A DNA stretch of 64,000 nt. Source: Stenotrophomonas rhizophila. GTDB taxonomy: Bacteria > Pseudomonadota > Gammaproteobacteria > Xanthomonadales > Xanthomonadaceae. Made by a program: the position numbers and the translations under genes. The notes beneath the pieces were generated by a model. It was given only the letters and a program-made list of their open reading frames with translations. It ran no database searches and had not been told where the DNA came from. This document shows, in pieces, positions 1 to 64,000 of this stretch. Position 1 is the first letter of the stretch. Each line of letters opens with the position of its first letter. Location: contig NZ_RCDC01000004.1 of the NCBI RefSeq assembly GCF_003651185.1, positions 2,404,659 to 2,468,658 on the forward strand. The letters are read 5' to 3'.

Positions 1-765
1 CCCGGCGGCAACGCCGACGCCGAGGCCGTAATAGACGCCCAGCCCGGCGCGCAGGCCGACCAGCGCCATCGTGCCCAGGAACAGTGCGTAGAGAATCCCC
101 TGGATGACCAGGTCCAGATCCCCGAACAGGATCGCGGTGGAATGCGAGCCCATCTTCAGGTCGTCATCGCGGTCGACCATGGCGTACCAGGTGTCATACG
201 CGGTGGACCACAGGATGTTGGCGCCGTACAGCAGCCAGCCGATCACCGGCACCTCGCCCTGCACCGCGGCGAAGGCCATCGGGATGCCCCAGCCGAAGGC
301 CATGCCGAGATAGACCTGCGGCAGGTGGGTGTAGCGCTTGAGGTAGGGGTAGCTGGCGGCCAGGAACACGCCGATGAAGCTCATGCCGATGGTGAGCCAG
401 TTCAGGGTCAGCACCAGAGCGAAGGCGACGATCATCAGCCCTGCGAACAGCGCCAGCGCCTCACGGCCGGACACGGCCCCACTGGCCAACGGGCGGTCCT
501 TGGTGCGCTTGACGTGCGGGTCCAGCCAGCGGTCGGCGTAATCGTTGATCACGCAGCCGGCCGAGCGGGTCAGCCAGACGCCGGCGGTGAACACGAACAG
601 CGTCCACAGCGGCGGCAGCCCGCCGGAGGCCAGCCACAGCGCCCACCAGGTGGGCCAGAGCAGCAGCAGGGTGCCGATCGGGCGGTCGGCGCGCATCAAC
701 TTCCAGTAGTGCCGCCAGCGCGACGGGGGCGCCGCCTCGGGCGCTTCAAAACGTTCGTAAGCCAT
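1..765 (-). CDS. ubiA: 4-hydroxybenzoate octaprenyltransferase UbiA (3' end beyond window)
   Basis: Inner-membrane prenyltransferase that attaches the polyprenyl tail to 4-hydroxybenzoate in ubiquinone synthesis. The reading frame is open from the ATG at 763-765 to the window edge, 255 codons; the family runs to about 290-300 residues, so roughly the last 40 are missing. The protein is strongly hydrophobic with many membrane segments. The first Asp-rich prenyl-diphosphate motif is NDYADRWLD (residues 74-82) and the second is [13 protein letters not shown] near residue 200, both typical of UbiA. It is transcribed leftward, away from the tRNA-Arg gene. The frame has no internal stop, and its length and motifs make the call secure. 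Confidence 0.95.
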
Positions 766-923
766 CGGTAAAGGATACCGCCTGGGCTGGCCGGGCGCGC
801 CGCCGCCGGGCGCATCGGTGCAGGGGGCAGACCTGCGCGGCGTTTACGGATAGAATGCTCCTCCCGCGCCGCTTTGGCGGTCCGTGGCCCCATCAGGCGG
901 CCCGGCGGGACGCAGGACACAAC

Positions 924-1000
924 GCGCTCGTAGCTCAGCCGGATAGAGTAGTGGCTTCCGAAGCCATTGGTCGGGGGTTCGAATCCCTCCGGGCGCACCA
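924..1000 (+). tRNA. tRNA-Arg (anticodon CCG), CCA encoded
   Basis: A full cloverleaf can be drawn in 77 nt. The acceptor stem GCGCTCG pairs with CGGGCGC with one T-G wobble. The D-arm begins TAGCTCAGCCGGAT. The anticodon stem GTGGC/GCCAT carries the loop TTCCGAA, giving anticodon CCG, which reads Arg codon CGG. The T-arm contains GGTTCGAATCC, and CCA is encoded at 998-1000. A TAGAAT at 851-856 could be a -10 box, but no good -35 is visible. The 3' end is the target of an inserted region, see the repeat at 6635. Confidence 0.97.
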
Positions 1001-1002
1001 TC
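983..1002 (+). repeat. attachment-site-like repeat, tRNA copy
   Basis: The last bases of tRNA-Arg plus two following bases, ATCCCTCCGGGCGCACCATC, recur with one base missing and one changed at 6635-6653. Integrases commonly use the 3' end of tRNA genes as attachment site. The pair encloses about 5.6 kb of accessory DNA. Confidence 0.6.
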
Positions 1003-1025
1003 TGAACGTCTTACACCGTCCTATG

Positions 1026-1068
1026 AAGGCCGAATTTTCCTTTCAAATCAAGGATGTCGGCCTTTTTT
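1026..1068 (+). terminator. Rho-independent terminator after tRNA-Arg
   Basis: AAGGCCGA (1026-1033) pairs with TCGGCCTT (1057-1064) around a 23-nt AT-rich loop and is followed by a T run to 1068. It lies 25 bases after the tRNA CCA. Confidence 0.75.
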
Positions 1069-1171
1069 GTGTCTGTTAGCGTCCCCGCTGAAATGCCGGC
1101 GTAAGCTCCCCCGGCAGCCAGACACCCGATAAGTAGAACTTTCTGGCATCTTTAACCAGCCAGGAGGTTGC

Positions 1172-1312
1172 ATGCGCACATCAAAATTCACCGAGACGCA
1201 GATCATCACGATCCTCAAGCAGGGCGATGCCGGGCTTGCGGTGAAGGATTTATGTTGCCAGGCCGGCATGAGGCAGTGCGTTTCCCCACCGAGGTGCACG
1301 CGCGCCCCCTGA
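1172..1312 (+). pseudogene. IS3 orfA remnant (N-terminal 30 residues only)
   Basis: The start MRTSKFTETQIITILKQGD is the classic beginning of IS3-family OrfA, the DNA-binding helix-turn-helix protein of the transposase. An AGGAGG ribosome site at 1162-1167 precedes the ATG. After about residue 30 (CCQAG) the sequence leaves the family and runs into orfB DNA in the wrong frame, stopping at 1310-1312. The second helix of the HTH and the leucine zipper are missing. Confidence 0.8.
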
Positions 1313-2100
1313 GCCGGTCCTGTGGTTACGTGGGTTTGTCTCGTGCGGCCTGGTATGCGCCGCCACTGGACTGGACCGTGCGCGATGCGGAGTTGATCTC
1401 GGCATTGGCCAGGCTGGTTGAGGAGCGGCCCAGTCGAGGTTTCTGGAAGTGCAGCGATCAACTACGCAAGAAGCGACCGGACTGGAATCCGAAGCGGATC
1501 TATCGGGTATACAAAGCGATGAAGCTCAACATGAGAAGAGCGGCCAAGCGCCGTCTGCCAAAGCGCGAGCGGGTGCCCCTGTATGTTCCCAGGCATCCAG
1601 ATACCGTCTGGTCCATGGACTTCATGAGTGACGCGTTGGCCTGTGGCAAACGATTCCGAACGTTCAATGTGGTCGACGACTTCAACCGCGAGGTGCTGCA
1701 TATTGAGGTGGATACATCACTCAACTCTGGTCGCTTGGTGCGCGTGTTCGAGCAGCTCAAACGTGATCACGGATTACCGCAGGTTCTACGGTCGGACAAT
1801 GGCCCTGAGTCCCTGGGCGAAGCATTTACCCAGTGGGCCAAACTCAGCGGCGGCGCGCTGCGATACATCCAACCTGGCAAGCCCAACCAGAACGCCTTCA
1901 TCGAACGCTTCAACCGCACGTTCCGTGAGGAGGTGCTGGACCAGCACCTCTTCGCACGCCTTGAGGACGTACGCGAGGCAGCGCATTGGTGGATGATCGA
2001 TTACAACGAGATTCGTCCACATGACTCGCTCAGCGGCATGAGCCCCGTCGAGTACCGTACCGCTCACGCCAGAAGCTCTACTTTAGAAATGTCTGCTTGA
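1267..2100 (+). pseudogene. IS3 orfB transposase, 5'-truncated, DDE domain intact
   Basis: Integrase-core transposase. The recognisable part starts near GRHEAVRF and runs to the stop at 2098-2100. All three catalytic blocks are present: the first Asp in VWSMDFMSD, the second in VLRSDNGPE, and the Glu in NAFIERFNRTFREE. The N-terminal segment with its frameshift start has been deleted together with most of orfA, in a different frame from the orfA remnant. There is no own start codon with a ribosome site; a TTG at 1168 opens the frame but fuses nonsense to it. It resembles the IS407-like branch common in xanthomonads, which is family-level recognition only. Confidence 0.8.
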
Positions 2101-2118
2101 CGGGGGAACTTACGGCAT

Positions 2119-2489
2119 CATCCGCGCACTGCGCGGGTGATGGTGCTGGGCCTTCGCATCGTCGGCTGGGCCGTCAACGCCACTACCGGACCCGCTTTGC
2201 ATGCTGATCTTCCTCAGACCCTGACACGGCGGCATGCTCTAAGGTAAGTCAGCAGCAGGCTGCCCAGCGTGTCCTCAGCGAATGCAGCCAGTGGGAGAGC
2301 GAGGCCGTGCTCATCGTGTGCTGAGAGAACGCGATTGAATCTATTGATGGAGTTGAAGTCAGGATCATCCGCGGACGGTTGCGACTCCGGTCATTCGGTG
2401 CGCTCTGGCGCATACCATGCGAATCCCTGGTTGGAGGCTAACACCCGAGTTAAACTGCGCCGCGCAATGGAATCCCCTTGTATGAATTG
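2119..2489. other. intergenic stretch, nothing recognised
   Basis: No gene is supported here. One 74-codon frame (2269-2493, plus strand) has no ribosome site and no family resemblance. The DNA may be debris left by the neighbouring insertion sequence. Confidence 0.5.
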
Positions 2490-3398
2490 CTAGGTTCCAT
2501 TCTCGTAAAGGTCGGCGACATCTTCTTGGGAGAAACCAAACTCCACAATCCGAAGTAGACCTCCGGCAATTGCAGGTTGGAATTCCGAGAATAGGCGAGA
2601 AATCTGACTCGGTCGCGCTTCCTCGCCAGGCATGGTTACTAGCACTAGCGCCATGAAGACGTTAGACTTCTTTAAGGCTTTGTAGTGACTTAGCTTGGTG
2701 AGCATCACATACAGACGCTCTTTGAAGAAGATCACGCTGTACTGTGACACGACTCGAATCTCAACGAAAATCTCCGAATCTAGGGAGTTTAGGTAGGCAT
2801 CGAAAATTGGAGATGAAGTGCTAACAGGATCCAGCACCTCAATCTGAGCCATTAGCTTCGCTTCTCGAACCACAGGAAATTGCTCCAAGTCATTAGCTTT
2901 GAGAAATCTCTCTATTGCTCTCTGTTCGAGCTTTCGTCGATCAAGTCTTGGGACGGCCGCTCGCGGAGCGGGCTCTTCCGGCGCGGCCTGTTCCGCATCT
3001 TGCTTTTCTTGGACCTCCGTCTCCTCGGCTGCTCTAACCGTGAACATCCGAGCAAGATCTTGAGGTAAACCAACTATGTTGGTGCTTGTTTGCCTTTGTG
3101 AGACAGTCGTGGCAATAGAAATTACCTGCGAGCGCAACTCACGGTTCTCAGTCTTCAGATCCGAGACTTCAGCCTTCTTCTTGTCGACTTCGCGAGAAAG
3201 TGAAAGTAGCGACCCTATTGAGAAGGCATTGAAGCTCTCGCTAAGAACTAGAACGACAAGCAGGGCCAGAACTAAAAGCACGCCGAGACCCAAGTCGCCG
3301 GCGGGTTGTAGATAGATAAATCTGTAGCCAATCCCAGCCGCTAGGAATATGCACAGCGCGATTATAAGTCCGCGGACGAACCAGTTGGTCCCTTTCAA
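2490..3398 (-). CDS. two-TM, coiled-coil protein with a nuclease-like C-terminal domain
   Basis: No named family is recognised. The start is taken as TTG at 3396-3398 because AAGGAGG lies six bases upstream; the longer frame to 3497 adds residues that look like untranslated leader. From that start (302 aa) there are two membrane segments (about residues 6-29 and 37-57), then a predicted coiled coil rich in Glu/Lys (66-100). A Gln/Glu/Pro-rich linker follows (122-160). The C-terminal domain from about 165 contains IFDAYLNSLDSEIFVEIRV (198-216). Its D200 and E213-x-R215 resemble the D...ExK core of restriction-endonuclease-like folds, with Lys replaced by Arg. Codon use is visibly less GC-rich than neighbours, suggesting transfer. 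It is divergent from the DUF2971 gene. Confidence 0.7.
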   Translation of the reverse strand: MKGTNWFVRGLIIALCIFLAAGIGYRFIYLQPAGDLGLGVLLVLALLVVLVLSESFNAFSIGSLLSLSREVDKKKAEVSDLKTENRELRSQVISIATTVSQRQTSTNIVGLPQDLARMFTVRAAEETEVQEKQDAEQAAPEEPAPRAAVPRLDRRKLEQRAIERFLKANDLEQFPVVREAKLMAQIEVLDPVSTSSPIFDAYLNSLDSEIFVEIRVVSQYSVIFFKERLYVMLTKLSHYKALKKSNVFMALVLVTMPGEEARPSQISRLFSEFQPAIAGGLLRIVEFGFSQEDVADLYENGT

Positions 3399-3404
3399 TT
3401 GACG

Positions 3405-3411
3405 CCTCCTT
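3405..3411 (-). promoter_or_regulatory. ribosome binding site that sets a TTG start
   Basis: On the minus strand this reads AAGGAGG, a near-perfect Shine-Dalgarno, six bases before TTG (3398-3396). No ATG in frame lies nearer than 3497, so the site decides the start of the gene ending at 2490. Confidence 0.75.
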
Positions 3412-3495
3412 ACAAAAGTGATGCAGACCGTGTCATGGTTGAGCCGAAAGCTTTTCCTTCCGCCTCTTAACCTAGTCCCGTAGAGATTACCCTCC

Positions 3496-4362
3496 ATGAC
3501 CCTCCACCACTACACCACTGCCACGACTCTTCCGCTAATCTTGGCCAATCGGTCCTTGCGCTTCACTCGCGCTGATCTGCTGGATGACGCCTCTGAAGTT
3601 CCATTTCACATGGCTTTGCTTGACCAGCGCAAGTTCTTCGTCAGCTCATGGTCGCGCGGCACCCATGGCGAGGCAGGCATGTGGGCACGGTATGCGGACG
3701 CTGATCGCGGCGTGCGGATCTCTTTGCCGGCGATTCGATTTCCTTGGTCGACGCTGAGCGTGGACGTGTCCCGCGCAACAGGCCTGATCAAAGAGGATGG
3801 CTCTCCCCGGATTATGGGATTGCGCATACGGGACGTCTACGCTCCATATGCGCAGAGGACACTATTCGGGAACGGCTACGTGATCGTGCCGTTGGGTACG
3901 AAAATGGAGACGACGTTCGGTTCTGATGTCCTGTACGCCGCCGATCCGATCGGGGAGGTCAGGCGCCGGGTGAAGCTGACCGATGAAGGCCTGAACCTCC
4001 AAGGTGATGCGACGTACGTGGCGCGAGTCAAGGGCATTGCATGGGCGGATCAGGCTGAGCACCGGTTTGTCATCAGCGCGGTGAAAGGGCCTGCGATGGA
4101 TTACGGTACGGATGCGAGCAGTTACATCGCCGCCCTGCTGGATAGTATCGAAGCCGGCGCGGCCACAGGCTTTGCCGACTACAGTACCGAAGTACGCTAT
4201 ATCGATGTGCCGCTGGCAGAAGATGCGTTTGACGGGTTGGTGGTTACAACTGGGGCGGCGATGCCGTCCACCGTACGCGACGATCTTGAGCGCCGGGTCA
4301 AAGACTTGGTACCGACTGCCGTGTTCGAACAGTGCGCGCTGAAAGTCAGGCCGAAGCCCTGA
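3496..4362 (+). CDS. DUF2971 family protein
   Basis: The protein has 288 aa with the usual DUF2971 signs: an N-terminal LHHYTTATTLPLILANRSLRF, an acidic DDASE where the family has an N-D-P-E-like motif, an SSWSR strand, and MWARYADADRGVRISL (about residues 62-77) matching the family's MW-x-x-Y-x-x-x-x-x-G-V block. The biochemical role of DUF2971 is not established. Members are frequent in accessory regions, and a link to phage defence has been suspected, which here is inference. The 97-bp gap to the divergent membrane gene probably holds both promoters. No clear ribosome site precedes the ATG, but the start agrees with the family. Confidence 0.8.
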   Translation: MTLHHYTTATTLPLILANRSLRFTRADLLDDASEVPFHMALLDQRKFFVSSWSRGTHGEAGMWARYADADRGVRISLPAIRFPWSTLSVDVSRATGLIKEDGSPRIMGLRIRDVYAPYAQRTLFGNGYVIVPLGTKMETTFGSDVLYAADPIGEVRRRVKLTDEGLNLQGDATYVARVKGIAWADQAEHRFVISAVKGPAMDYGTDASSYIAALLDSIEAGAATGFADYSTEVRYIDVPLAEDAFDGLVVTTGAAMPSTVRDDLERRVKDLVPTAVFEQCALKVRPKP

Positions 4363-5406
4363 CCAGCCATGCCCCCGCAGCGTAGGTTATGCACACTGCC
4401 CGTTTTTCGTTGCCATGATGCGCTGTCGTAGAAATGCGCATGCGAGAAGTCCGCTCTCGGTCGGTAGGAGATGCTTATTCCTAGTGTGAAGTCGGCATGC
4501 TGATCAGCCAGCCGCATAGGGCCACCCAGCAGGCAAACTGCGCTGGGGCGTCCTGGCCTACGACGATTGCTGCATAGCTCCTCAGAGAAGAAATTCCTGA
4601 GCGCTTAGCCAGCCAAGCCCACGTTGTTGATAGAGCTTCCAATGGCGGGGTGGAGTGTGATGTGGAACGGGCGATCAGATGTCAAAGAGAGCAGTTCTAC
4701 AGGCGCGCAGGCGTTACCACTGTACCACCTGTTACCATCGGCCGGCTGCCCCTTGAATACTACTAAGGCACTGATTTATATAGATAACATTGCCGCCGTT
4801 ATCACTGTTAACGCTGTTACCGGTGCCTTCGGAATATCAGGAAAAACAATACAGCCCTGCAGAGTGAGCAATGAGTGCAAGGCGTTGTACCACAAGGGAT
4901 TCTCCCGCGAGCGGCCAGTATCGGCGCAACGATGACTTGTTACCAGTAATCGGTTACCAATCATCATTAAATAGCGTTTCTGAAACACTCTATAGGTTGG
5001 GAGTTTCTTGATGGACCTATCGGACACCTGCTTTACTCGCTGCTTCAGCCATACTCTTCCCACCCAACCGCGCCCCCTTTCCAACACGCAGTGTTATTCC
5101 CTTTGGTGCAGGGTTTCGCGGGTAGACCGCTCCCATCCTGATCACCCTCAATGCGTTGCCTGGCCTGCCCGTGGCCGAGTGCAGGTGGTGCGGAAAAAGC
5201 AGCCTACAAAGCCCGCAGGCGTGGCGGGGAGACAACTGCGCGCGCCGGGGCATGCGTGCCCGGAACCGTTCACCAACGCCCGTCCCCAGCTTGCGCCCTG
5301 CGGCGCGGCTGCAGCCCGCTGTGGGACGTCACGCACTGGGCCGACCTCCGCCAAGCCGTAGCGCCGCCGTGCCGCACAGAGCGCCACAGGCTGCTAGATT
5401 GACGCC
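4363..5406. other. about 1 kb without a supported gene
   Basis: Overlapping short frames exist on both strands (for example 4624-4935 plus and 4776-5087 minus), but none has a ribosome site or recognisable family. The part from about 4700 to 4990 is AT-richer and contains the GTTACC repeats listed separately. The part from 5090 to 5400 is GC-rich and open in several frames at once, which is expected by chance at this composition. Confidence 0.5.
4713..4958 (+). repeat. cluster of GTTACC hexamers
   Basis: Exact GTTACC occurs at 4713, 4731, 4816, 4939 and 4953, all on the plus strand. Near-copies are GTTATC at 4798 and GTTAAC at 4807. The surrounding DNA is AT-richer than the genome around it. 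Such clusters can be iterons of a replication origin or operator arrays of a mobile element. Spacing is irregular, so a CRISPR is excluded. Confidence 0.45.
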
Positions 5407-5529
5407 ATGACTATTGCGCTCGTTTCGATCGTTGCCTTGGGAATGCTGGCTGCAACCGGCGGCCTGTTGGCGTGGGCGCTGAGCGCCATTTGCTCGTTTA
5501 TAGCTGCGCTTCTGAAGCCGTCTGGTTGA
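5407..5529 (+). CDS. possible 40-residue hydrophobic peptide
   Basis: The frame ATG 5407 to TGA 5529 encodes a peptide that is almost entirely one long hydrophobic stretch (from TIALVSIVALGMLAATGGLL onward) with a short polar tail KPSG. This would fit a small membrane protein such as a holin-like or type I toxin-like peptide, but no family is recognised and there is no good ribosome site. It ends 40 bases before the convergent exported-protein gene. It could be a chance frame. Confidence 0.3.
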   Translation: MTIALVSIVALGMLAATGGLLAWALSAICSFIAALLKPSG

Positions 5530-5569
5530 AGAGCATGCCTGGAAGGTCCAGGTAGCGTCGACGTCGCGG

Positions 5570-6412
5570 CTACTCCGGCTTTATGTAGTCGCATTGAAGG
5601 TTGACCGGCTGCGGCATCCAGTCATAGATATATTCCTTCTCGTCAAGATCTGCGCAGCTAATAAGAAGCACGTTGGAGGATGGGTTGGTGACCACCTTCC
5701 TCGCGTAATAGCGCCACTGCCAAGGCTCCTTACCAGGTACAAGCCGCGAGACGTTGATCAACCCACAATCGCCGGCTGGCTCAGTGTCAGCCACGATCCA
5801 TGCTTGAAGAGCGCCGTTCGAAAGCTGGGGCTTGAAAGTCTGACTGAATTGATAGGACCTGATTAGGCAAGTGCGCTGCTCTTGGTCCAATGACAGAGCA
5901 ATGGCGCTCTTCATTCCGTCAAGCGAACGGGAAGCACACGACGATGCAATGAGGTTGGACCACTGAAGCATGTCCTGCCTTTCATTGGCCCCGATCTTCT
6001 CCAGCGGCTGCAATTTTTCCGCCTCTATGCGAGCGGCAGGCTTGCCCTGCAGCGCATTGGAGATGTCTGTAGCCATCGCACACAGCTCTTTCCACTGTTT
6101 GGTGTCATAAATTCCGGCTGGGCTCGTCCTGTAATCCTTGGCCAAGGACGCTTCCAACTCAGCTGCTTCCTTGGCAAGTCTTCGGCGCGCTTCCTCGGGC
6201 TTTGTCTGCTGCCGAATTCCTGTTTGAAGAAATGTGCAAGTCATCAAGCTATCGCGTGGTGGGGAGCATTCAAAATTCAACCACCCGCTTTCTTCCGTGT
6301 TGTAGACACGACCGCTGCTGGGAAAATCGAGTTCAGCAGCGCAAAGGGGGTCGGCAGCTGCGAGCGCAGCGAACATGCTTAAAGCCGCTCCAATAGATTT
6401 CGCAGATTTCAT
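5570..6412 (-). CDS. exported protein of unknown function
   Basis: The gene encodes 280 aa. The N-terminus (MKSAKSIGAALSMFAALAAADPLCA) is a signal peptide with a likely cut after about residue 26, so the protein should be periplasmic or secreted. The mature part has a Cys pair near residues 49 and 59, a charged helical stretch (QTKPEEARRRLAKEAAELEA, about 94-113) and further Cys near residues 136, 183, 207, 240 and 261, suggesting disulfides. No domain is recognised. It is the last gene of the insert behind tRNA-Arg and lies alone on the minus strand. The start follows the only ATG that gives a complete signal peptide. Confidence 0.65.
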   Translation of the reverse strand: MKSAKSIGAALSMFAALAAADPLCAAELDFPSSGRVYNTEESGWLNFECSPPRDSLMTCTFLQTGIRQQTKPEEARRRLAKEAAELEASLAKDYRTSPAGIYDTKQWKELCAMATDISNALQGKPAARIEAEKLQPLEKIGANERQDMLQWSNLIASSCASRSLDGMKSAIALSLDQEQRTCLIRSYQFSQTFKPQLSNGALQAWIVADTEPAGDCGLINVSRLVPGKEPWQWRYYARKVVTNPSSNVLLISCADLDEKEYIYDWMPQPVNLQCDYIKPE

Positions 6413-6634
6413 CAGACCCTATCCCAAAAGAGCGTGGCTAAAACTAGCAGAGCCTGCCCTTGCCGGACAACGGAATGGCTTGGCCACTACCGCCACCCGC
6501 GCCCTCATTGACTGCTGACTGAGCGTCATGTCGCAGGTGGACTGCCCAATCTGGTGACGGTAGCTTTGGCGGTAGCTGCATTGCGACCAACCGCCAAAAG
6601 CCTTCTGCGGCAACACTTTTAGGCCTTTGTTAGG

Positions 6635-6653
6635 ATCCCTCCGGGGCACCATC
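6635..6653 (+). repeat. attachment-site-like repeat, distal copy
   Basis: ATCCCTCCGGGGCACCATC matches the end of tRNA-Arg (983-1002) except for one missing base and one change in the GGGCGC part. Same strand and orientation, as expected for the two ends of an integrated element. The match continues neither left nor right. Confidence 0.6.
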
Positions 6654-6752
6654 CTTGCCATCTTCCCTTCGTTTATCACCCTGCCTGTGCTGATCGTGCA
6701 CGGCGGTGGCTGCGCCATCGCCTGGGCTTACCCGGACAATGCGCGCACGGGC

Positions 6753-6778
6753 GGGCCGGTACACATCGGTACCGGCCC
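6753..6778 (-). terminator. hairpin downstream of the GH109 gene
   Basis: GGGCCGGTAC (6753-6762) and GTACCGGCCC (6769-6778) form a perfect 10-bp stem with a 6-base loop. It lies 17 bases after the GH109 stop codon. There is no T run, so it is either a weak terminator or an mRNA-stabilising end structure. Confidence 0.5.
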
Positions 6779-6795
6779 TGGGACGTCAACCTTCC

Positions 6796-8151
6796 TCAGT
6801 ACGTCCCATCAAACGCGAAGATCGGCTTGCGCTGTTTCCACAGCCCGGCGGTGAAATCCGGGAATTCCAGCGTCTGGAAGCTGTTGGCGATGGACTGCTC
6901 GGACAGCGGCGTGATCGCGCTCCAGGTGATCGCGTCGTAGATGTCGATCGGCATCGGTGCCTTGGCCTTGAGGGCTTCCACGAAGGCATGGATGACGAAC
7001 CAGTCCATGCCACCGTGGCCGGCGCTGGCAGCGGTAGCGGCATGCTGCTTCCACAGCGGGTGCTCGTACTGGTCCTGGTAGGCCTGGAACGGTTCCCACT
7101 TGTGCGGCGGGCTGCGGCCTTCGATGTGGATGGACTGGTTCACATCCATCCACAGGCCCTTGGTGCCCTGCACGCGGAAGCCCATCGAGTACGGGCGCGG
7201 CAGCGAGGTGTCGTGCTGCAGCAGGATGGTTTCGCCGTTTTCGCAGGCCAGGGTGGTGGTGACGATGTCGCCGAGCTTGAAGGCCACCTTGGTGCTCGGG
7301 TGGGTCGTGCCACCGCTCTTGGCCACGGTGTACTCGTGCAGGCCACGCGCCTTGCTGGCAAACGCGTTGATGTGGGTGAAACGGTTGCCACGGTTGATGC
7401 CGGTGTACATCGCACACGGGCCGATGCCGTGGCTGGGGTACAGCTCACCGTTGCGCTTCACCGAATGCTCGGTGCGCCAGCGTGCTTCGGACCAGCCCTT
7501 GGCACCGAACTCCACGCCGCTGTCATACGGCTGGCTGGGATCGCCGGAATTGAACTTCACCCCGCGCAGGTCGTGCTGGTAACCGCCCTGCAGGTGCACC
7601 AGTTCCCCGAACAAGCCCTGGCGCACCATCTGCAGCGCCGCCATCACATCGCGGCGATAGCAGACGTTCTCCAGCAGCATGTACGGCGTGCCGGTGGACA
7701 GCTGGGTCTTGAGCACGTCCCAGTGGTCCTGCAGGGTGATGCCGGCGACCACTTCGCAGCCCACCGCGACCTTGGCCTGCATCGCCGCGATCGCCATCGG
7801 TGCATGGTATTCCCAGGGCGTGGCGATGATCACGCCGTCCAGGCCGCGCTGCTCGATCAGCCGCTTCCAGGCGTTGACGTCGCCGTCCTGGCCGTACGCC
7901 TTGGGCGCCGGCTTGCCGGCCTTGGCCACCATGTCCATGCCGCGCTTGAGCATGATCGGCTCGATGTCGCACAGCGCGACCACCTCCACGTCATCGCGGC
8001 GGACCAGTTCCTTCAGCAATACCTGGCCGCGCATGCCGGTGCCGATCAGGCCCAGCCGCACCTTGCGCGCGCGTGCCCAGGCGGGCGTGTTGGGCAGCAG
8101 GCTGGTGGCGGCGACAGCCGCGCTGGCGGCGATGAATTCTCTGCGTTTCAT
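6796..8151 (-). CDS. GH109-type alpha-N-acetylgalactosaminidase (Gfo/Idh/MocA fold), Tat-exported
   Basis: The 451-aa enzyme is predicted to remove terminal alpha-GalNAc by the NAD-dependent mechanism of family GH109. The start MKRREFIAAS is a twin-arginine signal with cleavage near PAWA, so the folded, cofactor-loaded enzyme reaches the periplasm. The Rossmann motif VRLGLIGTGMRG (about residues 32-43) binds NAD. ATPWEYH and CEVVAGI follow as in the Gfo/Idh family, then YPSHGIGPCAMY, and the GHGGMDWF block near residue 375 that marks GH109. Length equals that of characterised members. It is the third gene of a leftward arm (GH31, receptor, GH109), 53 bp after the receptor. The start at 8151 was preferred to a longer frame because of the Tat motif. 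Confidence 0.88.
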   Translation of the reverse strand: MKRREFIAASAAVAATSLLPNTPAWARARKVRLGLIGTGMRGQVLLKELVRRDDVEVVALCDIEPIMLKRGMDMVAKAGKPAPKAYGQDGDVNAWKRLIEQRGLDGVIIATPWEYHAPMAIAAMQAKVAVGCEVVAGITLQDHWDVLKTQLSTGTPYMLLENVCYRRDVMAALQMVRQGLFGELVHLQGGYQHDLRGVKFNSGDPSQPYDSGVEFGAKGWSEARWRTEHSVKRNGELYPSHGIGPCAMYTGINRGNRFTHINAFASKARGLHEYTVAKSGGTTHPSTKVAFKLGDIVTTTLACENGETILLQHDTSLPRPYSMGFRVQGTKGLWMDVNQSIHIEGRSPPHKWEPFQAYQDQYEHPLWKQHAATAASAGHGGMDWFVIHAFVEALKAKAPMPIDIYDAITWSAITPLSEQSIANSFQTLEFPDFTAGLWKQRKPIFAFDGTY

Positions 8152-8204
8152 GGACAGTACCTCGTGTGAAGATCGCGCCGGCCGGGACCGGCGCGGGGGA
8201 AGCA

Positions 8205-11177
8205 TCAGAACTTATAGCCGACGGTGAGACTGTAGCCGCGACCGAAGATGGTGGCGTAATCGCTGGAATCGCCGAGGAAGCTGTTCGGGTCATAGAACGG
8301 CAGGCGGTCGAACAGGTTCTTGATGGTGAAGCCGACGTTCCAATGCGCATCCGGGCGCCAGGCCACGCTCAGGTTGGCGGTCCACCACGACGGGGCGCCA
8401 TCGCACTTGCTCTGCTCCACCGGCAGGTAGCCGGCGGTGCAGGTCTGCGGGTTGTTGTCCTCCTCGTCGATCTGCTGCAGCGCCCACTTGGTGCCACCCA
8501 CGTAGTTGACGAAGACACTGGTGGTGACCTGTTTGTAGCTCCAGTCCGCGTTCAACGTGGCGCGCAGCCGCGGGTTGTTGTAATAGCCGACCAGGTCGCC
8601 GTAGTACCAGCCGCTTTCATCATCCAGGTAGGAGCGGTTGCGGTTGGCGATGGTGGCGGCCACACCGATATTGAGGTTGCCCCACTCGCCCAGCGAGAAT
8701 CGGCTGCGCGCATCGATGTCGAAGCCGTCGATCAAGGTCTTGCCACGGTTCTTGTACTGGCCCACCACGCTGGCCACGTTGCCCACGCTGTAGCCGGGCA
8801 GCGTGCCGGGACAGGCCACGCCGCTGGCCGGGTCGGCGCACATCGCCGCCAGGGCGGCCAGGTTGGCGCGGTCGCTTTCGGTGATCGGCGAACGCGTGGA
8901 GGAAATGATGTCTTCGTCGCGGGTGAAATCCGGGGCGACGATTTCATTGCTGCGGTAGATGAACCAGTAATCGGCCGACACCGACAACCATTGGGTCGGC
9001 TCGTAGACGAAACCGAGCGTGGTGATCTTGGCCTTCTCCGGCTTCAGGTCCGGGTTGGGCTGGGTCATGCGCGCCACCGTGCGGCTGCAATCAGTATTGA
9101 GCAGGGAGTTGCCGAGGTCGACGTCCCCGCCGCGCTGCGACCGCAGCAGGAGGTTGGCGATGGCGTTGGTCTCGTTGCAGCGCACTTCATCACGGTAGCC
9201 CCCCAACTGGGCGAACACGCCACCGTTGCCGGACTCGGCCAGGCTGGGGGCGCGGAAGCCGGTGGAGTAGGTGCCGCGCAGCATCAGCTGATCGAACATC
9301 TGGTACTTCAGGCCGATCTTCGGGGCCAGGTTGGCGCTGAAGTCCGGGTACTTGTCCACGCGCAGCGCGGCGTCCAGCTCCAGCTTCTCGGTGAGCGGCG
9401 CCACCGTCTCGGCGAACAGCGCATAGGTATTGCGCTTGCCGTCGAACCACGAGCCGCCCTGCTGGGTGATCAGGCCGTTGGCCGCATCCGGGTTGCCCGG
9501 GGTGTAGAAGGTTTCGCGGCTGGCGTTGAAGCCGAAGGCCGCACGCACTTCACCGGCCGGCATCTGGAACAGCGGGCCTTCGATCTTGCCGTCCAGCGTA
9601 TGCAGGCGCGTCCAGGACTGGATGTCGAAGGTCGGGAATGCTTCACGGATCAGGGCGGCGTTGGCTTCGCTGATCTCACCGAACTTGTACGCCGGGTGAT
9701 CGGAAATGATCACACGGCCGGTGCCCGGATCGACCGAGTACGGGCCGAAGGCCTTCTCGAAGCCGGCCAGGTTGACGTTGGTGGTCTGGTAGGTGACCGA
9801 GTGGCTGCCGGCCGTGGCAAACGCGGTTTCCCAGTTCCAGTCGCCGATGTCACCGCGCAGCCCGGCCACCACGCGGTAGCTCTGGTCGGTGTTGCGCTGG
9901 CCGAAGTGGTTGGCACCCACGTCCTGCAGCAGGTACTGCAGGCCGACCACGCCGCCCATCAGTGCCTTCAGTTCGGGCGAGGCGTTGTTGTATTCGTTGT
10001 TCGGGCCCAGGTAGGGATACAGGAACTGGTTGACCGTGGTGCCGGTGTTGCGCGAGAACCAGCTGGTCGGGTTGCCGGTGGTGGTGCCGTAGGCGCGCGG
10101 CGTACCGCCGTTGGCGGTCAGGTCGATGTCGGTGTAGGTGGCCTCGGCGAAGGCTTCGGTGCTGTCGCCGATCAGGAAGTGCGCGTTGACGTACGCCGTG
10201 TTGCGCTCGGATTTGGCGCCGGCGTCGATCTCGTTGTTCATCCACGTTTCCCAGATACAGCGGGGGCCGGCCGCTTCGCTGGTGAGCACGTTGTTGCAGC
10301 CCGGCGCGGCCTCCTGCACACGGCGGCCGGTGACCGGATCGAAGGCGAAGTAGCTGCCCGGGTTGAACTCGCCCGGCTTGCTGCCGGTGCCCAGGCGCAG
10401 GTTGGGCAGGTAGTTGGGGTTGTTGACGTAGTACTGGTCGGGCCGCTTGTCGTAGAAGTCGCTCAGCGGGATCGCATCGCGCCGGTACAGATTGACCGAG
10501 GCGTAGACGTTGTAGCGGTCTTCATCCAGATCGCCGAAGCCGGCGGTGATGCTGCCCTGGTGCTCGCCGTAGGAGCTGATCCGCGAGGATTTGTCCGTGG
10601 TGAGATTGATCTCCGCGCCCTGGTAGGAGCGTTTGGTGATCACGTTGATCACGCCGGCCACCGCATCGGTGCCGTACACGGCCGAGGCGCCGTCGGTCAG
10701 GACTTCCATGCGTTCGATAGCTGCGGCGGGGATCGCATCGATGTTGACGAACTGGGTCTGGAAGCCGGCCGGCGCGCCGTAGTAGGACAGACGGCGGCCA
10801 TTGAGCAGCACCAGCGTGCCCTGTGCGCCGAGGCCACGCAGGTTGGCCTGCGAGGCACCATCCGAACCGGTGAACAGCGAGCGCGAGTCCTGCTGGCCCG
10901 GCCGCGCGGCGGGCAGGTTGTCGAGCACCTGCAGCAGGGTGCGCGCGCCCATGTTCTCGATGTCCTGCTTGCTGATCACCTGCACCGGCGAGGCGGTTTC
11001 CACATCACTGCGGCGGATGTTGGAGCCGGTCACCTCGATGCGCGACAGCTCGGTGGCTTTCGTATCGGGTGATGCGTCCTGGGCGCTGGCACTGCCGACC
11101 ACCGCGACGGCCAGGCCGAGTGCGATGGACAAGGGGGTGGCGGTGATGCGGCGATGGCGATGGCGTTCGGTCAACAT
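8205..11177 (-). CDS. TonB-dependent outer-membrane receptor, probably for GalNAc glycans
   Basis: Large (990 aa) TonB-dependent transporter. It has a signal peptide (about residues 1-32, ending ASAQ) and a TonB-box-like region (TELSRIEVTGSNIRR). The plug domain holds VQVISKQDIENMGARTLLQVL, NLRGLGAQGTLVLLNGRR and MEVLTDGASAVYGTDAVAGV. A long beta-barrel ends in the terminal aromatic YSLTVGYKF. AAGGAG lies just before the ATG at 11177 and fixes the start over the longer frame. The barrel class is the carbohydrate/peptide-type common in xanthomonads. Substrate assignment rests on its place between two alpha-N-acetylgalactosaminidase candidates and opposite the aga genes. Confidence 0.9.
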   Translation of the reverse strand: MLTERHRHRRITATPLSIALGLAVAVVGSASAQDASPDTKATELSRIEVTGSNIRRSDVETASPVQVISKQDIENMGARTLLQVLDNLPAARPGQQDSRSLFTGSDGASQANLRGLGAQGTLVLLNGRRLSYYGAPAGFQTQFVNIDAIPAAAIERMEVLTDGASAVYGTDAVAGVINVITKRSYQGAEINLTTDKSSRISSYGEHQGSITAGFGDLDEDRYNVYASVNLYRRDAIPLSDFYDKRPDQYYVNNPNYLPNLRLGTGSKPGEFNPGSYFAFDPVTGRRVQEAAPGCNNVLTSEAAGPRCIWETWMNNEIDAGAKSERNTAYVNAHFLIGDSTEAFAEATYTDIDLTANGGTPRAYGTTTGNPTSWFSRNTGTTVNQFLYPYLGPNNEYNNASPELKALMGGVVGLQYLLQDVGANHFGQRNTDQSYRVVAGLRGDIGDWNWETAFATAGSHSVTYQTTNVNLAGFEKAFGPYSVDPGTGRVIISDHPAYKFGEISEANAALIREAFPTFDIQSWTRLHTLDGKIEGPLFQMPAGEVRAAFGFNASRETFYTPGNPDAANGLITQQGGSWFDGKRNTYALFAETVAPLTEKLELDAALRVDKYPDFSANLAPKIGLKYQMFDQLMLRGTYSTGFRAPSLAESGNGGVFAQLGGYRDEVRCNETNAIANLLLRSQRGGDVDLGNSLLNTDCSRTVARMTQPNPDLKPEKAKITTLGFVYEPTQWLSVSADYWFIYRSNEIVAPDFTRDEDIISSTRSPITESDRANLAALAAMCADPASGVACPGTLPGYSVGNVASVVGQYKNRGKTLIDGFDIDARSRFSLGEWGNLNIGVAATIANRNRSYLDDESGWYYGDLVGYYNNPRLRATLNADWSYKQVTTSVFVNYVGGTKWALQQIDEEDNNPQTCTAGYLPVEQSKCDGAPSWWTANLSVAWRPDAHWNVGFTIKNLFDRLPFYDPNSFLGDSSDYATIFGRGYSLTVGYKF

Positions 11178-11310
11178 CTTTGGCTCCTTGTTCGATCCGC
11201 AGCGTGGGGCTGGCGGTGGATGGGTGTTTTCGGGCAAACGTCCCCCGTGCCGCGGCCAGACGGCCGCAGACGGGAAACGGGAGAGAGCGGTGTTTCGACA
11301 GGCGGTTCGG

Positions 11311-14300
11311 TTACGGCGACACGATGCTGGCGGTATCGCCCTCCTGTCCGATCAGGGCGGCATTGGCCCAGTTGCCACAGACCTGCGCGGGGTGATCGCC
11401 CTGCGCCCCGAGCGTGCGCAGACTCAGCCGCTGCAGGCCGCGCACGTCCAGCTCCGGTTTGACCACGCCGGGTGCGGTGACCAGCCCGCTGTCGTACAGC
11501 AGCCGACCGTCACCCCACACCTGGAACTGCATGCCGCCGGCGGTGCGGCACTGATCATCGATCCCGAGGTCGGCGCGCAGCAGGCGCCAGCCGCCGCCCA
11601 GCTGCAGATCGATCCGGCTGCTGGCGTTGACGCCCAGGCCGCGGCGGAAATGCAGCCCGTTCATGCGCATCTCCGCCTGCCCACCGAGGGCGCGGTCGGC
11701 AGCCACGCTGGCCTTCAACGGGGCCGGCATGGGCAGCGCGGAGAGATACAGCTGCTGCGCGGGACCCTCCGGCTGCGGATGCTCCAGCACGTGGAAGGTG
11801 GACAGCACGATCGGGCCGACATCGCGCGGCTGCAGCGCATCCACTGCACGCGCCACGCTGCCCTGCGCCGCGGTCACCATCGGGTCGGCAGCGCTGGCAC
11901 CGTCGCCTTCCGGGTTCTGCGTGCTGAGCACGCGGAAGCGCAGCAGGCGGCCGGCATGGGCGGGGAAATCGATCTGCTGCATGCCTTGCTGCAGGGTCAG
12001 GCGGCCACGCTTGATCGGCTCACCCCACTCGCCATTGCTGTCGGCCATGTAGATTTCGTAATCGCGGATCTGCCCGCTCTTCCAATGCTGGTCGTTGCGT
12101 GGCGCCAGTTCGATGCCGTCGATCAGCTTGCGTTCGCCGAAGCCCAGCACCCACTCGTGCGCACCGGTCTTGACCGCCTGGTTGCGCACGGTGCGGAACC
12201 ACGTGGCCGGATCATCGTCGAAGGCCTTCTCCATCTCGTAGCCCTGCTCCTCGGCCGGGCGGTTGACCACCAGCAGGCTGTCGGAGGGCAGCGCGCGGCC
12301 CAGCTCGGGCGCGGCCGGGAATGCATCGTCGGCCGGTGCGGCAGCGATCGGCAGCTCCAACTGCAGTGCGAGCGGCTGGCGGATGTCGGTCGGCGCAGTG
12401 CGTACGTGCAGGGTGCCGCGGCGCTCGGCCGCATCGAAGTACCAGCCCTCGCCTGCGGCCTGCCACGCCGCCGCATCGGCCAGCATCGGCAGCGCGCGGC
12501 CGTCCAGCGTCACCGCCGCCGGGCGCTGGCGGCTGAGCACGCGCAGTGCATAACGGCGCTGCGGCAGCTGGCCGGCGTACTGGCCCTGCACCGCCTCGAT
12601 GCGCACCTGCACCGGGCCAGTCCCCTGTGCCGGGGCCTGCACCGTGATCGCCTGCGTGCTCGATTCGCCCTTCTCATAGCGGCGGGTGGCGCCATCATCT
12701 TCGTACAGCGTGTACTGCGAGGTGCCCTGCGGGTACAGATCGAAGGTCACTTCATCGAGCGGCTTCTCACCGTCGTAGAGCATCGCCGGGTACATCGGGA
12801 TGATCGCGCCGGCGCGCACGAACACCGGGATCGTGGCCAGGTCGACCGGGCGGTCCAGCGAGCGCCCCTCGGCGCCGGCGAGCAGCTGGCGGCCGTCCCA
12901 GTAGTCGATCCAGCGGCCCTGCGGCAGGTGGATGTCGCGGCGCCAGCCTCGGCTCGCAGCCTGGCTGCGGTACACCGGGGCGATCAGCAGCTCGCGGCCG
13001 AGCAGGAACTGGTACTTGTGCGCCTCGGTATAGGCCTGCGGATCCTGCGGGTAGTCCCACATCAGCGCGCGCAGCAGCGGCGCGCCGCTGGTCGCCGCAT
13101 CGTGCGCCAGCCCGTACATGTACGGGGTCATGCGCATCTTCAGCTTGAGGTAGTCGCGGTTGACGCTGCGGTAGGGCTCATCGAACCACCACGGGTGCTT
13201 GCGCGCATTGCCGGACCAGCCGGACATGCCCATCAGCACAGGGGTGAAGCTCTTCCACTGCAGGTCGCGGGTGAACGTCTCAGCGCTGCCGCCGAAGATC
13301 GCGTCCACGTCGCCACTGGCGTAGGCCATGCCGGACAGGCCCGAGCCGATCAGGGTCGGAATGTGCCAGCGGATGTAATCCCAGCTGCTGCTCTGGTCGC
13401 CGGTCCAGGCCACCGCGTAGCGCTGGATGCCGCCCCAGCCCATCACCGTCCACAGGAACGGGCGCGAGTCGGAATTGTTCAGGATGCCGTTGAACGCGGA
13501 CTGGTTGGCATCCATCGCGAACTGATAGCCCTTGCCGGTCCAGGCCACGTCCAGCTTCTGCACGCGGCTGCCCGCAGTACCGACTTCCCAGGCGATCTTG
13601 TCGACGCCGTTCTCGGTCCACAGGCCGGTCTTGAAGCCGTACTTGGCCAGGCCCTGCACGGTCTCGGGCAGCTTCTTGTAGCCGCAGCCGTAGCCATCGT
13701 TGGGCAGGATCCAGCCGCCGGGCATGTCGTGGTCGCGGTACTGCCGGGCCACGCTGTCCACCACATCCGGCGTGGTGCCGGTCGGGCCGTCGCTCCAGCC
13801 CTCGGGCACGCTGCCGGGCTTCTTGATGTTGTCGCCATCGTTGTAGCAGTCGGCGTCGCCATAGGAGAACGCCCAGCGCGGCAGCAGGCCGGCGCGGCCG
13901 GTCAGCGTGGTATAGCGGTCCAGCAGCGTGTGCAGGCTGGGCCCGACGAAGTAGTACGCATCGAAGCGGTCTTCGCGGTGCAGCAGCGTGGCCTGGTCGG
14001 CCTGGCGCAGATCATAGGTGCCGTCGCTCCACGTGTTGCGCAGCATGCCCCAGCCCCGCGAGCTCAGCAGCATCGGCGCCGGGTTGGGGCGATCGCCTTC
14101 TTCCCAGCCACCGGAATACGAGACCTCCAGTTCGCGGCCCTTGAACTCGAAGCGACCGTTCTGCTGGCCGCCGCCGTAGAAGTGCTCATCGCCTTCGCTG
14201 GAGAGCACCTGCATGCTCTGGTCCTTGTCCAGGTCCAGCGGCTGCAGTTCGTGCCACAACGCGACATCGCGTTCGCCGTCGCGGCGATCCAGCGACAGGC

Positions 14301-14670
14301 GCAGTGGCTGGCGCTGGATGCGCAGCACCAGGGCGTCGGTACGGATACGCACCTCGTTGCCATCTTCCTCCACCTCGAAGGCGACCTTCGCGGCCGGCTG
14401 CGGCAGTACGATCGGGGCAGCCTTGTCGCTGGCATCGGTGAGCGTGCCGTTGCGGCCGGCGCGCACACGCAGCACGTCATCGCGCAGCAACTCCACGCGC
14501 AGGGTGGCGCCGGTATCCGTGCTGAGTGTCCAGCCGGCGGTGCCGTCGTTGGCGGGGGCGGCGCTGATCGCACGCAGGTTGCCCACCGGCTCAGCGTTGG
14601 CAGTGGCAGCCAGAGCTACTGCAGTAAGCAGTGCGATCGTCAGACCAGTGCGTCGAAACCGGAAGTCCAC
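11311..14670 (-). CDS. GH31 glycosidase with F5/8-type and NPCBM modules, probable alpha-N-acetylgalactosaminidase
   Basis: The 1119-aa exported enzyme has its signal peptide at residues 1-26 (ending ATANA). An N-terminal GH31 beta domain (with EHFYGGGQQNG) and the catalytic barrel follow: LPRWAFSYGDADCYN, WILPNDGYGCGY, FKTGLWTENGVDKI, VAWTGKGYQFAMDANQ and AVAWTGDQSSSWDYIRWHI, where the WTGDQ Asp is the expected acid/base. The C-terminal half adds a DUF5110-like beta domain, an F5/8-type-C (CBM32-like) module at about 790-920, and an NPCBM module at about 975-1115. This architecture occurs in the GH31 branch shown to hydrolyse alpha-GalNAc. Together with the aga genes it argues for that activity rather than alpha-glucosidase, but activity is inferred. 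Confidence 0.85.
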   Translation of the reverse strand: MDFRFRRTGLTIALLTAVALAATANAEPVGNLRAISAAPANDGTAGWTLSTDTGATLRVELLRDDVLRVRAGRNGTLTDASDKAAPIVLPQPAAKVAFEVEEDGNEVRIRTDALVLRIQRQPLRLSLDRRDGERDVALWHELQPLDLDKDQSMQVLSSEGDEHFYGGGQQNGRFEFKGRELEVSYSGGWEEGDRPNPAPMLLSSRGWGMLRNTWSDGTYDLRQADQATLLHREDRFDAYYFVGPSLHTLLDRYTTLTGRAGLLPRWAFSYGDADCYNDGDNIKKPGSVPEGWSDGPTGTTPDVVDSVARQYRDHDMPGGWILPNDGYGCGYKKLPETVQGLAKYGFKTGLWTENGVDKIAWEVGTAGSRVQKLDVAWTGKGYQFAMDANQSAFNGILNNSDSRPFLWTVMGWGGIQRYAVAWTGDQSSSWDYIRWHIPTLIGSGLSGMAYASGDVDAIFGGSAETFTRDLQWKSFTPVLMGMSGWSGNARKHPWWFDEPYRSVNRDYLKLKMRMTPYMYGLAHDAATSGAPLLRALMWDYPQDPQAYTEAHKYQFLLGRELLIAPVYRSQAASRGWRRDIHLPQGRWIDYWDGRQLLAGAEGRSLDRPVDLATIPVFVRAGAIIPMYPAMLYDGEKPLDEVTFDLYPQGTSQYTLYEDDGATRRYEKGESSTQAITVQAPAQGTGPVQVRIEAVQGQYAGQLPQRRYALRVLSRQRPAAVTLDGRALPMLADAAAWQAAGEGWYFDAAERRGTLHVRTAPTDIRQPLALQLELPIAAAPADDAFPAAPELGRALPSDSLLVVNRPAEEQGYEMEKAFDDDPATWFRTVRNQAVKTGAHEWVLGFGERKLIDGIELAPRNDQHWKSGQIRDYEIYMADSNGEWGEPIKRGRLTLQQGMQQIDFPAHAGRLLRFRVLSTQNPEGDGASAADPMVTAAQGSVARAVDALQPRDVGPIVLSTFHVLEHPQPEGPAQQLYLSALPMPAPLKASVAADRALGGQAEMRMNGLHFRRGLGVNASSRIDLQLGGGWRLLRADLGIDDQCRTAGGMQFQVWGDGRLLYDSGLVTAPGVVKPELDVRGLQRLSLRTLGAQGDHPAQVCGNWANAALIGQEGDTASIVSP

Positions 14671-14718
14671 CTTGCCCCCAAGCCCGCGGTCAGCGGGAAA
14701 CTGAAACCAGTGCGGCCG

Positions 14719-14748
14719 ACTCTAGGGCAGGGTCTCGAAAGATGTCAA
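14719..14748 (-). promoter_or_regulatory. candidate promoter of the GH31-receptor-GH109 arm
   Basis: On the minus strand TTGACA (14748-14743) is followed after 18 bases by TAGAGT (14724-14719), giving a start about 42 bases before the GH31 ATG. The -35 box overlaps one of the CGAAAGATGT motifs, which would allow repression. Confidence 0.5.
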
Positions 14749-14796
14749 CAAATTGCAAAGAAAAAGGAAGGATATTTAAACACAAACGAAAGATGT
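14736..14796 (+). promoter_or_regulatory. two direct CGAAAGATGT motifs, candidate AgaR operators
   Basis: CGAAAGATGT stands at 14736-14745 and again at 14787-14796. The second lies in AAACACAAACGAAAGAT (14778-14793), which on the minus strand reads as TTTCGTTTGTGTTT. This resembles the TTTCGTTT-type sites bound by AgaR in enterobacteria. The first overlaps the GH31 promoter. Confidence 0.45.
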
Positions 14797-14937
14797 GGCG
14801 GCGCGACACTTTCCAAACGCCACCTGAATACGCGTTTGTTGCCGCCTGAAACCTTGGTGCAGCGCGGCATCCACGGCCACCCATGGCGTTCAGACACCGA
14901 TCGAACAGCGAAAACTGTGACCCACCGACCTTTTCTT

Positions 14938-14974
14938 TATCTTTCGATATTTGACATTTCGAAAGAAAACGAAG
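14938..14974 (+). promoter_or_regulatory. CTTTCG/CGAAAG motifs upstream of agaS
   Basis: TATCTTTCG (14938-14946, inverted orientation of the motif above) and CGAAAGAAAACGAAG (14960-14974) flank a TTGACA at 14951-14956, a possible -35 box for agaS. No convincing -10 is seen. Placement 30-65 bases before the agaS start fits repressor sites. Confidence 0.45.
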
Positions 14975-15003
14975 AAGGTGCGGTCGCCCAACAGGAATTG
15001 CGA

Positions 15004-16161
15004 ATGGACGCTTCTCTGCTCCCTGATTTGCCCACGTGGCAGCGCCTCGGTGGCGCCTATACCGCCGAAGAAATCGCCCAGCAGCCCCGCGTGTGGGCCG
15101 CGCTGGCCAGCCTGCTGGAGGCTGCGCAGGTACGCATCGATGGCTTCCTCGGGGAGGCCCTGCGCGATCCCAGCCAGTTGGTGATCTTCACCGGCGCCGG
15201 CAGCTCGGGCTTCATTGCCGAGATGGTGGCCGACCAGATCAATACGCAGTGGCCTGCCGAGGTGCGCGCCGTGCATACCACCAGCCTGCTGACCCATCCG
15301 GCGCTGTACCTGCGCCGCGACCGCCCGACCCTGCTGGTGTCGTTCGGGCGCAGCGGCTCCAGCCCGGAGAGCGTGGCTGCGGTGGATCTGGTCCGCGACC
15401 AGGTGGAGCACGCGCGCTTCGTCGATATCACCTGCAATGCCGAAGGCGAACTCGCCACGCGTGGCCACGGCCGCAGCGATACGTTGTCGCTGCTGATGCC
15501 GCCGGCCAGCTGTGATCGCGCCTTCGCCATGACCAGCAGCCTGAGCTGCATGCTGTTGGCCGCGCTGAGTGCGTTCGACAGCGCCCCGTGGGCAACGCGC
15601 CTGGAGCGTCTTCGCACGTTGGCCCGCCAGGGCGAGCGTGCGCTGGATGCCTGGGATGGCGCGGTGGCCACCCTCGCCCAGGCGCCGTATTCGCGTGTCA
15701 TCTATCTCGGCAGCGGTCCACTCGAAGCGGTTGCCCGCGAGGCCGCGCTGAAGGTGCTCGAACTCACCGCCGGCCGCGTGCTGGCGCTGGCCAATACGCC
15801 GCTGGGGTTCCGCCATGGGCCCAAGTCCACCCTCAACGGCGAGACCCTGGTGGTGATGCTGCGCAGCGCGCAGCCGCTGGCCCGCCGTTACGAGCAGGAC
15901 CTGTTGAACGAACTGCGCCGCGACGGCATCGCCGGGCGGGTGCTGTCGATCGGGCCGGAGGATGCGGACCGCGCCGACGGCGACTTCGTCCTCGCCGCAC
16001 CCGCCTTGCCGGATCCGTGGCTGGCCCCGCTGTGGCTGCTGGTGCCGCAGTGCTATGCGCTGCAGCGTTCGGCCGCGCTCGGCATGACCCCGGACAATCC
16101 CTTCCCCGACGGCACGGTCAACCGTGTGGTGCAGGGCGTGACCATCCACCCCCACGGCTGA
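15004..16161 (+). CDS. agaS: AgaS, galactosamine-6-phosphate deaminase/isomerase
   Basis: SIS-domain sugar-phosphate enzyme, 385 aa. It deaminates and isomerises galactosamine-6-phosphate to tagatose-6-phosphate in GalNAc catabolism. Two SIS domains are visible: one with FTGAGSSGFIAEMV and SFGRSGSSPESVA (about residues 60-125), the second with IYLGSGPLEAVAREAALKV and FRHGPKST (about 235-280). There is no glutaminase domain, so it is not GlmS. The ATG at 15004 is preceded by CAGGAAT at suitable spacing; the much longer open frame upstream is antisense to GH31 and is discounted. It heads the rightward aga operon, with agaK six bases after its stop. Confidence 0.92.
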   Translation: MDASLLPDLPTWQRLGGAYTAEEIAQQPRVWAALASLLEAAQVRIDGFLGEALRDPSQLVIFTGAGSSGFIAEMVADQINTQWPAEVRAVHTTSLLTHPALYLRRDRPTLLVSFGRSGSSPESVAAVDLVRDQVEHARFVDITCNAEGELATRGHGRSDTLSLLMPPASCDRAFAMTSSLSCMLLAALSAFDSAPWATRLERLRTLARQGERALDAWDGAVATLAQAPYSRVIYLGSGPLEAVAREAALKVLELTAGRVLALANTPLGFRHGPKSTLNGETLVVMLRSAQPLARRYEQDLLNELRRDGIAGRVLSIGPEDADRADGDFVLAAPALPDPWLAPLWLLVPQCYALQRSAALGMTPDNPFPDGTVNRVVQGVTIHPHG

Positions 16162-16167
16162 GCACGC

Positions 16168-17094
16168 ATGCAGACCTGGTACGGCATCGACATCGGCGGC
16201 ACCAAGATCGAACTGGTCGCGTGCGACGCCACGCTGAGGGTGCACCACCGCCAACGCGTGGCGACGCCGACCCGCGACTACGCCGCGTTCCTGCAGGCGA
16301 TCGTCGATCTGGTCGAGGCGGCAGACGCCGCACTCGGCCAGCGCGGCCTGGGGGTCGGCATCGGCCTGCCCGGCGTGCGTGATCGCGTCAGCGGCCGCCA
16401 GCTCAGTGCCAACGTGCCCAGCCTGACCGGTCAGACGGTCGGTGCGGACCTGCAGGCACGTCTGCAGCGCCCGTTGGAGCTGGGCAATGACCTGCAGTGT
16501 TTTGCCTTGTCCGAAGCCCATGACGGCGCCGCCGCAGGCTACCCCAGTATGTTCGGGGCGATCCTCGGCACGGGGGCGGGCGGTGGCTTCTGCGTCGGCG
16601 GCCGGCTGATCGCCGGGCACAACGGCATCGCCGGCGAGTGGGGCCACTGGAGCCTGCCCGCCACGCTGCAGCAGCGCCACGACCTGCCGGTGCTGGACTG
16701 TGGCTGCGGCCTGCGCGGCTGCCTGGAGCGTTACGTGTCCGGCAGCGGCCTGGCGATGATCCATGAACGCCGCGGTGGCGACGCGCTGGATGCCGCCGAG
16801 GTGGTCGCACACGCGCAGGCCGGCGATGCCATCGCGCAGCAGGCGCTGGTCATCCACCGCGATCTACTGGGCTACAGCTTCGCCAGCTTGATCCTCGCGC
16901 TGGACCCACACGTGATCGTGCTCGGCGGCGGGCTGTCCAAACTGGAGCAGCTGTACCGCGATCTGCCCGCCGCGATCGCGCCCTACCTGTTCGACGGCGT
17001 ACGCGTGCCGCCGATCCTGCCGCCCACCTTCGGCGATGCCGGCGGTGCGCGGGGCGCGGCCCTGCTCGCGCGCCAGCACCACCCTTCCCCCTGA
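16168..17094 (+). CDS. agaK: ROK-family N-acetylgalactosamine kinase
   Basis: The 308-aa cytoplasmic ATP-dependent hexosamine kinase has the phosphate-binding GIDIGGTKIEL at its start, the AGEWGHWS segment, and the ROK zinc/signature motif CGCGLRGCLE. Dx-rich LGNDL near residue 110 supplies the catalytic Asp. ROK kinases act on GlcNAc, ManNAc or GalNAc; position between agaS and agaZ points to GalNAc. A kinase is needed because the cluster has a proton-type permease instead of a phosphotransferase system. Confidence 0.88.
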   Translation: MQTWYGIDIGGTKIELVACDATLRVHHRQRVATPTRDYAAFLQAIVDLVEAADAALGQRGLGVGIGLPGVRDRVSGRQLSANVPSLTGQTVGADLQARLQRPLELGNDLQCFALSEAHDGAAAGYPSMFGAILGTGAGGGFCVGGRLIAGHNGIAGEWGHWSLPATLQQRHDLPVLDCGCGLRGCLERYVSGSGLAMIHERRGGDALDAAEVVAHAQAGDAIAQQALVIHRDLLGYSFASLILALDPHVIVLGGGLSKLEQLYRDLPAAIAPYLFDGVRVPPILPPTFGDAGGARGAALLARQHHPSP

Positions 17095-17117
17095 ACATCG
17101 CCGTTACTGGAGTTGCC

Positions 17118-18446
17118 ATGTCCGCCGTCCAATCGTTGATCGCCGCCCATCGCCAGGGCCACCCCGTCGGGCTGTACAGCGTGTGCTGCAGCAACGCGCA
17201 GGTGCTGCTGGCGGCGATGCAGGTCGCGCAGCGCTACGACACCCTGCTGCTGATCGAGGCGACCTCCAACCAGGTCGATCAGTTCGGCGGTTACACCGGC
17301 ATGACCCCGCCGCAGTACCGCGACTACGTGCTGCAGCTGGCGCGCGATGCCGGCTTCCCGGCCGAGCGGCTGGTGCTCGGTGGCGACCACCTCGGTCCCA
17401 ACGCCTGGCAGAAGGGCCCGGCAGCAACGGCGATGGCGAACGCGCGTGACCTGATCGCCGCCTATGTCGCCGCCGGTTTCCACAAGATCCACCTGGACTG
17501 CAGCATGTCCTGCGCCGATGACCCGACCCCGTTGCCGGACGCCATCGTCGCCGCACGCTCGGCCGAACTGGCGCGGATTGCCGAGCGCGCGGCGGCCGAG
17601 CACGGGCTGCCGCCACCGGTCTACGTGATCGGCACCGAGGTACCGATTCCCGGCGGTGAAGCCTCGCTGGCCGGCGGCCTGCAGGTGACCACGCCGGCGG
17701 CCGCAGCGACCACGTTGGCAATTCACCGTGAGGCGTTCTCCGCCCCGGACCTGCTGCCGGCCTGGGAGCGCGTGATCGCGATGGTGGTGCAGCCCGGCGT
17801 GGATTTCGACCACAGCAGCGTGCACTACTACGACCCGGCCGCCGCCGCGGAGCTGTCGGCCTTCGTCGAGCAGCAGCCGGGCATCGTGTTCGAAGCACAC
17901 TCCACCGATTACCAGACCGAAGCCGGCCTGCATGCACTGGTCCGTGATCACTTCGCGATCCTGAAAGTCGGCCCGGCGGCGACCTATGCGTTCCGCGAGG
18001 CGGTGTTCGCGCTGGCGATGATCGAGCGCGAACTGCTGCCCGCCGCGCAATGCTCGCATCTGATCGAGGTGCTGGACCGCTGCATGGTCGACAAGCCCGC
18101 CAGCTGGCGCAGCTACTACCAGGGCGACGAACACGAACTGCGCCTGCTGCGCGCGTACTCGCTCAGCGACCGCAGCCGCTATTACTGGGGCGAGCCAGCG
18201 GTACAGGCGGCGCTGGACACGCTGGTCGCCAATCTCACCGCGCACGCGCCGCCGCAGATGCTGCTCAGCCAGTTCATGCCCGAGCAGCTCAAGGCGATCG
18301 AGGCCGGTGAGCTGCAGCCGTCGCCGTTGGCGCTGATCCAGCACAAGGTGGCGCTGCGCCTGGCCGAGTATGCCCGGGCCTGCAATCGCAACCGCTCAGG
18401 GGCGGATAACGAAACCCGGCAGGCCAAGGAGCTTTCGGAACGGTAA
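17118..18446 (+). CDS. agaZ: AgaZ/KbaZ/GatZ family protein of the tagatose-6-phosphate branch
   Basis: Typical AgaZ family member of 442 aa, with IEATSNQVDQFGGYTGM, LGGDHLGPNAWQ, HLDCSMSCADD, PGVDFDH and FEAHSTDYQ. In E. coli this family is the non-catalytic partner of the tagatose-1,6-bisphosphate aldolase KbaY. In work on other proteobacteria that I recall but cannot check here, AgaZ was assigned as a tagatose-6-phosphate kinase. No KbaY or separate PfkB-type kinase is present in this cluster, which favours the second role or a partner elsewhere. It is followed 34 bp on by agaR. The C-terminal 20 residues (NETRQAKELSER) are a polar tail. Confidence 0.85.
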   Translation: MSAVQSLIAAHRQGHPVGLYSVCCSNAQVLLAAMQVAQRYDTLLLIEATSNQVDQFGGYTGMTPPQYRDYVLQLARDAGFPAERLVLGGDHLGPNAWQKGPAATAMANARDLIAAYVAAGFHKIHLDCSMSCADDPTPLPDAIVAARSAELARIAERAAAEHGLPPPVYVIGTEVPIPGGEASLAGGLQVTTPAAAATTLAIHREAFSAPDLLPAWERVIAMVVQPGVDFDHSSVHYYDPAAAAELSAFVEQQPGIVFEAHSTDYQTEAGLHALVRDHFAILKVGPAATYAFREAVFALAMIERELLPAAQCSHLIEVLDRCMVDKPASWRSYYQGDEHELRLLRAYSLSDRSRYYWGEPAVQAALDTLVANLTAHAPPQMLLSQFMPEQLKAIEAGELQPSPLALIQHKVALRLAEYARACNRNRSGADNETRQAKELSER

Positions 18447-18480
18447 GCTTCGGCTTTCCCTTTCGAACGGAATCGCCCCC

Positions 18481-19257
18481 ATGCGAAACACACGGCAGCG
18501 CCGCCAGCAGATCCTCCAGACCCTGGTCGAGCACGGCAACGTGCAGGTCAGCGAGCTGGTGGCGCGCTTTGCGGTCTCGGCGGTCACCATCCGCGCCGAC
18601 CTGACCCACATCGAATCGCAGGGGCTGGCCACGCGCACCCACGGGGGCGCGACGCTGGTGCGTACGCCGCCGCAGGAACAGGACATCCATGAAAAGGACG
18701 CCCTGAACCTGCCGATGAAGGACCGTATCGGTATCGAGGCGGCCAAGCTGGTCAAAGCCGGCGACAACATCATCATCGACTCCGGCTCGACCACGATGAC
18801 CCTGGCGCGGCACCTGCGCGGGCATCGCGATGTCACGGTCATGACCAACGGACTCAACATCGCCTGGGAGCTGGCCAACGCGCCCGGGGTGGAGCTGCTG
18901 CTCACCGGCGGGCTGCTGCGCAAGCAGTCGCTCTCACTGCATGGCACCCAGGCCGAGGCGAGCCTCAACACCTACAGCTTCGACACGCTGTTCCTGGGCG
19001 TGGATGGCCTGGACCTGCAGTTCGGCCTCACCACCCACCATGAGGCCGAAGCCAGCCTCAACCACCGCATGGTCGAGCGCGCGCGCCGCATCGTGGTGCT
19101 GACCGACGCGTCCAAGTTCGGCCGGGTCAGCCTGCACCGCATCGCGCGACTGGACCAGGTCCATACCATCATCACCGACGGAAGCATCGAGCCCGAGTAC
19201 CTGGAAGGGCTGCAGCGGCTGGGCGTCGAAGTGATCATCGCCGAGTCCCCGCCTTGA
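18481..19257 (+). CDS. agaR: AgaR, DeoR-family repressor of the GalNAc genes
   Basis: The 258-aa protein has an N-terminal winged HTH of DeoR type (QRRQQILQTLVEHG, then VQVSELVARFAVSAVTIRAD, residues 5-45) and a DeoRC sensor domain with IIIDSGSTTMTLARHL and the sugar-phosphate-binding VLTDASKFG. DeoR proteins of this type repress until a phosphorylated sugar intermediate accumulates. Likely targets are the CGAAAGAT-type motifs at 14736-14974. The ATG at 18481 gives the canonical N-terminus. Its stop overlaps the TTG start of agaA, so the two are translationally coupled. Confidence 0.9.
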   Translation: MRNTRQRRQQILQTLVEHGNVQVSELVARFAVSAVTIRADLTHIESQGLATRTHGGATLVRTPPQEQDIHEKDALNLPMKDRIGIEAAKLVKAGDNIIIDSGSTTMTLARHLRGHRDVTVMTNGLNIAWELANAPGVELLLTGGLLRKQSLSLHGTQAEASLNTYSFDTLFLGVDGLDLQFGLTTHHEAEASLNHRMVERARRIVVLTDASKFGRVSLHRIARLDQVHTIITDGSIEPEYLEGLQRLGVEVIIAESPP

Positions 19258-20369
19258 CCGAGTCCCGCTCCCTGCACGGCCGCCTGCTCACCGACACCGG
19301 TTGGGTCCGCGGCGATATCCATTTCGACCAGCGCATCACCGCCATCGATACCGCGCACGCCGATCCGCGGAATGACGATGAAGTCCCGCTGATCCTGCCG
19401 GGCTTCATCGACCTGCATGTGCATGGCGGCGCAGGCGTGGACATCATGCAGGGCGGCACGACTGCGCAGACGGTGGCACGCGCGCATGCCCGGCACGGCA
19501 CCACGGCGCTGCTGGGCACCACCATGACCGCGCAGGAAGACGACATCACCCGCGCGCTTGAGGGCCTGTCCACCGCGATCGCCACGCGCGCACCCGGCAT
19601 GGCCCGCGTGCTCGGTGTGCACCTGGAAGGGCCGTTCATCAGTGCGCAGCGCCTGGGCGCCCAGCCACCGCTGGTGGTCGAGGCGACGCTGGCCGACGTG
19701 CAGCGCCTGCATGCGATCGCCCCGATCAAGGTACTCACCCTCGCCCCGGAAATCGGCCAGCACCTGGCGCTGATTCCCGCGCTGAGCGCGCTCGGCATCC
19801 GCGTACAGCTCGGCCACAGCGCCGGCAGCTATGAGGACGGCGTGGCCGCATTGAACGCCGGTGCGGCCGGCTTCACCCACCTGTTCAACGGCATGACCGG
19901 CGTGGATCACTACCAACCCGGCATCGCCACCGCCGCGCTCGCGCATGCGCAGTACGCTGAACTCATTCCCGATCTGCAGCACGTGCATCCCGGCGCGATA
20001 CGCACCGCGCTGCGCGCGATCCCGCGCCTGTACTGCGTCACTGATGCGACTGCGGCGACTGGCATGCCCGATGGCGAATACGCGCTTGGCGTACAGCGCG
20101 TGCACAAATGCCTGGGCTGCGTGCGGCTGTCGAGCGGCTCGCTGGCCGGCAGTGCGCTGACCATGGACCAGGCGCTGCGCAATCTGGTCTCGCTCGGCCT
20201 GGACATCGCCGATGCCTCCCACCGCCTGTCGCGCTACCCGGCCGATTACCTCGGCATCGACGACCGTGGCCGCATCGCGACCGGTGCCTGGGCAGACCTT
20301 GTGGTGCTCGATCACGACCTGCGCGTGCGCGGCGTGGTGGTGGAAGGCGATGACATCGCGCTCGACTGA
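19254..20369 (+). CDS. agaA: N-acetylgalactosamine-6-phosphate deacetylase (NagA/AgaA type)
   Basis: The 371-aa amidohydrolase is expected to remove acetate from GalNAc-6-phosphate before AgaS. Metal and substrate motifs are in order: LPGFIDLHVHGGAGVD (about residue 50), GTTALLGTTMT, GVHLEGPFI with the metal-binding Glu, LGHSAGSY, FTHLFNGM, and the catalytic Asp in CVTDATAATG, where NagA enzymes read TDA. The frame starts with TTG at 19254, overlapping the agaR TGA as TTGA, and no better start lies downstream before the conserved strand. Context decides GalNAc-6-P over GlcNAc-6-P. Confidence 0.88.
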   Translation: MTESRSLHGRLLTDTGWVRGDIHFDQRITAIDTAHADPRNDDEVPLILPGFIDLHVHGGAGVDIMQGGTTAQTVARAHARHGTTALLGTTMTAQEDDITRALEGLSTAIATRAPGMARVLGVHLEGPFISAQRLGAQPPLVVEATLADVQRLHAIAPIKVLTLAPEIGQHLALIPALSALGIRVQLGHSAGSYEDGVAALNAGAAGFTHLFNGMTGVDHYQPGIATAALAHAQYAELIPDLQHVHPGAIRTALRAIPRLYCVTDATAATGMPDGEYALGVQRVHKCLGCVRLSSGSLAGSALTMDQALRNLVSLGLDIADASHRLSRYPADYLGIDDRGRIATGAWADLVVLDHDLRVRGVVVEGDDIALD

Positions 20370-20423
20370 GCGTTGACTCCCCGCGCCGCCATGGCGCACG
20401 CACTTGCAGACAGGACCGGCACG

Positions 20424-22229
20424 ATGAACGATGTTTCCGCAGCCATGCCCGTGCACGCAGGCGCCTCCGCGCCACGCTGGCCGGTACGCTATCTGTTGTT
20501 CATCGGCGGCATGGGGGGGCTGCTCTACGGCATCGACATCGGCATCATCGCCGGTGCCCTGCCCTATCTGGAGGCCACCGCCACCGCGAGCTGGCACCTG
20601 ACCAGCCAGCAGTTGGGCTTCGTGGTCGCCGCGGTGCTGCTCGGCAGTGTGCTGTCTTCACTGTTCGCCGGGATGGTCGCCGACCTGATCGGCCGCCGTG
20701 GCGCGATGCTGCTGGCCGGCGTGCTGTTCACCGCCAGCATTCCGGTGATGGCCCTGTCCGATGGCTATGGCGCGCTGTTGATGGGGCGCCTGCTGCAGGG
20801 CATCAGTGGCGGGCTGATCGGCGTGGTGGTACCGCTGTATCTGGCCGAAGTGCTCAGCCCGGAACGACGTGGGCGTGGCGCGGCGATGTTCCAGCTGCTG
20901 CTGACCATCGGCCTGGTGCTGGCCGCGGTGATCGGGCTGTACCACGCGCATGCCGTGGATGCCGCGACCGCCGCCGTGCGCCATCTACCCGGTGCGGAGC
21001 AGCAGCGCCTGCTGTTCGACATCAAGGACCATGCGTGGCGTACCATTTTCTGGAGCTGCCTGCTGCCGGGCCTGGTATTCACCGGCGGCGTGCTGCTGAT
21101 CAGTGAATCCCCGCGCTGGCTGGTGCGCCGTGGCCGCATCGACAAGGCGCGCCGTGCCCTGCAGCGTACCGTCGCCGCGGGCGAGGTGGAGCCGACCCTG
21201 CAGCGCATGCGGGCGCCGGACGAGCTCCAGATCGGCCGCAACGGCAAGCGCGACCCGCTGCTCAGCCGCCGCTACGTGTGGCCGTTCGTGCTGGCCTGCC
21301 TGGTGCTGGCCTTCACCCAGGCCACCGGCATCAACTCGGTGCTGGCCTACGCCGTCAACATCCTCAACCAGGCCGGCCTGCCCGGCTCGGTGGCCAACGG
21401 CGCCGATGTGGCGATCAAGCTGCTCAACGCGGTGATGACCGTGGTCGCGCTGGTACTGGTGGACCGCAAAGGCCGCAAGTTCCTGTTGATGCTTGGCAGT
21501 GGCGGCATCACGCTGTCGCTGCTGGCCGCTGCACTGTTGTTCGTGCAGAGCGAGCGTGGGCGGCTGGACGTGCACGCCACGCTTCAGCAACAGGTGAGCG
21601 GCACCACCCTGTCGCTGCCGCTGGATGCCGCGCAATGGCAGCGGCTGGATGGCAACGCCGGCGCCGCGCCGCAGCAGCTGACCGTGTCGTATGCCTACGG
21701 CGGCTTCAGCAACGTGCGCTCACTACGCAGCGACAACCCGATCGACGCCACGCTGCAGATCCGTCGCGAAGACGCGGTGTCGGCCGACAGCGTGATCGGC
21801 CGTTTCTTCCGCACGCTGCATCTCAACCCGTTCCCGGACCCGGCGCAGGCCGCCAACGCGCCGCTGGTGATCGAACGTGCGGTGATCGGCCCGGTGCCCT
21901 CGCCCACCCACGGCTGGCTGGTCGCCGGCTGCATTCTGCTGTTCGTCGCGTTCTTCGCGGTGGGCCCGGGCGTGTGCGTGTGGCTGGCGCTGTCCGAGCT
22001 GATGCCGACCCGCATCCGCTCCAACGGCATGAGCATCGCCCTGTTGATCAACCAGTTCGTCTCCACCGTGATCGCCGCGATCTTCCTGCCCACGGTCGGC
22101 CATCATGGTTACGCCAGCATGTTCTTCTTCTGGGCCGGCTGTACGGTGCTGTACTTCCTGATCGCCGCGTTCTGGCTGCCGGAGACCAAGGGCAAATCGC
22201 TGGAGCAGATCGAGGCGAATTTCCGCTGA
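20424..22229 (+). CDS. agaP: sugar-porter-type MFS transporter, probable GalNAc permease
   Basis: This member of the Major Facilitator Superfamily, sugar porter branch, has 601 aa and twelve predicted membrane segments. Family marks are GMGGLLYGIDIGIIAGALPYL, DLIGRRGAM, the PLYLAEVLSPERRGRGAA motif, SPRWLVRRGR, GINSVLAYAVNI and the final LPETKGKSLEQIE. The protein is about 100 residues longer than usual: an extra soluble stretch of about 120 residues (roughly 375-495) separates two late membrane segments, and a smaller insert lies near residue 180. ATG 20424 is chosen over an in-frame ATG 17 codons upstream because the extra residues are not membrane-protein-like. It closes the rightward aga operon and should carry GalNAc across the inner membrane. 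Confidence 0.85.
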   Translation: MNDVSAAMPVHAGASAPRWPVRYLLFIGGMGGLLYGIDIGIIAGALPYLEATATASWHLTSQQLGFVVAAVLLGSVLSSLFAGMVADLIGRRGAMLLAGVLFTASIPVMALSDGYGALLMGRLLQGISGGLIGVVVPLYLAEVLSPERRGRGAAMFQLLLTIGLVLAAVIGLYHAHAVDAATAAVRHLPGAEQQRLLFDIKDHAWRTIFWSCLLPGLVFTGGVLLISESPRWLVRRGRIDKARRALQRTVAAGEVEPTLQRMRAPDELQIGRNGKRDPLLSRRYVWPFVLACLVLAFTQATGINSVLAYAVNILNQAGLPGSVANGADVAIKLLNAVMTVVALVLVDRKGRKFLLMLGSGGITLSLLAAALLFVQSERGRLDVHATLQQQVSGTTLSLPLDAAQWQRLDGNAGAAPQQLTVSYAYGGFSNVRSLRSDNPIDATLQIRREDAVSADSVIGRFFRTLHLNPFPDPAQAANAPLVIERAVIGPVPSPTHGWLVAGCILLFVAFFAVGPGVCVWLALSELMPTRIRSNGMSIALLINQFVSTVIAAIFLPTVGHHGYASMFFFWAGCTVLYFLIAAFWLPETKGKSLEQIEANFR

Positions 22230-22253
22230 ACGGTCCGCAGCCCGACTTGGGGC

Positions 22254-22754
22254 TCAGGGAGCCTTGCCCGTGATCTCCGTATACAGCCGGTGCGCTTCTT
22301 CCGTGCTGTCCAGCCCGCTCACCTGCATGGTCTGGGCGAAGGGGCCGGCAATGACGGCGACATTGAGGACCTGATCGCCGACAGTAAACGCCACACGCTT
22401 GGCGACGCGCGCTTCGGTCGCCGCAAGGATGCGTGGTGCCGCGTCATCCGTGAAGCGCAGGATCAGGGTCCCGTGGCCGGTATGACCGTCGCTGCCCACG
22501 GCCACCGTGGCGATGTCGGCCGTGGTGATGAAGGCCGGCTCGATCAAGGGCAGCGCGTTGCCGTCGCGGTCCTTGAGCGTGGTGACGCCGGGGCGTTGGG
22601 CATCCTCGGCCACCTCCCGCATCTGGATGCGTGCGTTCGTCAACGGTGCGACGCCCGCCGTCGTCTCGGGCGCGGCGGGTGCAGGCGGCGCCTGGGTGCA
22701 GGCGCTGAGGCCGGACGCCAGCGCCATCGTGACGATCAACAGGGTGCTGCGCAT
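22254..22754 (-). CDS. lipoprotein with a SecDF P1-head-like domain
   Basis: The 166-aa protein begins with a lipoprotein signal MRSTLLIVTMALASGLSAC (lipobox LSAC, Cys19) and continues with a Pro/Ala linker. The C-terminal part (about 65-160) follows the pattern of the SecDF P1 head subdomain: HGTLILRFTDDAAPRIL, AKRVAFTVGDQVLNVAVI, MQVSGLDSTEEAHRL. That domain is normally a periplasmic piece of the SecD protein; here it stands alone on a lipid anchor. Function unknown. GGAGA precedes the ATG at 22754. It is convergent with agaP, 24 bp apart. Confidence 0.75.
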   Translation of the reverse strand: MRSTLLIVTMALASGLSACTQAPPAPAAPETTAGVAPLTNARIQMREVAEDAQRPGVTTLKDRDGNALPLIEPAFITTADIATVAVGSDGHTGHGTLILRFTDDAAPRILAATEARVAKRVAFTVGDQVLNVAVIAGPFAQTMQVSGLDSTEEAHRLYTEITGKAP

Positions 22755-22801
22755 GCGTATCTCTCCATCAGGAAGGACACGAGTATCGCCGCTGCGCGTG
22801 C

Positions 22802-23362
22802 TCAGCGCAGGCGGCGGATGCGCCAGGCGACCACGATCTGCAGCACGCCGTAGAGCAGGCTGCCGATGCCGATCCACAGCGTGGTGACGGCAATGCCTGC
22901 AATCGGGTTGGCCACCATCATCGCGCCGAGCACGATCGCCAGCACGCCGCTGAGGATCAGCAGCCACTCGCCCTGGATTTCCTTGCGCACCCGGATCGCG
23001 AACACGATGCGGTAGATACCGGCGACGATCAGCCAGGCGGCCAGCAACAGGATCAGCACACTGGCCGTGGCCAGCGGGTTGAGCACGGCCAGCACACCGA
23101 ATACCACCGAGGCCAGCGCGTAGACCAGCAGCCACCCGCGCGGCACGCCACTGCGGCCGAACAGCGCGAACAGGCTGATCAGGCCTTCCACCAGCGCCAT
23201 CACGCCGATCGCCCAGGCCAGTGCGGTGGCGGCCGAGAGCGGCCGTGCGATCGCGACCAGACCGAAGACAACGGCGACCACGCCGTACAGCATCAGCACC
23301 CACCAGCTGCGGCCGATGGCAGTGAGAAGCGGCGAGGTGCGCGGATCCGGCGGCAGGTTCAT
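22802..23362 (-). CDS. HdeD family membrane protein (DUF308)
   Basis: The 186-aa protein has six predicted membrane helices made of two repeats of three, as in HdeD. Conserved pieces include LMLYGVVAVVFGLVAIARP, WLIVAGIYRIVFAIRVR and WLLILSGVLAIVLGAMMVANP. Family members are implicated in acid resistance in enterobacteria; the molecular function is not known. ATG at 23362 precedes MNLPPDPRTSP. It lies 47 bp upstream of the lipoprotein gene on the same strand and may be cotranscribed. Confidence 0.85.
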   Translation of the reverse strand: MNLPPDPRTSPLLTAIGRSWWVLMLYGVVAVVFGLVAIARPLSAATALAWAIGVMALVEGLISLFALFGRSGVPRGWLLVYALASVVFGVLAVLNPLATASVLILLLAAWLIVAGIYRIVFAIRVRKEIQGEWLLILSGVLAIVLGAMMVANPIAGIAVTTLWIGIGSLLYGVLQIVVAWRIRRLR

Positions 23363-23433
23363 GGGACGTCCTTGCGAGGGTGATGACACCCCGATGGTAC
23401 GTCCTCGCAGCGTGCAAGGCGCGGCAACGGCGC

Positions 23434-24147
23434 TCACGGCACGCGCGCACAGACCCAGACCTGCATCGGGCCGGCACCGGCGTACTGCAGCGCGCGCAGC
23501 GCGGCATCGGTGGTTGCCCCGGTGGTCATTACATCGTCGACGATGGTCAGCCCGGCCGGTGGATGGCCGCGTACCGCGAACGCATCGCGCAGGTTGCAGC
23601 GCCGGGCATCCGCATCCAGGTTCGATTGCGCCGCGGTCTCGCGGGTCCGTTGCAGCCCGTTCCAGAGCGGGCAGCACAGCCCGCGCGCCAGCGGCTTGCT
23701 CAGTTCCAGCGCCTGGTTGTAACCGCGCTGGCGCAACCGGCGGCGGTGCAGCGGCATCGGCTGCAGCGGCCCGGCCAGAAACGGCGGCACGCGCTGCAGC
23801 ATCAGTTGTGACAGCAGCCGGCCGGCGGCCAGGTCCTGGTGGAATTTGAACCGGATCAGCAACCGGTCGATCGGCGGCGCATACAGGAACGCGGCACTGG
23901 CCGCCGCCTGGCGGGGATACTCGTCCACGCAGCGCTCGCAGTGGTCCCCCGCTGCGTCACCGGGATCGGTCGCCGCCAACGGCAGGGCGCAGCGACGGCA
24001 GGCGCGGTCGTTCCACGGTAGCGCCTGATGGCAAGCGCGGCACAGATCCATCCCGTCCTCGCCCGGGCACTCGCAGACCAGGCAGCGCAGCGGGAGGATG
24101 TGCCAGCCGAGCCAGCCCAGGGCGCCGTAAACTTTTGATAAGTCCAT
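23434..24147 (-). CDS. comF: ComF family amidophosphoribosyltransferase-like protein
   Basis: The protein has 237 aa. It starts with a double zinc-ribbon region ([18 protein letters not shown], then CRRCALPL and CERCVDE), typical of ComF/GntX proteins. The C-terminal half is a phosphoribosyltransferase fold with [16 protein letters not shown] and the PRPP loop [17 protein letters not shown]. ComF homologues are needed for DNA uptake in naturally transformable bacteria. The gene is divergent from bioB with only 70 bp between starts; the ATG at 24147 gives [12 protein letters not shown] longer frame to 24198 would run into the bioB leader and is not preferred. Confidence 0.88.
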
Positions 24148-24151
24148 GTGG

Positions 24152-24207
24152 TTGACAGATGGGGGCGGCCTCACCAGACTGCCGCCCTTTCGTTCCACTA
24201 TCTGTCA
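24152..24207 (+). promoter_or_regulatory. nested inverted repeats in the bioB leader / comF-bioB gap
   Basis: TGACAGAT (24153-24160) pairs with ATCTGTCA (24200-24207), enclosing a second stem GGGCGGC (24163-24169) / GCCGCCC (24181-24187) followed by TTT. The outer repeat covers almost the whole gap between the two start codons. It could be a protein operator or an RNA leader structure of bioB. Confidence 0.45.
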
Positions 24208-24217
24208 GGACACTCCC

Positions 24218-25252
24218 ATGGCTTCTGTCATCCGACACGACTGGCACCGCGAGGAACTGCTGGCGCTGTTCGCGCTGCCGTTCCCGGCGCTGCTGCACCG
24301 CGCGGCCAGCGTGCACCGCGAGCAGTTCGATCCGGCGGAAGTCCAGATTTCGACCCTGCTCTCGGTCAAGACCGGCGGCTGCCCGGAAGACTGCGCGTAC
24401 TGCCCGCAGGCGCAGCGCTACAGCACCGGGGTGGACGCACAGAAGCTGATGGCCACCGACGATGTCGTCGCCAAGGCCCGCCAGGCCAAGGCCGCCGGCG
24501 CCTCCCGGTTCTGCATGGGTGCGGCCTGGCGCTCGCCCAAGGACCGCGATATCCCCAAGGTGGCGGCGATGATCCGCGAGGTGAAGGCACTCGGCCTGGA
24601 GACCTGCGCCACCTTGGGCATGCTCAGCGGCGCGCAGGCCACCGCCCTGCGCGAGGCCGGGCTGGACTACTACAACCACAACCTGGACACCGCGCCGGAC
24701 TACTACGATTCGATCATCCACACGCGCCAGTACCAGGACCGCCTGGACACGCTGGCGCACGTGCGCGATGCCGGCCTGAAGACCTGCTGTGGTGGCATCG
24801 TCGGCATGGGCGAGACCCGCGAGCACCGCGCCGGCCTGCTGCTGGCGCTGGCCACCCTGCCCGCCCACCCAGATTCGGTGCCGATCAACCGCCTGGTACA
24901 GGTCGCCGGCACGCCGCTGCATGGCACCGCCGAGCTGGACCCCTTCGAGTTCGTGCGGATGATCGCGGTGGCCCGCATCGTGATGCCACGTGCAATGGTG
25001 CGGCTCTCGGCCGGACGCGAGGCGATGAGCGACGAGCTGCAGGCGCTGTGCTTCCTGGCCGGGGCCAACTCCATCTTCCATGGCGAAAAGCTGCTGACCA
25101 CCGGCAACCCGGACACCGGGCGCGACCTGGCCCTGTTCGCGCGGCTGGGCCTGCGCCCGATGCCGGTCACGGTGGATGCCGACGGGCACGACCACCCGGG
25201 CACGGTGCACGCCGACATCACCGCCGGCGGCGGCTGCGGGCGGGCGGCCTGA
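24218..25252 (+). CDS. bioB: biotin synthase BioB
   Basis: Radical-SAM enzyme of 344 aa that inserts sulfur into dethiobiotin. The SAM cluster motif [10 protein letters not shown] is at about residues 54-63; family blocks follow: [41 protein letters not shown] and VRLSAGRE. Conserved cysteines and the Arg for the auxiliary 2Fe-2S cluster are present. The ATG at 24218 follows AGGA and gives the normal N-terminus; the extended frame upstream does not. It is the first gene of the rightward biotin operon. Confidence 0.97.
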
Positions 25253-25314
25253 GCCCCGAGCAGCGGGCCCGGCAACCGGGTACGCTAACGGCCCACCCGG
25301 ACCCCCTGACGACC

Positions 25315-26526
25315 ATGGCCCGTCCTGACCTGCACGACCGCATCCAGGCCCTGCGCAAGCTCCGCGACGCGCAGGGGCGCCTTCGCGTGCGCCGCGTGGT
25401 GAGCCGGCGCGATGGCGTGCGGCTGGACGTCGATGGCCAGTGGCTCACCGGTTTCTGCAGCAATGACTATCTGGGTCTGTCGCAGCAGTTCGGCGTGGTC
25501 AGCGCACTGCAGGATGCGGCCGCGCGCGAAGGCACCGGCGCCACCGGATCGCACCTGATCTGCGGCCACCACGTGCTGCATGAAGCGCTTGAACAGGAAA
25601 TGGCCGATTGGCTCGGCTATCCGCGGGCGCTGCTGTTCGGCAGTGGCTTCGCGGCGAACCTCGCGGTGCAGCAGGCCCTGCTCAGCGAAGAAGACGATGT
25701 GTGCGTACAGGACCGCCTCAACCACGCCAGCCTGCTCGATGCATCGCGCCTGGCCGGTTGCCGCCTGCGCCGCTACCCGCATCTGGATACCGAAGGCGCG
25801 CTGCGTCAGCTCAAGCACGCGCCCAGCGGCGCGGCGATGCTGGCCACCGACGGCGTTTTCAGCATGGACGGCGACATTGCCCCGCTGCGTTCCCTGTCGT
25901 TGGTGGCGCGCATGCAGGAAGCGCTGCTGTACGTCGATGACGCGCACGGCATCGGTGTGGTCGGCGAACACGGCCGCGGCTGCGTGGCCGATGCGGGCCT
26001 GGGCGTGAACGATGTGCCGCTGCAGCTGGCCACGCTCGGCAAGGCGCTCGGCGGCAGCGGCGCGGTCGTGCTCGGCGACGAGGCGATGATCCAGCACCTG
26101 GCCGAAACCGCGCGCCCCTACATCTACACCACCGCCGTGCCGCCGGCGCAGGCGGCCGCCGCCCTGGCCGCGGTGAAGCTGGCCCGCCGCGATGAGTGGC
26201 GCCGCGAAAAGCTCACCGAACTGATTGGCATCTTCCGCACCGGCGCCCGCCAGCACGGCCTGGAACTGATGCCATCGGATACCCCGATCCAACCCCTGCT
26301 GTGCGGCGCCGAATCGACGGTGATGGGCATGGCGGCCGCGCTGGAAGCCGCCGGTTTCCTGGTCAGCGCGATCCGTCCGCCCACCGTACCGGAGGGCAAG
26401 GCGCGCCTGCGGGTGACCCTGTCCGCCCTGCACACACCTGCCGAGGTGCGCGCACTGGTCGATGCGATCGCGCACGCCCGCGACACTGTGGTGCAGCCGC
26501 CATCGCTGACTGCCGTGACCGCGTGA
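25315..26526 (+). CDS. bioF: 8-amino-7-oxononanoate synthase BioF
   Basis: PLP enzyme joining pimeloyl-ACP (or CoA) and alanine, second gene of the biotin operon. It has 403 aa with [47 protein letters not shown] and the Schiff-base Lys in [11 protein letters not shown]. The length is normal. Start ATG 25315 is 62 bp after bioB, with the standard [11 protein letters not shown] beginning. Confidence 0.96.
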
Positions 26527-26542
26527 CAGCGCTGGGTTGAGC

Positions 26543-27304
26543 ATGCAGATCGATGTCATCGGCCAGGGCCCCGCGCTGGTCCTCATCCACGGCTGGGCCC
26601 TGCACGGCGGCGTGTTCGCACCGTTGGTGGACCGCCTGTCGGCGCACTTCCAGCTGCACCTGGTGGATCTGCCCGGCCACGGCGCCAGCCGCGCTGACAC
26701 CACGCCGCTGCGCCTGCCGTACGTGGTCAATGCCATCGCCGCCGCCACGCCGCCGGCGGTCTGGTGCGGCTGGTCGCTAGGGGGGCTGTTCGCGCTGCAT
26801 GCTGCCGCGACCCTGCCCCAGGTGCGTGCGCTGGCGATGATCGCCGCCACGCCGCGTTTCGTGCGCGGCGACGACTGGCCGCATGCGGTGGAGCCGGCGG
26901 TGTTCGAACAGTTCGGTCAGGACCTCGCGCAGGATTATCGCGGCACGCTGGAGCGCTTCCTCGCGCTGGATGCGATGGGCTCCGAACACGCCCGGCAGGA
27001 ACTGCGCACGCTGCGCGGGATGCTCGTCGCGCGCGGTGAGCCTACCCCACGCGCATTGCAGGAAGGCCTGCGCCTGCTGGAGAACACCGATCTGCGCGGC
27101 GCCCTGGCCCAGCTGGGCAAGCCCAGCCTGTGGCTGGCCGGCCAGCGCGACCGGCTGGTCTCGGCGCGCGCCATGCAGGCTGCCGCCGCGCTGGCGCCGG
27201 GCGCGCAGGCGCATGTGATCGCCCGGGGCGGGCATGCCCCTTTCCTCGGCCATACCGACGAGGTGGCCGCGCAGCTGCAACACTTTGTTGCCGCGCTGCC
27301 TTGA
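26543..27304 (+). CDS. bioH: pimeloyl-ACP methyl ester carboxylesterase BioH
   Basis: The alpha/beta hydrolase of 253 aa frees pimeloyl-ACP from its methyl ester, ending the BioC-started chain. LIHGWALHGGVF forms the oxyanion region and the nucleophile Ser lies in GWSLGG (about residue 78). The acid Asp lies in AGQRDRLV and the His in GGHAPFLGH. ATG 26543 is chosen; TTG six bases earlier is also open. It lies 16 bp after bioF, so it is cotranscribed. Confidence 0.94.
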   Translation: MQIDVIGQGPALVLIHGWALHGGVFAPLVDRLSAHFQLHLVDLPGHGASRADTTPLRLPYVVNAIAAATPPAVWCGWSLGGLFALHAAATLPQVRALAMIAATPRFVRGDDWPHAVEPAVFEQFGQDLAQDYRGTLERFLALDAMGSEHARQELRTLRGMLVARGEPTPRALQEGLRLLENTDLRGALAQLGKPSLWLAGQRDRLVSARAMQAAAALAPGAQAHVIARGGHAPFLGHTDEVAAQLQHFVAALP

Positions 27305-27364
27305 CCTGTTCCGGCCGCGCATCGCCGATCATGTACGCCTGCCTTTCTCCACAGGACTGACCCC

Positions 27365-28147
27365 ATGGATCTTGGAATCGCCGGCCGTTGGGCCCTGGTC
27401 TGCGCCGCCAGCAAAGGCCTCGGGCTGGGCTGTGCACGCGCACTCGCCCGCGAGGGCGTCAACGTGGTCATCGCCGCGCGCGGTGAAGCGGCCCTGGAAC
27501 GCGCCGTGCTCGAACTGCAGGGCCTGCCGGGCGCACGCAGGGTGATCGGCGTGGTTGCCGACATCACCACGCCGGAAGGCCGTACCGCCGCGCTGGCCGC
27601 CTGCCCGCAGGTCGACATCCTGGTCAACAACGCGGGGGGCCCGCCGGCGGGCGATTTCCGCCAGTTCACCCGCGGGGACTGGATTGCCGCACTGGATGCC
27701 AACATGCTGGCCCCGATCGAGCTGATCCGCACCACGGTGGATGGCATGATCGAGCGTGGTTTCGGCCGCGTGGTCAACATCACCTCCTCCTCGGTGAAGG
27801 CCCCCATCGACATCCTCGGGCTGTCCAACGGCGCGCGCTCCGGCCTGACCGGGTTCGTGGCCGGGCTGGCACGCAAGACCGTCGCCCACAACGTCACCCT
27901 CAACAATCTGCTGCCGGGCCAGTTCGATACCGATCGCCTGCGCGGCAACTTCGCGTACCTGGCGCAGCAGCAGGGCATCGATGCCGGCCAGCTTGCCGAG
28001 CGCAAACGCACGCATATTCCCGCCGGCCGCTTCGGCACCGCCGATGAGTTCGGTGCCGCCTGCGCCTTCCTGTGCAGCGCACAGGCCGGCTACATCACCG
28101 GGCAGAACCTGCTGATCGATGGCGGCGCCTACCCGGGCACCTTCTGA
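27365..28147 (+). CDS. atypical SDR family protein inside the biotin operon
   Basis: Rossmann-fold short-chain dehydrogenase/reductase-like protein, 260 aa, between bioH and bioC. The cofactor loop reads VCAASKGLGLGCARALA, a slightly altered TGxxxGxG. LVNNAGG and VNITSSSVKAPI are present. Where canonical SDRs have YxxxK the sequence reads LSNGARSGLTG, with neither Tyr nor Lys. It ends with the usual LIDGGAYPGTF. This fits the ketoacyl-reductase-like SDR subgroup lacking the classic catalytic tetrad. A role in making the pimeloyl chain is suggested only by position. Confidence 0.85.
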   Translation: MDLGIAGRWALVCAASKGLGLGCARALAREGVNVVIAARGEAALERAVLELQGLPGARRVIGVVADITTPEGRTAALAACPQVDILVNNAGGPPAGDFRQFTRGDWIAALDANMLAPIELIRTTVDGMIERGFGRVVNITSSSVKAPIDILGLSNGARSGLTGFVAGLARKTVAHNVTLNNLLPGQFDTDRLRGNFAYLAQQQGIDAGQLAERKRTHIPAGRFGTADEFGAACAFLCSAQAGYITGQNLLIDGGAYPGTF

Positions 28148-28183
28148 GTCCACCGCACCACCGTTTTGAGCCGTGAGTACCCC

Positions 28184-29068
28184 ATGACGTCCAGCTTCGA
28201 TCCCCATCACGTCCGCCGCGCCTTCTCGCGCGCCGCCAGCAGTTACGACGCCGCCGCGGCACTGCAGCGCGAGGTGGAAAAGCGCCTGCTCGAATCGCTG
28301 GATTACCTGGAAAACCGCCAGCCGCAGGTGGTGCTCGATGTCGGCAGCGGCACCGGCCATGCCAGCGCTGTGATGAAGAAGCGCTGGCCGAAGGCCCAGG
28401 TGATCGCGCTGGATCTGGCCCAGCCGATGCTGCGCGAGGCGAAGAAGCAGGCGGGCTGGTGGAAGCCGTTCTCGCGCGTGTGCGGCGATGCGCAGGCGCT
28501 GCCGGTGCTGGACCAGAGCGTGGATGTGATCTTCAGCAACCTGTGCCTGCAGTGGGTGGAGGATCTGCCGGCGGTGTTCGCCGGGTTCCGCCGCGCGCTC
28601 AAGCCCGGGGGCCTGCTGCTGGTCTCCACGTTCGGGCCGGAGACCCTGATCGAACTGCGCGATGCGTTCGCCGCCGCCGACGAGGTGCCGCATGTCAGCC
28701 GTTTCGCACCGATCGCACAGTTCGGCGATGCGCTGATGATGTCCGGCTTCCGCGATCCGGTGCTGGACCGCGACCTGTTCACCCTGACCTACGACGACCT
28801 GACCGCACTGATGCGCGAGCTGCAGGCGATCGGCGCCACCAACGCGCGCCAGGACCGCCGCCACACCCTGACCGGGCGCGGGCGCTTCGATGCCGCGCGG
28901 GCCGCCTACGAGCCGCTGCGGCGCGAAGACGGCACGCTGCCCAGCAGCTGGGAAGTGATCTACGCGCACGCCTGGGCGCCGGAAGGCGGCGCGCCGATCC
29001 GCGAGCGCGGGCACGATGTTGCCACGGTGCCGGTCTCGGCGATTCCGATCCGCCGCAAAACGCCCTGA
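28184..29068 (+). CDS. bioC: malonyl-ACP O-methyltransferase BioC
   Basis: SAM-dependent methyltransferase, 294 aa, that caps malonyl-ACP so that fatty-acid synthesis can extend it to pimeloyl methyl ester. The N-terminus FDPHHVRRAFSRAASSYDAAAALQ is diagnostic for BioC. Motif I is VVLDVGSGTGHA, then FSNLCLQWVEDLP and LKPGGLLLVSTFG. ATG 28184 was chosen over an upstream in-frame start because of that N-terminus. It is the last gene of bioB-F-H-SDR-C; bioA and bioD are not in the window. Confidence 0.94.
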   Translation: MTSSFDPHHVRRAFSRAASSYDAAAALQREVEKRLLESLDYLENRQPQVVLDVGSGTGHASAVMKKRWPKAQVIALDLAQPMLREAKKQAGWWKPFSRVCGDAQALPVLDQSVDVIFSNLCLQWVEDLPAVFAGFRRALKPGGLLLVSTFGPETLIELRDAFAAADEVPHVSRFAPIAQFGDALMMSGFRDPVLDRDLFTLTYDDLTALMRELQAIGATNARQDRRHTLTGRGRFDAARAAYEPLRREDGTLPSSWEVIYAHAWAPEGGAPIRERGHDVATVPVSAIPIRRKTP

Positions 29069-29086
29069 GCCGACCGCACTGATCGC

Positions 29087-29113
29087 GTAGAGCCGACCAC
29101 GGGTCGGCGCTAC
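29087..29113 (+). repeat. GTAG-type REP palindrome
   Basis: GTAG at 29087 is followed by AGCCGACC-ACG-GGTCGGC and a closing GCTAC. This matches the GTAG-headed palindromes of Stenotrophomonas. The last bases supply the stop codon (29110-29112) of the ydcF-like gene on the minus strand. Confidence 0.8.
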
Positions 29114-29709
29114 GACGGGAACAGATCGCGATGGAAGAAGTAGATTTCCTGCGCCAGGAACCGCCAGCTGGTGTGGAAGCTGCGGAAGCGCGTGCTCGGC
29201 GTGGACGAGGCCAGCGCATCGATGCCCAGCTCGCGGCACAGGCGCAGCGCGCGGGCCATGTGCAGCGGGTCGCTGACGATGATCACGCGGTGCAGCTTGC
29301 GCTGATCCATCAAGCGCCGCGCCTCGATCAGGTTCTGCCGCGTGGTGCGTGAGGCGGTCTCGATCAGGATCGCATCGTCGGGCACGCCCTGCTTGAGCGC
29401 ATAGCGGCGCGCCACCTGCGATTCGGAAAAGCGCGCGCCGGTGCCGCCGTAGCCACCGGTGAAGATCAGCAGCGGCGCATAGCCCTGCTGGTACAGGTCC
29501 AACCCGTGCCGGATGCGCTCTTCGAACACCGGCGACGGCTTGGCGTCATAGGCCGCCGCGCCGAGCACGATGATCGCATCGGCTTTCTGCGCCTGGTCGC
29601 GCTCGCCGATCCAGACGATCCACGCGGTGACCCCGAGCAGCCACACCGCCAGCACGATGCACAGCCGCCACAGCCACCCGAACACACCCACCCGCGTGCG
29701 CCGGCTCAT
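29110..29709 (-). CDS. YdcF family (DUF218) membrane-anchored protein
   Basis: Signal-anchor protein of 199 aa: one N-terminal membrane helix (WLCRLCIV-like region, about residues 9-31), then a DUF218 domain. Family motifs are ADAIIVLGAAAYDAKPSPVFEERI, LLIFTGGYG, ETASRTTRQNLIEA and IIVSDPLHMARAL. Homologues include E. coli YdcF and SanA/ElyC, the latter affecting envelope biogenesis; the reaction is unknown. ATG 29709 overlaps the stop of the upstream dehydratase gene by 4 bp, so they form an operon. The stop codon lies in a REP palindrome. Confidence 0.88.
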   Translation of the reverse strand: MSRRTRVGVFGWLWRLCIVLAVWLLGVTAWIVWIGERDQAQKADAIIVLGAAAYDAKPSPVFEERIRHGLDLYQQGYAPLLIFTGGYGGTGARFSESQVARRYALKQGVPDDAILIETASRTTRQNLIEARRLMDQRKLHRVIIVSDPLHMARALRLCRELGIDALASSTPSTRFRSFHTSWRFLAQEIYFFHRDLFPS

Positions 29710-30665
29710 GCCGCACCCCACGGCAGGGCATCCAGATCGACATTGCCACCGGACAGCACCACGCCGACCCGTTTGCCGGCAAAGCGCGCCGGTTCGGCGA
29801 GGATCGCCGCCAGGGCGATGGCCGAGGACGGTTCCACCACCTGCTTGAGCACCTGCCAGATCTGCCGCATTGCGGCGACGGTGGCCTCATCGGCGACGGT
29901 GATGACCTGCGCCGCGCCCTGCAGCAGGGCGAAGTTGGGCGCGCCGAGCGTCCCGCGCAGGCCATCGCAGACGGTGTCGGGGGTGAAGTCGATGCGGCGC
30001 TCGCCAGCCGCCAGCGAGCGTGCGGTATCGGCCGCGCCCAGCGGTTCGGCCAGAACCAGCCCGGTTGCCGGGGCGACCGCCTGCAGCGCCAGCCGCGTGC
30101 CCGAGGCCAGGCCGCCGCCGCCCACCGGCACCACCATCATGTCCAGGCCCTCGCTGGCGTGCAGCAGCTCCAGCGCCGCCGTGCCCTGGCCGGCGATCAC
30201 CTGCGGGTCGGTATACGGATGCACCAGGGTCGCCCCGGTTTCGGCCTGGACCTGGGCGCACATCGCTTCGCGCGCGGCGATCGAGGCATCGCAGCGCCAC
30301 AGCGTGGCCCCGTGACGGCCGATGTTGGCCAGCTTGGCGGCCACCGCGCCCTCGGGCACGACCACGTGGCAGGCGATGCCGCGGGTGCGCGCAGCCAGCG
30401 CCAACGCCGCGCCATGGTTGCCGGAGGAGTGGGTGACCACCCCGCGCCGGGCCTGCGCCTCCTCCAGCGCCCAGACGGCATTGCAGGCACCGCGGAACTT
30501 GAACGCCCCGCTGCGCTGCAGATGCTCGGCCTTGAAGAACACAGTGGCGCCGGTCATCGCATCCAGCGTGCGCGAGCGCAGTACCGGCGTCACGCAGGCG
30601 TGCACGGCAATGCGCGCCGCCGCCGCCAGCACGTCGTCAACACAGGGCAAGGGTGAATCGCTCAT
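29706..30665 (-). CDS. threonine/serine dehydratase-like PLP enzyme
   Basis: Fold-type II PLP enzyme, 319 aa, without a C-terminal regulatory ACT domain, so it belongs with catabolic threonine dehydratase and serine racemase-like proteins. The PLP Lys sits in RSGAFKFRGACNA (about residue 54), followed by THSSGNHGAALALAA. The glycine-rich phosphate loop is VVPVGGGGLASG, and VLSGGNVDLDAL closes the fold. The exact substrate (Thr, Ser, hydroxyaspartate) cannot be read from the sequence. It is followed by the ydcF-like gene with a 4-bp overlap. Confidence 0.88.
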   Translation of the reverse strand: MSDSPLPCVDDVLAAAARIAVHACVTPVLRSRTLDAMTGATVFFKAEHLQRSGAFKFRGACNAVWALEEAQARRGVVTHSSGNHGAALALAARTRGIACHVVVPEGAVAAKLANIGRHGATLWRCDASIAAREAMCAQVQAETGATLVHPYTDPQVIAGQGTAALELLHASEGLDMMVVPVGGGGLASGTRLALQAVAPATGLVLAEPLGAADTARSLAAGERRIDFTPDTVCDGLRGTLGAPNFALLQGAAQVITVADEATVAAMRQIWQVLKQVVEPSSAIALAAILAEPARFAGKRVGVVLSGGNVDLDALPWGAA

Positions 30666-30813
30666 GACGCAAGATTAACGTATGCCCCATGCCCACACCC
30701 GTCCGGATGAACGTGTCAGCATGGCAACCATTCATTCGGATCGGGCTGAGTTAAGGGCCGATTCAATGCCCTGGGCTGAAGCTGGCCCTACAGCCCTTTG
30801 GGGGGACCCCATC

Positions 30814-31338
30814 ATGAAAATGCGCCTTGTTCTTGCCGGTGGCCTGTTATTGGCCCTGTCCGGCTGCGCGACGTACGACTATGTCGGCGGTGGCGGCGGC
30901 AATGGCTACTACCACGGCGCACCCTCGGTCGAGTATCGCTACCCGGCCGGCTATCCCTACGGCTACGGCAGCGGCTATTACGGCGGCGGTGGCTATTACG
31001 GCTACGGCGGGTATGGCGGTGGTTACGGCTATCCGGTGTATCGCCCGTACCCGAACTATCGCCCGCCGCACAATCATCGGCCGCCGCCGCGCCCCGGCAA
31101 CGGCAACGGCAACCCCACCCGTCCGCCGGATCGCCCGCGTCCGAACAACGGCGGCTCGCCGTGGCGGAACATGGATTCGGTGGGTGGCCCGCGCCGCCCG
31201 CAGCAGCAGCAACAGCAGCGCCCCTCCCCACCGCCCCAGGCACGCCCGGCCCAGGCCCCGCGTCCCTCTGCGCCGAGGATGAACGGTTCCCCGTGGCGGA
31301 ATCTCAACAATGCGAACCAACGCACAGTTGAGCCGTGA
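30814..31338 (+). CDS. Gly/Tyr- and Pro-rich lipoprotein
   Basis: The 174-aa protein has lipoprotein signal MKMRLVLAGGLLLALSGC (Cys18; Ala at +2 suggests the outer membrane). The mature part is low-complexity: residues about 25-80 are Gly and Tyr with repeats like YGGGGYYGYGGYGGGYGY, then a Pro/Asn/Arg-rich tail. SPWRNMDSV and SPWRNLNNA form a repeated SPWRN motif near residues 111 and 161. No catalytic domain is seen. ATG 30814 is preceded by GGGGGA. Confidence 0.75.
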   Translation: MKMRLVLAGGLLLALSGCATYDYVGGGGGNGYYHGAPSVEYRYPAGYPYGYGSGYYGGGGYYGYGGYGGGYGYPVYRPYPNYRPPHNHRPPPRPGNGNGNPTRPPDRPRPNNGGSPWRNMDSVGGPRRPQQQQQQRPSPPPQARPAQAPRPSAPRMNGSPWRNLNNANQRTVEP

Positions 31339-31512
31339 GATGGCTTGATTTTCACGCGCCCGGCAGTTCACTCTAGTCGGGCAGTGACAGTCACGGTCAC
31401 AAAGTGCCAAAAGCGACAAGTGACGTCACATTCGGCTCTATGTCGATATCCGCCAGGAACATCTGGATCCCCCCTGTTCCGGCCCTGTCGGATGTCGGCA
31501 CCTACAACGCAG

Positions 31513-31539
31513 AAGGCCCCGCCAATGGCGGGGCCTTTT
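31513..31539 (+). terminator. Rho-independent terminator
   Basis: AAGGCCCCGCC-AAT-GGCGGGGCCTT followed by TT. The stem is symmetric and could act in both directions. It lies 175 bp after the lipoprotein gene. Confidence 0.7.
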
Positions 31540-31573
31540 GTATCTGGCGCCCAGCCAGCCGCCGCGCGCCGGC

Positions 31574-31610
31574 AAAAAAACAGGGCCGGCAGTCCCCCGA
31601 CTACCGGCCC
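31574..31610 (-). terminator. minus-strand terminator without an obvious gene
   Basis: On the minus strand GGGCCGG (31610-31604) pairs with CCGGCCC (31589-31583), then TG and a run of seven T (31580-31574). The T run is only on this strand, so transcription from the right is stopped here. The nearest genes to the right are on the plus strand. Confidence 0.6.
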
Positions 31611-31832
31611 CTCTGCTTCCCCACGATGCGCTTGGACCGGCCCCTGTTCCAATTCCGGTCCGTTACGCACAAGGCGCATGCCATCCTGGGTGCTATTGGG
31701 TTATCTGCAGAAAACGTGCCAACTTGAGGGTGGATTTCATCGCCCCCGACGAATGGCGCTAAAATCGCCACCCGCGCCCTGCCTACAGGGCAGACCCTGG
31801 GCCGCCCGGCCCCGTCCCGAGTTCCTCCGCCA

Positions 31833-33722
31833 ATGACTGACTCCTTCTATCGCTACGACGTCATCGTCATCGGCGGCGGCCACGCCGGCACCGAAGCGGC
31901 GCTGGCGGCCGCGCGCAGTGGCGCGCGCACCCTGCTGTTGACCCACAACGTGGAAACCATCGGCGCGATGAGCTGCAACCCGGCCATCGGCGGCATCGGC
32001 AAGGGCCACCTGGTCAAGGAGATCGACGCCCTCGGCGGAGCGATGGCGCATGCCGCCGACCGCGCCGGCATCCAGTGGCGCACGCTCAATGCCTCCAAAG
32101 GCCCGGCCGTGCGCGCCACGCGCTGCCAGGCCGACCGCAATCTGTACCGGATGGCGATCCGCCAGATCGTCGAAGCCCAGCCCAACCTGACCGTATTCCA
32201 GGCGGCGGTCGATGACCTGATCATCGAAGGCGATGCCGTGCGCGGTGCGATCACCCAGACCGGGCTGCGCTTCAGCGCGGCCGCGGTGGTGCTCACCGCC
32301 GGCACCTTCCTGGCGGGCAAGATCCACGTTGGTGAAACCCAGTACGCCGCCGGCCGCATGGGCGACCCGCCGGCGACCACGCTGGCCGCGCGCCTGCGCG
32401 AGCGCCCGTTCGTGATCGACCGCCTCAAGACCGGCACCCCGCCACGCATCGACGGCCGTTCGCTGGATTACACCGTGATGGAAGAACAACCCGGCGACGA
32501 TCCGCGCCCGGTGATGTCCTTCCTGGGCAGCGTGGCCGAGCACCCGGCGCAGGTCAGCTGCTGGATCACCCATACCAGCGAGCGCACGCACGAGATCATC
32601 CGCAACGCCCTGCACCGCTCGCCGCTGTACAGCGGCCAGATCGAAGGCATCGGCCCGCGCTACTGCCCCTCCATCGAGGACAAGGTGGTGCGCTTCGCGG
32701 AAAAGGCCAGCCACCAGATCTTCGTCGAGCCCGAAGGGCTGGACGTGGTCGAGATCTATCCCAACGGCATCTCCACCTCGCTGCCCTTCGATGTGCAGCT
32801 GGAGCTGGTCCGCAGCATGCGCGGTTTCGAGAACGCGCACATCACCCGCCCCGGCTACGCGATCGAATACGACTTCTTCGATCCGCGCGGGCTGAAGAAC
32901 ACGCTGGAGACCAAGTCCGTCAGCGGCCTGTTCTTCGCCGGCCAGATCAACGGCACCACCGGCTATGAAGAAGCCGCCGCGCAGGGCCTGCTGGCCGGGC
33001 TCAACGCCGCGCGCTTCACCCGTGACGACGCCGGCTGGTGCCCGCGCCGCGATGAGGCCTACCTGGGTGTCCTGGTCGACGATCTGATCACCCACGGCAC
33101 CAACGAGCCCTACCGCATGTTCACCAGCCGCGCCGAATACCGGCTGCAGCTGCGCGAGGACAACGCCGATGTGCGCCTGACCGGCCTGGGCCGCGAGCTG
33201 GGCCTGGTCGACGAGCGCCGCTGGGCCGCCTTCCAGACCAAGCAGGATGCCGTGACGCAGGAAACCGCACGCCTGCGTGCGCTGTGGGCGACGCCAGGCA
33301 ATGCGCTGGGCCGCGAAGTGGAGGCCACGCTGGGCGTGGCGGTCAGCCGCGAAACCAATGTGCTGGACCTGATCAAGCGCCCGGAACTGGACTACGCCAC
33401 GCTCATGCAGGTGCCGTCGCTGGGCCCGGCCGTGGCCGATGCCAAGGTCGCCGAACAGGTCGAGATCGGCGTGAAGTACGCCGGCTATCTGGACCGCCAG
33501 CGCGACGAGATCGAACGCCAGCAGCGCCACGAGAACACCGCGATCGCGGCCGATTTCGATTACGCCGGCGTACGCGGTCTCTCGGCGGAAGTGCAACAGA
33601 AGCTCGAGCGCGTGCGGCCGCAGACCCTCGGCCAGGCCCAGCGCATCCCCGGGATGACCCCGGCGGCGATCTCGCTGCTGCTGGTGCACCTGGAGCGCGC
33701 GCGCCGTACCCGCGCCGCGTAA
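31833..33722 (+). CDS. mnmG: tRNA uridine-5-carboxymethylaminomethyl enzyme MnmG (GidA)
   Basis: FAD-dependent enzyme of 629 aa that, with MnmE, makes cmnm5U34 in tRNA anticodons. The FAD motif is [21 protein letters not shown] (residues 9-29). Diagnostic blocks [44 protein letters not shown] and [17 protein letters not shown] all occur. The helical MnmE-binding C-terminus ends at [15 protein letters not shown]. Length and start are standard. Confidence 0.97.
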
Positions 33723-33792
33723 CGGAAAGAAAAAACGGCGCCCGGTATCATGACCACGCGCCCAGCAGGGCGCGTCATTGTCTGGAGTCCGC

Positions 33793-34323
33793 ATGTCCCC
33801 GATCCGCCCCTTCCTCGACACACTGCCGATGCTCGGCGAGCGCGTCTACATCGATCCGGCGTGCACGATCATCGGCGATGTGGTGCTGGGCGATGACGTC
33901 TCGGTGTGGCCGGGCACGGTGATCCGCGGCGATGTGAACCACGTGCGGATCGGAGCGCGCAGCAACATCCAGGACGGCACCATCATCCACGTCAGCCACC
34001 ACAGCCCGTTCAACAAGGGCGGCTACCCGACGATCATCGGTGAGGGCGTCACGGTCGGCCACGGCACCATCATCCATGCCTGCACGATCGGCGATTACTG
34101 CCTGATCGGCATGGGCGCCTGCATCCTGGATGGCGCGCAGGTAAGCACGCACGGCTTCCTCGGCGCCGGCGCGGTGCTTGGCCCGGGCAAGGTGGTCGGC
34201 GAAGGCGAGCTGTGGCTGGGCAACCCGGCACGGCTGGCGCGCACGCTCAGCGACAAGGAGATCGAGTCGCTGCATTACTCGGCCGATCACTACGTGCGCC
34301 TGAAGGACCAGTACCGGGGTTGA
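33793..34323 (+). CDS. gamma-carbonic anhydrase-like hexapeptide protein
   Basis: Left-handed beta-helix protein, 176 aa, of the YrdA/CaiE type. Hexapeptide repeats run through the centre (VVLGDDVSVWPGTVIRGD, IGARSNIQDGTIIHV). The three zinc-type histidines are in the HVSHH/TVGHGTIIHAC region, as in gamma carbonic anhydrases. Activity of this subgroup is often undetected, so the enzyme role is uncertain. ATG 33793 follows GGAG. It lies 70 bp after mnmG and precedes the RDD operon with a 153-bp gap. Confidence 0.88.
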   Translation: MSPIRPFLDTLPMLGERVYIDPACTIIGDVVLGDDVSVWPGTVIRGDVNHVRIGARSNIQDGTIIHVSHHSPFNKGGYPTIIGEGVTVGHGTIIHACTIGDYCLIGMGACILDGAQVSTHGFLGAGAVLGPGKVVGEGELWLGNPARLARTLSDKEIESLHYSADHYVRLKDQYRG

Positions 34324-34476
34324 TTGCGGCCACCCCGCTGGGCATCGGGATCCGTGCGCGGTAAAGTCCTCAGCCGACCAGGAAGCAGTCGAGAACCGCA
34401 TGCCCCCGCTGGCAGACCGGAGAGGAATCCGGCGTCCCCTGTGGCCTTCCGTACGATCCACCGTGATGCGCCGCCG

Positions 34477-35166
34477 ATGAGCGCGCCCATGCTGGATACC
34501 TACCGGGAGGTCATCACCCCCGAAGGCGTGCCTCTGCACCTGCCCGTGGCCGGGCCGTTGCCGCGTGCGCTGGCCTGGGCCATCGACTTCGTGATCCGCA
34601 TCGGCGCGTTGATGATGCTGAGCATTCCGCTGGCGTTCCTCGGCGGGTTCGGCCAAGGGCTCTACCTGGGCCTGATGTTCCTGCTGATGTGGGCCTACAC
34701 CATCGTCCAGGAAGCCTGCTGGGGCCGCACGCTGGGCAAGCGCGCGATGGGCCTGCGCGTGGTGGCGGGCGATGGCGGCCCCATCGGCTGGATGAGCGCG
34801 ATCACCCGCAACCTGCTGCGCACCGTGGACATGCTGCCGTTCGGCTATGCGCTGGGACTGCTGTCGAGTCTGTTCGATACCCATGGCCGCCGTCTCGGTG
34901 ACCTGGTCGCGGGAACCGTGGTGATCCACCAGGGCGCAGCGCCGTTGGGAGGTACCGTACCGGTCGGCAGCGTGCTGGCCCCGCCGCAGCCCCTGCAGCC
35001 GGCCGAACAGGCCGCCGTGGTCGCCTTCGCCGAGCGCGCGCCGCGGCTGTCGGTGCCGCGCCAGCAGGAACTGGCCGACATCGCCTCGCCGCTGACCGGG
35101 AGCCACGGCCAGGTCGGCGTGCTGCGCCTGTATGCGATGGCCAACTGGCTGCTGGGACGGCGATGA
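34477..35166 (+). CDS. RDD family membrane protein
   Basis: The 229-aa protein has an N-terminal RDD domain with three membrane helices (starting PRALAWAIDFVIRIGALMML, then AYTIVQEACWGRTLGKRAMG and NLLRTVDMLPFGY). The domain is named after Arg-Asp-Asp; here ALAWAIDF carries the conserved Asp. A soluble Pro/Ala-rich tail follows from about 165. It heads a six-gene operon and overlaps the SpoIIM gene by 4 bp. Function unknown; a transporter-like role is often guessed. Confidence 0.85.
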   Translation: MSAPMLDTYREVITPEGVPLHLPVAGPLPRALAWAIDFVIRIGALMMLSIPLAFLGGFGQGLYLGLMFLLMWAYTIVQEACWGRTLGKRAMGLRVVAGDGGPIGWMSAITRNLLRTVDMLPFGYALGLLSSLFDTHGRRLGDLVAGTVVIHQGAAPLGGTVPVGSVLAPPQPLQPAEQAAVVAFAERAPRLSVPRQQELADIASPLTGSHGQVGVLRLYAMANWLLGRR

Positions 35167-36155
35167 GACAGGAGCAGTTCGTCGCCCGCTACCAGGCCGA
35201 GTGGCAGGCGCTGGAACACTGGCTGGCCCAGCGCGGTGAGCGCCCGCGGCAGGCGCGCCGGCAGCCGGCCCACGAGGGCCTGGACGATGGCGATTTCCCG
35301 CAGCGCTACCGCCGCCTGTGCCAACAGCTCGCGCTGGCGCGCCGACGCGGTTACAGCCCGCAGTTGGTCGCACGCCTGCAGCAGTTGATGCAGCAGGGCC
35401 ACACGTTGCTCTATCGCACGCCACGTCCGCAGTGGCAGCGCGCACTCGCCTTCCTGTTCGCCGATTTCCCGCAGCTGGTGCGCAGCCAGGCGCGCAGCAT
35501 GTGGGTGGCCGCCGCATTGTTCGTGGTGCCGCTGGTGGGCAGCTTCGCGCTGATCCTGTGGCGCCCCGAACTGATCCATCTGCTGATGGACAACGCGCGG
35601 ATCGCCGAATTCGAACGCATGTACGACCCGGCCTCACCGAACCTGGGCCGCGACAGCGGCACCAACTGGACGATGTTCGGCTACTACATCATGAACAACA
35701 TCAGCATCGGCCTGCGCACGTTCGCCTTCGGGCTCATTGCCGGCGTCGGCACCGTGTTGGTGATGCTGTTCAACGGCGTCGGCATCGGATCGGTCGCCGG
35801 CCATCTGCAGCACGTCGGCCACGGCGATCCGTTCTGGCGCTTCGTGGCCGGTCACGGTGCCTTCGAGCTGACGGCGATCGTGATCGCCGGCGGCGCTGGA
35901 TTGCAGCTGGGCATGAAACTGCTCGCGCCCGGCCGCCGGCGGCGCATCGATGCGCTGGTCGAGGGCGGCGTGATCGGGGCCAGGCTGTGCGTGGGGGTCG
36001 CGGCGATGTTGCTGATCGCCGCCTTCATCGAAGCGTTCTGGTCCTCGATCGCGGCGGTTCCGGCGTGGGGCAAATACAGCGTGGCGGCCGTGCTGTGGAC
36101 CACCGTGTTCGTGTGGTTGTGGCGCGGCGGACGCGGAGCGGCCGATGCAGATTGA
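35163..36155 (+). CDS. stage II sporulation protein M-like (SpoIIM/DUF95) membrane protein
   Basis: The 330-aa protein starts with a cytoplasmic Arg/Gln-rich helical region to about 110, then about five membrane helices. The SpoIIM-like signature is FGYYIMNNISIGLRTFAFGL, then FNGVGIGSVAGHL and VAGHGAFELTAIVIAGGAGLQLG. The organism does not sporulate; non-sporulating relatives of this family regularly sit with MoxR and DUF58 genes. The ATG overlaps the RDD stop (ATGA). Confidence 0.87.
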   Translation: MRQEQFVARYQAEWQALEHWLAQRGERPRQARRQPAHEGLDDGDFPQRYRRLCQQLALARRRGYSPQLVARLQQLMQQGHTLLYRTPRPQWQRALAFLFADFPQLVRSQARSMWVAAALFVVPLVGSFALILWRPELIHLLMDNARIAEFERMYDPASPNLGRDSGTNWTMFGYYIMNNISIGLRTFAFGLIAGVGTVLVMLFNGVGIGSVAGHLQHVGHGDPFWRFVAGHGAFELTAIVIAGGAGLQLGMKLLAPGRRRRIDALVEGGVIGARLCVGVAAMLLIAAFIEAFWSSIAAVPAWGKYSVAAVLWTTVFVWLWRGGRGAADAD

Positions 36156-37812
36156 TCGCCTCAACGTCGTGCTGCGCGCACGCTCGGGCTGGGAAGCCAT
36201 GGAGCTGGGCATGGCGCTGGTGCGCCGGCATGCCGCGGCGATCTGGGCGCCCTGGGTCATCGTGTCGCTGCCGGTATTCGTGCTGCTCAACGCGCTGGCC
36301 TGGTGGACCCACAGTTTCGGCTGGGCCTGGTTGGCGATGTGGTGGCTCAAGCCGTTGTTCGAGCGCATCGCGTTGTATGTGATCTCGCGCGGGGTGTTCG
36401 GCGATGCGTCCACCACCCCGCAGACATTGCGCGCGCAGCGCACGTGGGGCTGGGAGGGCTTCTGGGGCTATCTCGGCTGGCGGCGCCTGAGCCCGCTGCG
36501 TTCGGTGCTGCTGCCGGTCAATCTGCTGGAAGGCGCGGATCCGGCACATCGTCGCCAACGTCGGCGCGCCATCGCCGGGGGTGCGATGGGCCATGCCGTC
36601 CTGCTGACGCTGGTGTGCATGGTCTTCGAGATCGTGCTGGTGGTCGGCGGCATCGCCGCGGTGTTCCTGTTCATTCCGGTGGACCTGCTGTCCGAGTCCT
36701 GGCGCGCGGCGTGGGAGCTGGCCAAGCAGGACATGCCGGCCTGGATGCAGCTGGGCGTGAACCTGCTGTTCTGGTTGGCCGCCACGCTGATCGGGCCGTT
36801 CTATGTCGGTGCCGGCTTCGGCCTGTACCTGGACCGGCGCACGCAGATGGAAGCATGGGATGTGGAGATCGCCTTCCGGCGCCTGCATGCACGGTTGCAG
36901 CGCGCTGCGCCGCTGCTGGTCCTGGCCCTCGTGCTGGTCTGGCCAGGCGCGGCACTGCACGCCCAACAGGCGCCGACGCAGTCGAACACCAAGGGTGCGT
37001 TGCCGGTGCCGGCCGAGGACGCTCCGTCACCTGCGCAAGACGCCGATGCGGCTTCGGACGCCGACGGTAGCGAAGACGATGACGCCGATGACCCGCCGCG
37101 TACGTACGACAACGATCCGGACAACACGCCCCCGGTCATCTTTGGCGCTGAAGCGGTGGATACGGCTGGCTTCCGACAAGCCGTGCAGCGCGCGTATGAA
37201 GACCCGCTGCAGAGCCCGACCCGCGAGGTCACCGAGTGGACGCGCATCGAAAGCGATGCAACCGAAGCGGAGAAGGCAAAACGTGAGGCTGCGGCCAAGG
37301 CCACTGGCCAACGCGGCAGCAAAGGGCCGCTGTTGCCGGCCCGGATCGCCGAATGGACGCTGTGGGCGGTGGTCGGGGTCATGGTGTTGCTGCTGCTGGC
37401 CACCGCACCGCGCTGGCTGCCGTGGCTGCGCGGCTCCGGGCAGCGCCGTCGTGCGAAGGCCGCAGCGGTCATCGAAGAACCAATCCGGATACCGGACGTC
37501 GTGCCGCCCGATCCGGCGTCGCGTGCGCGTGCCCTGTGGCAGGAAGGACGCCCCCGCCAGGCGCTGGCGCTGCTGTACCGCGCCAGTGTGGAATCGATGA
37601 GCGAGCGCGCCGGGATCACGCTTCCGCCGGGTGCCACCGAAGCGCAGTGCCTGCGTGCCTCGCGTCGGATGCCGGTCGAGGCCGACCGCAGCCTGTTCGC
37701 GCGCATCGTGCGGATCTGGCAGTACGCGGCGTATGCCGGCCGATTGCCCAGCGATGAAGACTTCGATGCGCTGGCCACGATTCTGCAGGCCCAGTTCGGG
37801 TGGCGCGCGTGA
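36145..37812 (+). CDS. membrane protein with C-terminal DUF4129 domain
   Basis: The 555-aa protein has an N-terminal membrane region of four to five helices (about residues 25-270), then an acidic, Asp-rich periplasmic linker (about 285-330). A further helix (WTLWAVVGVMVLLLLATAP, about 405-423) and a cytoplasmic C-terminal DUF4129-like domain follow (SRARALWQEGRPRQALALLY, WQYAAYAGRLPSDEDF). It overlaps its predecessor by 11 bp and its successor by 4 bp. DUF4129 proteins occur with transglutaminase-like or MoxR/DUF58 genes; function not known. Confidence 0.82.
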   Translation: MQIDRLNVVLRARSGWEAMELGMALVRRHAAAIWAPWVIVSLPVFVLLNALAWWTHSFGWAWLAMWWLKPLFERIALYVISRGVFGDASTTPQTLRAQRTWGWEGFWGYLGWRRLSPLRSVLLPVNLLEGADPAHRRQRRRAIAGGAMGHAVLLTLVCMVFEIVLVVGGIAAVFLFIPVDLLSESWRAAWELAKQDMPAWMQLGVNLLFWLAATLIGPFYVGAGFGLYLDRRTQMEAWDVEIAFRRLHARLQRAAPLLVLALVLVWPGAALHAQQAPTQSNTKGALPVPAEDAPSPAQDADAASDADGSEDDDADDPPRTYDNDPDNTPPVIFGAEAVDTAGFRQAVQRAYEDPLQSPTREVTEWTRIESDATEAEKAKREAAAKATGQRGSKGPLLPARIAEWTLWAVVGVMVLLLLATAPRWLPWLRGSGQRRRAKAAAVIEEPIRIPDVVPPDPASRARALWQEGRPRQALALLYRASVESMSERAGITLPPGATEAQCLRASRRMPVEADRSLFARIVRIWQYAAYAGRLPSDEDFDALATILQAQFGWRA

Positions 37813-38987
37813 GCGTCCGTCTGCGCTGGCTGCTGATCGTCCTGGGCCTGCTGGTGATCGGCGTGCCGCTGGCGATCCTGTTCCTGCGCACCCACGAGCG
37901 GGTGACGCACACAGAGCACCTGCCGCCACAGGGCGAAGCCAGCTACAACCCGCTGTACGTACTCGGCCAGGCGCTGCGTGCGGACGGGCTGACCGTGCAG
38001 TCGCGGCCACGCCTGGACCTGACCCGGATGCCGCTGGAACCGGGCGATACCGTGGTGCTGCTGCAGGACAGCGCGGAAGTGCCCGCACCTGCCGTAGCAA
38101 CGCTGATGGCCTGGGTGGAGCGTGGTGGGCACCTGATCGTGCGCACGCCACCGGTGGGCAAGGACGCCGCCCGCAATGGCCCGCTGCTGGACGCGCTCGG
38201 CGTGGACAGCGCGGGCTACGGGAGCTATTGCCAGCAGTTCCACGTGCGCGATGACCCGCAGCATGTGGAGTTCTGCACCGGCCGTCGCTTCGCGGTGGAG
38301 CCAGCCGCGGGCATGGCGGTCGAGCGCGAGTGGGGCACCGCGGCCGACCTGGTCTTCGCCCGCCTGCGCCACGGCCGGGGGCACATCGATGTGTTGGCCG
38401 ACATGGCCTTCATGCAGGGCAAGGGCCGGCCCAACCCGGCCGCCCCGCCGAACGCCGCCAACGCCCTCGTTGATGGGCTGCACGACAAGGCCCACCGCGA
38501 CCTGACCCGCTACGTGCTGGCGCCCAACTATGGCAAGGGCACGATGTGGCTGGTCTACGCCTCGCGCCCGCCGTCGTTGTGGAACCGCGTGTTCTACCTC
38601 GGCTGGCCGGTGTGGGCGCCGTTGCTGCTGGCGCTGCTCGGCTGGCTCTGGCAGCGCGCGCAGCGCCTGGGCAGTGAGCTGCCCTCGCCTGCCGCGGAAC
38701 GCCGCTCGCTGCTCGAACACATCCGCGCCAGCGGCGAACACCTGCTGCGCTTCGGCAAGGCACCGCTGTTGTATGACGCGGTCCGCCGCGCGTTCCTGGC
38801 GCGTCTGCGGCGGCGTTCGCCGAGTGCGGCCGCACTGACCGGCGAGGCCCGGGTGCAGGCCGTCGCCAGCCTGCTGCAGTGGTCGAACGAGCGCGTGCAG
38901 ACCGCCTTGACTCCACCCGCTTCCCACGACGTCGCCGGCCTGCGCGACCGCATCCGCCTGCTGATCCAGATGAGAAACCTGCTATGA
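37809..38987 (+). CDS. DUF4350 domain membrane protein
   Basis: The protein has about 392 aa. The start is taken as GTG 37809 because it overlaps the preceding stop as GTGA; another GTG at 37800 is possible. One N-terminal helix (LRWLLIVLGLLVIGVPLAILFL) is followed by a periplasmic DUF4350 domain resembling a GATase1-like fold (NPLYVLGQALRADGLTVQSR, GDTVVLLQDS, WVERGGHLIVRTP). A second helix at about 260-280 and a cytoplasmic helical tail with LLEHIRASGEHLLRFGK complete it. It is coupled to the moxR gene by ATGA. Function unknown. Confidence 0.82.
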   Translation: MSVRLRWLLIVLGLLVIGVPLAILFLRTHERVTHTEHLPPQGEASYNPLYVLGQALRADGLTVQSRPRLDLTRMPLEPGDTVVLLQDSAEVPAPAVATLMAWVERGGHLIVRTPPVGKDAARNGPLLDALGVDSAGYGSYCQQFHVRDDPQHVEFCTGRRFAVEPAAGMAVEREWGTAADLVFARLRHGRGHIDVLADMAFMQGKGRPNPAAPPNAANALVDGLHDKAHRDLTRYVLAPNYGKGTMWLVYASRPPSLWNRVFYLGWPVWAPLLLALLGWLWQRAQRLGSELPSPAAERRSLLEHIRASGEHLLRFGKAPLLYDAVRRAFLARLRRRSPSAAALTGEARVQAVASLLQWSNERVQTALTPPASHDVAGLRDRIRLLIQMRNLL

Positions 38988-39997
38988 CCGAGCCGACGCT
39001 TCCGCCGCCGCTGTCCCCTCCCGCCGTGACGCCGTCGCCATCGCCGTCGCCGTTGTCCGAGCGCGTCGATGCCGTGCGCGAGGCCGTGGGCCGCGCCTTC
39101 ATCGGCCAGCCCGAGGTGCTGGACCAGATCCTGATCGCGCTGCTGGCCGGCGGCCACGTGCTGATCGAAGGTGTGCCCGGGCTGGGCAAGACCCTGCTGG
39201 TGCGCGCGCTCGCCCAGGCGCTGGAGCTGGATTACGGCCGTGTGCAGTTCACCCCGGACCTGATGCCCAGCGATGTCAGCGGCCATGCGGTGTATGACCC
39301 GAAGACCGAGAGCTTCAAGATCCGTCGCGGCCCGGTGTTCACCAACCTGCTGCTCGCCGATGAAATCAACCGCGCCCCGGCCAAGACCCAGTCGGCCCTG
39401 CTGGAAGTGATGCAGGAAGGCCAGGTCACCATCGAAGGCAAGGCGTTCGCGCTGACCCCGCCGTTCCTGACCCTGGCCACGCAGAACCCGGTCGAACAGG
39501 AAGGTACCTACCCGCTGCCCGAAGCGCAGCTGGACCGTTTCCTGCTGAAGGTGCTGATCGACTACCCGACGCTGGACGATGAGAAGCGCATGGTCGATGC
39601 GATCACCACCGGCCGCAGCGCCGCCGATTTCGATCTGTCGCAGGTGCCACGCGTGCTGAACGCGGCCGAGGTGGTCGCGTTGCAGCAGGCGACCGCTGCA
39701 ATCACGGTCGACCCGGAAGTGATCGACTACGCGGTACGGATCGTCGCCGCCACGCGGCAATGGCCGGGTATCGCGCTGGGTGCCGGCCCGCGCGGGAGCA
39801 TCGCGCTGGTGCGTGCGGCGCGTGCGCAGGCGGTGCTGTCCGGCCGTGATTTCGTCACCCCCGATGACGTGCGCGACATCGCCAGGCCGGCGCTGCGCCA
39901 TCGCATTGCGCTCGCGCCGGAACTGCAGATCGAAGGACAGAGCGCCGACGACGCGCTGACCGCGCTGCTGGCCAAGGTGGACGCACCGCGCAAATGA
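38984..39997 (+). CDS. MoxR family AAA+ ATPase
   Basis: The 337-aa ATPase has Walker A GVPGLGKT (about residues 62-69), Walker B LLLADEINRAPAKTQSALLEVMQE, sensor 1 ATQNPVEQEGTYPLPEAQLDRF, and a C-terminal lid. MoxR proteins act as chaperones with VWA-domain partners; the DUF58 protein encoded next carries such a region. A Pro/Ser-rich N-terminal extension (residues 5-25) is unusual. The operon arrangement suggests an envelope-linked maturation complex, which is inference. Confidence 0.93.
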   Translation: MTEPTLPPPLSPPAVTPSPSPSPLSERVDAVREAVGRAFIGQPEVLDQILIALLAGGHVLIEGVPGLGKTLLVRALAQALELDYGRVQFTPDLMPSDVSGHAVYDPKTESFKIRRGPVFTNLLLADEINRAPAKTQSALLEVMQEGQVTIEGKAFALTPPFLTLATQNPVEQEGTYPLPEAQLDRFLLKVLIDYPTLDDEKRMVDAITTGRSAADFDLSQVPRVLNAAEVVALQQATAAITVDPEVIDYAVRIVAATRQWPGIALGAGPRGSIALVRAARAQAVLSGRDFVTPDDVRDIARPALRHRIALAPELQIEGQSADDALTALLAKVDAPRK

Positions 39998-40028
39998 GTG
40001 GGCGCGTCCTCCATCGCGAGCGACCGGC

Positions 40029-41327
40029 ATGAGGCCGGGCGCACTGCTGCTGGCATTGCTGGCCGGCTGGGGCCTGCTCGGCGTGCCGGTGGTGATCGGC
40101 ACCTGGCCGCACGCGGTCTGGTGGGCGATCGGTGGTGGTGTGGCGCTGATCGCGCTGGTGGACCTGCTGCGCCTGCGTCGCCAACCCTCGCCGAGTGTGC
40201 ACCGCGAGCTGCCGGAGTCGCTGGCACTGAATGTCGAGCGTGAGGCGACGCTGCGGCTGGAATCGAGCCGGCACCAGCGCGTGGAGGTATTCGATCTGGT
40301 GCCCGGCGGCTGGAGCCTGCAGGGCCTGCCACGGTCACTGGCGCTCAAACCGTTGGTCACCAGCAGCGTGGCGTACCGACTGACCCCGACCGCGCGTGGC
40401 CGTTTCGTGTTCGAGGGGGTGCACCTGCGCATGCACAGTGCGTGGCGGCTGTGGCATCAACGGCGGCAGCTGCCGCCGGCGATGACGGTGCGCGTCTACC
40501 CCAACTTCGCCCCGCTGACGCGCTTCGCCTTGTTCAGTGCCGAACAGGCCTCGCGCCTGGTCGGCGCGCACCTCAAGCGCCGCCGCGGCGAAGGCACCGA
40601 TTTCCACCAGATGCGCGAGTACCGCGTCGGCGACAGCCTGCGCCAGGTCGACTGGAAGGCGACCGCCCGCGCGCGCAAGCTGATCTCCCGCGAATACCAG
40701 GACGAGAAAAACCAGCAGCTGGTGCTGATGATCGACACCGGCCGGCGCATGATGGCCAGCGAAGGCGGGCTGTCGCACTTCGATCATGTGCTCAATGCGG
40801 CGCTGGTGGTGTCCTACCTCGCGCTGCGCCAAGGCGACGGCGTGGGCCTGTTCGCGGCCGGGGGCGACAGCCGCTGGGTCGCGCCGAAACGTGGCATGGG
40901 CACCATCGATACCCTGCTGCGCGCCAGCTACGATCTGCAGGCGCAGCCGGTCGCCACCGATTACCTCGCCGCAGCCACCGAGCTTTCACTGCGTCAGCGC
41001 CGTCGCTCGCTGGTGATGCTGGTCACCAACGTGCGCGATGAGGACATTGAAGATCTGCTCGCGGCCGTGCGCCTGCTGCAGCGCCAGCATCTAGTCTGCG
41101 TGGCCAGCCTGCGCGAGCGCGCGCTGGACGATGCGCTGGCCCAGCCGGTGGAGAGCCTGCAGGACGCTGCCCAGGCCGGTGCGATCGCACGTTACCTGCA
41201 GCAGCGCAGCGACGCACATGACGCGCTGCGCAGCCACCGGGTGATGGTGCTGGATGTCACCGCCGAGGCCCTGCCTGGCGCGCTGGTGGAACGCTACCTG
41301 GCGGTCAAGCGGGATGGGTTGTTGTAA
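40029..41327 (+). CDS. DUF58 domain protein, MoxR partner
   Basis: The 432-aa protein has two N-terminal membrane helices (about residues 3-45), a beta-rich periplasmic or cytoplasmic part, and then the DUF58 signature GTDFHQMREYRVGDSLRQVDWKATAR (about 194-219). A VWA-like segment follows: QLVLMIDTGRRMMA and LMLVTNVRDE. DUF58 proteins are standard partners of MoxR ATPases. It ends the operon begun by the RDD gene and is convergent with the ygiC-like gene 3 bp away. Confidence 0.9.
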   Translation: MRPGALLLALLAGWGLLGVPVVIGTWPHAVWWAIGGGVALIALVDLLRLRRQPSPSVHRELPESLALNVEREATLRLESSRHQRVEVFDLVPGGWSLQGLPRSLALKPLVTSSVAYRLTPTARGRFVFEGVHLRMHSAWRLWHQRRQLPPAMTVRVYPNFAPLTRFALFSAEQASRLVGAHLKRRRGEGTDFHQMREYRVGDSLRQVDWKATARARKLISREYQDEKNQQLVLMIDTGRRMMASEGGLSHFDHVLNAALVVSYLALRQGDGVGLFAAGGDSRWVAPKRGMGTIDTLLRASYDLQAQPVATDYLAAATELSLRQRRRSLVMLVTNVRDEDIEDLLAAVRLLQRQHLVCVASLRERALDDALAQPVESLQDAAQAGAIARYLQQRSDAHDALRSHRVMVLDVTAEALPGALVERYLAVKRDGLL

Positions 41328-41330
41328 CGA

Positions 41331-42509
41331 TCAGAGATAGATGCGCGTCGGCGCTTCGTCGATGATCGCGTGCGGTACGAAGCGGGCGCTGTCGCGGGTG
41401 ATCCGGCTGTTGTCTTCGCGGATACCCATGCCACAGGCCTGGTCGCCCACGATCCAGCTGCCGATCAGCGGATAACCGCCATCGAACGCGGTGAGCGGAT
41501 GCGCGGCCTGGCGGATCGCCGGGCCGGTGTACGGGCCTTCGCTTTCCTGCCAGCTGCCATCGGCCAGGTGCATCGCCACGTTCGCGCCCTCGCGCGAGAA
41601 CAACGGCTTGCGGACCCAGCCGCGCGGCAGCTCGCTGCCATCGTCGAACTCGGCGGCGAGCAGGTTCGGGTGGCCGCGGTGACGCTGCCACAGCAGCGGC
41701 AGCACGCCCTTGTTGCTGAGGATCGCCTTCCATGCCGGTTCCAGCAGCTGCACGCCCGAAGCGGGCAGCGCCTGGCCGAACGACTCGGTCATCAGGTCTT
41801 CGAGCGGATACAGCTTGAACAGGCTGCCGATCACGGTGTCGTCGAGCGCGGTGAAGCGCCCGTCCTCGGACAGGCCGATATCCTCGATCGCGATCGCGTC
41901 GCCACGCAGGCCGGCCTGGGCCGCACAGTCGCGCAGGTAGGCGACCGTGCCCTGGTCTTCCTCCGACGCACCGACAGCACTGAAATACAGCGGCGGCGGC
42001 AGCTGCGCGGCCAGTTCGCCGAAGCGTTCGACCAGCGCCTCATGGATCGCGTTGAACTGATCGGCATGCGGTGGCAGCCGGTTCTGGTTGCGCTGGTCCT
42101 CCAGCCACTGCCACTGGAAGAACGACGCTTCGAACAGCGAGGTGGGCGTGTCGTAATTCAGCTCGTAGAGCTTGGCCGGGCCGGTGCCGTCGTAGGCGAA
42201 ATCCAGCCGCCCATACAGGTGCGGCTCGCGGCGGCGCCAGCTGTCAGCGATCCAGTCGCGGAACAGCGGCGGGATCGCCAGCTGGTCCATCAACTGCTGG
42301 CTGCCCACCACCTCGTCCACCAGGTCCATCGCCATCGCATGCAGCTCGGCACTGGGGTCTTCGATGTCCTGTTCGATCTGGCGCAGGGTGAAGGCGTAGT
42401 ACGCGGTTTCATCCCAGTACGGCAGACCATCGATGGTGTGGAAACGGAAACCCGACTCTTCGGCCCGAGCGCGCCATTGGCTGCGCTCGGCGATACGCAC
42501 GCGCTGCAT
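41331..42509 (-). CDS. ygiC: glutathionylspermidine synthase-like ATP-grasp protein (YgiC/YjfC)
   Basis: The 392-aa protein is homologous to the C-terminal synthetase domain of glutathionylspermidine synthase. Family marks: GLPYWDETAYYAF, GRLDFAYDGTGPAKLYELNYDTPTSL, EPAWKAILSNKGVLPLLW, WVRKPLFSREGANV and GSWIVGDQACGMGIREDNSRIT. YgiC has ATP-grasp activity in principle, but its physiological product is not settled. It follows the ygiB-like gene after 3 bp, the same pairing as in E. coli. Confidence 0.9.
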   Translation of the reverse strand: MQRVRIAERSQWRARAEESGFRFHTIDGLPYWDETAYYAFTLRQIEQDIEDPSAELHAMAMDLVDEVVGSQQLMDQLAIPPLFRDWIADSWRRREPHLYGRLDFAYDGTGPAKLYELNYDTPTSLFEASFFQWQWLEDQRNQNRLPPHADQFNAIHEALVERFGELAAQLPPPLYFSAVGASEEDQGTVAYLRDCAAQAGLRGDAIAIEDIGLSEDGRFTALDDTVIGSLFKLYPLEDLMTESFGQALPASGVQLLEPAWKAILSNKGVLPLLWQRHRGHPNLLAAEFDDGSELPRGWVRKPLFSREGANVAMHLADGSWQESEGPYTGPAIRQAAHPLTAFDGGYPLIGSWIVGDQACGMGIREDNSRITRDSARFVPHAIIDEAPTRIYL

Positions 42510-42512
42510 CGA

Positions 42513-43076
42513 TCAGCCGCCGACGCTGCTGCGGTTGCTGCTGGTGTTGCCGAAGCCACCGCGGCTGGCGGTGACCGCCCGGTTCGGGGTGGCATTGACC
42601 GGGGCCAGGCCGGCCTTGCCGGCGCCGATGCCGCTGGCGGTGTTCATGCCGCCGGTCGACGGACCGGGGCGTGCCCAGCCCTTGGCCTTGTCCTGATAGG
42701 CCGGGCTCGCCGCCGGCTGCTGGGCCAGGCCCGCGCCGCCACGGTTGCTGAGCATCTGCGACATGAAGAAGCCCATCATCATCGGGCCGATGAACGAATG
42801 GCCGGTGGAGGTCTTCTGTTCCACGCACTGCTCGGCGTTGTATTCGGCCTCGCAGGCTTCGCGCGTGGCGTATTTGGGGGCGGCATCGGCCGACTGCTTC
42901 TGCGCCTCGGCAAACGCGTTGCGGCAGCTGGACGGATCGCCGGTGGCTTCGGTACAGGCCTGCACCGAGGTGTAGAGCCCTTCCTGCACCTGCACGGCCT
43001 CGTTCTTCTGGCAGGCGGTGAACAGCAGCGGCGCAGCGCTCATCAGCAGCAGCGCAGTAGTCCTGGAACGTTTCAT
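42513..43076 (-). CDS. ygiB: YgiB-like lipoprotein (DUF1190)
   Basis: The 187-aa protein begins with signal MKRSRTTALLLMSAAPLLFTAC (lipobox FTAC), then the DUF1190 core with regularly spaced Cys (VQACTEATGDPSSC, ATREACEAEYNAEQCVEQK). A membrane-like HSFIGPMMMGFFMSQML and a Gly/Ser/Asn-rich tail follow. Function unknown; pairing with ygiC is conserved. ATG 43076 was selected for the lipoprotein signal; the longer upstream frame overlaps ilvD antisense. Confidence 0.88.
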   Translation of the reverse strand: MKRSRTTALLLMSAAPLLFTACQKNEAVQVQEGLYTSVQACTEATGDPSSCRNAFAEAQKQSADAAPKYATREACEAEYNAEQCVEQKTSTGHSFIGPMMMGFFMSQMLSNRGGAGLAQQPAASPAYQDKAKGWARPGPSTGGMNTASGIGAGKAGLAPVNATPNRAVTASRGGFGNTSSNRSSVGG

Positions 43077-43104
43077 GGCGTCATGCCCCCTAGTACGGTT
43101 ATCT

Positions 43105-43126
43105 CCCCAATCATGCCTGATCGGGG
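43105..43126. promoter_or_regulatory. inverted repeat between ygiB and ilvD
   Basis: CCCCAATCA and TGATCGGGG face each other across four bases, with one G-T type mismatch. It lies in the 213-bp divergent gap, 29 bases before the ygiB start. It may be an operator; no regulator is implied by the sequence. Confidence 0.3.
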
Positions 43127-43289
43127 CGAACAACCAAAACCGGCAAAGTCCAAAACATGAACAGCGTTTCAGCATTCGCTCTGGGCGGGGCCGCGGCAGC
43201 GGCGAAGGTGGTTGCAAACGCAACCGGAATTTTTCGGCAGAATCGAGGTGAAACGCGCCCCCACGGCCCGCCAGATCCTGCCAGCCACC

Positions 43290-45128
43290 ATGCCTGAATA
43301 CCGCTCCCGCACCTCCACCGCCGGCCGTAACATGGCCGGCGCACGCGCCCTGTGGCGCGCCACCGGGATGACCGATGGCGACTTCCACAAGCCGATCATC
43401 GCCGTCGCCAACTCGTTCACCCAGTTCGTGCCCGGCCACGTGCACCTCAAGGACCTGGGCCAGCTCGTGGCGCGCGAGATCGAGCAGGTCGGCGGCGTGG
43501 CGAAGGAGTTCAACACCATCGCGGTGGATGACGGGATCGCCATGGGCCACGACGGCATGCTGTATTCGCTGCCCAGCCGCGAGATCATCGCCGACTCGGT
43601 GGAGTACATGGTCAACGCGCACTGTGCCGACGCCCTGGTGTGCATCTCCAACTGCGACAAGATCACCCCCGGCATGCTGATGGCCGCGCTGCGCCTGAAC
43701 ATCCCGGTGGTGTTCGTCTCCGGTGGCCCGATGGAAGCCGGCAAGACGCGCCTGTCCGAGCACAAGCTGGACCTGGTCGATGCGATGGTGATCGCCGCCG
43801 ATGAAAGCGCCAGCGACGAGAAGGTCGCCGAGTATGAGCGCAGCGCCTGTCCCACGTGCGGGTCGTGCTCGGGCATGTTCACCGCCAACTCGATGAACTG
43901 CCTGACCGAAGCACTGGGCTTGTCGCTGCCCGGCAACGGCTCCACGCTGGCCACCCACGCCGACCGCGAGCAGCTGTTCCGCCGCGCCGGGCGCCTGATC
44001 GTGGAGCTGTGCCATCGCTGGTATGGGGGCGAAGAAGCGGGTGCATTGCCGCGCGGCATCGCCACCCGCGAAGCGTTCGAGAATGCGATGACGCTGGACA
44101 TCGCCATGGGCGGTTCCACCAACACCATCCTGCATCTGCTGGCCGCGGCACAGGAAGCGGAGGTGGACTTCGATCTGCATGCCATCGACGAACTCTCACG
44201 CCGTGTGCCGCAGCTGTGCAAGGTTGCGCCGAACACACCGAAGTACCACATGGAGGATGTGCATCGCGCGGGCGGTGTGTTCGGCATCCTCGGCGAGCTC
44301 GCGCGCGGTGGCCTGCTGCATACCGACGTGCCGACCGTGCACAGCCGCACCCTGGCCGAAGCGATCGCGCGCTGGGATGTCGCGGTGAGCACCGATGAGA
44401 AGGTCCACGATTTCTTCCGCGCAGGGCCCGCCGGCATCCCGACCCAGGTCGCGTTCAGCCAGGCCACGCGCTGGCCGACGCTGGACGTGGACCGTGCCGA
44501 AGGCTGTATCCGCGCCGTCGCGCATGCCTATTCGGCCGAAGGCGGGCTGGCGGTGCTGCGCGGCAATCTGGCCGTCGATGGCTGCGTGGTGAAGACCGCC
44601 GGCGTCGATGAATCCATCCACGTGTTCGAAGGCAACGCGCGTGTGTTCGAGAGCCAGGACGCCGCTGTGCAGGGCATCCTCGCCGATGAAGTGGTCGCCG
44701 GCGATGTGGTGGTGATCCGCTACGAAGGACCGCGCGGTGGCCCGGGCATGCAGGAAATGCTGTACCCGACCAGCTATCTGAAATCCAAGGGCCTGGGCAA
44801 GCAATGCGCCCTGCTCACCGACGGCCGTTTCTCCGGTGGCACCTCGGGCCTGTCGATCGGGCATGCCTCGCCGGAAGCGGCCTCGGGCGGCACCATTGGC
44901 CTGGTCCGCAACGGCGACCGCATCCGTATCGACATTCCCGCACGGCGCATCGATCTGCTGCTCGATGACGCCACGCTGGCCGCACGCCGCGCCGAACAGG
45001 ACGCGCTCGGCTGGAAGCCGCGCGAGGCGCGTCCGCGCAAGGTCACCGGTGCACTGAAGGCGTATGCGTTGCTGGCCACCAGTGCTGACAAGGGCGCGGT
45101 GCGCGACCTGGCGAAACTGGAGGACTAG
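43290..45128 (+). CDS. ilvD: dihydroxy-acid dehydratase IlvD
   Basis: Iron-sulfur enzyme of valine, leucine and isoleucine synthesis, 612 aa. [60 protein letters not shown] and [20 protein letters not shown] are the IlvD signatures, with the cluster cysteines in CISNCDK and [28 protein letters not shown] and [17 protein letters not shown] follow. The Edd alternative is excluded by the N-terminus and these motifs. ATG 43290 fits the E. coli start; a longer frame from 43212 is unlikely. Confidence 0.97.
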
Positions 45129-45150
45129 CTCCACGCCACGCGTGGATGGG
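45126..45150 (+). repeat. degenerate REP-like palindrome, first of a pair
   Basis: CTAGCTCCACGCCACGCGTGGATGG starts in the ilvD stop codon region. It resembles the GTAG-AGCCACGC...GCGTGGCT palindromes found elsewhere, with changed first base and arms. Confidence 0.5.
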
Positions 45151-45183
45151 TGCAGTTTCAGGCTGCGGCGCGTTCTGATCGGA

Positions 45184-45210
45184 GAGCAGCCACGCATGGC
45201 GTGGCTCTAC
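45184..45210 (-). repeat. GTAG-type REP palindrome, second of a pair
   Basis: Read on the minus strand from 45210 it begins GTAGAGCCACGCCATGCGTGG and ends CTGCTC. It is inverted relative to the copy at 45126, so the two can form a REP doublet between ilvD and dinG. Confidence 0.8.
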
Positions 45211-45251
45211 CGTTTCGCAACGCAACGCCCCGTTGCAAGTGTCGTGTACCG

Positions 45252-47354
45252 CTACCCGATCACCCGCTTGAACGGCGGCAGTGAATCGATGATGCGCTTG
45301 CCGTAGCGGCGGGTCAGCAGCCGCGAGTCGAGGATGATCACGCGGCCGGTATCGGTGGAGGTGCGGATCAAGCGGCCGGAGAACTGGGTCAGCGTACGCA
45401 GGGCGTGCGGGATCGCGATCAGGTTGAAGGCGTTCAGGCCACGGCTTTCGAACCACTCGCTCAGCGTGGAGGTCTGCGGGTCGGTCGGCACCGCGAAGGG
45501 CACCTGGGTGATCACCACCGTGGTGCAGGCCTCGCCGGGCAGATCGAGGCCCTCGCCGAAGGAATTGAGCCCGAACAGCACCGAGCCCTCCCCGGCCGAG
45601 GTGCGCCGCAGGTGCTCCTCGATCATTTTCTGCTTGGCGGTCTCGCCCTGCACCAGCACGTGCTTGCGCTGCGCGGCCGGCATCAGCTCGGCCACCTTCT
45701 CCATCTTCCAGCGCGAGGTGAACAGCACGATGCTGCCCTTGCCCCAGTCCAGCTCCTTGACCAGGTACTTCGCGATTTCCTTGGGGTGACCTTCCTTGTC
45801 ATCCGGGGTCACCGGGAACGCTGGCACGATCAGCTGGGCCTGGTTGGGCAGATCGAACGGCGAGGCCAGCGAGACCATCTCGGCTTCGGCCGGAATGCCG
45901 TTGTCGATCGCCAGCGCCTGGAAATCGCCACCGCCGGTGAGCGTGGCCGAGGTCATCACCACCGAATCCACTTCATCCCAGAGCAGCTTGCGCAGCACGT
46001 TCGCGGCCGAGACCGGCGAGCCATGCAGGACCAGGTCGCCATCGCGCGAGAGGGTGATCCAGCGCGCGGTCGGCGGCTGGCCCTCCTTGTCTTCGCGGCG
46101 CCAGCCGGTCCACAGATTGTGCTGCTGCTCGATCATCTCCAGCGCCATGCCGAGGTTGCGCTGCAGGCGTTCGCGCGCGGCATCCTCGGGCTTGCCCTTG
46201 GCGACCTGCGTCAGCGCGGCATGCGCCCAGTTGAACAGCGCGCGGGTGTCGTCGGCGATGGCCTCGATATCGGGCATCCAGATCTCCGGCAGGCGGCCGT
46301 TCGGGGCGCGCCACATCGGCTCCTGGGCGGCCGGGTCCGGCCGCCAGCTGCGGTCGATCACATCGCGGAAGGCTTTGAGCTGCTTGCTGACCTTGGCGGC
46401 GGCTTCGATGGCCTCGTTGGGCAGCAGGTTGCCCAGCTTGTCCTTGTCCACCGCGCGGTAGGACGCAGCGATCAGCACCTGCAGGCGGCCGGTGCGCTTG
46501 GCCATTTCGTCCAGCGCGAGGCTGGCCGCGCCCTGGTCGATGGCGACGTTGCCGATGTGATGCCCTTCATCAAGCACCAGCAGCATGTCCGAGGGCGGCG
46601 CGATCAGCGGCTGGCCGTTGTCGCTCTCCCCGATCGACAGCGCCGACAACAGCAGCGCGTGATTGGTCACCACGATCTGCGCCTCGCGCACGGTGTTGCG
46701 CGAGCGCAGTACCGCGCACTGCGCCGAGTAGGCGCACTTGCGCCCGGCGCAGCCCGAGGCGGGCGTGGTGATGCGCGAGCGCAGGGTGTTGCTGATCGTC
46801 TCCGGCGCGTTGTCCAGGTCACCGTTCCAGCGGCCTTCGAGGAAAGCCTTGCTCAGCGACTGCGCCAGGTCCATCTCGATCGGCGCCAACGGGCGGTCGA
46901 ACAACGGCTGTTCGTCGTCGAACATGCCTTCCTGCGCGCCGTCGCCATGTGCTTCTGCCGCGTTGCGGGTGCACAGGTAGCGGGTGCGGCCCTTGGCCAG
47001 CGCCACGGTGGCTTCGATGCCGGTGGCCTTGAGGAAATTGGGGATGTCGCGCTCGACCAGCTGCGACTGCAGCGCCACGGTGCCGGTGCTGATCACCAGC
47101 TTCTTCTTGGTCGCCAGCGCGATCGGCACGCCGGCGGTCAGGTAGCCCAGCGACTTGCCGACACCGGTCGGCGCTTCGACCACGCCGACGCCGCCGCTGT
47201 GCGAGAGCGCACGCGACACCACGCCGATCATCTGGCTCTGCGAACGCCGGGTGCTGAAGCCGGGCGTATTGGCCTGCAGCTTGGCGTAGGCATCGCGGAT
47301 GCCGGCCTTGAGCTCGTCGTTCAGGGCGCGGGGGGCTTCAACTTTTTCGGTCAC
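45252..47354 (-). CDS. dinG: ATP-dependent DNA helicase DinG
   Basis: XPD-like superfamily 2 helicase, 700 aa. Walker A is EAPTGVGKSLGYL (about residues 60-72) and the DEAH-type box is LVLDEGHHIGN. The iron-sulfur domain cysteines are in RYLCTRN and ASGCAGRKCAYSAQCAV. C-terminal motifs include VVMTSATLTGGGDF, LFTSRWKMEKVAEL, FGLNSFGEGLDLPGE and the Q-x-x-G-R-x-x-R motif in LTQFSGRLIRT. DinG resolves R-loops and unusual DNA structures. Its stop lies 41 bp from the REP pair. Confidence 0.95.
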   Translation of the reverse strand: MTEKVEAPRALNDELKAGIRDAYAKLQANTPGFSTRRSQSQMIGVVSRALSHSGGVGVVEAPTGVGKSLGYLTAGVPIALATKKKLVISTGTVALQSQLVERDIPNFLKATGIEATVALAKGRTRYLCTRNAAEAHGDGAQEGMFDDEQPLFDRPLAPIEMDLAQSLSKAFLEGRWNGDLDNAPETISNTLRSRITTPASGCAGRKCAYSAQCAVLRSRNTVREAQIVVTNHALLLSALSIGESDNGQPLIAPPSDMLLVLDEGHHIGNVAIDQGAASLALDEMAKRTGRLQVLIAASYRAVDKDKLGNLLPNEAIEAAAKVSKQLKAFRDVIDRSWRPDPAAQEPMWRAPNGRLPEIWMPDIEAIADDTRALFNWAHAALTQVAKGKPEDAARERLQRNLGMALEMIEQQHNLWTGWRREDKEGQPPTARWITLSRDGDLVLHGSPVSAANVLRKLLWDEVDSVVMTSATLTGGGDFQALAIDNGIPAEAEMVSLASPFDLPNQAQLIVPAFPVTPDDKEGHPKEIAKYLVKELDWGKGSIVLFTSRWKMEKVAELMPAAQRKHVLVQGETAKQKMIEEHLRRTSAGEGSVLFGLNSFGEGLDLPGEACTTVVITQVPFAVPTDPQTSTLSEWFESRGLNAFNLIAIPHALRTLTQFSGRLIRTSTDTGRVIILDSRLLTRRYGKRIIDSLPPFKRVIG

Positions 47355-47449
47355 GCCGGGGGACTGCCTGACTGGATCACAGTCCCCATTTTCTCACGAC
47401 CCGGGGGCCGTGACCGGCGCCATTTTCCGCGACGGTTCATATCCGTGAC

Positions 47450-47476
47450 GCGGCCCACGCCAACGCTGTGGGCCGC
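47450..47476 (-). terminator. GC-rich hairpin 20 bp after the 47496 gene
   Basis: GCGGCCCAC (47450-47458) and GTGGGCCGC (47468-47476) form a perfect 9-bp stem. There is no T run, so termination is not certain. It lies between the membrane-protein gene and dinG. Confidence 0.4.
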
Positions 47477-47495
47477 GACAGCCTGCTGCACCTGC

Positions 47496-47858
47496 TCAGC
47501 GCGGCGGCAGCGGCGCAACGGGCGGAACGGCGTGGCCGCGCAGCGCGCGGGTCATCGCCCAGACCAGCAGCACCAGCGCAAGCGCCTCGAACAGATTGAG
47601 TGCGAAGTGGCCGGCACCGAGCAGCTTGGACATCAGCTGCAGGTTCTCGTAGTTGCCCTGCTGCACCATCCACATCGGCACCAGGTTCAGCACCAGGCCG
47701 GCCAGGGTGGTCAGCGCCATCACGCCCAGTGCGCCCAGGGCCACGCTGCGGATCGCGCCGCGCGGGGTATCCACCACCCAGACCACGGCGATTGCCAGCG
47801 CAATCAGCACCGGCAGGCGCACGCCCACCATGGTCAGCATCGAGATCAGCAGATCCAT
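47496..47858 (-). CDS. small hydrophobic membrane protein downstream of aroE
   Basis: The 120-aa protein has about four membrane segments (MLTMVGVRLPVLIALAIAVV, GALGVMALTTLAGLVLNLV, a third near residue 85-110 ending LALVLLVWAM) and a short Pro/Arg-rich tail. No family is recognised. ATG 47858 starts 10 bp after the aroE stop, so it is probably in the aroE operon. The longer open frame upstream is antisense or out of frame to aroE and is discarded. Confidence 0.7.
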   Translation of the reverse strand: MDLLISMLTMVGVRLPVLIALAIAVVWVVDTPRGAIRSVALGALGVMALTTLAGLVLNLVPMWMVQQGNYENLQLMSKLLGAGHFALNLFEALALVLLVWAMTRALRGHAVPPVAPLPPR

Positions 47859-47868
47859 GTCCACCGGC

Positions 47869-48714
47869 TCAGTCCTCCCCGGCCAGCGGCGCCAGCTGGG
47901 TGCGCAGCTCGGTGTAGACGGCGTCGGTCTGCGGGCGCACGGCGTGCCACTGCAGGAAGCTCTCCGCCGCCTGTTCGACCAGCATGCCCAGGCCATCAAC
48001 GATGTTGCGGCAGCTGGCCGAGCGCGCCCACGCAGTGAAGGCAATCGCAGCCTCGCCGTAGTTGAGATCGACCGCGGTGGTCATGCTGTTGACCAGCGAC
48101 AGCGGCAGCTTGAACTCCGCGGCGCGGTCGCGGCCGGCCGAGGTGGCATTGATGATCAGCTCGAAATCACCCAGTTCGCGGATGTCTTCCCAGTAGCGGG
48201 TGATGGCGCGGCCCGGCTCGCCCATCGCATCGATCAGCGCGTCGGCGCGCTCCGGGGTGCGGTTGACCACCACCAGCTCCAGGATGCCGGCATCCAGCAA
48301 GGCCGGGGCCACGCTGCGGGCCGAACCACCGGCGCCGATCAGCAGGGTACGGCGGCCACGCAGGTCCAGGCCGTGGCGGTCGGTGAGGTCACGGACCAGG
48401 CCGATGCCATCGGTGGTATCGCCATGCCAGCGGTCGCCCTTGCGCAGCAGCGTGTTGACCGCACCGGCGCGGCGCGCGCGCGAGGTCAGCGTGGTGCACA
48501 GCGCGAAGGCGGCTTCCTTGTGCGGCGCGGTGATGTTGGCGCCCACGCCACCCTCGGCAGCGAAGGCCTCCAGCGCTGCCAGGAACTCGGCCGGCGATGC
48601 CTCGATCGCACGGTAGTCCAGCGCCAGGCCTTCCTGCCGGCCGAACGTGGCATGGATGTGCGGCGACTGCGAATGCGCGATGGGCTGGCCGAATACGGCG
48701 TAACGGTCGGTCAT
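47869..48714 (-). CDS. aroE: shikimate dehydrogenase AroE
   Basis: NADPH-dependent step of the shikimate pathway, 281 aa. Substrate motif [17 protein letters not shown] (residues 8-24), catalytic Lys in [23 protein letters not shown], nucleotide loop [28 protein letters not shown] and the C-terminal [13 protein letters not shown] are all present. Length is standard. Confidence 0.96.
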
Positions 48715-48763
48715 GGGTTTCCTGCTCCGGGCCTAGAATGGAACGCAAACCCCAACGGACGCG

Positions 48764-49639
48764 ATGATGCGCATTCCATTGTCTCTGCTCGCGCTGAGCG
48801 CCAGTTTACTCTGCACACCCGCCGCGATGGCGCTTTCCGAATTCGGCATCGAGGGCATGGGCGTGGTCTCGACCAAGGCCAACGAAGCCCAGGCCACGAT
48901 CGCGCCGGACGGCCAGCGCATCGTGTGGGCCAGCGACCGCGCCGGGGCCAGCGGCGGCTGGAACCTGTGGCAGGCGGTGCTGCGCGAAGGGCGCTGGCAG
49001 GACCCTGCCCCGCTCGCGCTCAACAGCGCCGACGACGAACGCGACCCGTACTTCAGCCACGATGGCCAGTGGCTGTACTTCGCCTCCAACCGCCGCGGCG
49101 GCCAGGGCGGGTTCGATCTGTACCGTGCCCCGGTGGCCACCGATGGCACCTTCGGGACCGTGCAGGCCCTGCCGGCGCTCAACACCCGCACCGATGAACG
49201 TGCCCCCGCGCTGCGTCCGGATGGACGCACGCTGCTGTTCTCGCGCAATGGCACAGCCACCCAGGGCGGCTTCGATCTGTATCTGGCGCCCGTGCAGGGC
49301 GAGGGATTTGGCACGGCGCAGGCCCTGCCGGCCCCGCTCAATACGGCCGCCGACGAACTCGGGGCCGCCTGGCTGGACAATGCGGGCGCGCTGGCCTTCA
49401 CCCGCGCAAGCCGGGGGCATTCGCAGGTCCTGCTGGCGAGCTGCGATCACCGCCAGGCGGCGGTGCCGCTGACGCTGTCGTTCAATACCGCCGACGGCCA
49501 GACCGGCGCGCCGGTGGTGGACGCGTCCAAGCCTTCGGAGATGGTCCTGGCTGGCATGGCACGCGCACCGCGTGCCGGCGGGCTGGACCTGTACCGGATC
49601 AAGGCGCCGTCAGCACCGCGAGGTGCCGGCTGCGGTTGA
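48764..49639 (+). CDS. exported PD40/TolB-like beta-propeller protein
   Basis: The protein has about 291 aa, with a signal peptide (LSLLALSASLLCTPAAMA). The mature part consists of WD40-like PD40 repeats, seen as IAPDGQRIVWASDRAG, FSHDGQWLYFASNRRGGQGG, LRPDGRTLLFSRNGTATQGG and further strands with FDLYRAPV / FDLYLAPV. It probably folds as a periplasmic propeller; partner unknown. Two ATGs (48764 and 48767) are equally possible starts. It is divergent from aroE. Confidence 0.82.
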   Translation: MMRIPLSLLALSASLLCTPAAMALSEFGIEGMGVVSTKANEAQATIAPDGQRIVWASDRAGASGGWNLWQAVLREGRWQDPAPLALNSADDERDPYFSHDGQWLYFASNRRGGQGGFDLYRAPVATDGTFGTVQALPALNTRTDERAPALRPDGRTLLFSRNGTATQGGFDLYLAPVQGEGFGTAQALPAPLNTAADELGAAWLDNAGALAFTRASRGHSQVLLASCDHRQAAVPLTLSFNTADGQTGAPVVDASKPSEMVLAGMARAPRAGGLDLYRIKAPSAPRGAGCG

Positions 49640-49657
49640 CGCCGCGGTCGCCGAAAG

Positions 49658-49682
49658 GCCGCCACGCATGGCGTGGCGCTAC
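49658..49682 (-). repeat. GTAG-type REP palindrome
   Basis: Read on the minus strand from 49682 it is GTAGCGCCACGCCATGCGTGG then CGGC. It is a single copy between two convergent genes. Confidence 0.8.
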
Positions 49683-49704
49683 CCGTGATCGTGCTGGCCG
49701 AGCG

Positions 49705-49977
49705 CTAGTGCGCCTGCAGCAGCGCCGCGCGTTGCTGCTCGTACTGCGCTTCGCTGATCTCGCCGTGATCCTTGCGCTGGTTCAATGCCGCCAGCTGTGC
49801 CTGCAAGGCGGGCGACAGCTGCGCCTCACGGGCAATGCGCGCGGCGGCGGAGGGTTGCTCCGGCGCCTGCCGCGCGGCGCGGCGCACACCACGGATCACC
49901 AGCCCGATGACCACGGCAAAGGCCAGCACGCCGGCCGTCCAGGTCACCCACTGTAGCCATCCCATCGTCTGCATCAT
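49705..49977 (-). CDS. small SHOCT-type membrane protein
   Basis: The 90-aa protein has one membrane helix (WVTWTAGVLAFAVVIGLVIRG, about residues 10-30), a basic linker and a C-terminal short helical SHOCT-like motif LAALNQRKDHGEISEAQYEQQRAALL. SHOCT motifs occur at protein ends and are thought to mediate oligomerisation. It lies downstream of hemB on the same strand. Confidence 0.75.
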   Translation of the reverse strand: MMQTMGWLQWVTWTAGVLAFAVVIGLVIRGVRRAARQAPEQPSAAARIAREAQLSPALQAQLAALNQRKDHGEISEAQYEQQRAALLQAH

Positions 49978-50008
49978 CCTCGTCCTGTATCGGGGTGGGC
50001 GCGTATTG

Positions 50009-51025
<1,017 letters not shown>

Positions 51026-51949
51026 TTACTGCAGCAGGTACTGCCGCGGTTGCAGGGGCTCGGGCAGCGGCTGGACGCCCAGGCTGTCGAGCAGATCGAT
51101 TTCGACGGTGCGCACCATCGCATCCAGCGGCAGGTCGTTGGATTCCAGCCCGAACGGCTCTTCCATCTCCTCGCCGAGCTGGTCCAGGCCGAAGAACGCA
51201 TACGCCAGCACGGCCGAGACCACCGGCGTTGCCCAACCCAGCGAACTGGCCAGGCCGAAGGGCAGCAGCACGCAGAACAGCCACGCGCACCGGTGCAGCA
51301 GCAGCGTGTAGGCGAACGGCAGCGGCGTGGTCAGGATGCGCTCGCAACCGGCCTGGATGCTGGACAGCGCATGCAGGCGTGTTTCGAACTGCGTGTAGAG
51401 GTACGAATCCAGCTGACCGGCGCGCAGCGCCTGGGCGAGATCGGCAGCGATCATCGCCAACAGTTGATCCGGTGCATTGAGGCGCTGGCCGAACCGCGCG
51501 CGATCGGCCTCGGGTACCCACGGCAGCGCCGCCAGCGCCATGTCGCGGCCACGCAGGCGGGCCGCCAGCGCATGCGCGAAACCGATGCACAGCCGGCACA
51601 CGCGATCACGCAGCGCCGTATCGTCGACCAGCAGCGCCTGGCACAGGCGGGCCAGGCTGCGTGATTCATAAATCAGCTGGCCCCATAGCTTGCGGCCTTC
51701 CCACCAGCGCTCGAAGCAGGCGTTGTTGCGGAAGCTGAGGAAGATCGACAGCACCAGGCCCAGCAGGGTGAACGGTGCCACCGACACGCGCTCGATGCCC
51801 GGCGGGTGCCACAGCTCGGCCAGGGCCGCGACCGCGACCGCGACCGACAGCAATAGGATCGCCACGACCTTCGGAGCCACCGCCGGAACGATGGAGCCGC
51901 GCAGGATGTAGAGCAGTTGCCAGCCGTGGGGACGAGGACGAATGATCAT
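51026..51949 (-). CDS. bestrophin-family anion channel-like protein
   Basis: The 307-aa membrane protein belongs to the bestrophin/UPF0187 family. Family features are two N-terminal helices, SIFLSFRNNACFERWWEGRKLWGQLIYESRSLAR (key block, RNNACFERWWEGRKLWG), PLPFAYTLLLHRCAWLFCVLLPFG and the acidic FGLDQLGEEMEEPFGLESNDLPLD near the C-terminus. Bacterial members form pentameric channels. It lies 27 bp upstream of hemB on the same strand. Confidence 0.9.
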   Translation of the reverse strand: MIIRPRPHGWQLLYILRGSIVPAVAPKVVAILLLSVAVAVAALAELWHPPGIERVSVAPFTLLGLVLSIFLSFRNNACFERWWEGRKLWGQLIYESRSLARLCQALLVDDTALRDRVCRLCIGFAHALAARLRGRDMALAALPWVPEADRARFGQRLNAPDQLLAMIAADLAQALRAGQLDSYLYTQFETRLHALSSIQAGCERILTTPLPFAYTLLLHRCAWLFCVLLPFGLASSLGWATPVVSAVLAYAFFGLDQLGEEMEEPFGLESNDLPLDAMVRTVEIDLLDSLGVQPLPEPLQPRQYLLQ

Positions 51950-52072
51950 CGGTGCAGGGAGAGCGCCCGGACGGGCGTGGACCGCCGGCAGAGCCGGATG
52001 CGGCAGCCGGTCATTCTACGCCGATGGTACCGGGCGGCCGTGAGCTGCGACGGTCGGTCGCACCCGCACGGC

Positions 52073-52321
52073 TCAGATGATGCCGCCACCCAGCCCGAGC
52101 CGGACGATCCCCACCACCACCACGATGCCGTTGAGCACCAGCCCGGTCCAGGCCCGGCCGCGCTTGCTGGCGTGGGTGAACAGGATGCCGATGGCGGCGA
52201 TCACCGCACCCACCGCAGCAAACGGGATCAGGAACCAGTTGCCCCAGCCCAATAGCGGGATCAGGGCCACAATCATCCAGAGCAGCGCGACGATGCCCCA
52301 CAACAGACTGATCAATCCCAT
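52073..52321 (-). CDS. small membrane protein, about three helices
   Basis: Hydrophobic 82-aa protein with segments ISLLWGIVALLWMIVALIPL, FLIPFAAVGAVIAAIGILF and LVLNGIVVVVGIVRLGLGG. The pattern resembles small DUF4190-like or DUF3185-like proteins, but no family is claimed. AAGGAG-like bases lie just upstream of the ATG at 52321. Confidence 0.75.
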   Translation of the reverse strand: MGLISLLWGIVALLWMIVALIPLLGWGNWFLIPFAAVGAVIAAIGILFTHASKRGRAWTGLVLNGIVVVVGIVRLGLGGGII

Positions 52322-52502
52322 GCCCGGCTCCTTGAGGTGAATGCGTGGCCCACCATAGCGGTTCCCGGCGCAGGCGCAAGCGGCAGCGAGACGCCGTTGG
52401 CGGGGGCCTCACCGGGGCGGTGCTAGGGTGCATTGGCAGGGGTTGGGACCGATTCAGTCGCCAGCACCGATCATCCCAGCCATGACACACAGGGGTAACG
52501 CC

Positions 52503-52961
52503 ATGAACATCCGATGCGCTGCATTGCTGGGCCTGGCGCTGCTCAGCGCCGGCTGCGCCAGCACCTCCAAGGTCATGCTCGGCCAGGCGCGTGCCCCGGT
52601 CGATCCGGCCACGGTGCAGATTTATTCCACGCCGCCGGCAGGGTCACAGGAAATCGCCCAGCTCGAATCGGCCAGTGCGGTCGGTTTCGGCACACAGGGC
52701 CAGACCGATGCCGCGGTCATGCGGCTCAAGCGTGAGGCCGCCGCCCTCGGTGCCAACGGCGTGATCCTGATGGGCGTGGGCTCCAGCGGCTCGCCAGTCG
52801 GCATGTCCGTCGGTGCGGGCAGCTACGGCTCGCACGTGGGCGGTGGTGTGGGCATCGGCATCCCGACCACGCAGAAGCGCGCGGCCGGTGTGGCCATCTG
52901 GGTCCCGAATCCGCCGCCGGCGCCGCGCCTGCCGACGCAGACGATCACGCCGCAGCGGTAA
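52503..52961 (+). CDS. Gly-rich lipoprotein of unknown function
   Basis: The 152-aa protein has signal MNIRCAALLGLALLSAGC with lipobox SAGC (Cys18; Ala at +2 fits the outer membrane). A conserved-looking domain follows (VQIYSTPPAGSQEIAQLESAS and LKREAAALGANGVILMGVG), resembling small lipoproteins that share the LKxxAAxxGANAV pattern. The C-terminal third is Gly/Ser then Pro rich. GGGGTAACGCC precedes the ATG. A REP doublet follows its stop. Confidence 0.75.
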   Translation: MNIRCAALLGLALLSAGCASTSKVMLGQARAPVDPATVQIYSTPPAGSQEIAQLESASAVGFGTQGQTDAAVMRLKREAAALGANGVILMGVGSSGSPVGMSVGAGSYGSHVGGGVGIGIPTTQKRAAGVAIWVPNPPPAPRLPTQTITPQR

Positions 52962-52972
52962 CGAAGGCCGCG

Positions 52973-53034
52973 GTAGACCACGACCGTTGGTCGTGGCTGC
53001 TGGGATAGCGCACCGACCAACGGTCGGTGCCTAC
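52973..53034. repeat. REP doublet (two GTAG palindromes, opposite orientation)
   Basis: The first copy starts GTAGACCACGACCGTTGGTC at 52973 and runs to about 53002. The second, read on the minus strand from 53034, begins GTAGGCACCGACCGTTGGTC and ends near 53004. It separates two convergent genes. Confidence 0.85.
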
Positions 53035-53044
53035 CGCAAACGCG

Positions 53045-54856
53045 TCAGCGCTTGGCCGCGCTTTTGTACTTCGGCACGAAGACGTCATTGACGGCCTTGG
53101 CCAGCTGGTCCGGCGGCAGCAGGCCCTGGTCGAGCAGGAAGTTGTTGAACGCCAGCCGGTCGAAGCGATCGCCCAGCGCCAGCTCGGTCTGCATGCGCAG
53201 CTCAAGAATCCGGGTGTAGCCGTAGAAGTAGCTGCCGGCCTGGCCGGGCATGCGCACCATGTAGCGGTCCAGCTCCTGCGTGGCCATCGCCTTGGACAGG
53301 CCGACCTCATCGATCAGCACGCGCTCGGCGTTGGCCCGGTCGATCTGACCCAGGTTGAGCATCGGGTCCAGCATCGCGCGTGCGGCCCGCAGCAGGCGGA
53401 ACTGCAGCGCGATCAGCTGACCGTCCAGCGGCTCGTACGGCACCATCTCCGCTTCGGCATACAGCGCCCAGCCTTCCACGTTGACCGAATTGAAGGCGAA
53501 CATCGTGCGGGCCAGCGAGATGCCGCGCTCGACCATCGCGGTGAACTGCAGTTCGTGGCCCGGGCGGCCTTCATGCGCGCTCAGCGTCCAGGCGGCCGAG
53601 CCGAAGTTGAAATCGTCGTACTGCGCGGCCTTGTCGCCAGCGGCCGGGTTGCCCAGCGGCAACACGAAGGTGCCCTGCTGCCCGGTATTGCCGACCAGCG
53701 GCGCCGGCAGGAAATGCGGTGCCGGCGAGGCGGCGCTTTCGGCAGCCGAGCCCAGGCGCATCTGCATCGGGCGCTGCGGCACATCGACGATCTTTTCCTT
53801 GCGGATGATCGGGTCGATCGCATCGATCACGCCGCGGTAGTGGTGCTCGAGCTGATCGTCGGGAATCTTGTCGCCCTTGAGCGCACGTACCACGGCCACC
53901 GGGTCGGTGCTGTCGGTGACCTTCAGGCCCTTGGCCTGCACTACCAGCGGTGCCAGCTGGCGCATCGCCGAGCGGGTTTCCATGAATTCCAGCTGGGCCC
54001 GCTGCATCAGCAGCGCCGGGGCGATGTCGATGCCCACGCGCTTGAGCTGGTACGCATACAGCGGCTCGGGCAGACGCGCATCGGTGCGGGCCTTGGGCAG
54101 CACCTCGCGGCGGGTCCAATCGCGGTACTCGCGCAGCTGGCTGGCGATGGTCTGCAGCGCCTGCTCGGCGCCGGCCACCTTGTACTTGCCGAACAGCTGC
54201 TCGATGCCGGTGATGTAGGTGTCCACATTGGCCAGCGACTGCTCCACTTCGATCTTAGTCGGCTGCAGCAGGGTCTTGTCGCCCAGGCGCTCTTCATAGC
54301 GCTGGCGCGACAGCGTGGTCACCGGCTGCGTGCCCGGGGCAAGCCCGGCGTAGGCCTTCAGGCGATCCAGCGCCTTGGCCCGGCGCTCGGTGGGCACCTG
54401 GTCGGACAGCAGCAGGTTGAGGCCGCTGAACACCGTCTGCGGGGTGTCGCTCCACGGCAGCAGGTACTTCTCGTTGAGTTCGCTGCCTTCGATGTTCTGG
54501 TTGGCAGCGGCGATCATGATCGCCAGGTCCTGGCGGACGTTGGGATCGCGTTCGGTGGCGAGCTTGGCCTGCAGTTCACCGCGGGCCTTGGTCATCGCCG
54601 CGCGGTAGCGAGCACCGTTGTCGGGGCCGAAATCGGCCACCTTGTCGTCATAGCCGGGTACGCCGAAGAAGCCGGTCTCTTCCGGCTGGAACGGGCCCTG
54701 CGCATCGAGCAGGATCTGCGCCAGCGTGTTGCTGCGGGTGACCCAGGCCGGCGAGGCGGCGGGCTTGGCGGCAGCCGGGGCGGCCAAGGCCGGCGGGGCC
54801 GACAACGCGGCGGGAACGGTCAGGGCCAACGCGACAGCGAGGACAAGCGGCTTCAT
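53045..54856 (-). CDS. exported DUF885 family zinc peptidase-like protein
   Basis: The 603-aa protein has a signal peptide (residues 1-25). Its helical DUF885 domain ends with the zinc motif LSAHEGRPGHELQF, the family's HExxPGHxxQ with Arg at one position, and then VNVEGWALYAEAEMVPYE and GLSKAMATQELDRYMVRMPGQAGSYFYG. DUF885 enzymes resemble gluzincin carboxypeptidases. ATG 54856 gives the signal peptide. It lies 68 bp downstream of the prodomain-only gene on the same strand. Confidence 0.87.
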   Translation of the reverse strand: MKPLVLAVALALTVPAALSAPPALAAPAAAKPAASPAWVTRSNTLAQILLDAQGPFQPEETGFFGVPGYDDKVADFGPDNGARYRAAMTKARGELQAKLATERDPNVRQDLAIMIAAANQNIEGSELNEKYLLPWSDTPQTVFSGLNLLLSDQVPTERRAKALDRLKAYAGLAPGTQPVTTLSRQRYEERLGDKTLLQPTKIEVEQSLANVDTYITGIEQLFGKYKVAGAEQALQTIASQLREYRDWTRREVLPKARTDARLPEPLYAYQLKRVGIDIAPALLMQRAQLEFMETRSAMRQLAPLVVQAKGLKVTDSTDPVAVVRALKGDKIPDDQLEHHYRGVIDAIDPIIRKEKIVDVPQRPMQMRLGSAAESAASPAPHFLPAPLVGNTGQQGTFVLPLGNPAAGDKAAQYDDFNFGSAAWTLSAHEGRPGHELQFTAMVERGISLARTMFAFNSVNVEGWALYAEAEMVPYEPLDGQLIALQFRLLRAARAMLDPMLNLGQIDRANAERVLIDEVGLSKAMATQELDRYMVRMPGQAGSYFYGYTRILELRMQTELALGDRFDRLAFNNFLLDQGLLPPDQLAKAVNDVFVPKYKSAAKR

Positions 54857-54924
54857 GCAGGAACTCCAGGGCAGGATGCCTGCGACCCTACGCACTTGGC
54901 GGGCCGGGGGCAATTGGCCGGAGG

Positions 54925-55512
54925 TCATGCCCCGCCGGGAGGCTGGCCGGCGGTGTCGAGAATGAACGGGTCGACAGGATATGGGTCGCGCACCGTGGGT
55001 GCCTCATTGGGAACCCGACGCAGATCGATGCGCAACAGTAGATCCCCAAATAGCTGATACAGCACGTGGCCCCGTGAAAAACTGGACATGAAGTCGCCGT
55101 TGCCCAGTTCGGTGATGTCCACGGTGCTCGGTATTCCCCCAGGCCCGCGCACCCCGATGATCGTTCCTGTCCAAAGTCGCCGCGATGTGGACGAGCGCTG
55201 GACAACATGTGTGCTGCCTTCCGCCACATACAGACGAACATCCTCCGGCTCGGTGGCGATGAGGGACGTACGTTCGATAACGAGCACCTCGTCGAACAGA
55301 TCGACCTGGATCCGATCGGAGGCCAGTGCGGTCCGGTCCACCTTGACCCTCCGTGCCCAGTCGTACATTCCGGTGGAGTAGCGCTTGCGCGCCTCCGGCC
55401 CGGGGCCCCATCCATCGGCGGGCACCTCGATGAACGGTACCGCCGCCCACGTCGTCGACGCCAGCAACACACCACAAAGCGCGATCAACCAACCACACAG
55501 GATGCGTTTCAC
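54925..55512 (-). CDS. prodomain-only paralogue of the adjacent metzincin protease
   Basis: The 195-aa protein starts MKRILCGWLIALCGVLLAST, a signal peptide nearly identical to that of the upstream protease. The mature part (FIEVPADGWGPGPEARKRYS, VDLFDEVLVIER, RGHVLYQLFGDLLLRIDLRR, NEAPTVRDPYPVDPFILD) matches the protease prodomain over its whole length. It stops at the point where the protease continues into its catalytic domain, with a short tail TAGQPPGGA. No zinc motif is present. It may be a trans-acting inhibitor or chaperone, or a degraded duplicate. The bases just before the ATG are also duplicated. Confidence 0.85.
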   Translation of the reverse strand: MKRILCGWLIALCGVLLASTTWAAVPFIEVPADGWGPGPEARKRYSTGMYDWARRVKVDRTALASDRIQVDLFDEVLVIERTSLIATEPEDVRLYVAEGSTHVVQRSSTSRRLWTGTIIGVRGPGGIPSTVDITELGNGDFMSSFSRGHVLYQLFGDLLLRIDLRRVPNEAPTVRDPYPVDPFILDTAGQPPGGA

Positions 55513-55645
55513 GTCTCCACCTCGCTTGGAGCATTGCCGGACATTGCCCGACCCGGCTTTCCACGTTTCAACGCTGGCATGATGAATGGAATTTCACTAG
55601 CTAACGCTAGGCACATTGCGTAGTTCTCTCGCCTGTAGGCAATGA

Positions 55646-56920
55646 TCAAGGGTCTGGATAGAAGGCCGCAATCGTGGCACGCGTCTCGTTCAGCACGCGA
55701 ACGTTGTGATGTTGCCGCGCCGTTCCGGCGGGTAGTCCATTGTGACTTCCGCTTGGCGAAGACCATCGATTGATGCGACCGCATTCGCGGTCGCTGCAAT
55801 CGTAAGCCATCACTGTCCGCCAACGATCAGGCGTGTTCAGCGGCGCCTGATAGCCGTGGCCATATTCGAATTTCGGAGGATGGACGGAGGCATGCGCCAG
55901 GTCATGATCGGCGCCAAGCAAGTGGCCAATTTCATGAGCAAGGCTGTTCTTCTCGTCTGCAAGGCAGTTCCGCTCCACCACCGCAAACGCCGTCTCCTTC
56001 GTTGCCAGCAAGCGCTGTGCCTGGCCGCAAACAGTAGGTGCGTCGTCTGTATCGACGATCATCAAGATGAGATCCGCTTTCTCCATCTGCCGCATTCTAT
56101 GGACGAGCCAGAGCGGCCCTTCGATGCCTAACGCTAGATCGTCCAGCGCCTGCAACACGGTCGATTCGGCATATCCGGGGAGCGCATTTCCCGCCCGCTG
56201 CAGGTCAACGAGAACTCCGCTCTCTCGAAATCCTTCATTTGCATGTGCGACAGCTCTTTGCATCATGCTAAAGATCTGCTCTCTCCCATCCGCCAGTGAT
56301 TTGTTCCCATAGCCGAAGGCGACCCGGATAGTGGATCGCTCATCGGACTGAGTGACTTGGTCGAGAATGAGCGGATCCACTGGATATGGGTCGCGCACCG
56401 TGGGTGCCTCGTTCGGCAGCCTCCGCAGATCACTGCGCACCAACAGGTCCCCGAACAGTTGGTAACGAAGATGACCTCGGGTGAAGCTCGTCATCAACTC
56501 GCCATTTTCCATTTCGATGACGTGGACAATCTGGGGCATGCCCCCTGCACCACGCCCACCGACCACTTCACCCACCCACAGGTGCCGCGACGACGTGGCT
56601 TCACGATGGACTTCCCGTCCCGTTCCGATGGCCTGATAGAGCGGTGTAATGTCCGTCTCACTATTGGCAGCGCGCATACGGTTGACGACGAGAATGCCGT
56701 CAAACAGATCGACCTGAAGCTGGTCAGCCGCCAGCGCAGCACGGTGCACCTCTACCCGCCGGGCCCAGTCGAAAATGCCCTTGGAGTAGCGCTTGCGCGC
56801 CTCCGGTCCAGGGTCCCATCCGTCGGCGGGCACCTCGATGAACGGTACCGCCGCCCAGGTCGTCGGCGCCAGCAACACGCCACACACCGCGATCAACCAA
56901 CCACACAGGATGCGTTTCAC
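55646..56920 (-). CDS. secreted metzincin (reprolysin-like) zinc protease
   Basis: The 424-aa protein has a signal peptide (residues 1-23) and a prodomain of about 165 residues shared with the next gene. The catalytic domain begins near STIRVAFGYGNKSLADGREQ and holds the zinc motif HEIGHLLGADHD (HExxHxxGxxHD), followed by the Met-turn region TVMAYDCSDREC. It ends ETRATIAAFYPDP. There is no visible transport tag beyond the signal peptide, so it should be periplasmic or secreted. Closest families are M12B/M72-type bacterial zincins. It is first in a leftward group with the prodomain paralogue. Confidence 0.87.
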   Translation of the reverse strand: MKRILCGWLIAVCGVLLAPTTWAAVPFIEVPADGWDPGPEARKRYSKGIFDWARRVEVHRAALAADQLQVDLFDGILVVNRMRAANSETDITPLYQAIGTGREVHREATSSRHLWVGEVVGGRGAGGMPQIVHVIEMENGELMTSFTRGHLRYQLFGDLLVRSDLRRLPNEAPTVRDPYPVDPLILDQVTQSDERSTIRVAFGYGNKSLADGREQIFSMMQRAVAHANEGFRESGVLVDLQRAGNALPGYAESTVLQALDDLALGIEGPLWLVHRMRQMEKADLILMIVDTDDAPTVCGQAQRLLATKETAFAVVERNCLADEKNSLAHEIGHLLGADHDLAHASVHPPKFEYGHGYQAPLNTPDRWRTVMAYDCSDRECGRINRWSSPSGSHNGLPAGTARQHHNVRVLNETRATIAAFYPDP

Positions 56921-57067
56921 GTCTCCACCTCGCCTGCAGCGTTGCCCGACCGGGCAGGTGCATCGAGGCTAACGGCAGCAGGTGCGCGGAACGCCGCGCG
57001 GCATCACGGTATCAACGAAACCATCCGTCATCTCGGATTCGAAAGGCTGACGCTTCCAAGCCACCCC

Positions 57068-57568
57068 TCAAAGACGGAGCGACGGTGGGCACTCGCCCTT
57101 GGCCCGGCACTCGGCCAGCGCGCAGCGCTCGGCGGCCTCGGCATCATCCAGCGCGGTCAGATCGATGGCGTCGTTGGCATCGGTGACCACATACAGCATC
57201 GGGTAGTCCCAGTGCACGCCACTGCGCTTGGCATTGAGGAACAGGCGGCCCTTCCCTTGTGGACCGCTCACCCCGATCACGAACTGGCTCTGGCCATTGG
57301 AATGCATCGAGCCGGCCGGCAGGTAGCCATCGCGCAGGGGCTCACCCAGCGCTTCGACCAGCTCGACGTTGCAGCGCGCGCGGCGCATGGCCTCCTGGTA
57401 GGGCGTGCTGGATTTGCTCCAGTACGCCCACTGGGACAGCGCGAACCACACCGCGCCCGCTGCCGCCGCCATGCCGACCACCACCGCCACTGGCATGGCC
57501 CAGCGCCAGTGGCGTCGCCACCAGCCGGTGGACACGGTGGTACCAGGAAGTGCGGGCGGCAATGTCAT
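57068..57568 (-). CDS. Coa1/Tim21-like membrane protein
   Basis: The 166-aa protein has a proline-rich N-terminus, one membrane helix (WAMPVAVVVGMAAAAGAVWFAL, about residues 23-44), and a domain like cytochrome c oxidase assembly factor Coa1: YQEAMRRARCNVELVEALGEPLRDG, GQSQFVIGVSGPQGKGRLFLNAKRSG and DYPMLYVVTD. In this family the soluble domain faces away from the cytoplasm; the bacterial function is unknown. AAGGAG precedes the ATG at 57568. Confidence 0.82.
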   Translation of the reverse strand: MTLPPALPGTTVSTGWWRRHWRWAMPVAVVVGMAAAAGAVWFALSQWAYWSKSSTPYQEAMRRARCNVELVEALGEPLRDGYLPAGSMHSNGQSQFVIGVSGPQGKGRLFLNAKRSGVHWDYPMLYVVTDANDAIDLTALDDAEAAERCALAECRAKGECPPSLRL

Positions 57569-57607
57569 CGGCAAACTCCTTGTCAGGCCGGTGGCAGGAA
57601 CGGCGGA

Positions 57608-59899
<2,292 letters not shown>

Positions 59900-60006
59900 C
59901 TAACCAAAACCGCTCCGATCGTGCCGGGGATGGCGGGTATCCTGCCGCGCCAAGCGTGCCGGAAAGCCGGCCAGCGGCCGGCATGACCGGGCAGGCGACC
60001 AATGCG

Positions 60007-60696
60007 TCAGCGTTGGCCGAACAGGTGCTTGCGCTCTTCCTCGCTGAGCGGCTTGCCGGCCTGCGGGTTCACCTGCTCGCGCAGGGCATACGCGCGCTGG
60101 GTGGCCGGTCGGGCGGCGATCGCGTCATGCCAGCGCTTGAGGTTCGGGAAGGCGTCAAAGTCCACCGGAAGCGTGTCGTAGGCCCCGATCCACGGATAGC
60201 TGGCCATATCGGCGATGCTGTAGTCATCGCCGCCGAGGTAGGCACTCTGCGCCAGGCGCTTGTCCATCACCCCGTGCAGGCGACGCACTTCGTTGTTGTA
60301 GCGCTCGATCGCATAGGGAATCTTTTCGGGCGCGTAGACGTTGAAATGGCCCATCTGCCCGCTCATCGGGCCGAGCCCGGCCATCTGCCAGAACAGCCAT
60401 TCCAGTACCGCCACGCGGCCGCGGGTGTCGGCCGGCAGGAAGCGGCCGGTCTTCTCGGCCAGGTACAGCAGGATCGCGCCGGACTCGAACACGCTTTGCG
60501 GGGCGTCGCCGTCGGTGGGCGGGTGGTCGACCAGCGCCGGCATCTTGTTGTTGGGTGAGATCGCCAGGAAGGCAGGCGTGAACTGGTCCCCGGCGCCGAT
60601 GTTCACCGGCTGGATCCGGTACGGCAGCCCGGTTTCCTCCAGCATCAGCGTGACTTTGTGGCCATTGGGGGTAGGCCAGTAGTACAGATCGATCAT
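60007..60696 (-). CDS. glutathione S-transferase family (YfcG/YghU-like)
   Basis: The 229-aa cytoplasmic protein has an N-terminal thioredoxin-like domain ([55 protein letters not shown]) and an all-helical C-terminal domain with [19 protein letters not shown]. The TPNGHK / NNKMPALVD pattern is that of Nu-class enzymes such as YfcG, which act as disulfide-bond oxidoreductases. Confidence 0.92.
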
Positions 60697-60802
60697 GGCG
60701 AGGGCTCGCGAAGAGAGAATCCCGAGTCTAGTCCGTCACTCGGCTTGGCAGGGTCAAGCCGGACCGTTACGCTGCGCCGTCCCCGCAACGCAGCATTCCA
60801 GC

Positions 60803-61414
60803 ATGAGCTCGACCTCGAAATCCCCGAACGCCCTGTCCACCCTCATCTTCGCCTCGCGCTGGCTGCAGGTGCCCCTGTACCTCGGCCTGATCCTGGCCCA
60901 GGGCGTCTATGTGTTCCTGTTCGGCAAGGAACTGTGGCACCTGCTGCACCAGGCAAACCAGATGGGCGAGCAGGAAATCATGCTGCTGGTGCTGGGCCTG
61001 ATCGACGTGGTGATGATCTCCAACCTGCTGGTGATGGTGATCGTCGGGGGTTATGAAACCTTCGTGTCGCGTCTGCGCCTGGAAGGTCATCCGGACCAGC
61101 CGGAGTGGCTGAGCCACGTCAACGCCAGCGTGTTGAAGGTTAAGCTGGCGCTGTCGATCATCGGCATCTCCTCGATCCACCTGCTCAAGACCTTCATTGG
61201 TGCCGGCAACCTGGGCGCCCTGCCCGCCTGCAACAGCGAGGCGTACCTGAAGGCCGTCGCCGCCGTGGGCGATGTCATCAAGTGCTCCACGATGACCTCC
61301 GACGGTGTGATGTGGCAGACCATCATCCATGGCGCCTTCATCCTCTCGGCGATCGGCATCGCCTACACCGACAAGCTGATGAGCGGCACGCCAAGCAAGG
61401 CACTGTCTCACTGA
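60803..61414 (+). CDS. YqhA/UPF0114 family membrane protein
   Basis: The 203-aa protein has four membrane helices. Conserved pieces are [49 protein letters not shown] and [22 protein letters not shown]. Function not known. ATG 60803 is chosen over the longer frame, which would overlap the divergent GST promoter. Confidence 0.9.
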
Positions 61415-61601
61415 GGCTTGCACGGCAGCGGCGGCATCGGTGAGGATGCCCCCTGCCCTGGACGCCTGGCCCCCGGGCCGGGCGGGGTGATGCTAGATTG
61501 CACACCTGCGGGTCCGCCGTGGACGTCGGGAAACGTCCATGGCCTTCGGTCGGCCTGACCGCATCAGGCTCTACGTATCGTCGTCTTCAAAGGGGAGTTG
61601 G

Positions 61602-62597
61602 ATGTCGCACGTCAAGACTCATGGCCCGGCGCGGCTGTTCGCGCCGATGATCCTGCTGGTGGCCCTGTCCGCCTGCTCGGGCAAGGACGAGACCGTACCG
61701 GCGACGCCGGCGGCCCCTGTGGCCCCCACTGCTGCCCCGGCCGCACCGGCGGTGTCGGCCAAGGTCCAGTCGATGGGCACCGAGGAACTGCGCGAGCTGG
61801 CCAGCAAGGCGCTGCGCGAGAACCGCATGTACGCCCCGGCCGGCGACAATGCCATCGAGTATTACCTGGCGCTGCGCGACAAGACGCCGGATGACGCCTC
61901 GGTCAAGAGCGCGCTGACCGATCTGCTGCCCTACACCCTGATCGCCGCCGAGCAGAACCTGGGCCGCGAGGACTTCGCCGAGACCCAGCGGCTGGTCGCG
62001 CTGATCGAAAAAGTGGACCCGACCGCCCCGGCGTTGCCGCGCCTGAAGCAGGGCATCAGCGGCAGCATGCAGACCGCCCTCAAGCGCACCCAGGAAGAGA
62101 CCGACAAGGTCAAGAAGGACGCCGAGACCCGCGCCAAGCAGCTGGTGGAACAGCAGAAGCTGGCCCAGCAGCAGACCACCGAAGCCGAGGCCGCACGGCA
62201 GATCGCCGCGCAGCAGGAAGCCGCGCGCCGTGATACGCAGGATGCCGAGCGCCAGGCCACCGCCCGTCGCGAGGCCGAACAGCGCCAGCAGCAGGCGGCC
62301 GCCCAGCAGGCGGCGGCGACCCGCCAGGCCGCCGCCGCACCCAGCCTGCGCCCAGTCAGCACGCCCGCCCCGCGCTACCCGGCCGACGCCCTGCGCTCGG
62401 GCATCTCCGGCGAAGTACTGGTCGAACTCACGGTCGGCACCGACGGCTCGGTGACCGCCGCTCGCGTGCTGCGCGCCACCCCGGCCCGCGTGTTCGATCG
62501 CGAAGCGCTCAATGCGGTCAAGCGCTGGAAGTTCGAACCGGTCGGTGCACCAGTCACGACGCGCCGTACGCTTGCCTTCGCGCCGGAAGGCGGCTGA
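61602..62597 (+). CDS. lipoprotein with C-terminal TonB domain
   Basis: The 331-aa protein has lipoprotein signal HGPARLFAPMILLVALSAC (lipobox LSAC, Cys25), followed by Ser at +2, which favours outer-membrane sorting. An Ala/Pro linker, a helical tetratricopeptide-like part (about 55-155) and a Gln/Ala/Glu-rich coiled coil (about 160-265) precede the TonB C-terminal domain. That domain reads RYPADALRSGISGEVLVEL, VGTDGSVTAARVLRATP and AVKRWKFEPV. TonB proteins normally have an inner-membrane anchor, so this topology is unusual. AGGGGAG lies seven bases before the ATG. A good terminator follows. Confidence 0.85.
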   Translation: MSHVKTHGPARLFAPMILLVALSACSGKDETVPATPAAPVAPTAAPAAPAVSAKVQSMGTEELRELASKALRENRMYAPAGDNAIEYYLALRDKTPDDASVKSALTDLLPYTLIAAEQNLGREDFAETQRLVALIEKVDPTAPALPRLKQGISGSMQTALKRTQEETDKVKKDAETRAKQLVEQQKLAQQQTTEAEAARQIAAQQEAARRDTQDAERQATARREAEQRQQQAAAQQAAATRQAAAAPSLRPVSTPAPRYPADALRSGISGEVLVELTVGTDGSVTAARVLRATPARVFDREALNAVKRWKFEPVGAPVTTRRTLAFAPEGG

Positions 62598-62621
62598 TCG
62601 CGGCGTCACGTTGGATGACGA

Positions 62622-62651
62622 AAGGCCCGGAGCGATCCGGGCCTTTTTTTT
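62622..62651 (+). terminator. Rho-independent terminator of the TonB-lipoprotein gene
   Basis: AAGGCCCGGA-GCGA-TCCGGGCCTT with eight T (62644-62651). The last two T are also the first bases of the RAYT element. Confidence 0.85.
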
Positions 62652-62708
62652 AACGGGGACGGGGGTAGTTAATAACAGGGACGGAGGTAGTTAAGCGGAG
62701 GTAGTTAA
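62650..62708 (+). repeat. left inverted repeat of the RAYT element
   Basis: It begins TTAACGGGGAC and is built of three tandem units, each ending in GGAGGTAGTTAA or GGGGGTAGTTAA. The right arm, read inverted, differs by two substitutions and one short indel. Each unit contains GTAG, the tetranucleotide that heads REP elements. Confidence 0.9.
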
Positions 62709-62801
62709 GCGCGCTTCTCTTACGGCTGCGTGCACCACAGGCCTAGCTCTTTTTCCTGCGTGGGTCTGCAAGGTAACGGTTCGCCATCAACGTTGCCGAC
62801 C

Positions 62802-63497
62802 ATGCCCCGTTCCGCTCGCTTGGTTCTCCCCGGCATTCCGCTTCACGTCATACAACGTGGGGTCAATCGCGCTGCACTGTTCATCGACGATGAAGACCGG
62901 CGTCACTACCTGCGCCTGTTGCGCAATGCCTGCCGCAAGCAGGCGGTTGCCATTCACGCGTTCGTGCTGATGGGCAATCACGTCCATCTTCTGATCACAC
63001 CGTCTACAGTGGAGGGGCTGGCCCCCGCCATGCGGCAGTGTGGGCAGAACTATGTGCAGTACTTCAACAAGCGACATGTGCGGAGCGGTACGTTGCTGGA
63101 GGGCCGGTTCAAATCCTGCCTGGTGGATTCCGATGGTTACCTGTTGATGGTGCATCGATACATCGAGCTGAATCCGGTACGGGCCGCGATGGTGGCGTTT
63201 CCAGAGGAATATCGATGGTCCAGCGTTCGGGTGTACCTCGGCCTTGAGCACAACCCGATGCTGACACCACATCCCTGTTACACCCTCCTGGGCCCGACGC
63301 CGGAAGCGCGTGCGAATGCATACAGCGAATGGCTGCGGGCCAGCATTCAACCAGACGAACGAGAGCGGATCGTGATCTACGTCGCGCAGGAGCGCGCGTT
63401 GGGCAGCCCGCGCTTCCAAGACATGGTGGGACGGGCATTGCAGAGGTCCGTGGTCTGCAGGCTTGCGGGAAGACCGGTCAAGGAGACGGGCGACTAG
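62802..63497 (+). CDS. REP-associated tyrosine transposase (RAYT, Y1/IS200-like)
   Basis: HUH single-strand transposase of 231 aa. The N-terminus LPGIPLHVIQRGVNRAALF is the standard RAYT start. The metal-binding HUH motif is in VLMGNHVHLLITP (about residues 57-69), and the catalytic Tyr is in MVHRYIELNPVRA (about 120-132), followed by EYRWSS. ATG 62802 fits the family; a longer frame from 62730 has no homology. RAYTs are thought to move REP palindromes such as those in this window. No second transposase gene accompanies it. Confidence 0.93.
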   Translation: MPRSARLVLPGIPLHVIQRGVNRAALFIDDEDRRHYLRLLRNACRKQAVAIHAFVLMGNHVHLLITPSTVEGLAPAMRQCGQNYVQYFNKRHVRSGTLLEGRFKSCLVDSDGYLLMVHRYIELNPVRAAMVAFPEEYRWSSVRVYLGLEHNPMLTPHPCYTLLGPTPEARANAYSEWLRASIQPDERERIVIYVAQERALGSPRFQDMVGRALQRSVVCRLAGRPVKETGD

Positions 63498-63540
63498 CAG
63501 ACTATCGGTCAGCGTCCTGGTACCACCTGACGCCCCCGAA

Positions 63541-63600
63541 TTAACTACCTCCGAATTAACTACCTCCGTCCCTGTTATTAATTACCTCCGTCCCCGTTAA
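63541..63600 (-). repeat. right inverted repeat of the RAYT element
   Basis: It is the mirror of 62650-62708. Read on the minus strand it starts TTAACGGGGACGGAGGTAAT and ends GGAGGTAGTTAA. The middle unit GGGACGGAGGTAGTTAA is identical in both arms. Confidence 0.9.
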
Positions 63601-63603
63601 GAA

Positions 63604-63627
63604 GAAGGGCCCCTTTCGGAGCCCTTC
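63604..63627 (-). terminator. terminator hairpin of the permease gene
   Basis: On the minus strand GAAGGGC (63627-63621) pairs with GCCCTTC (63610-63604), five bases after the permease stop. The T tract beyond it is short and passes into the repeat of the RAYT element, which may have replaced the original one. Confidence 0.6.
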
Positions 63628-63632
63628 GTCGA

Positions 63633-64000
63633 TCAACCCGAAATCGCCAACCGCTCCTGGTGGTAGCGACGCACTGCGGCATACCAGAACAGCGCCGCCA
63701 GACCGAAGCCCGCGCCGAGGTAGACCGCCCACATCTGCGGGCTGATCGCTTCGTGGCGGATGATCTTGAGCAGCATCTGGTTCTGCGCCAGGAACGGCAC
63801 CGCGAACTGCCACAGCTCACTCTTGATCGGGTACACCATCAGCGCATACCCCGGCAGCATCGGCAGCAGCATCAGCCAGGTCATGTGGCTCTGGGCTTCT
63901 TTCATGCTTTTGGCGGCGGCCGAGAGGAAGGTCAGCAGCGACGTGCCGATGAACAGCATCGGCAGCATGATCAGCAGCATCTGCAGCATCGGCAGGAAGC
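63633..64000 (-). CDS. ABC-2 type transporter permease (5' end beyond window)
   Basis: The C-terminal 122 or so residues of a permease are visible. Four membrane segments are seen (LLIMLPMLFIGTSLLTFLS, WLMLLPMLPGYALMV, QFAVPFLAQNQMLL and VYLGAGFGLAALFWYAAV). AAAKSMKEAQ between the first two resembles the conserved loop of NatB-like ABC-2 permeases. The frame is open to the right edge, so start and N-terminal half are not seen. Confidence 0.82.
   Translation of the reverse strand, partial: FLPMLQMLLIMLPMLFIGTSLLTFLSAAAKSMKEAQSHMTWLMLLPMLPGYALMVYPIKSELWQFAVPFLAQNQMLLKIIRHEAISPQMWAVYLGAGFGLAALFWYAAVRRYHQERLAISG

Follow-up and report, generated by a model that had tools for sequence, protein, structure and literature searches.

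In the 64,000-nt window of Stenotrophomonas rhizophila DNA analysed here, positions 62651-63599 hold an intact Y1/HuH transposase gene framed by inverted arms, an element that belongs to the TIRYT/TIRtron group (TnpA-Y1 subclass 2.1, RAYT group 1) and not to the REP-tagged RAYTs. This TIRtron is probably a single-copy, mostly vertically inherited TIRYT that stays with its own arms at a fixed locus and acts, or has acted, in trans on arms dispersed elsewhere. TIRYTs have been little studied, and in the open literature searched the term turns up in two papers. The locus provides a natural series, in which the same gap occurs with two arm types and with the enzyme present or absent, and which lets the specificity of the enzyme for its arm, and its effect on the number and upkeep of hairpins, be tested directly.

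Architecture of the element and its arms

The element is flanked by two convergently oriented host genes that serve as syntenic anchors: on the left a plus-strand gene (61539-62597) with a C terminus that is TonB-like by eye, and on the right a minus-strand gene (63633-63989), membrane permease-like by eye, whose frame is open to the window end. The single open gene inside, on the plus strand at 62802-63497, encodes a TIRYT of 231 aa with the HuH motif N59-H60-V61-H62 and a putative catalytic Y120 in YIELNP. The inverted arms around it (62639-62694 and 63556-63611) are 56 nt long and 91% complementary, and under a simple match scheme their inverted-repeat score is 41, compared with a maximum of 12 in 500 dinucleotide-preserving shuffles. 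Each arm is made up of two tandem head-to-tail 22-bp units (TAACRGGGACGGRGGTARTTAA) and an inward partial third copy of 14-16 bp, where the outer unit reads TAACGGGGACGG[A/G]GGTA[A/G]TTAA, the inner unit reads TAACAGGGACGGAGGTAGTTAA, and a GGGGAC tip is present. In the left arm, on the plus strand, the outer unit TAACGGGGACGGGGGTAGTTAA (62651-62672) is followed by the inner unit TAACAGGGACGGAGGTAGTTAA (62673-62694) and a 14-bp partial copy (62695-62708); in the right arm, on the minus strand, a 16-bp partial copy (63540-63555) is followed by the inner unit (63556-63577) and the outer unit (63578-63599; TAACGGGGACGGAGGTAATTAA on the minus strand).

The original prediction had described near-identical inverted ends of three tandem units, of which the inverted arms stand and the three units become two full ones and a partial one. 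Both partial copies are absent in the three closest gene-bearing relatives: S. maltophilia 13146 (G102, L052) and Stenotrophomonas sp. SAM-B (G022, L053) have two units on each side, and S. rhizophila BIGb0145 (G045, L051) has two left-hand units and a single right-hand unit, so that the "three tandem units" are in part a strain-specific duplication. The borders lie where they had been placed, the left one adjoining the T run in the terminator of the upstream gene (about 62625-62650) and the right one coinciding with the base of another hairpin, which lies towards the convergent gene. The element-free relatives G018 and G013 also have this upstream terminator, which therefore belongs to the host, and the element-bearing S. 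maltophilia 13146 lacks it. It had also been correctly anticipated that a single arm contains no hairpin, since the folding of either gene arm is no better than that of shuffles (-0.8 and -0.7 kcal/mol). GTAG, which had been noted in the units, is present in most arm units. The right outer unit, the sister arm family described below and one of the two halves of the C7 palindrome lack it; it is incidental here and no conserved tag.

Dispersed arm units and their match to the transposase type

The arm unit also occurs elsewhere in the genome, where the 15-mer GACGGAGGTAGTTAA is found 23 times with up to two mismatches, compared with 6 times for a reversed-pattern control. When an exact degenerate 16-mer of this unit (unit 1) was counted in 91 genomes of the genus, the window genome (G000), G045 and G022 each held 25 copies and G102 held 17, and of the other 87 genomes 78 held none and nine held one to six (G095 6, G018 5, G003 4), with two control matches in all genomes together. 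These four unit-1-rich genomes, and no others, have a best TIRYT match of 85% identity or more.

A sister arm, GGGGACGGAGGGGATTAAG (unit M), is found in 39 of the 91 genomes (control 0). All 20 genomes with a full-length TIRYT of 49-56% identity carry it, at 13-100 copies each, as do 19 of the other 71, at up to 78 copies, and none of the four unit-1-rich genomes does; among carriers, the median copy number is 71 with the cognate TIRYT (n=20) versus 32 without (n=19). Arm type matches transposase type, with the qualification that the genomes are related, which inflates the association tests and makes their p values nominal. In these counts, G019 (65%, a partial match of 161 residues; no unit M), G081 (55%, residues 2-226, lying beyond the left flanking gene; no unit M) and G001 (56%, a match of 143 residues only) were scored as being without a type-M TIRYT, and moving G019 and G081 into the type-M TIRYT set gives 20 of 22. 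The ISL67 locus (L054) was excluded from this association test and included in the distance comparison below. In G109 and G116, whose TIRYTs are 63-65% identical, neither unit is found by the exact patterns.

Palindromes at gene ends

Outside the gene, the units of the window genome lie at 12 sites, 11 of which are inverted pairs with loops of 1-22 nt, and two of these palindromes folded as single-stranded DNA reach -31.3 and -24.7 kcal/mol (z -11.7 and -8.3). The suggestion that the ends need both arms to meet before they fold holds for the gene's own arms; the arms elsewhere are close inverted pairs that fold alone. Across six genomes, 49 site records make up 12 ortholog groups, each with the window genome and at least two others, and a recheck with 148-bp flanks found both flanks adjacent in all partners except two (G045 522k, right only; G102 68k, left only). 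The window genome has no private palindrome site, all 12 being common to at least two other genomes, and recent hopping is therefore not seen in this clade. At the five sites compared with more distant genomes, these have no palindrome: it is lacking at site 2495k in G002, G013, G026 and G043, at site 2530k in G018, G013, G026 and G043, at site C6 in G018, G014, G013, G009, G016 and G002, at site 1513k in G018, G095 and G108, and at site 1665k in G018, G095, G108 and G040. The TIRYT-bearing G102 has just TAACG at site 1513k, where G000, G045 and G022 have the palindrome.

Some sites vary in other ways. At site 2495k (L008 versus L243/L292), sister genomes differ by one extra 22-bp half unit, which is TTAACTACCTCCGTCCCTGTTA in the window genome. 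Site C6 has one palindrome in G000 and G022, and in G045 (L285, about 1201-1737) both a full palindrome and a single separate unit, with some 500 bp that include extra DNA lying between the two. At L339 (G022 C1:830k), a hairpin that resembles a GTAG-type REP by eye abuts a degenerate TIR unit at the letters GTAG. A hot spot common to both palindrome types was considered and set aside: in a comparison with 40 sampled type-M loci, two of the 12 sites share their gap with a type-M palindrome, and a third candidate (1274k) was dropped, as it lies about 600 bp away from the palindrome.

The palindromes are located near gene ends, and their terminal TAA is the stop codon of at least one flanking frame at 5 of the 12 sites by a mechanical ORF call. 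Together with the lack of private sites, the pairing kept in the stems and the persistence of unit M in genomes without a full-length cognate TIRYT, this location is what might be expected if the palindromes were selected host hairpins, serving as terminators or mRNA 3'-end elements, and the transposase descended from the enzyme that spread them and were now inactive on them. We consider this account unlikely, if worth serious attention, given that genomes with the cognate TIRYT have more copies and that the gene is intact, with its HuH and tyrosine residues conserved.

Upkeep of the palindrome stems

The two arms of a palindrome differ from each other at 1.5 positions on average (40 palindromes), compared with 2.15 for arms taken from different palindromes of one genome (314 pairs), and 1 of 5000 permutations gave a value as low; pairs were readable at 40 of the 49 records, and three G003 sites were left out. 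Evidence for paired changes comes from one type-M site that was located in 31 of the 31 genomes searched (L404-L424, palindrome at about locus position 1834-1917). Of 28 aligned genomes, 21 have the palindrome at this site, G035 and G048 have an almost empty gap right behind the stop codon, and five have other filler. At stem positions 12 and 15, a departure from the majority on both sides is seen in 4 and 8, respectively, of the 21 genomes, and a departure on a single side in none. Among the 13 distinct rows there are 13 two-sided cells versus 4.1 in shuffles (0/500), and the covariation score is 0.122 versus 0.072 shuffled (0/500 as high), with at most one two-sided cell and a score of at most 0.066 in slid controls; four pairs show a two-sided change, a number reached in 20 of 500 shuffles, and further pair types (7) at this site were not above shuffles. 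The central column, which has a base in 18 of the 21 rows, is always G or C, as if the hairpin had been inverted.

Template switching between inverted repeats has been described to homogenise their arms and to invert the spacer (PMC8604942), and hairpins can be created and maintained by it (PMC8794818). Compensating changes in the arms and inversion of the spacer are what such switching would give. The present case differs from the systems described there in that the pattern is seen on TIRYT palindromes in bacteria, and template switching would be its presumed cause.

A second feature of these sites is that tandem duplications of 10-17 nt straddle the palindrome border in 7 of the 49 type-1 records (L014, L015, L260, L267, L280, L170 and L171, in five ortholog groups), compared with 12 of 1960 control intervals. 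At type-M sites, none was found in 40, versus 7 of 1600 controls, and the reading of these duplications as a general scar of enzyme action was rejected because they are enriched at type-1 sites only. It is conceivable, and in our judgement improbable, that the TIRYT has been domesticated and that its present job is the repeated in-place nicking and rejoining of gene-end palindromes and not transposition; such nicking would keep the arms complementary, giving two-sided changes and an inverted centre, and would leave the border-straddling duplications.

Inheritance of the gene at one locus

A protein search of the window genome returned a single copy of the transposase, G045, G102 and G022 gave one match each, and 44 of the 91 genus genomes gave none at E <= 1e-20. 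Among the 59 flank loci from the genus, the left flanking gene has a TIRYT hit downstream of it in 21. Of these, 18 extend to the right-hand gene, and three (G084, G091 and G044) stop inside the TIRYT; many type-M genomes first have more than 1 kb of extra DNA. Several of the other loci end short of the right-hand gene. TIRYT distances track those of the flanking proteins, with a Mantel r of 0.90 in the 17 genomes that have all three proteins (0/5000 permutations as high) and 0.93 within 12 type-M genomes (1/5000), and the TIRYT is the more diverged, by a median ratio of 3.0. One discordance, in which the TIRYTs of G034 and G046 are 6% apart, yet the flanks of G034 are nearer those of genomes whose TIRYTs differ by 19-21%, indicates that some horizontal exchange occurs.

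In the close sister G018, which has no TIRYT (L155), an MFS-like gene (named by eye) occupies the same gap. Among the flank loci of the relatives, no clean pair of empty and filled sites for the gene itself was found.

The whole unit does not look mobile. What had been predicted was a true mobile element, a RAYT with repeat-built inverted ends; the RAYT-related gene, the long inverted repeats and the occurrence of the unit elsewhere in the genome were upheld, and the mobility was not, given one copy, the same gap in related species and distances that track the flanks. The search for further copies, empty sites and repeat units that had been suggested with it gave no second gene copy, no clean empty site and the 12 sites of dispersed arms in the window genome, and the four closest carriers have the gene at the same locus with no other copy of its lineage. 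An ordinary autonomous insertion sequence, in which gene and arms transpose as a whole, might be recognised in the intact gene between near-identical inverted ends, in the related proteins that other genera of this order encode, some with several in one genome, and in the 44 genomes without a match. Related proteins are also carried by plasmids, in 25 records that all fall below 60% identity, and one phage record matches over 64% of the query; none is near the lineage of the window. This explanation is very improbable, as neither multiple near-identical copies nor varying loci were found in the clade, divergence at the shared gap is in step with that of the flanks, and the 91 searched genomes already suggest that the TIRYT lineage has no second locus.

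Protein family and assignment

The protein matches the Pfam Y1_Tnp model above its cut-off (E 8e-11) and the NCBIfam REP_Tyr_transpos model at 54.6 bits, under its cut-off of 80. Across 24 aligned sequences, Y120 never varies and H60 and H62 hardly do, and the AlphaFold2 model built from these sequences, which supersedes an earlier one from 8 sequences (pLDDT 57), has a mean pLDDT of 87. Its best PDB match is the E. coli RAYT 4er8 (Z 16.9, rmsd 2.4, 159 residues), with the IS608 transposase as a weaker match (Z 10.2). C-terminal helices are predicted at 167-179, 184-195 and 203-212, with no Pfam HTH match for the protein queried whole; no PHROGs family was matched, and a sequence search of solved structures returned a single match, a cysteine desulfurase at E 0.34. 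The HuH motif NHVH and the tyrosine motif YIELNP fit TnpA-Y1 subclass 2.1, and the position of the W[EQ]/FQ motif is taken by LE (TLLEGRF) in the window protein, by WE in L054 and by FQ in L055.

TIRYTs are described as being flanked by terminal inverted repeats (TIRs), some of which share GGGGWSAS, and these TIRs form dispersed families (Di Nocera et al., 2013, PMC3733652). The arms of the window (GGGGACGG) agree with GGGGWSAS except at position 7, and those of related TIRYTs that bear GGGGTCAG match it in full. The best inverted repeat around the gene contains GGGG[AT]C at 27 of 32 loci from the window genome, the genus and the order (including L052 and L054), and at only 2 of 20 more distant related loci examined, most of which gave arms of chance length. 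Of the features of a TIRYT, a Y1 HuH tyrosine transposase gene, long terminal inverted repeats in place of REPs and dispersed TIR copies were found. That the element is instead a canonical RAYT flanked by GTAG REPs, which GTAG in most arm units and the match to the REP_Tyr_transpos model might suggest, can practically be dismissed, as that match is below the cut-off, the arms are unfolded by themselves with no GT[AG]G foot beside a hairpin, and GTAG is not conserved between the arm families.

A model for the TIRtron

In the TIRtron account that we favour, the TIRYT would keep its own binding arms at a fixed chromosomal locus and would act, or would have acted, in trans on the same arms where these are arranged as inverted pairs. 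When such a pair becomes single-stranded, for example at a replication fork, it would fold into a hairpin that the HuH enzyme could nick and rejoin, and now and then this would place a copy of a short palindrome at a gene end. The arms of the gene itself, which are about 830 bp apart, would rarely meet, and the gene would therefore stay put, with movement of the whole gene being rare. Once inserted, the palindromes would long outlast the insertion, and the complementarity of their arms would be kept mainly by template switching during replication. Counting against this account are the lack of a recent insertion in the clade and of a clean empty and filled pair for the gene, the 19 genomes that keep unit M without a full-length cognate TIRYT, the relatedness of the genomes, the two measures of paired change at the type-M site that shuffles also reach, and the exchange indicated by G034 and G046.

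Comparison with known systems

The closest likeness is to the TIRtrons of Di Nocera et al. (2013, PMC3733652), in which a tyrosine transposase lies inside long terminal inverted repeats and copies of the arms are dispersed, in some species as singles, dimers or clusters. As far as that description goes, the present arm differs in being a doubled 22-bp unit that starts with TAAC, and in its departure from GGGGWSAS. Two TIR families were reported there for S. maltophilia K279a, and these, compared by description only, may include the type-M arm. The genus also has a second TIRYT lineage (L042, L043, L044, L046 and L048), whose arms carry GGGGTCAGATCCCTTT and a partner GGGCTCTGACCCC, are partly self-complementary and resemble what is described of the K279a ORF 1152 family (PMC3733652). 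In the open literature searched, with the K279a families compared by text alone, no earlier description of this arm family or locus was found; a matching string in PMC4853749 is a PCR primer and was set aside.

Quentin et al. (2018, PMC6006769) characterise subclass 2.1 of TnpA-Y1, or RAYT group 1, by an HuH motif of NHVH or NH[YF]H, a tyrosine motif of YIELNP or Y[IV]HLNP, a C-terminal helix-turn-helix domain and genes with no REPs nearby, and regard the TIRYTs of Di Nocera et al. as its probable equivalent. The window protein shares both motifs, a similar length (231 aa versus a median of 238) and the lack of GT[AG]G REPs at the gene. It departs from the subclass, which is described there as having no REP-like repeats, in its dispersed palindrome family and in its LE in place of W[EQ]/FQ.

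In REPIN-RAYT systems, a single-copy transposase is inherited and its hairpins are commoner where the cognate enzyme is present (PMC8049555), and the same pattern has been reported for REPs in Stenotrophomonas and Pseudomonas (PMC3686654). The element described here resembles them, as these sources portray them, in its single-copy inherited enzyme and in its dispersed hairpin-forming pairs, of which there are more with the cognate transposase; unlike them, it has no GT[AG]G foot, and a lone unit forms no hairpin, so that only the inverted pair folds. What is added here, from the comparison of 91 genomes, is the inheritance at a shared locus and the match of arm type to enzyme type. Taken together, these facts fit a counterpart of the REPIN-RAYT systems in the TIR branch, and suggest that the single-copy, inherited behaviour of those systems extends to that branch.
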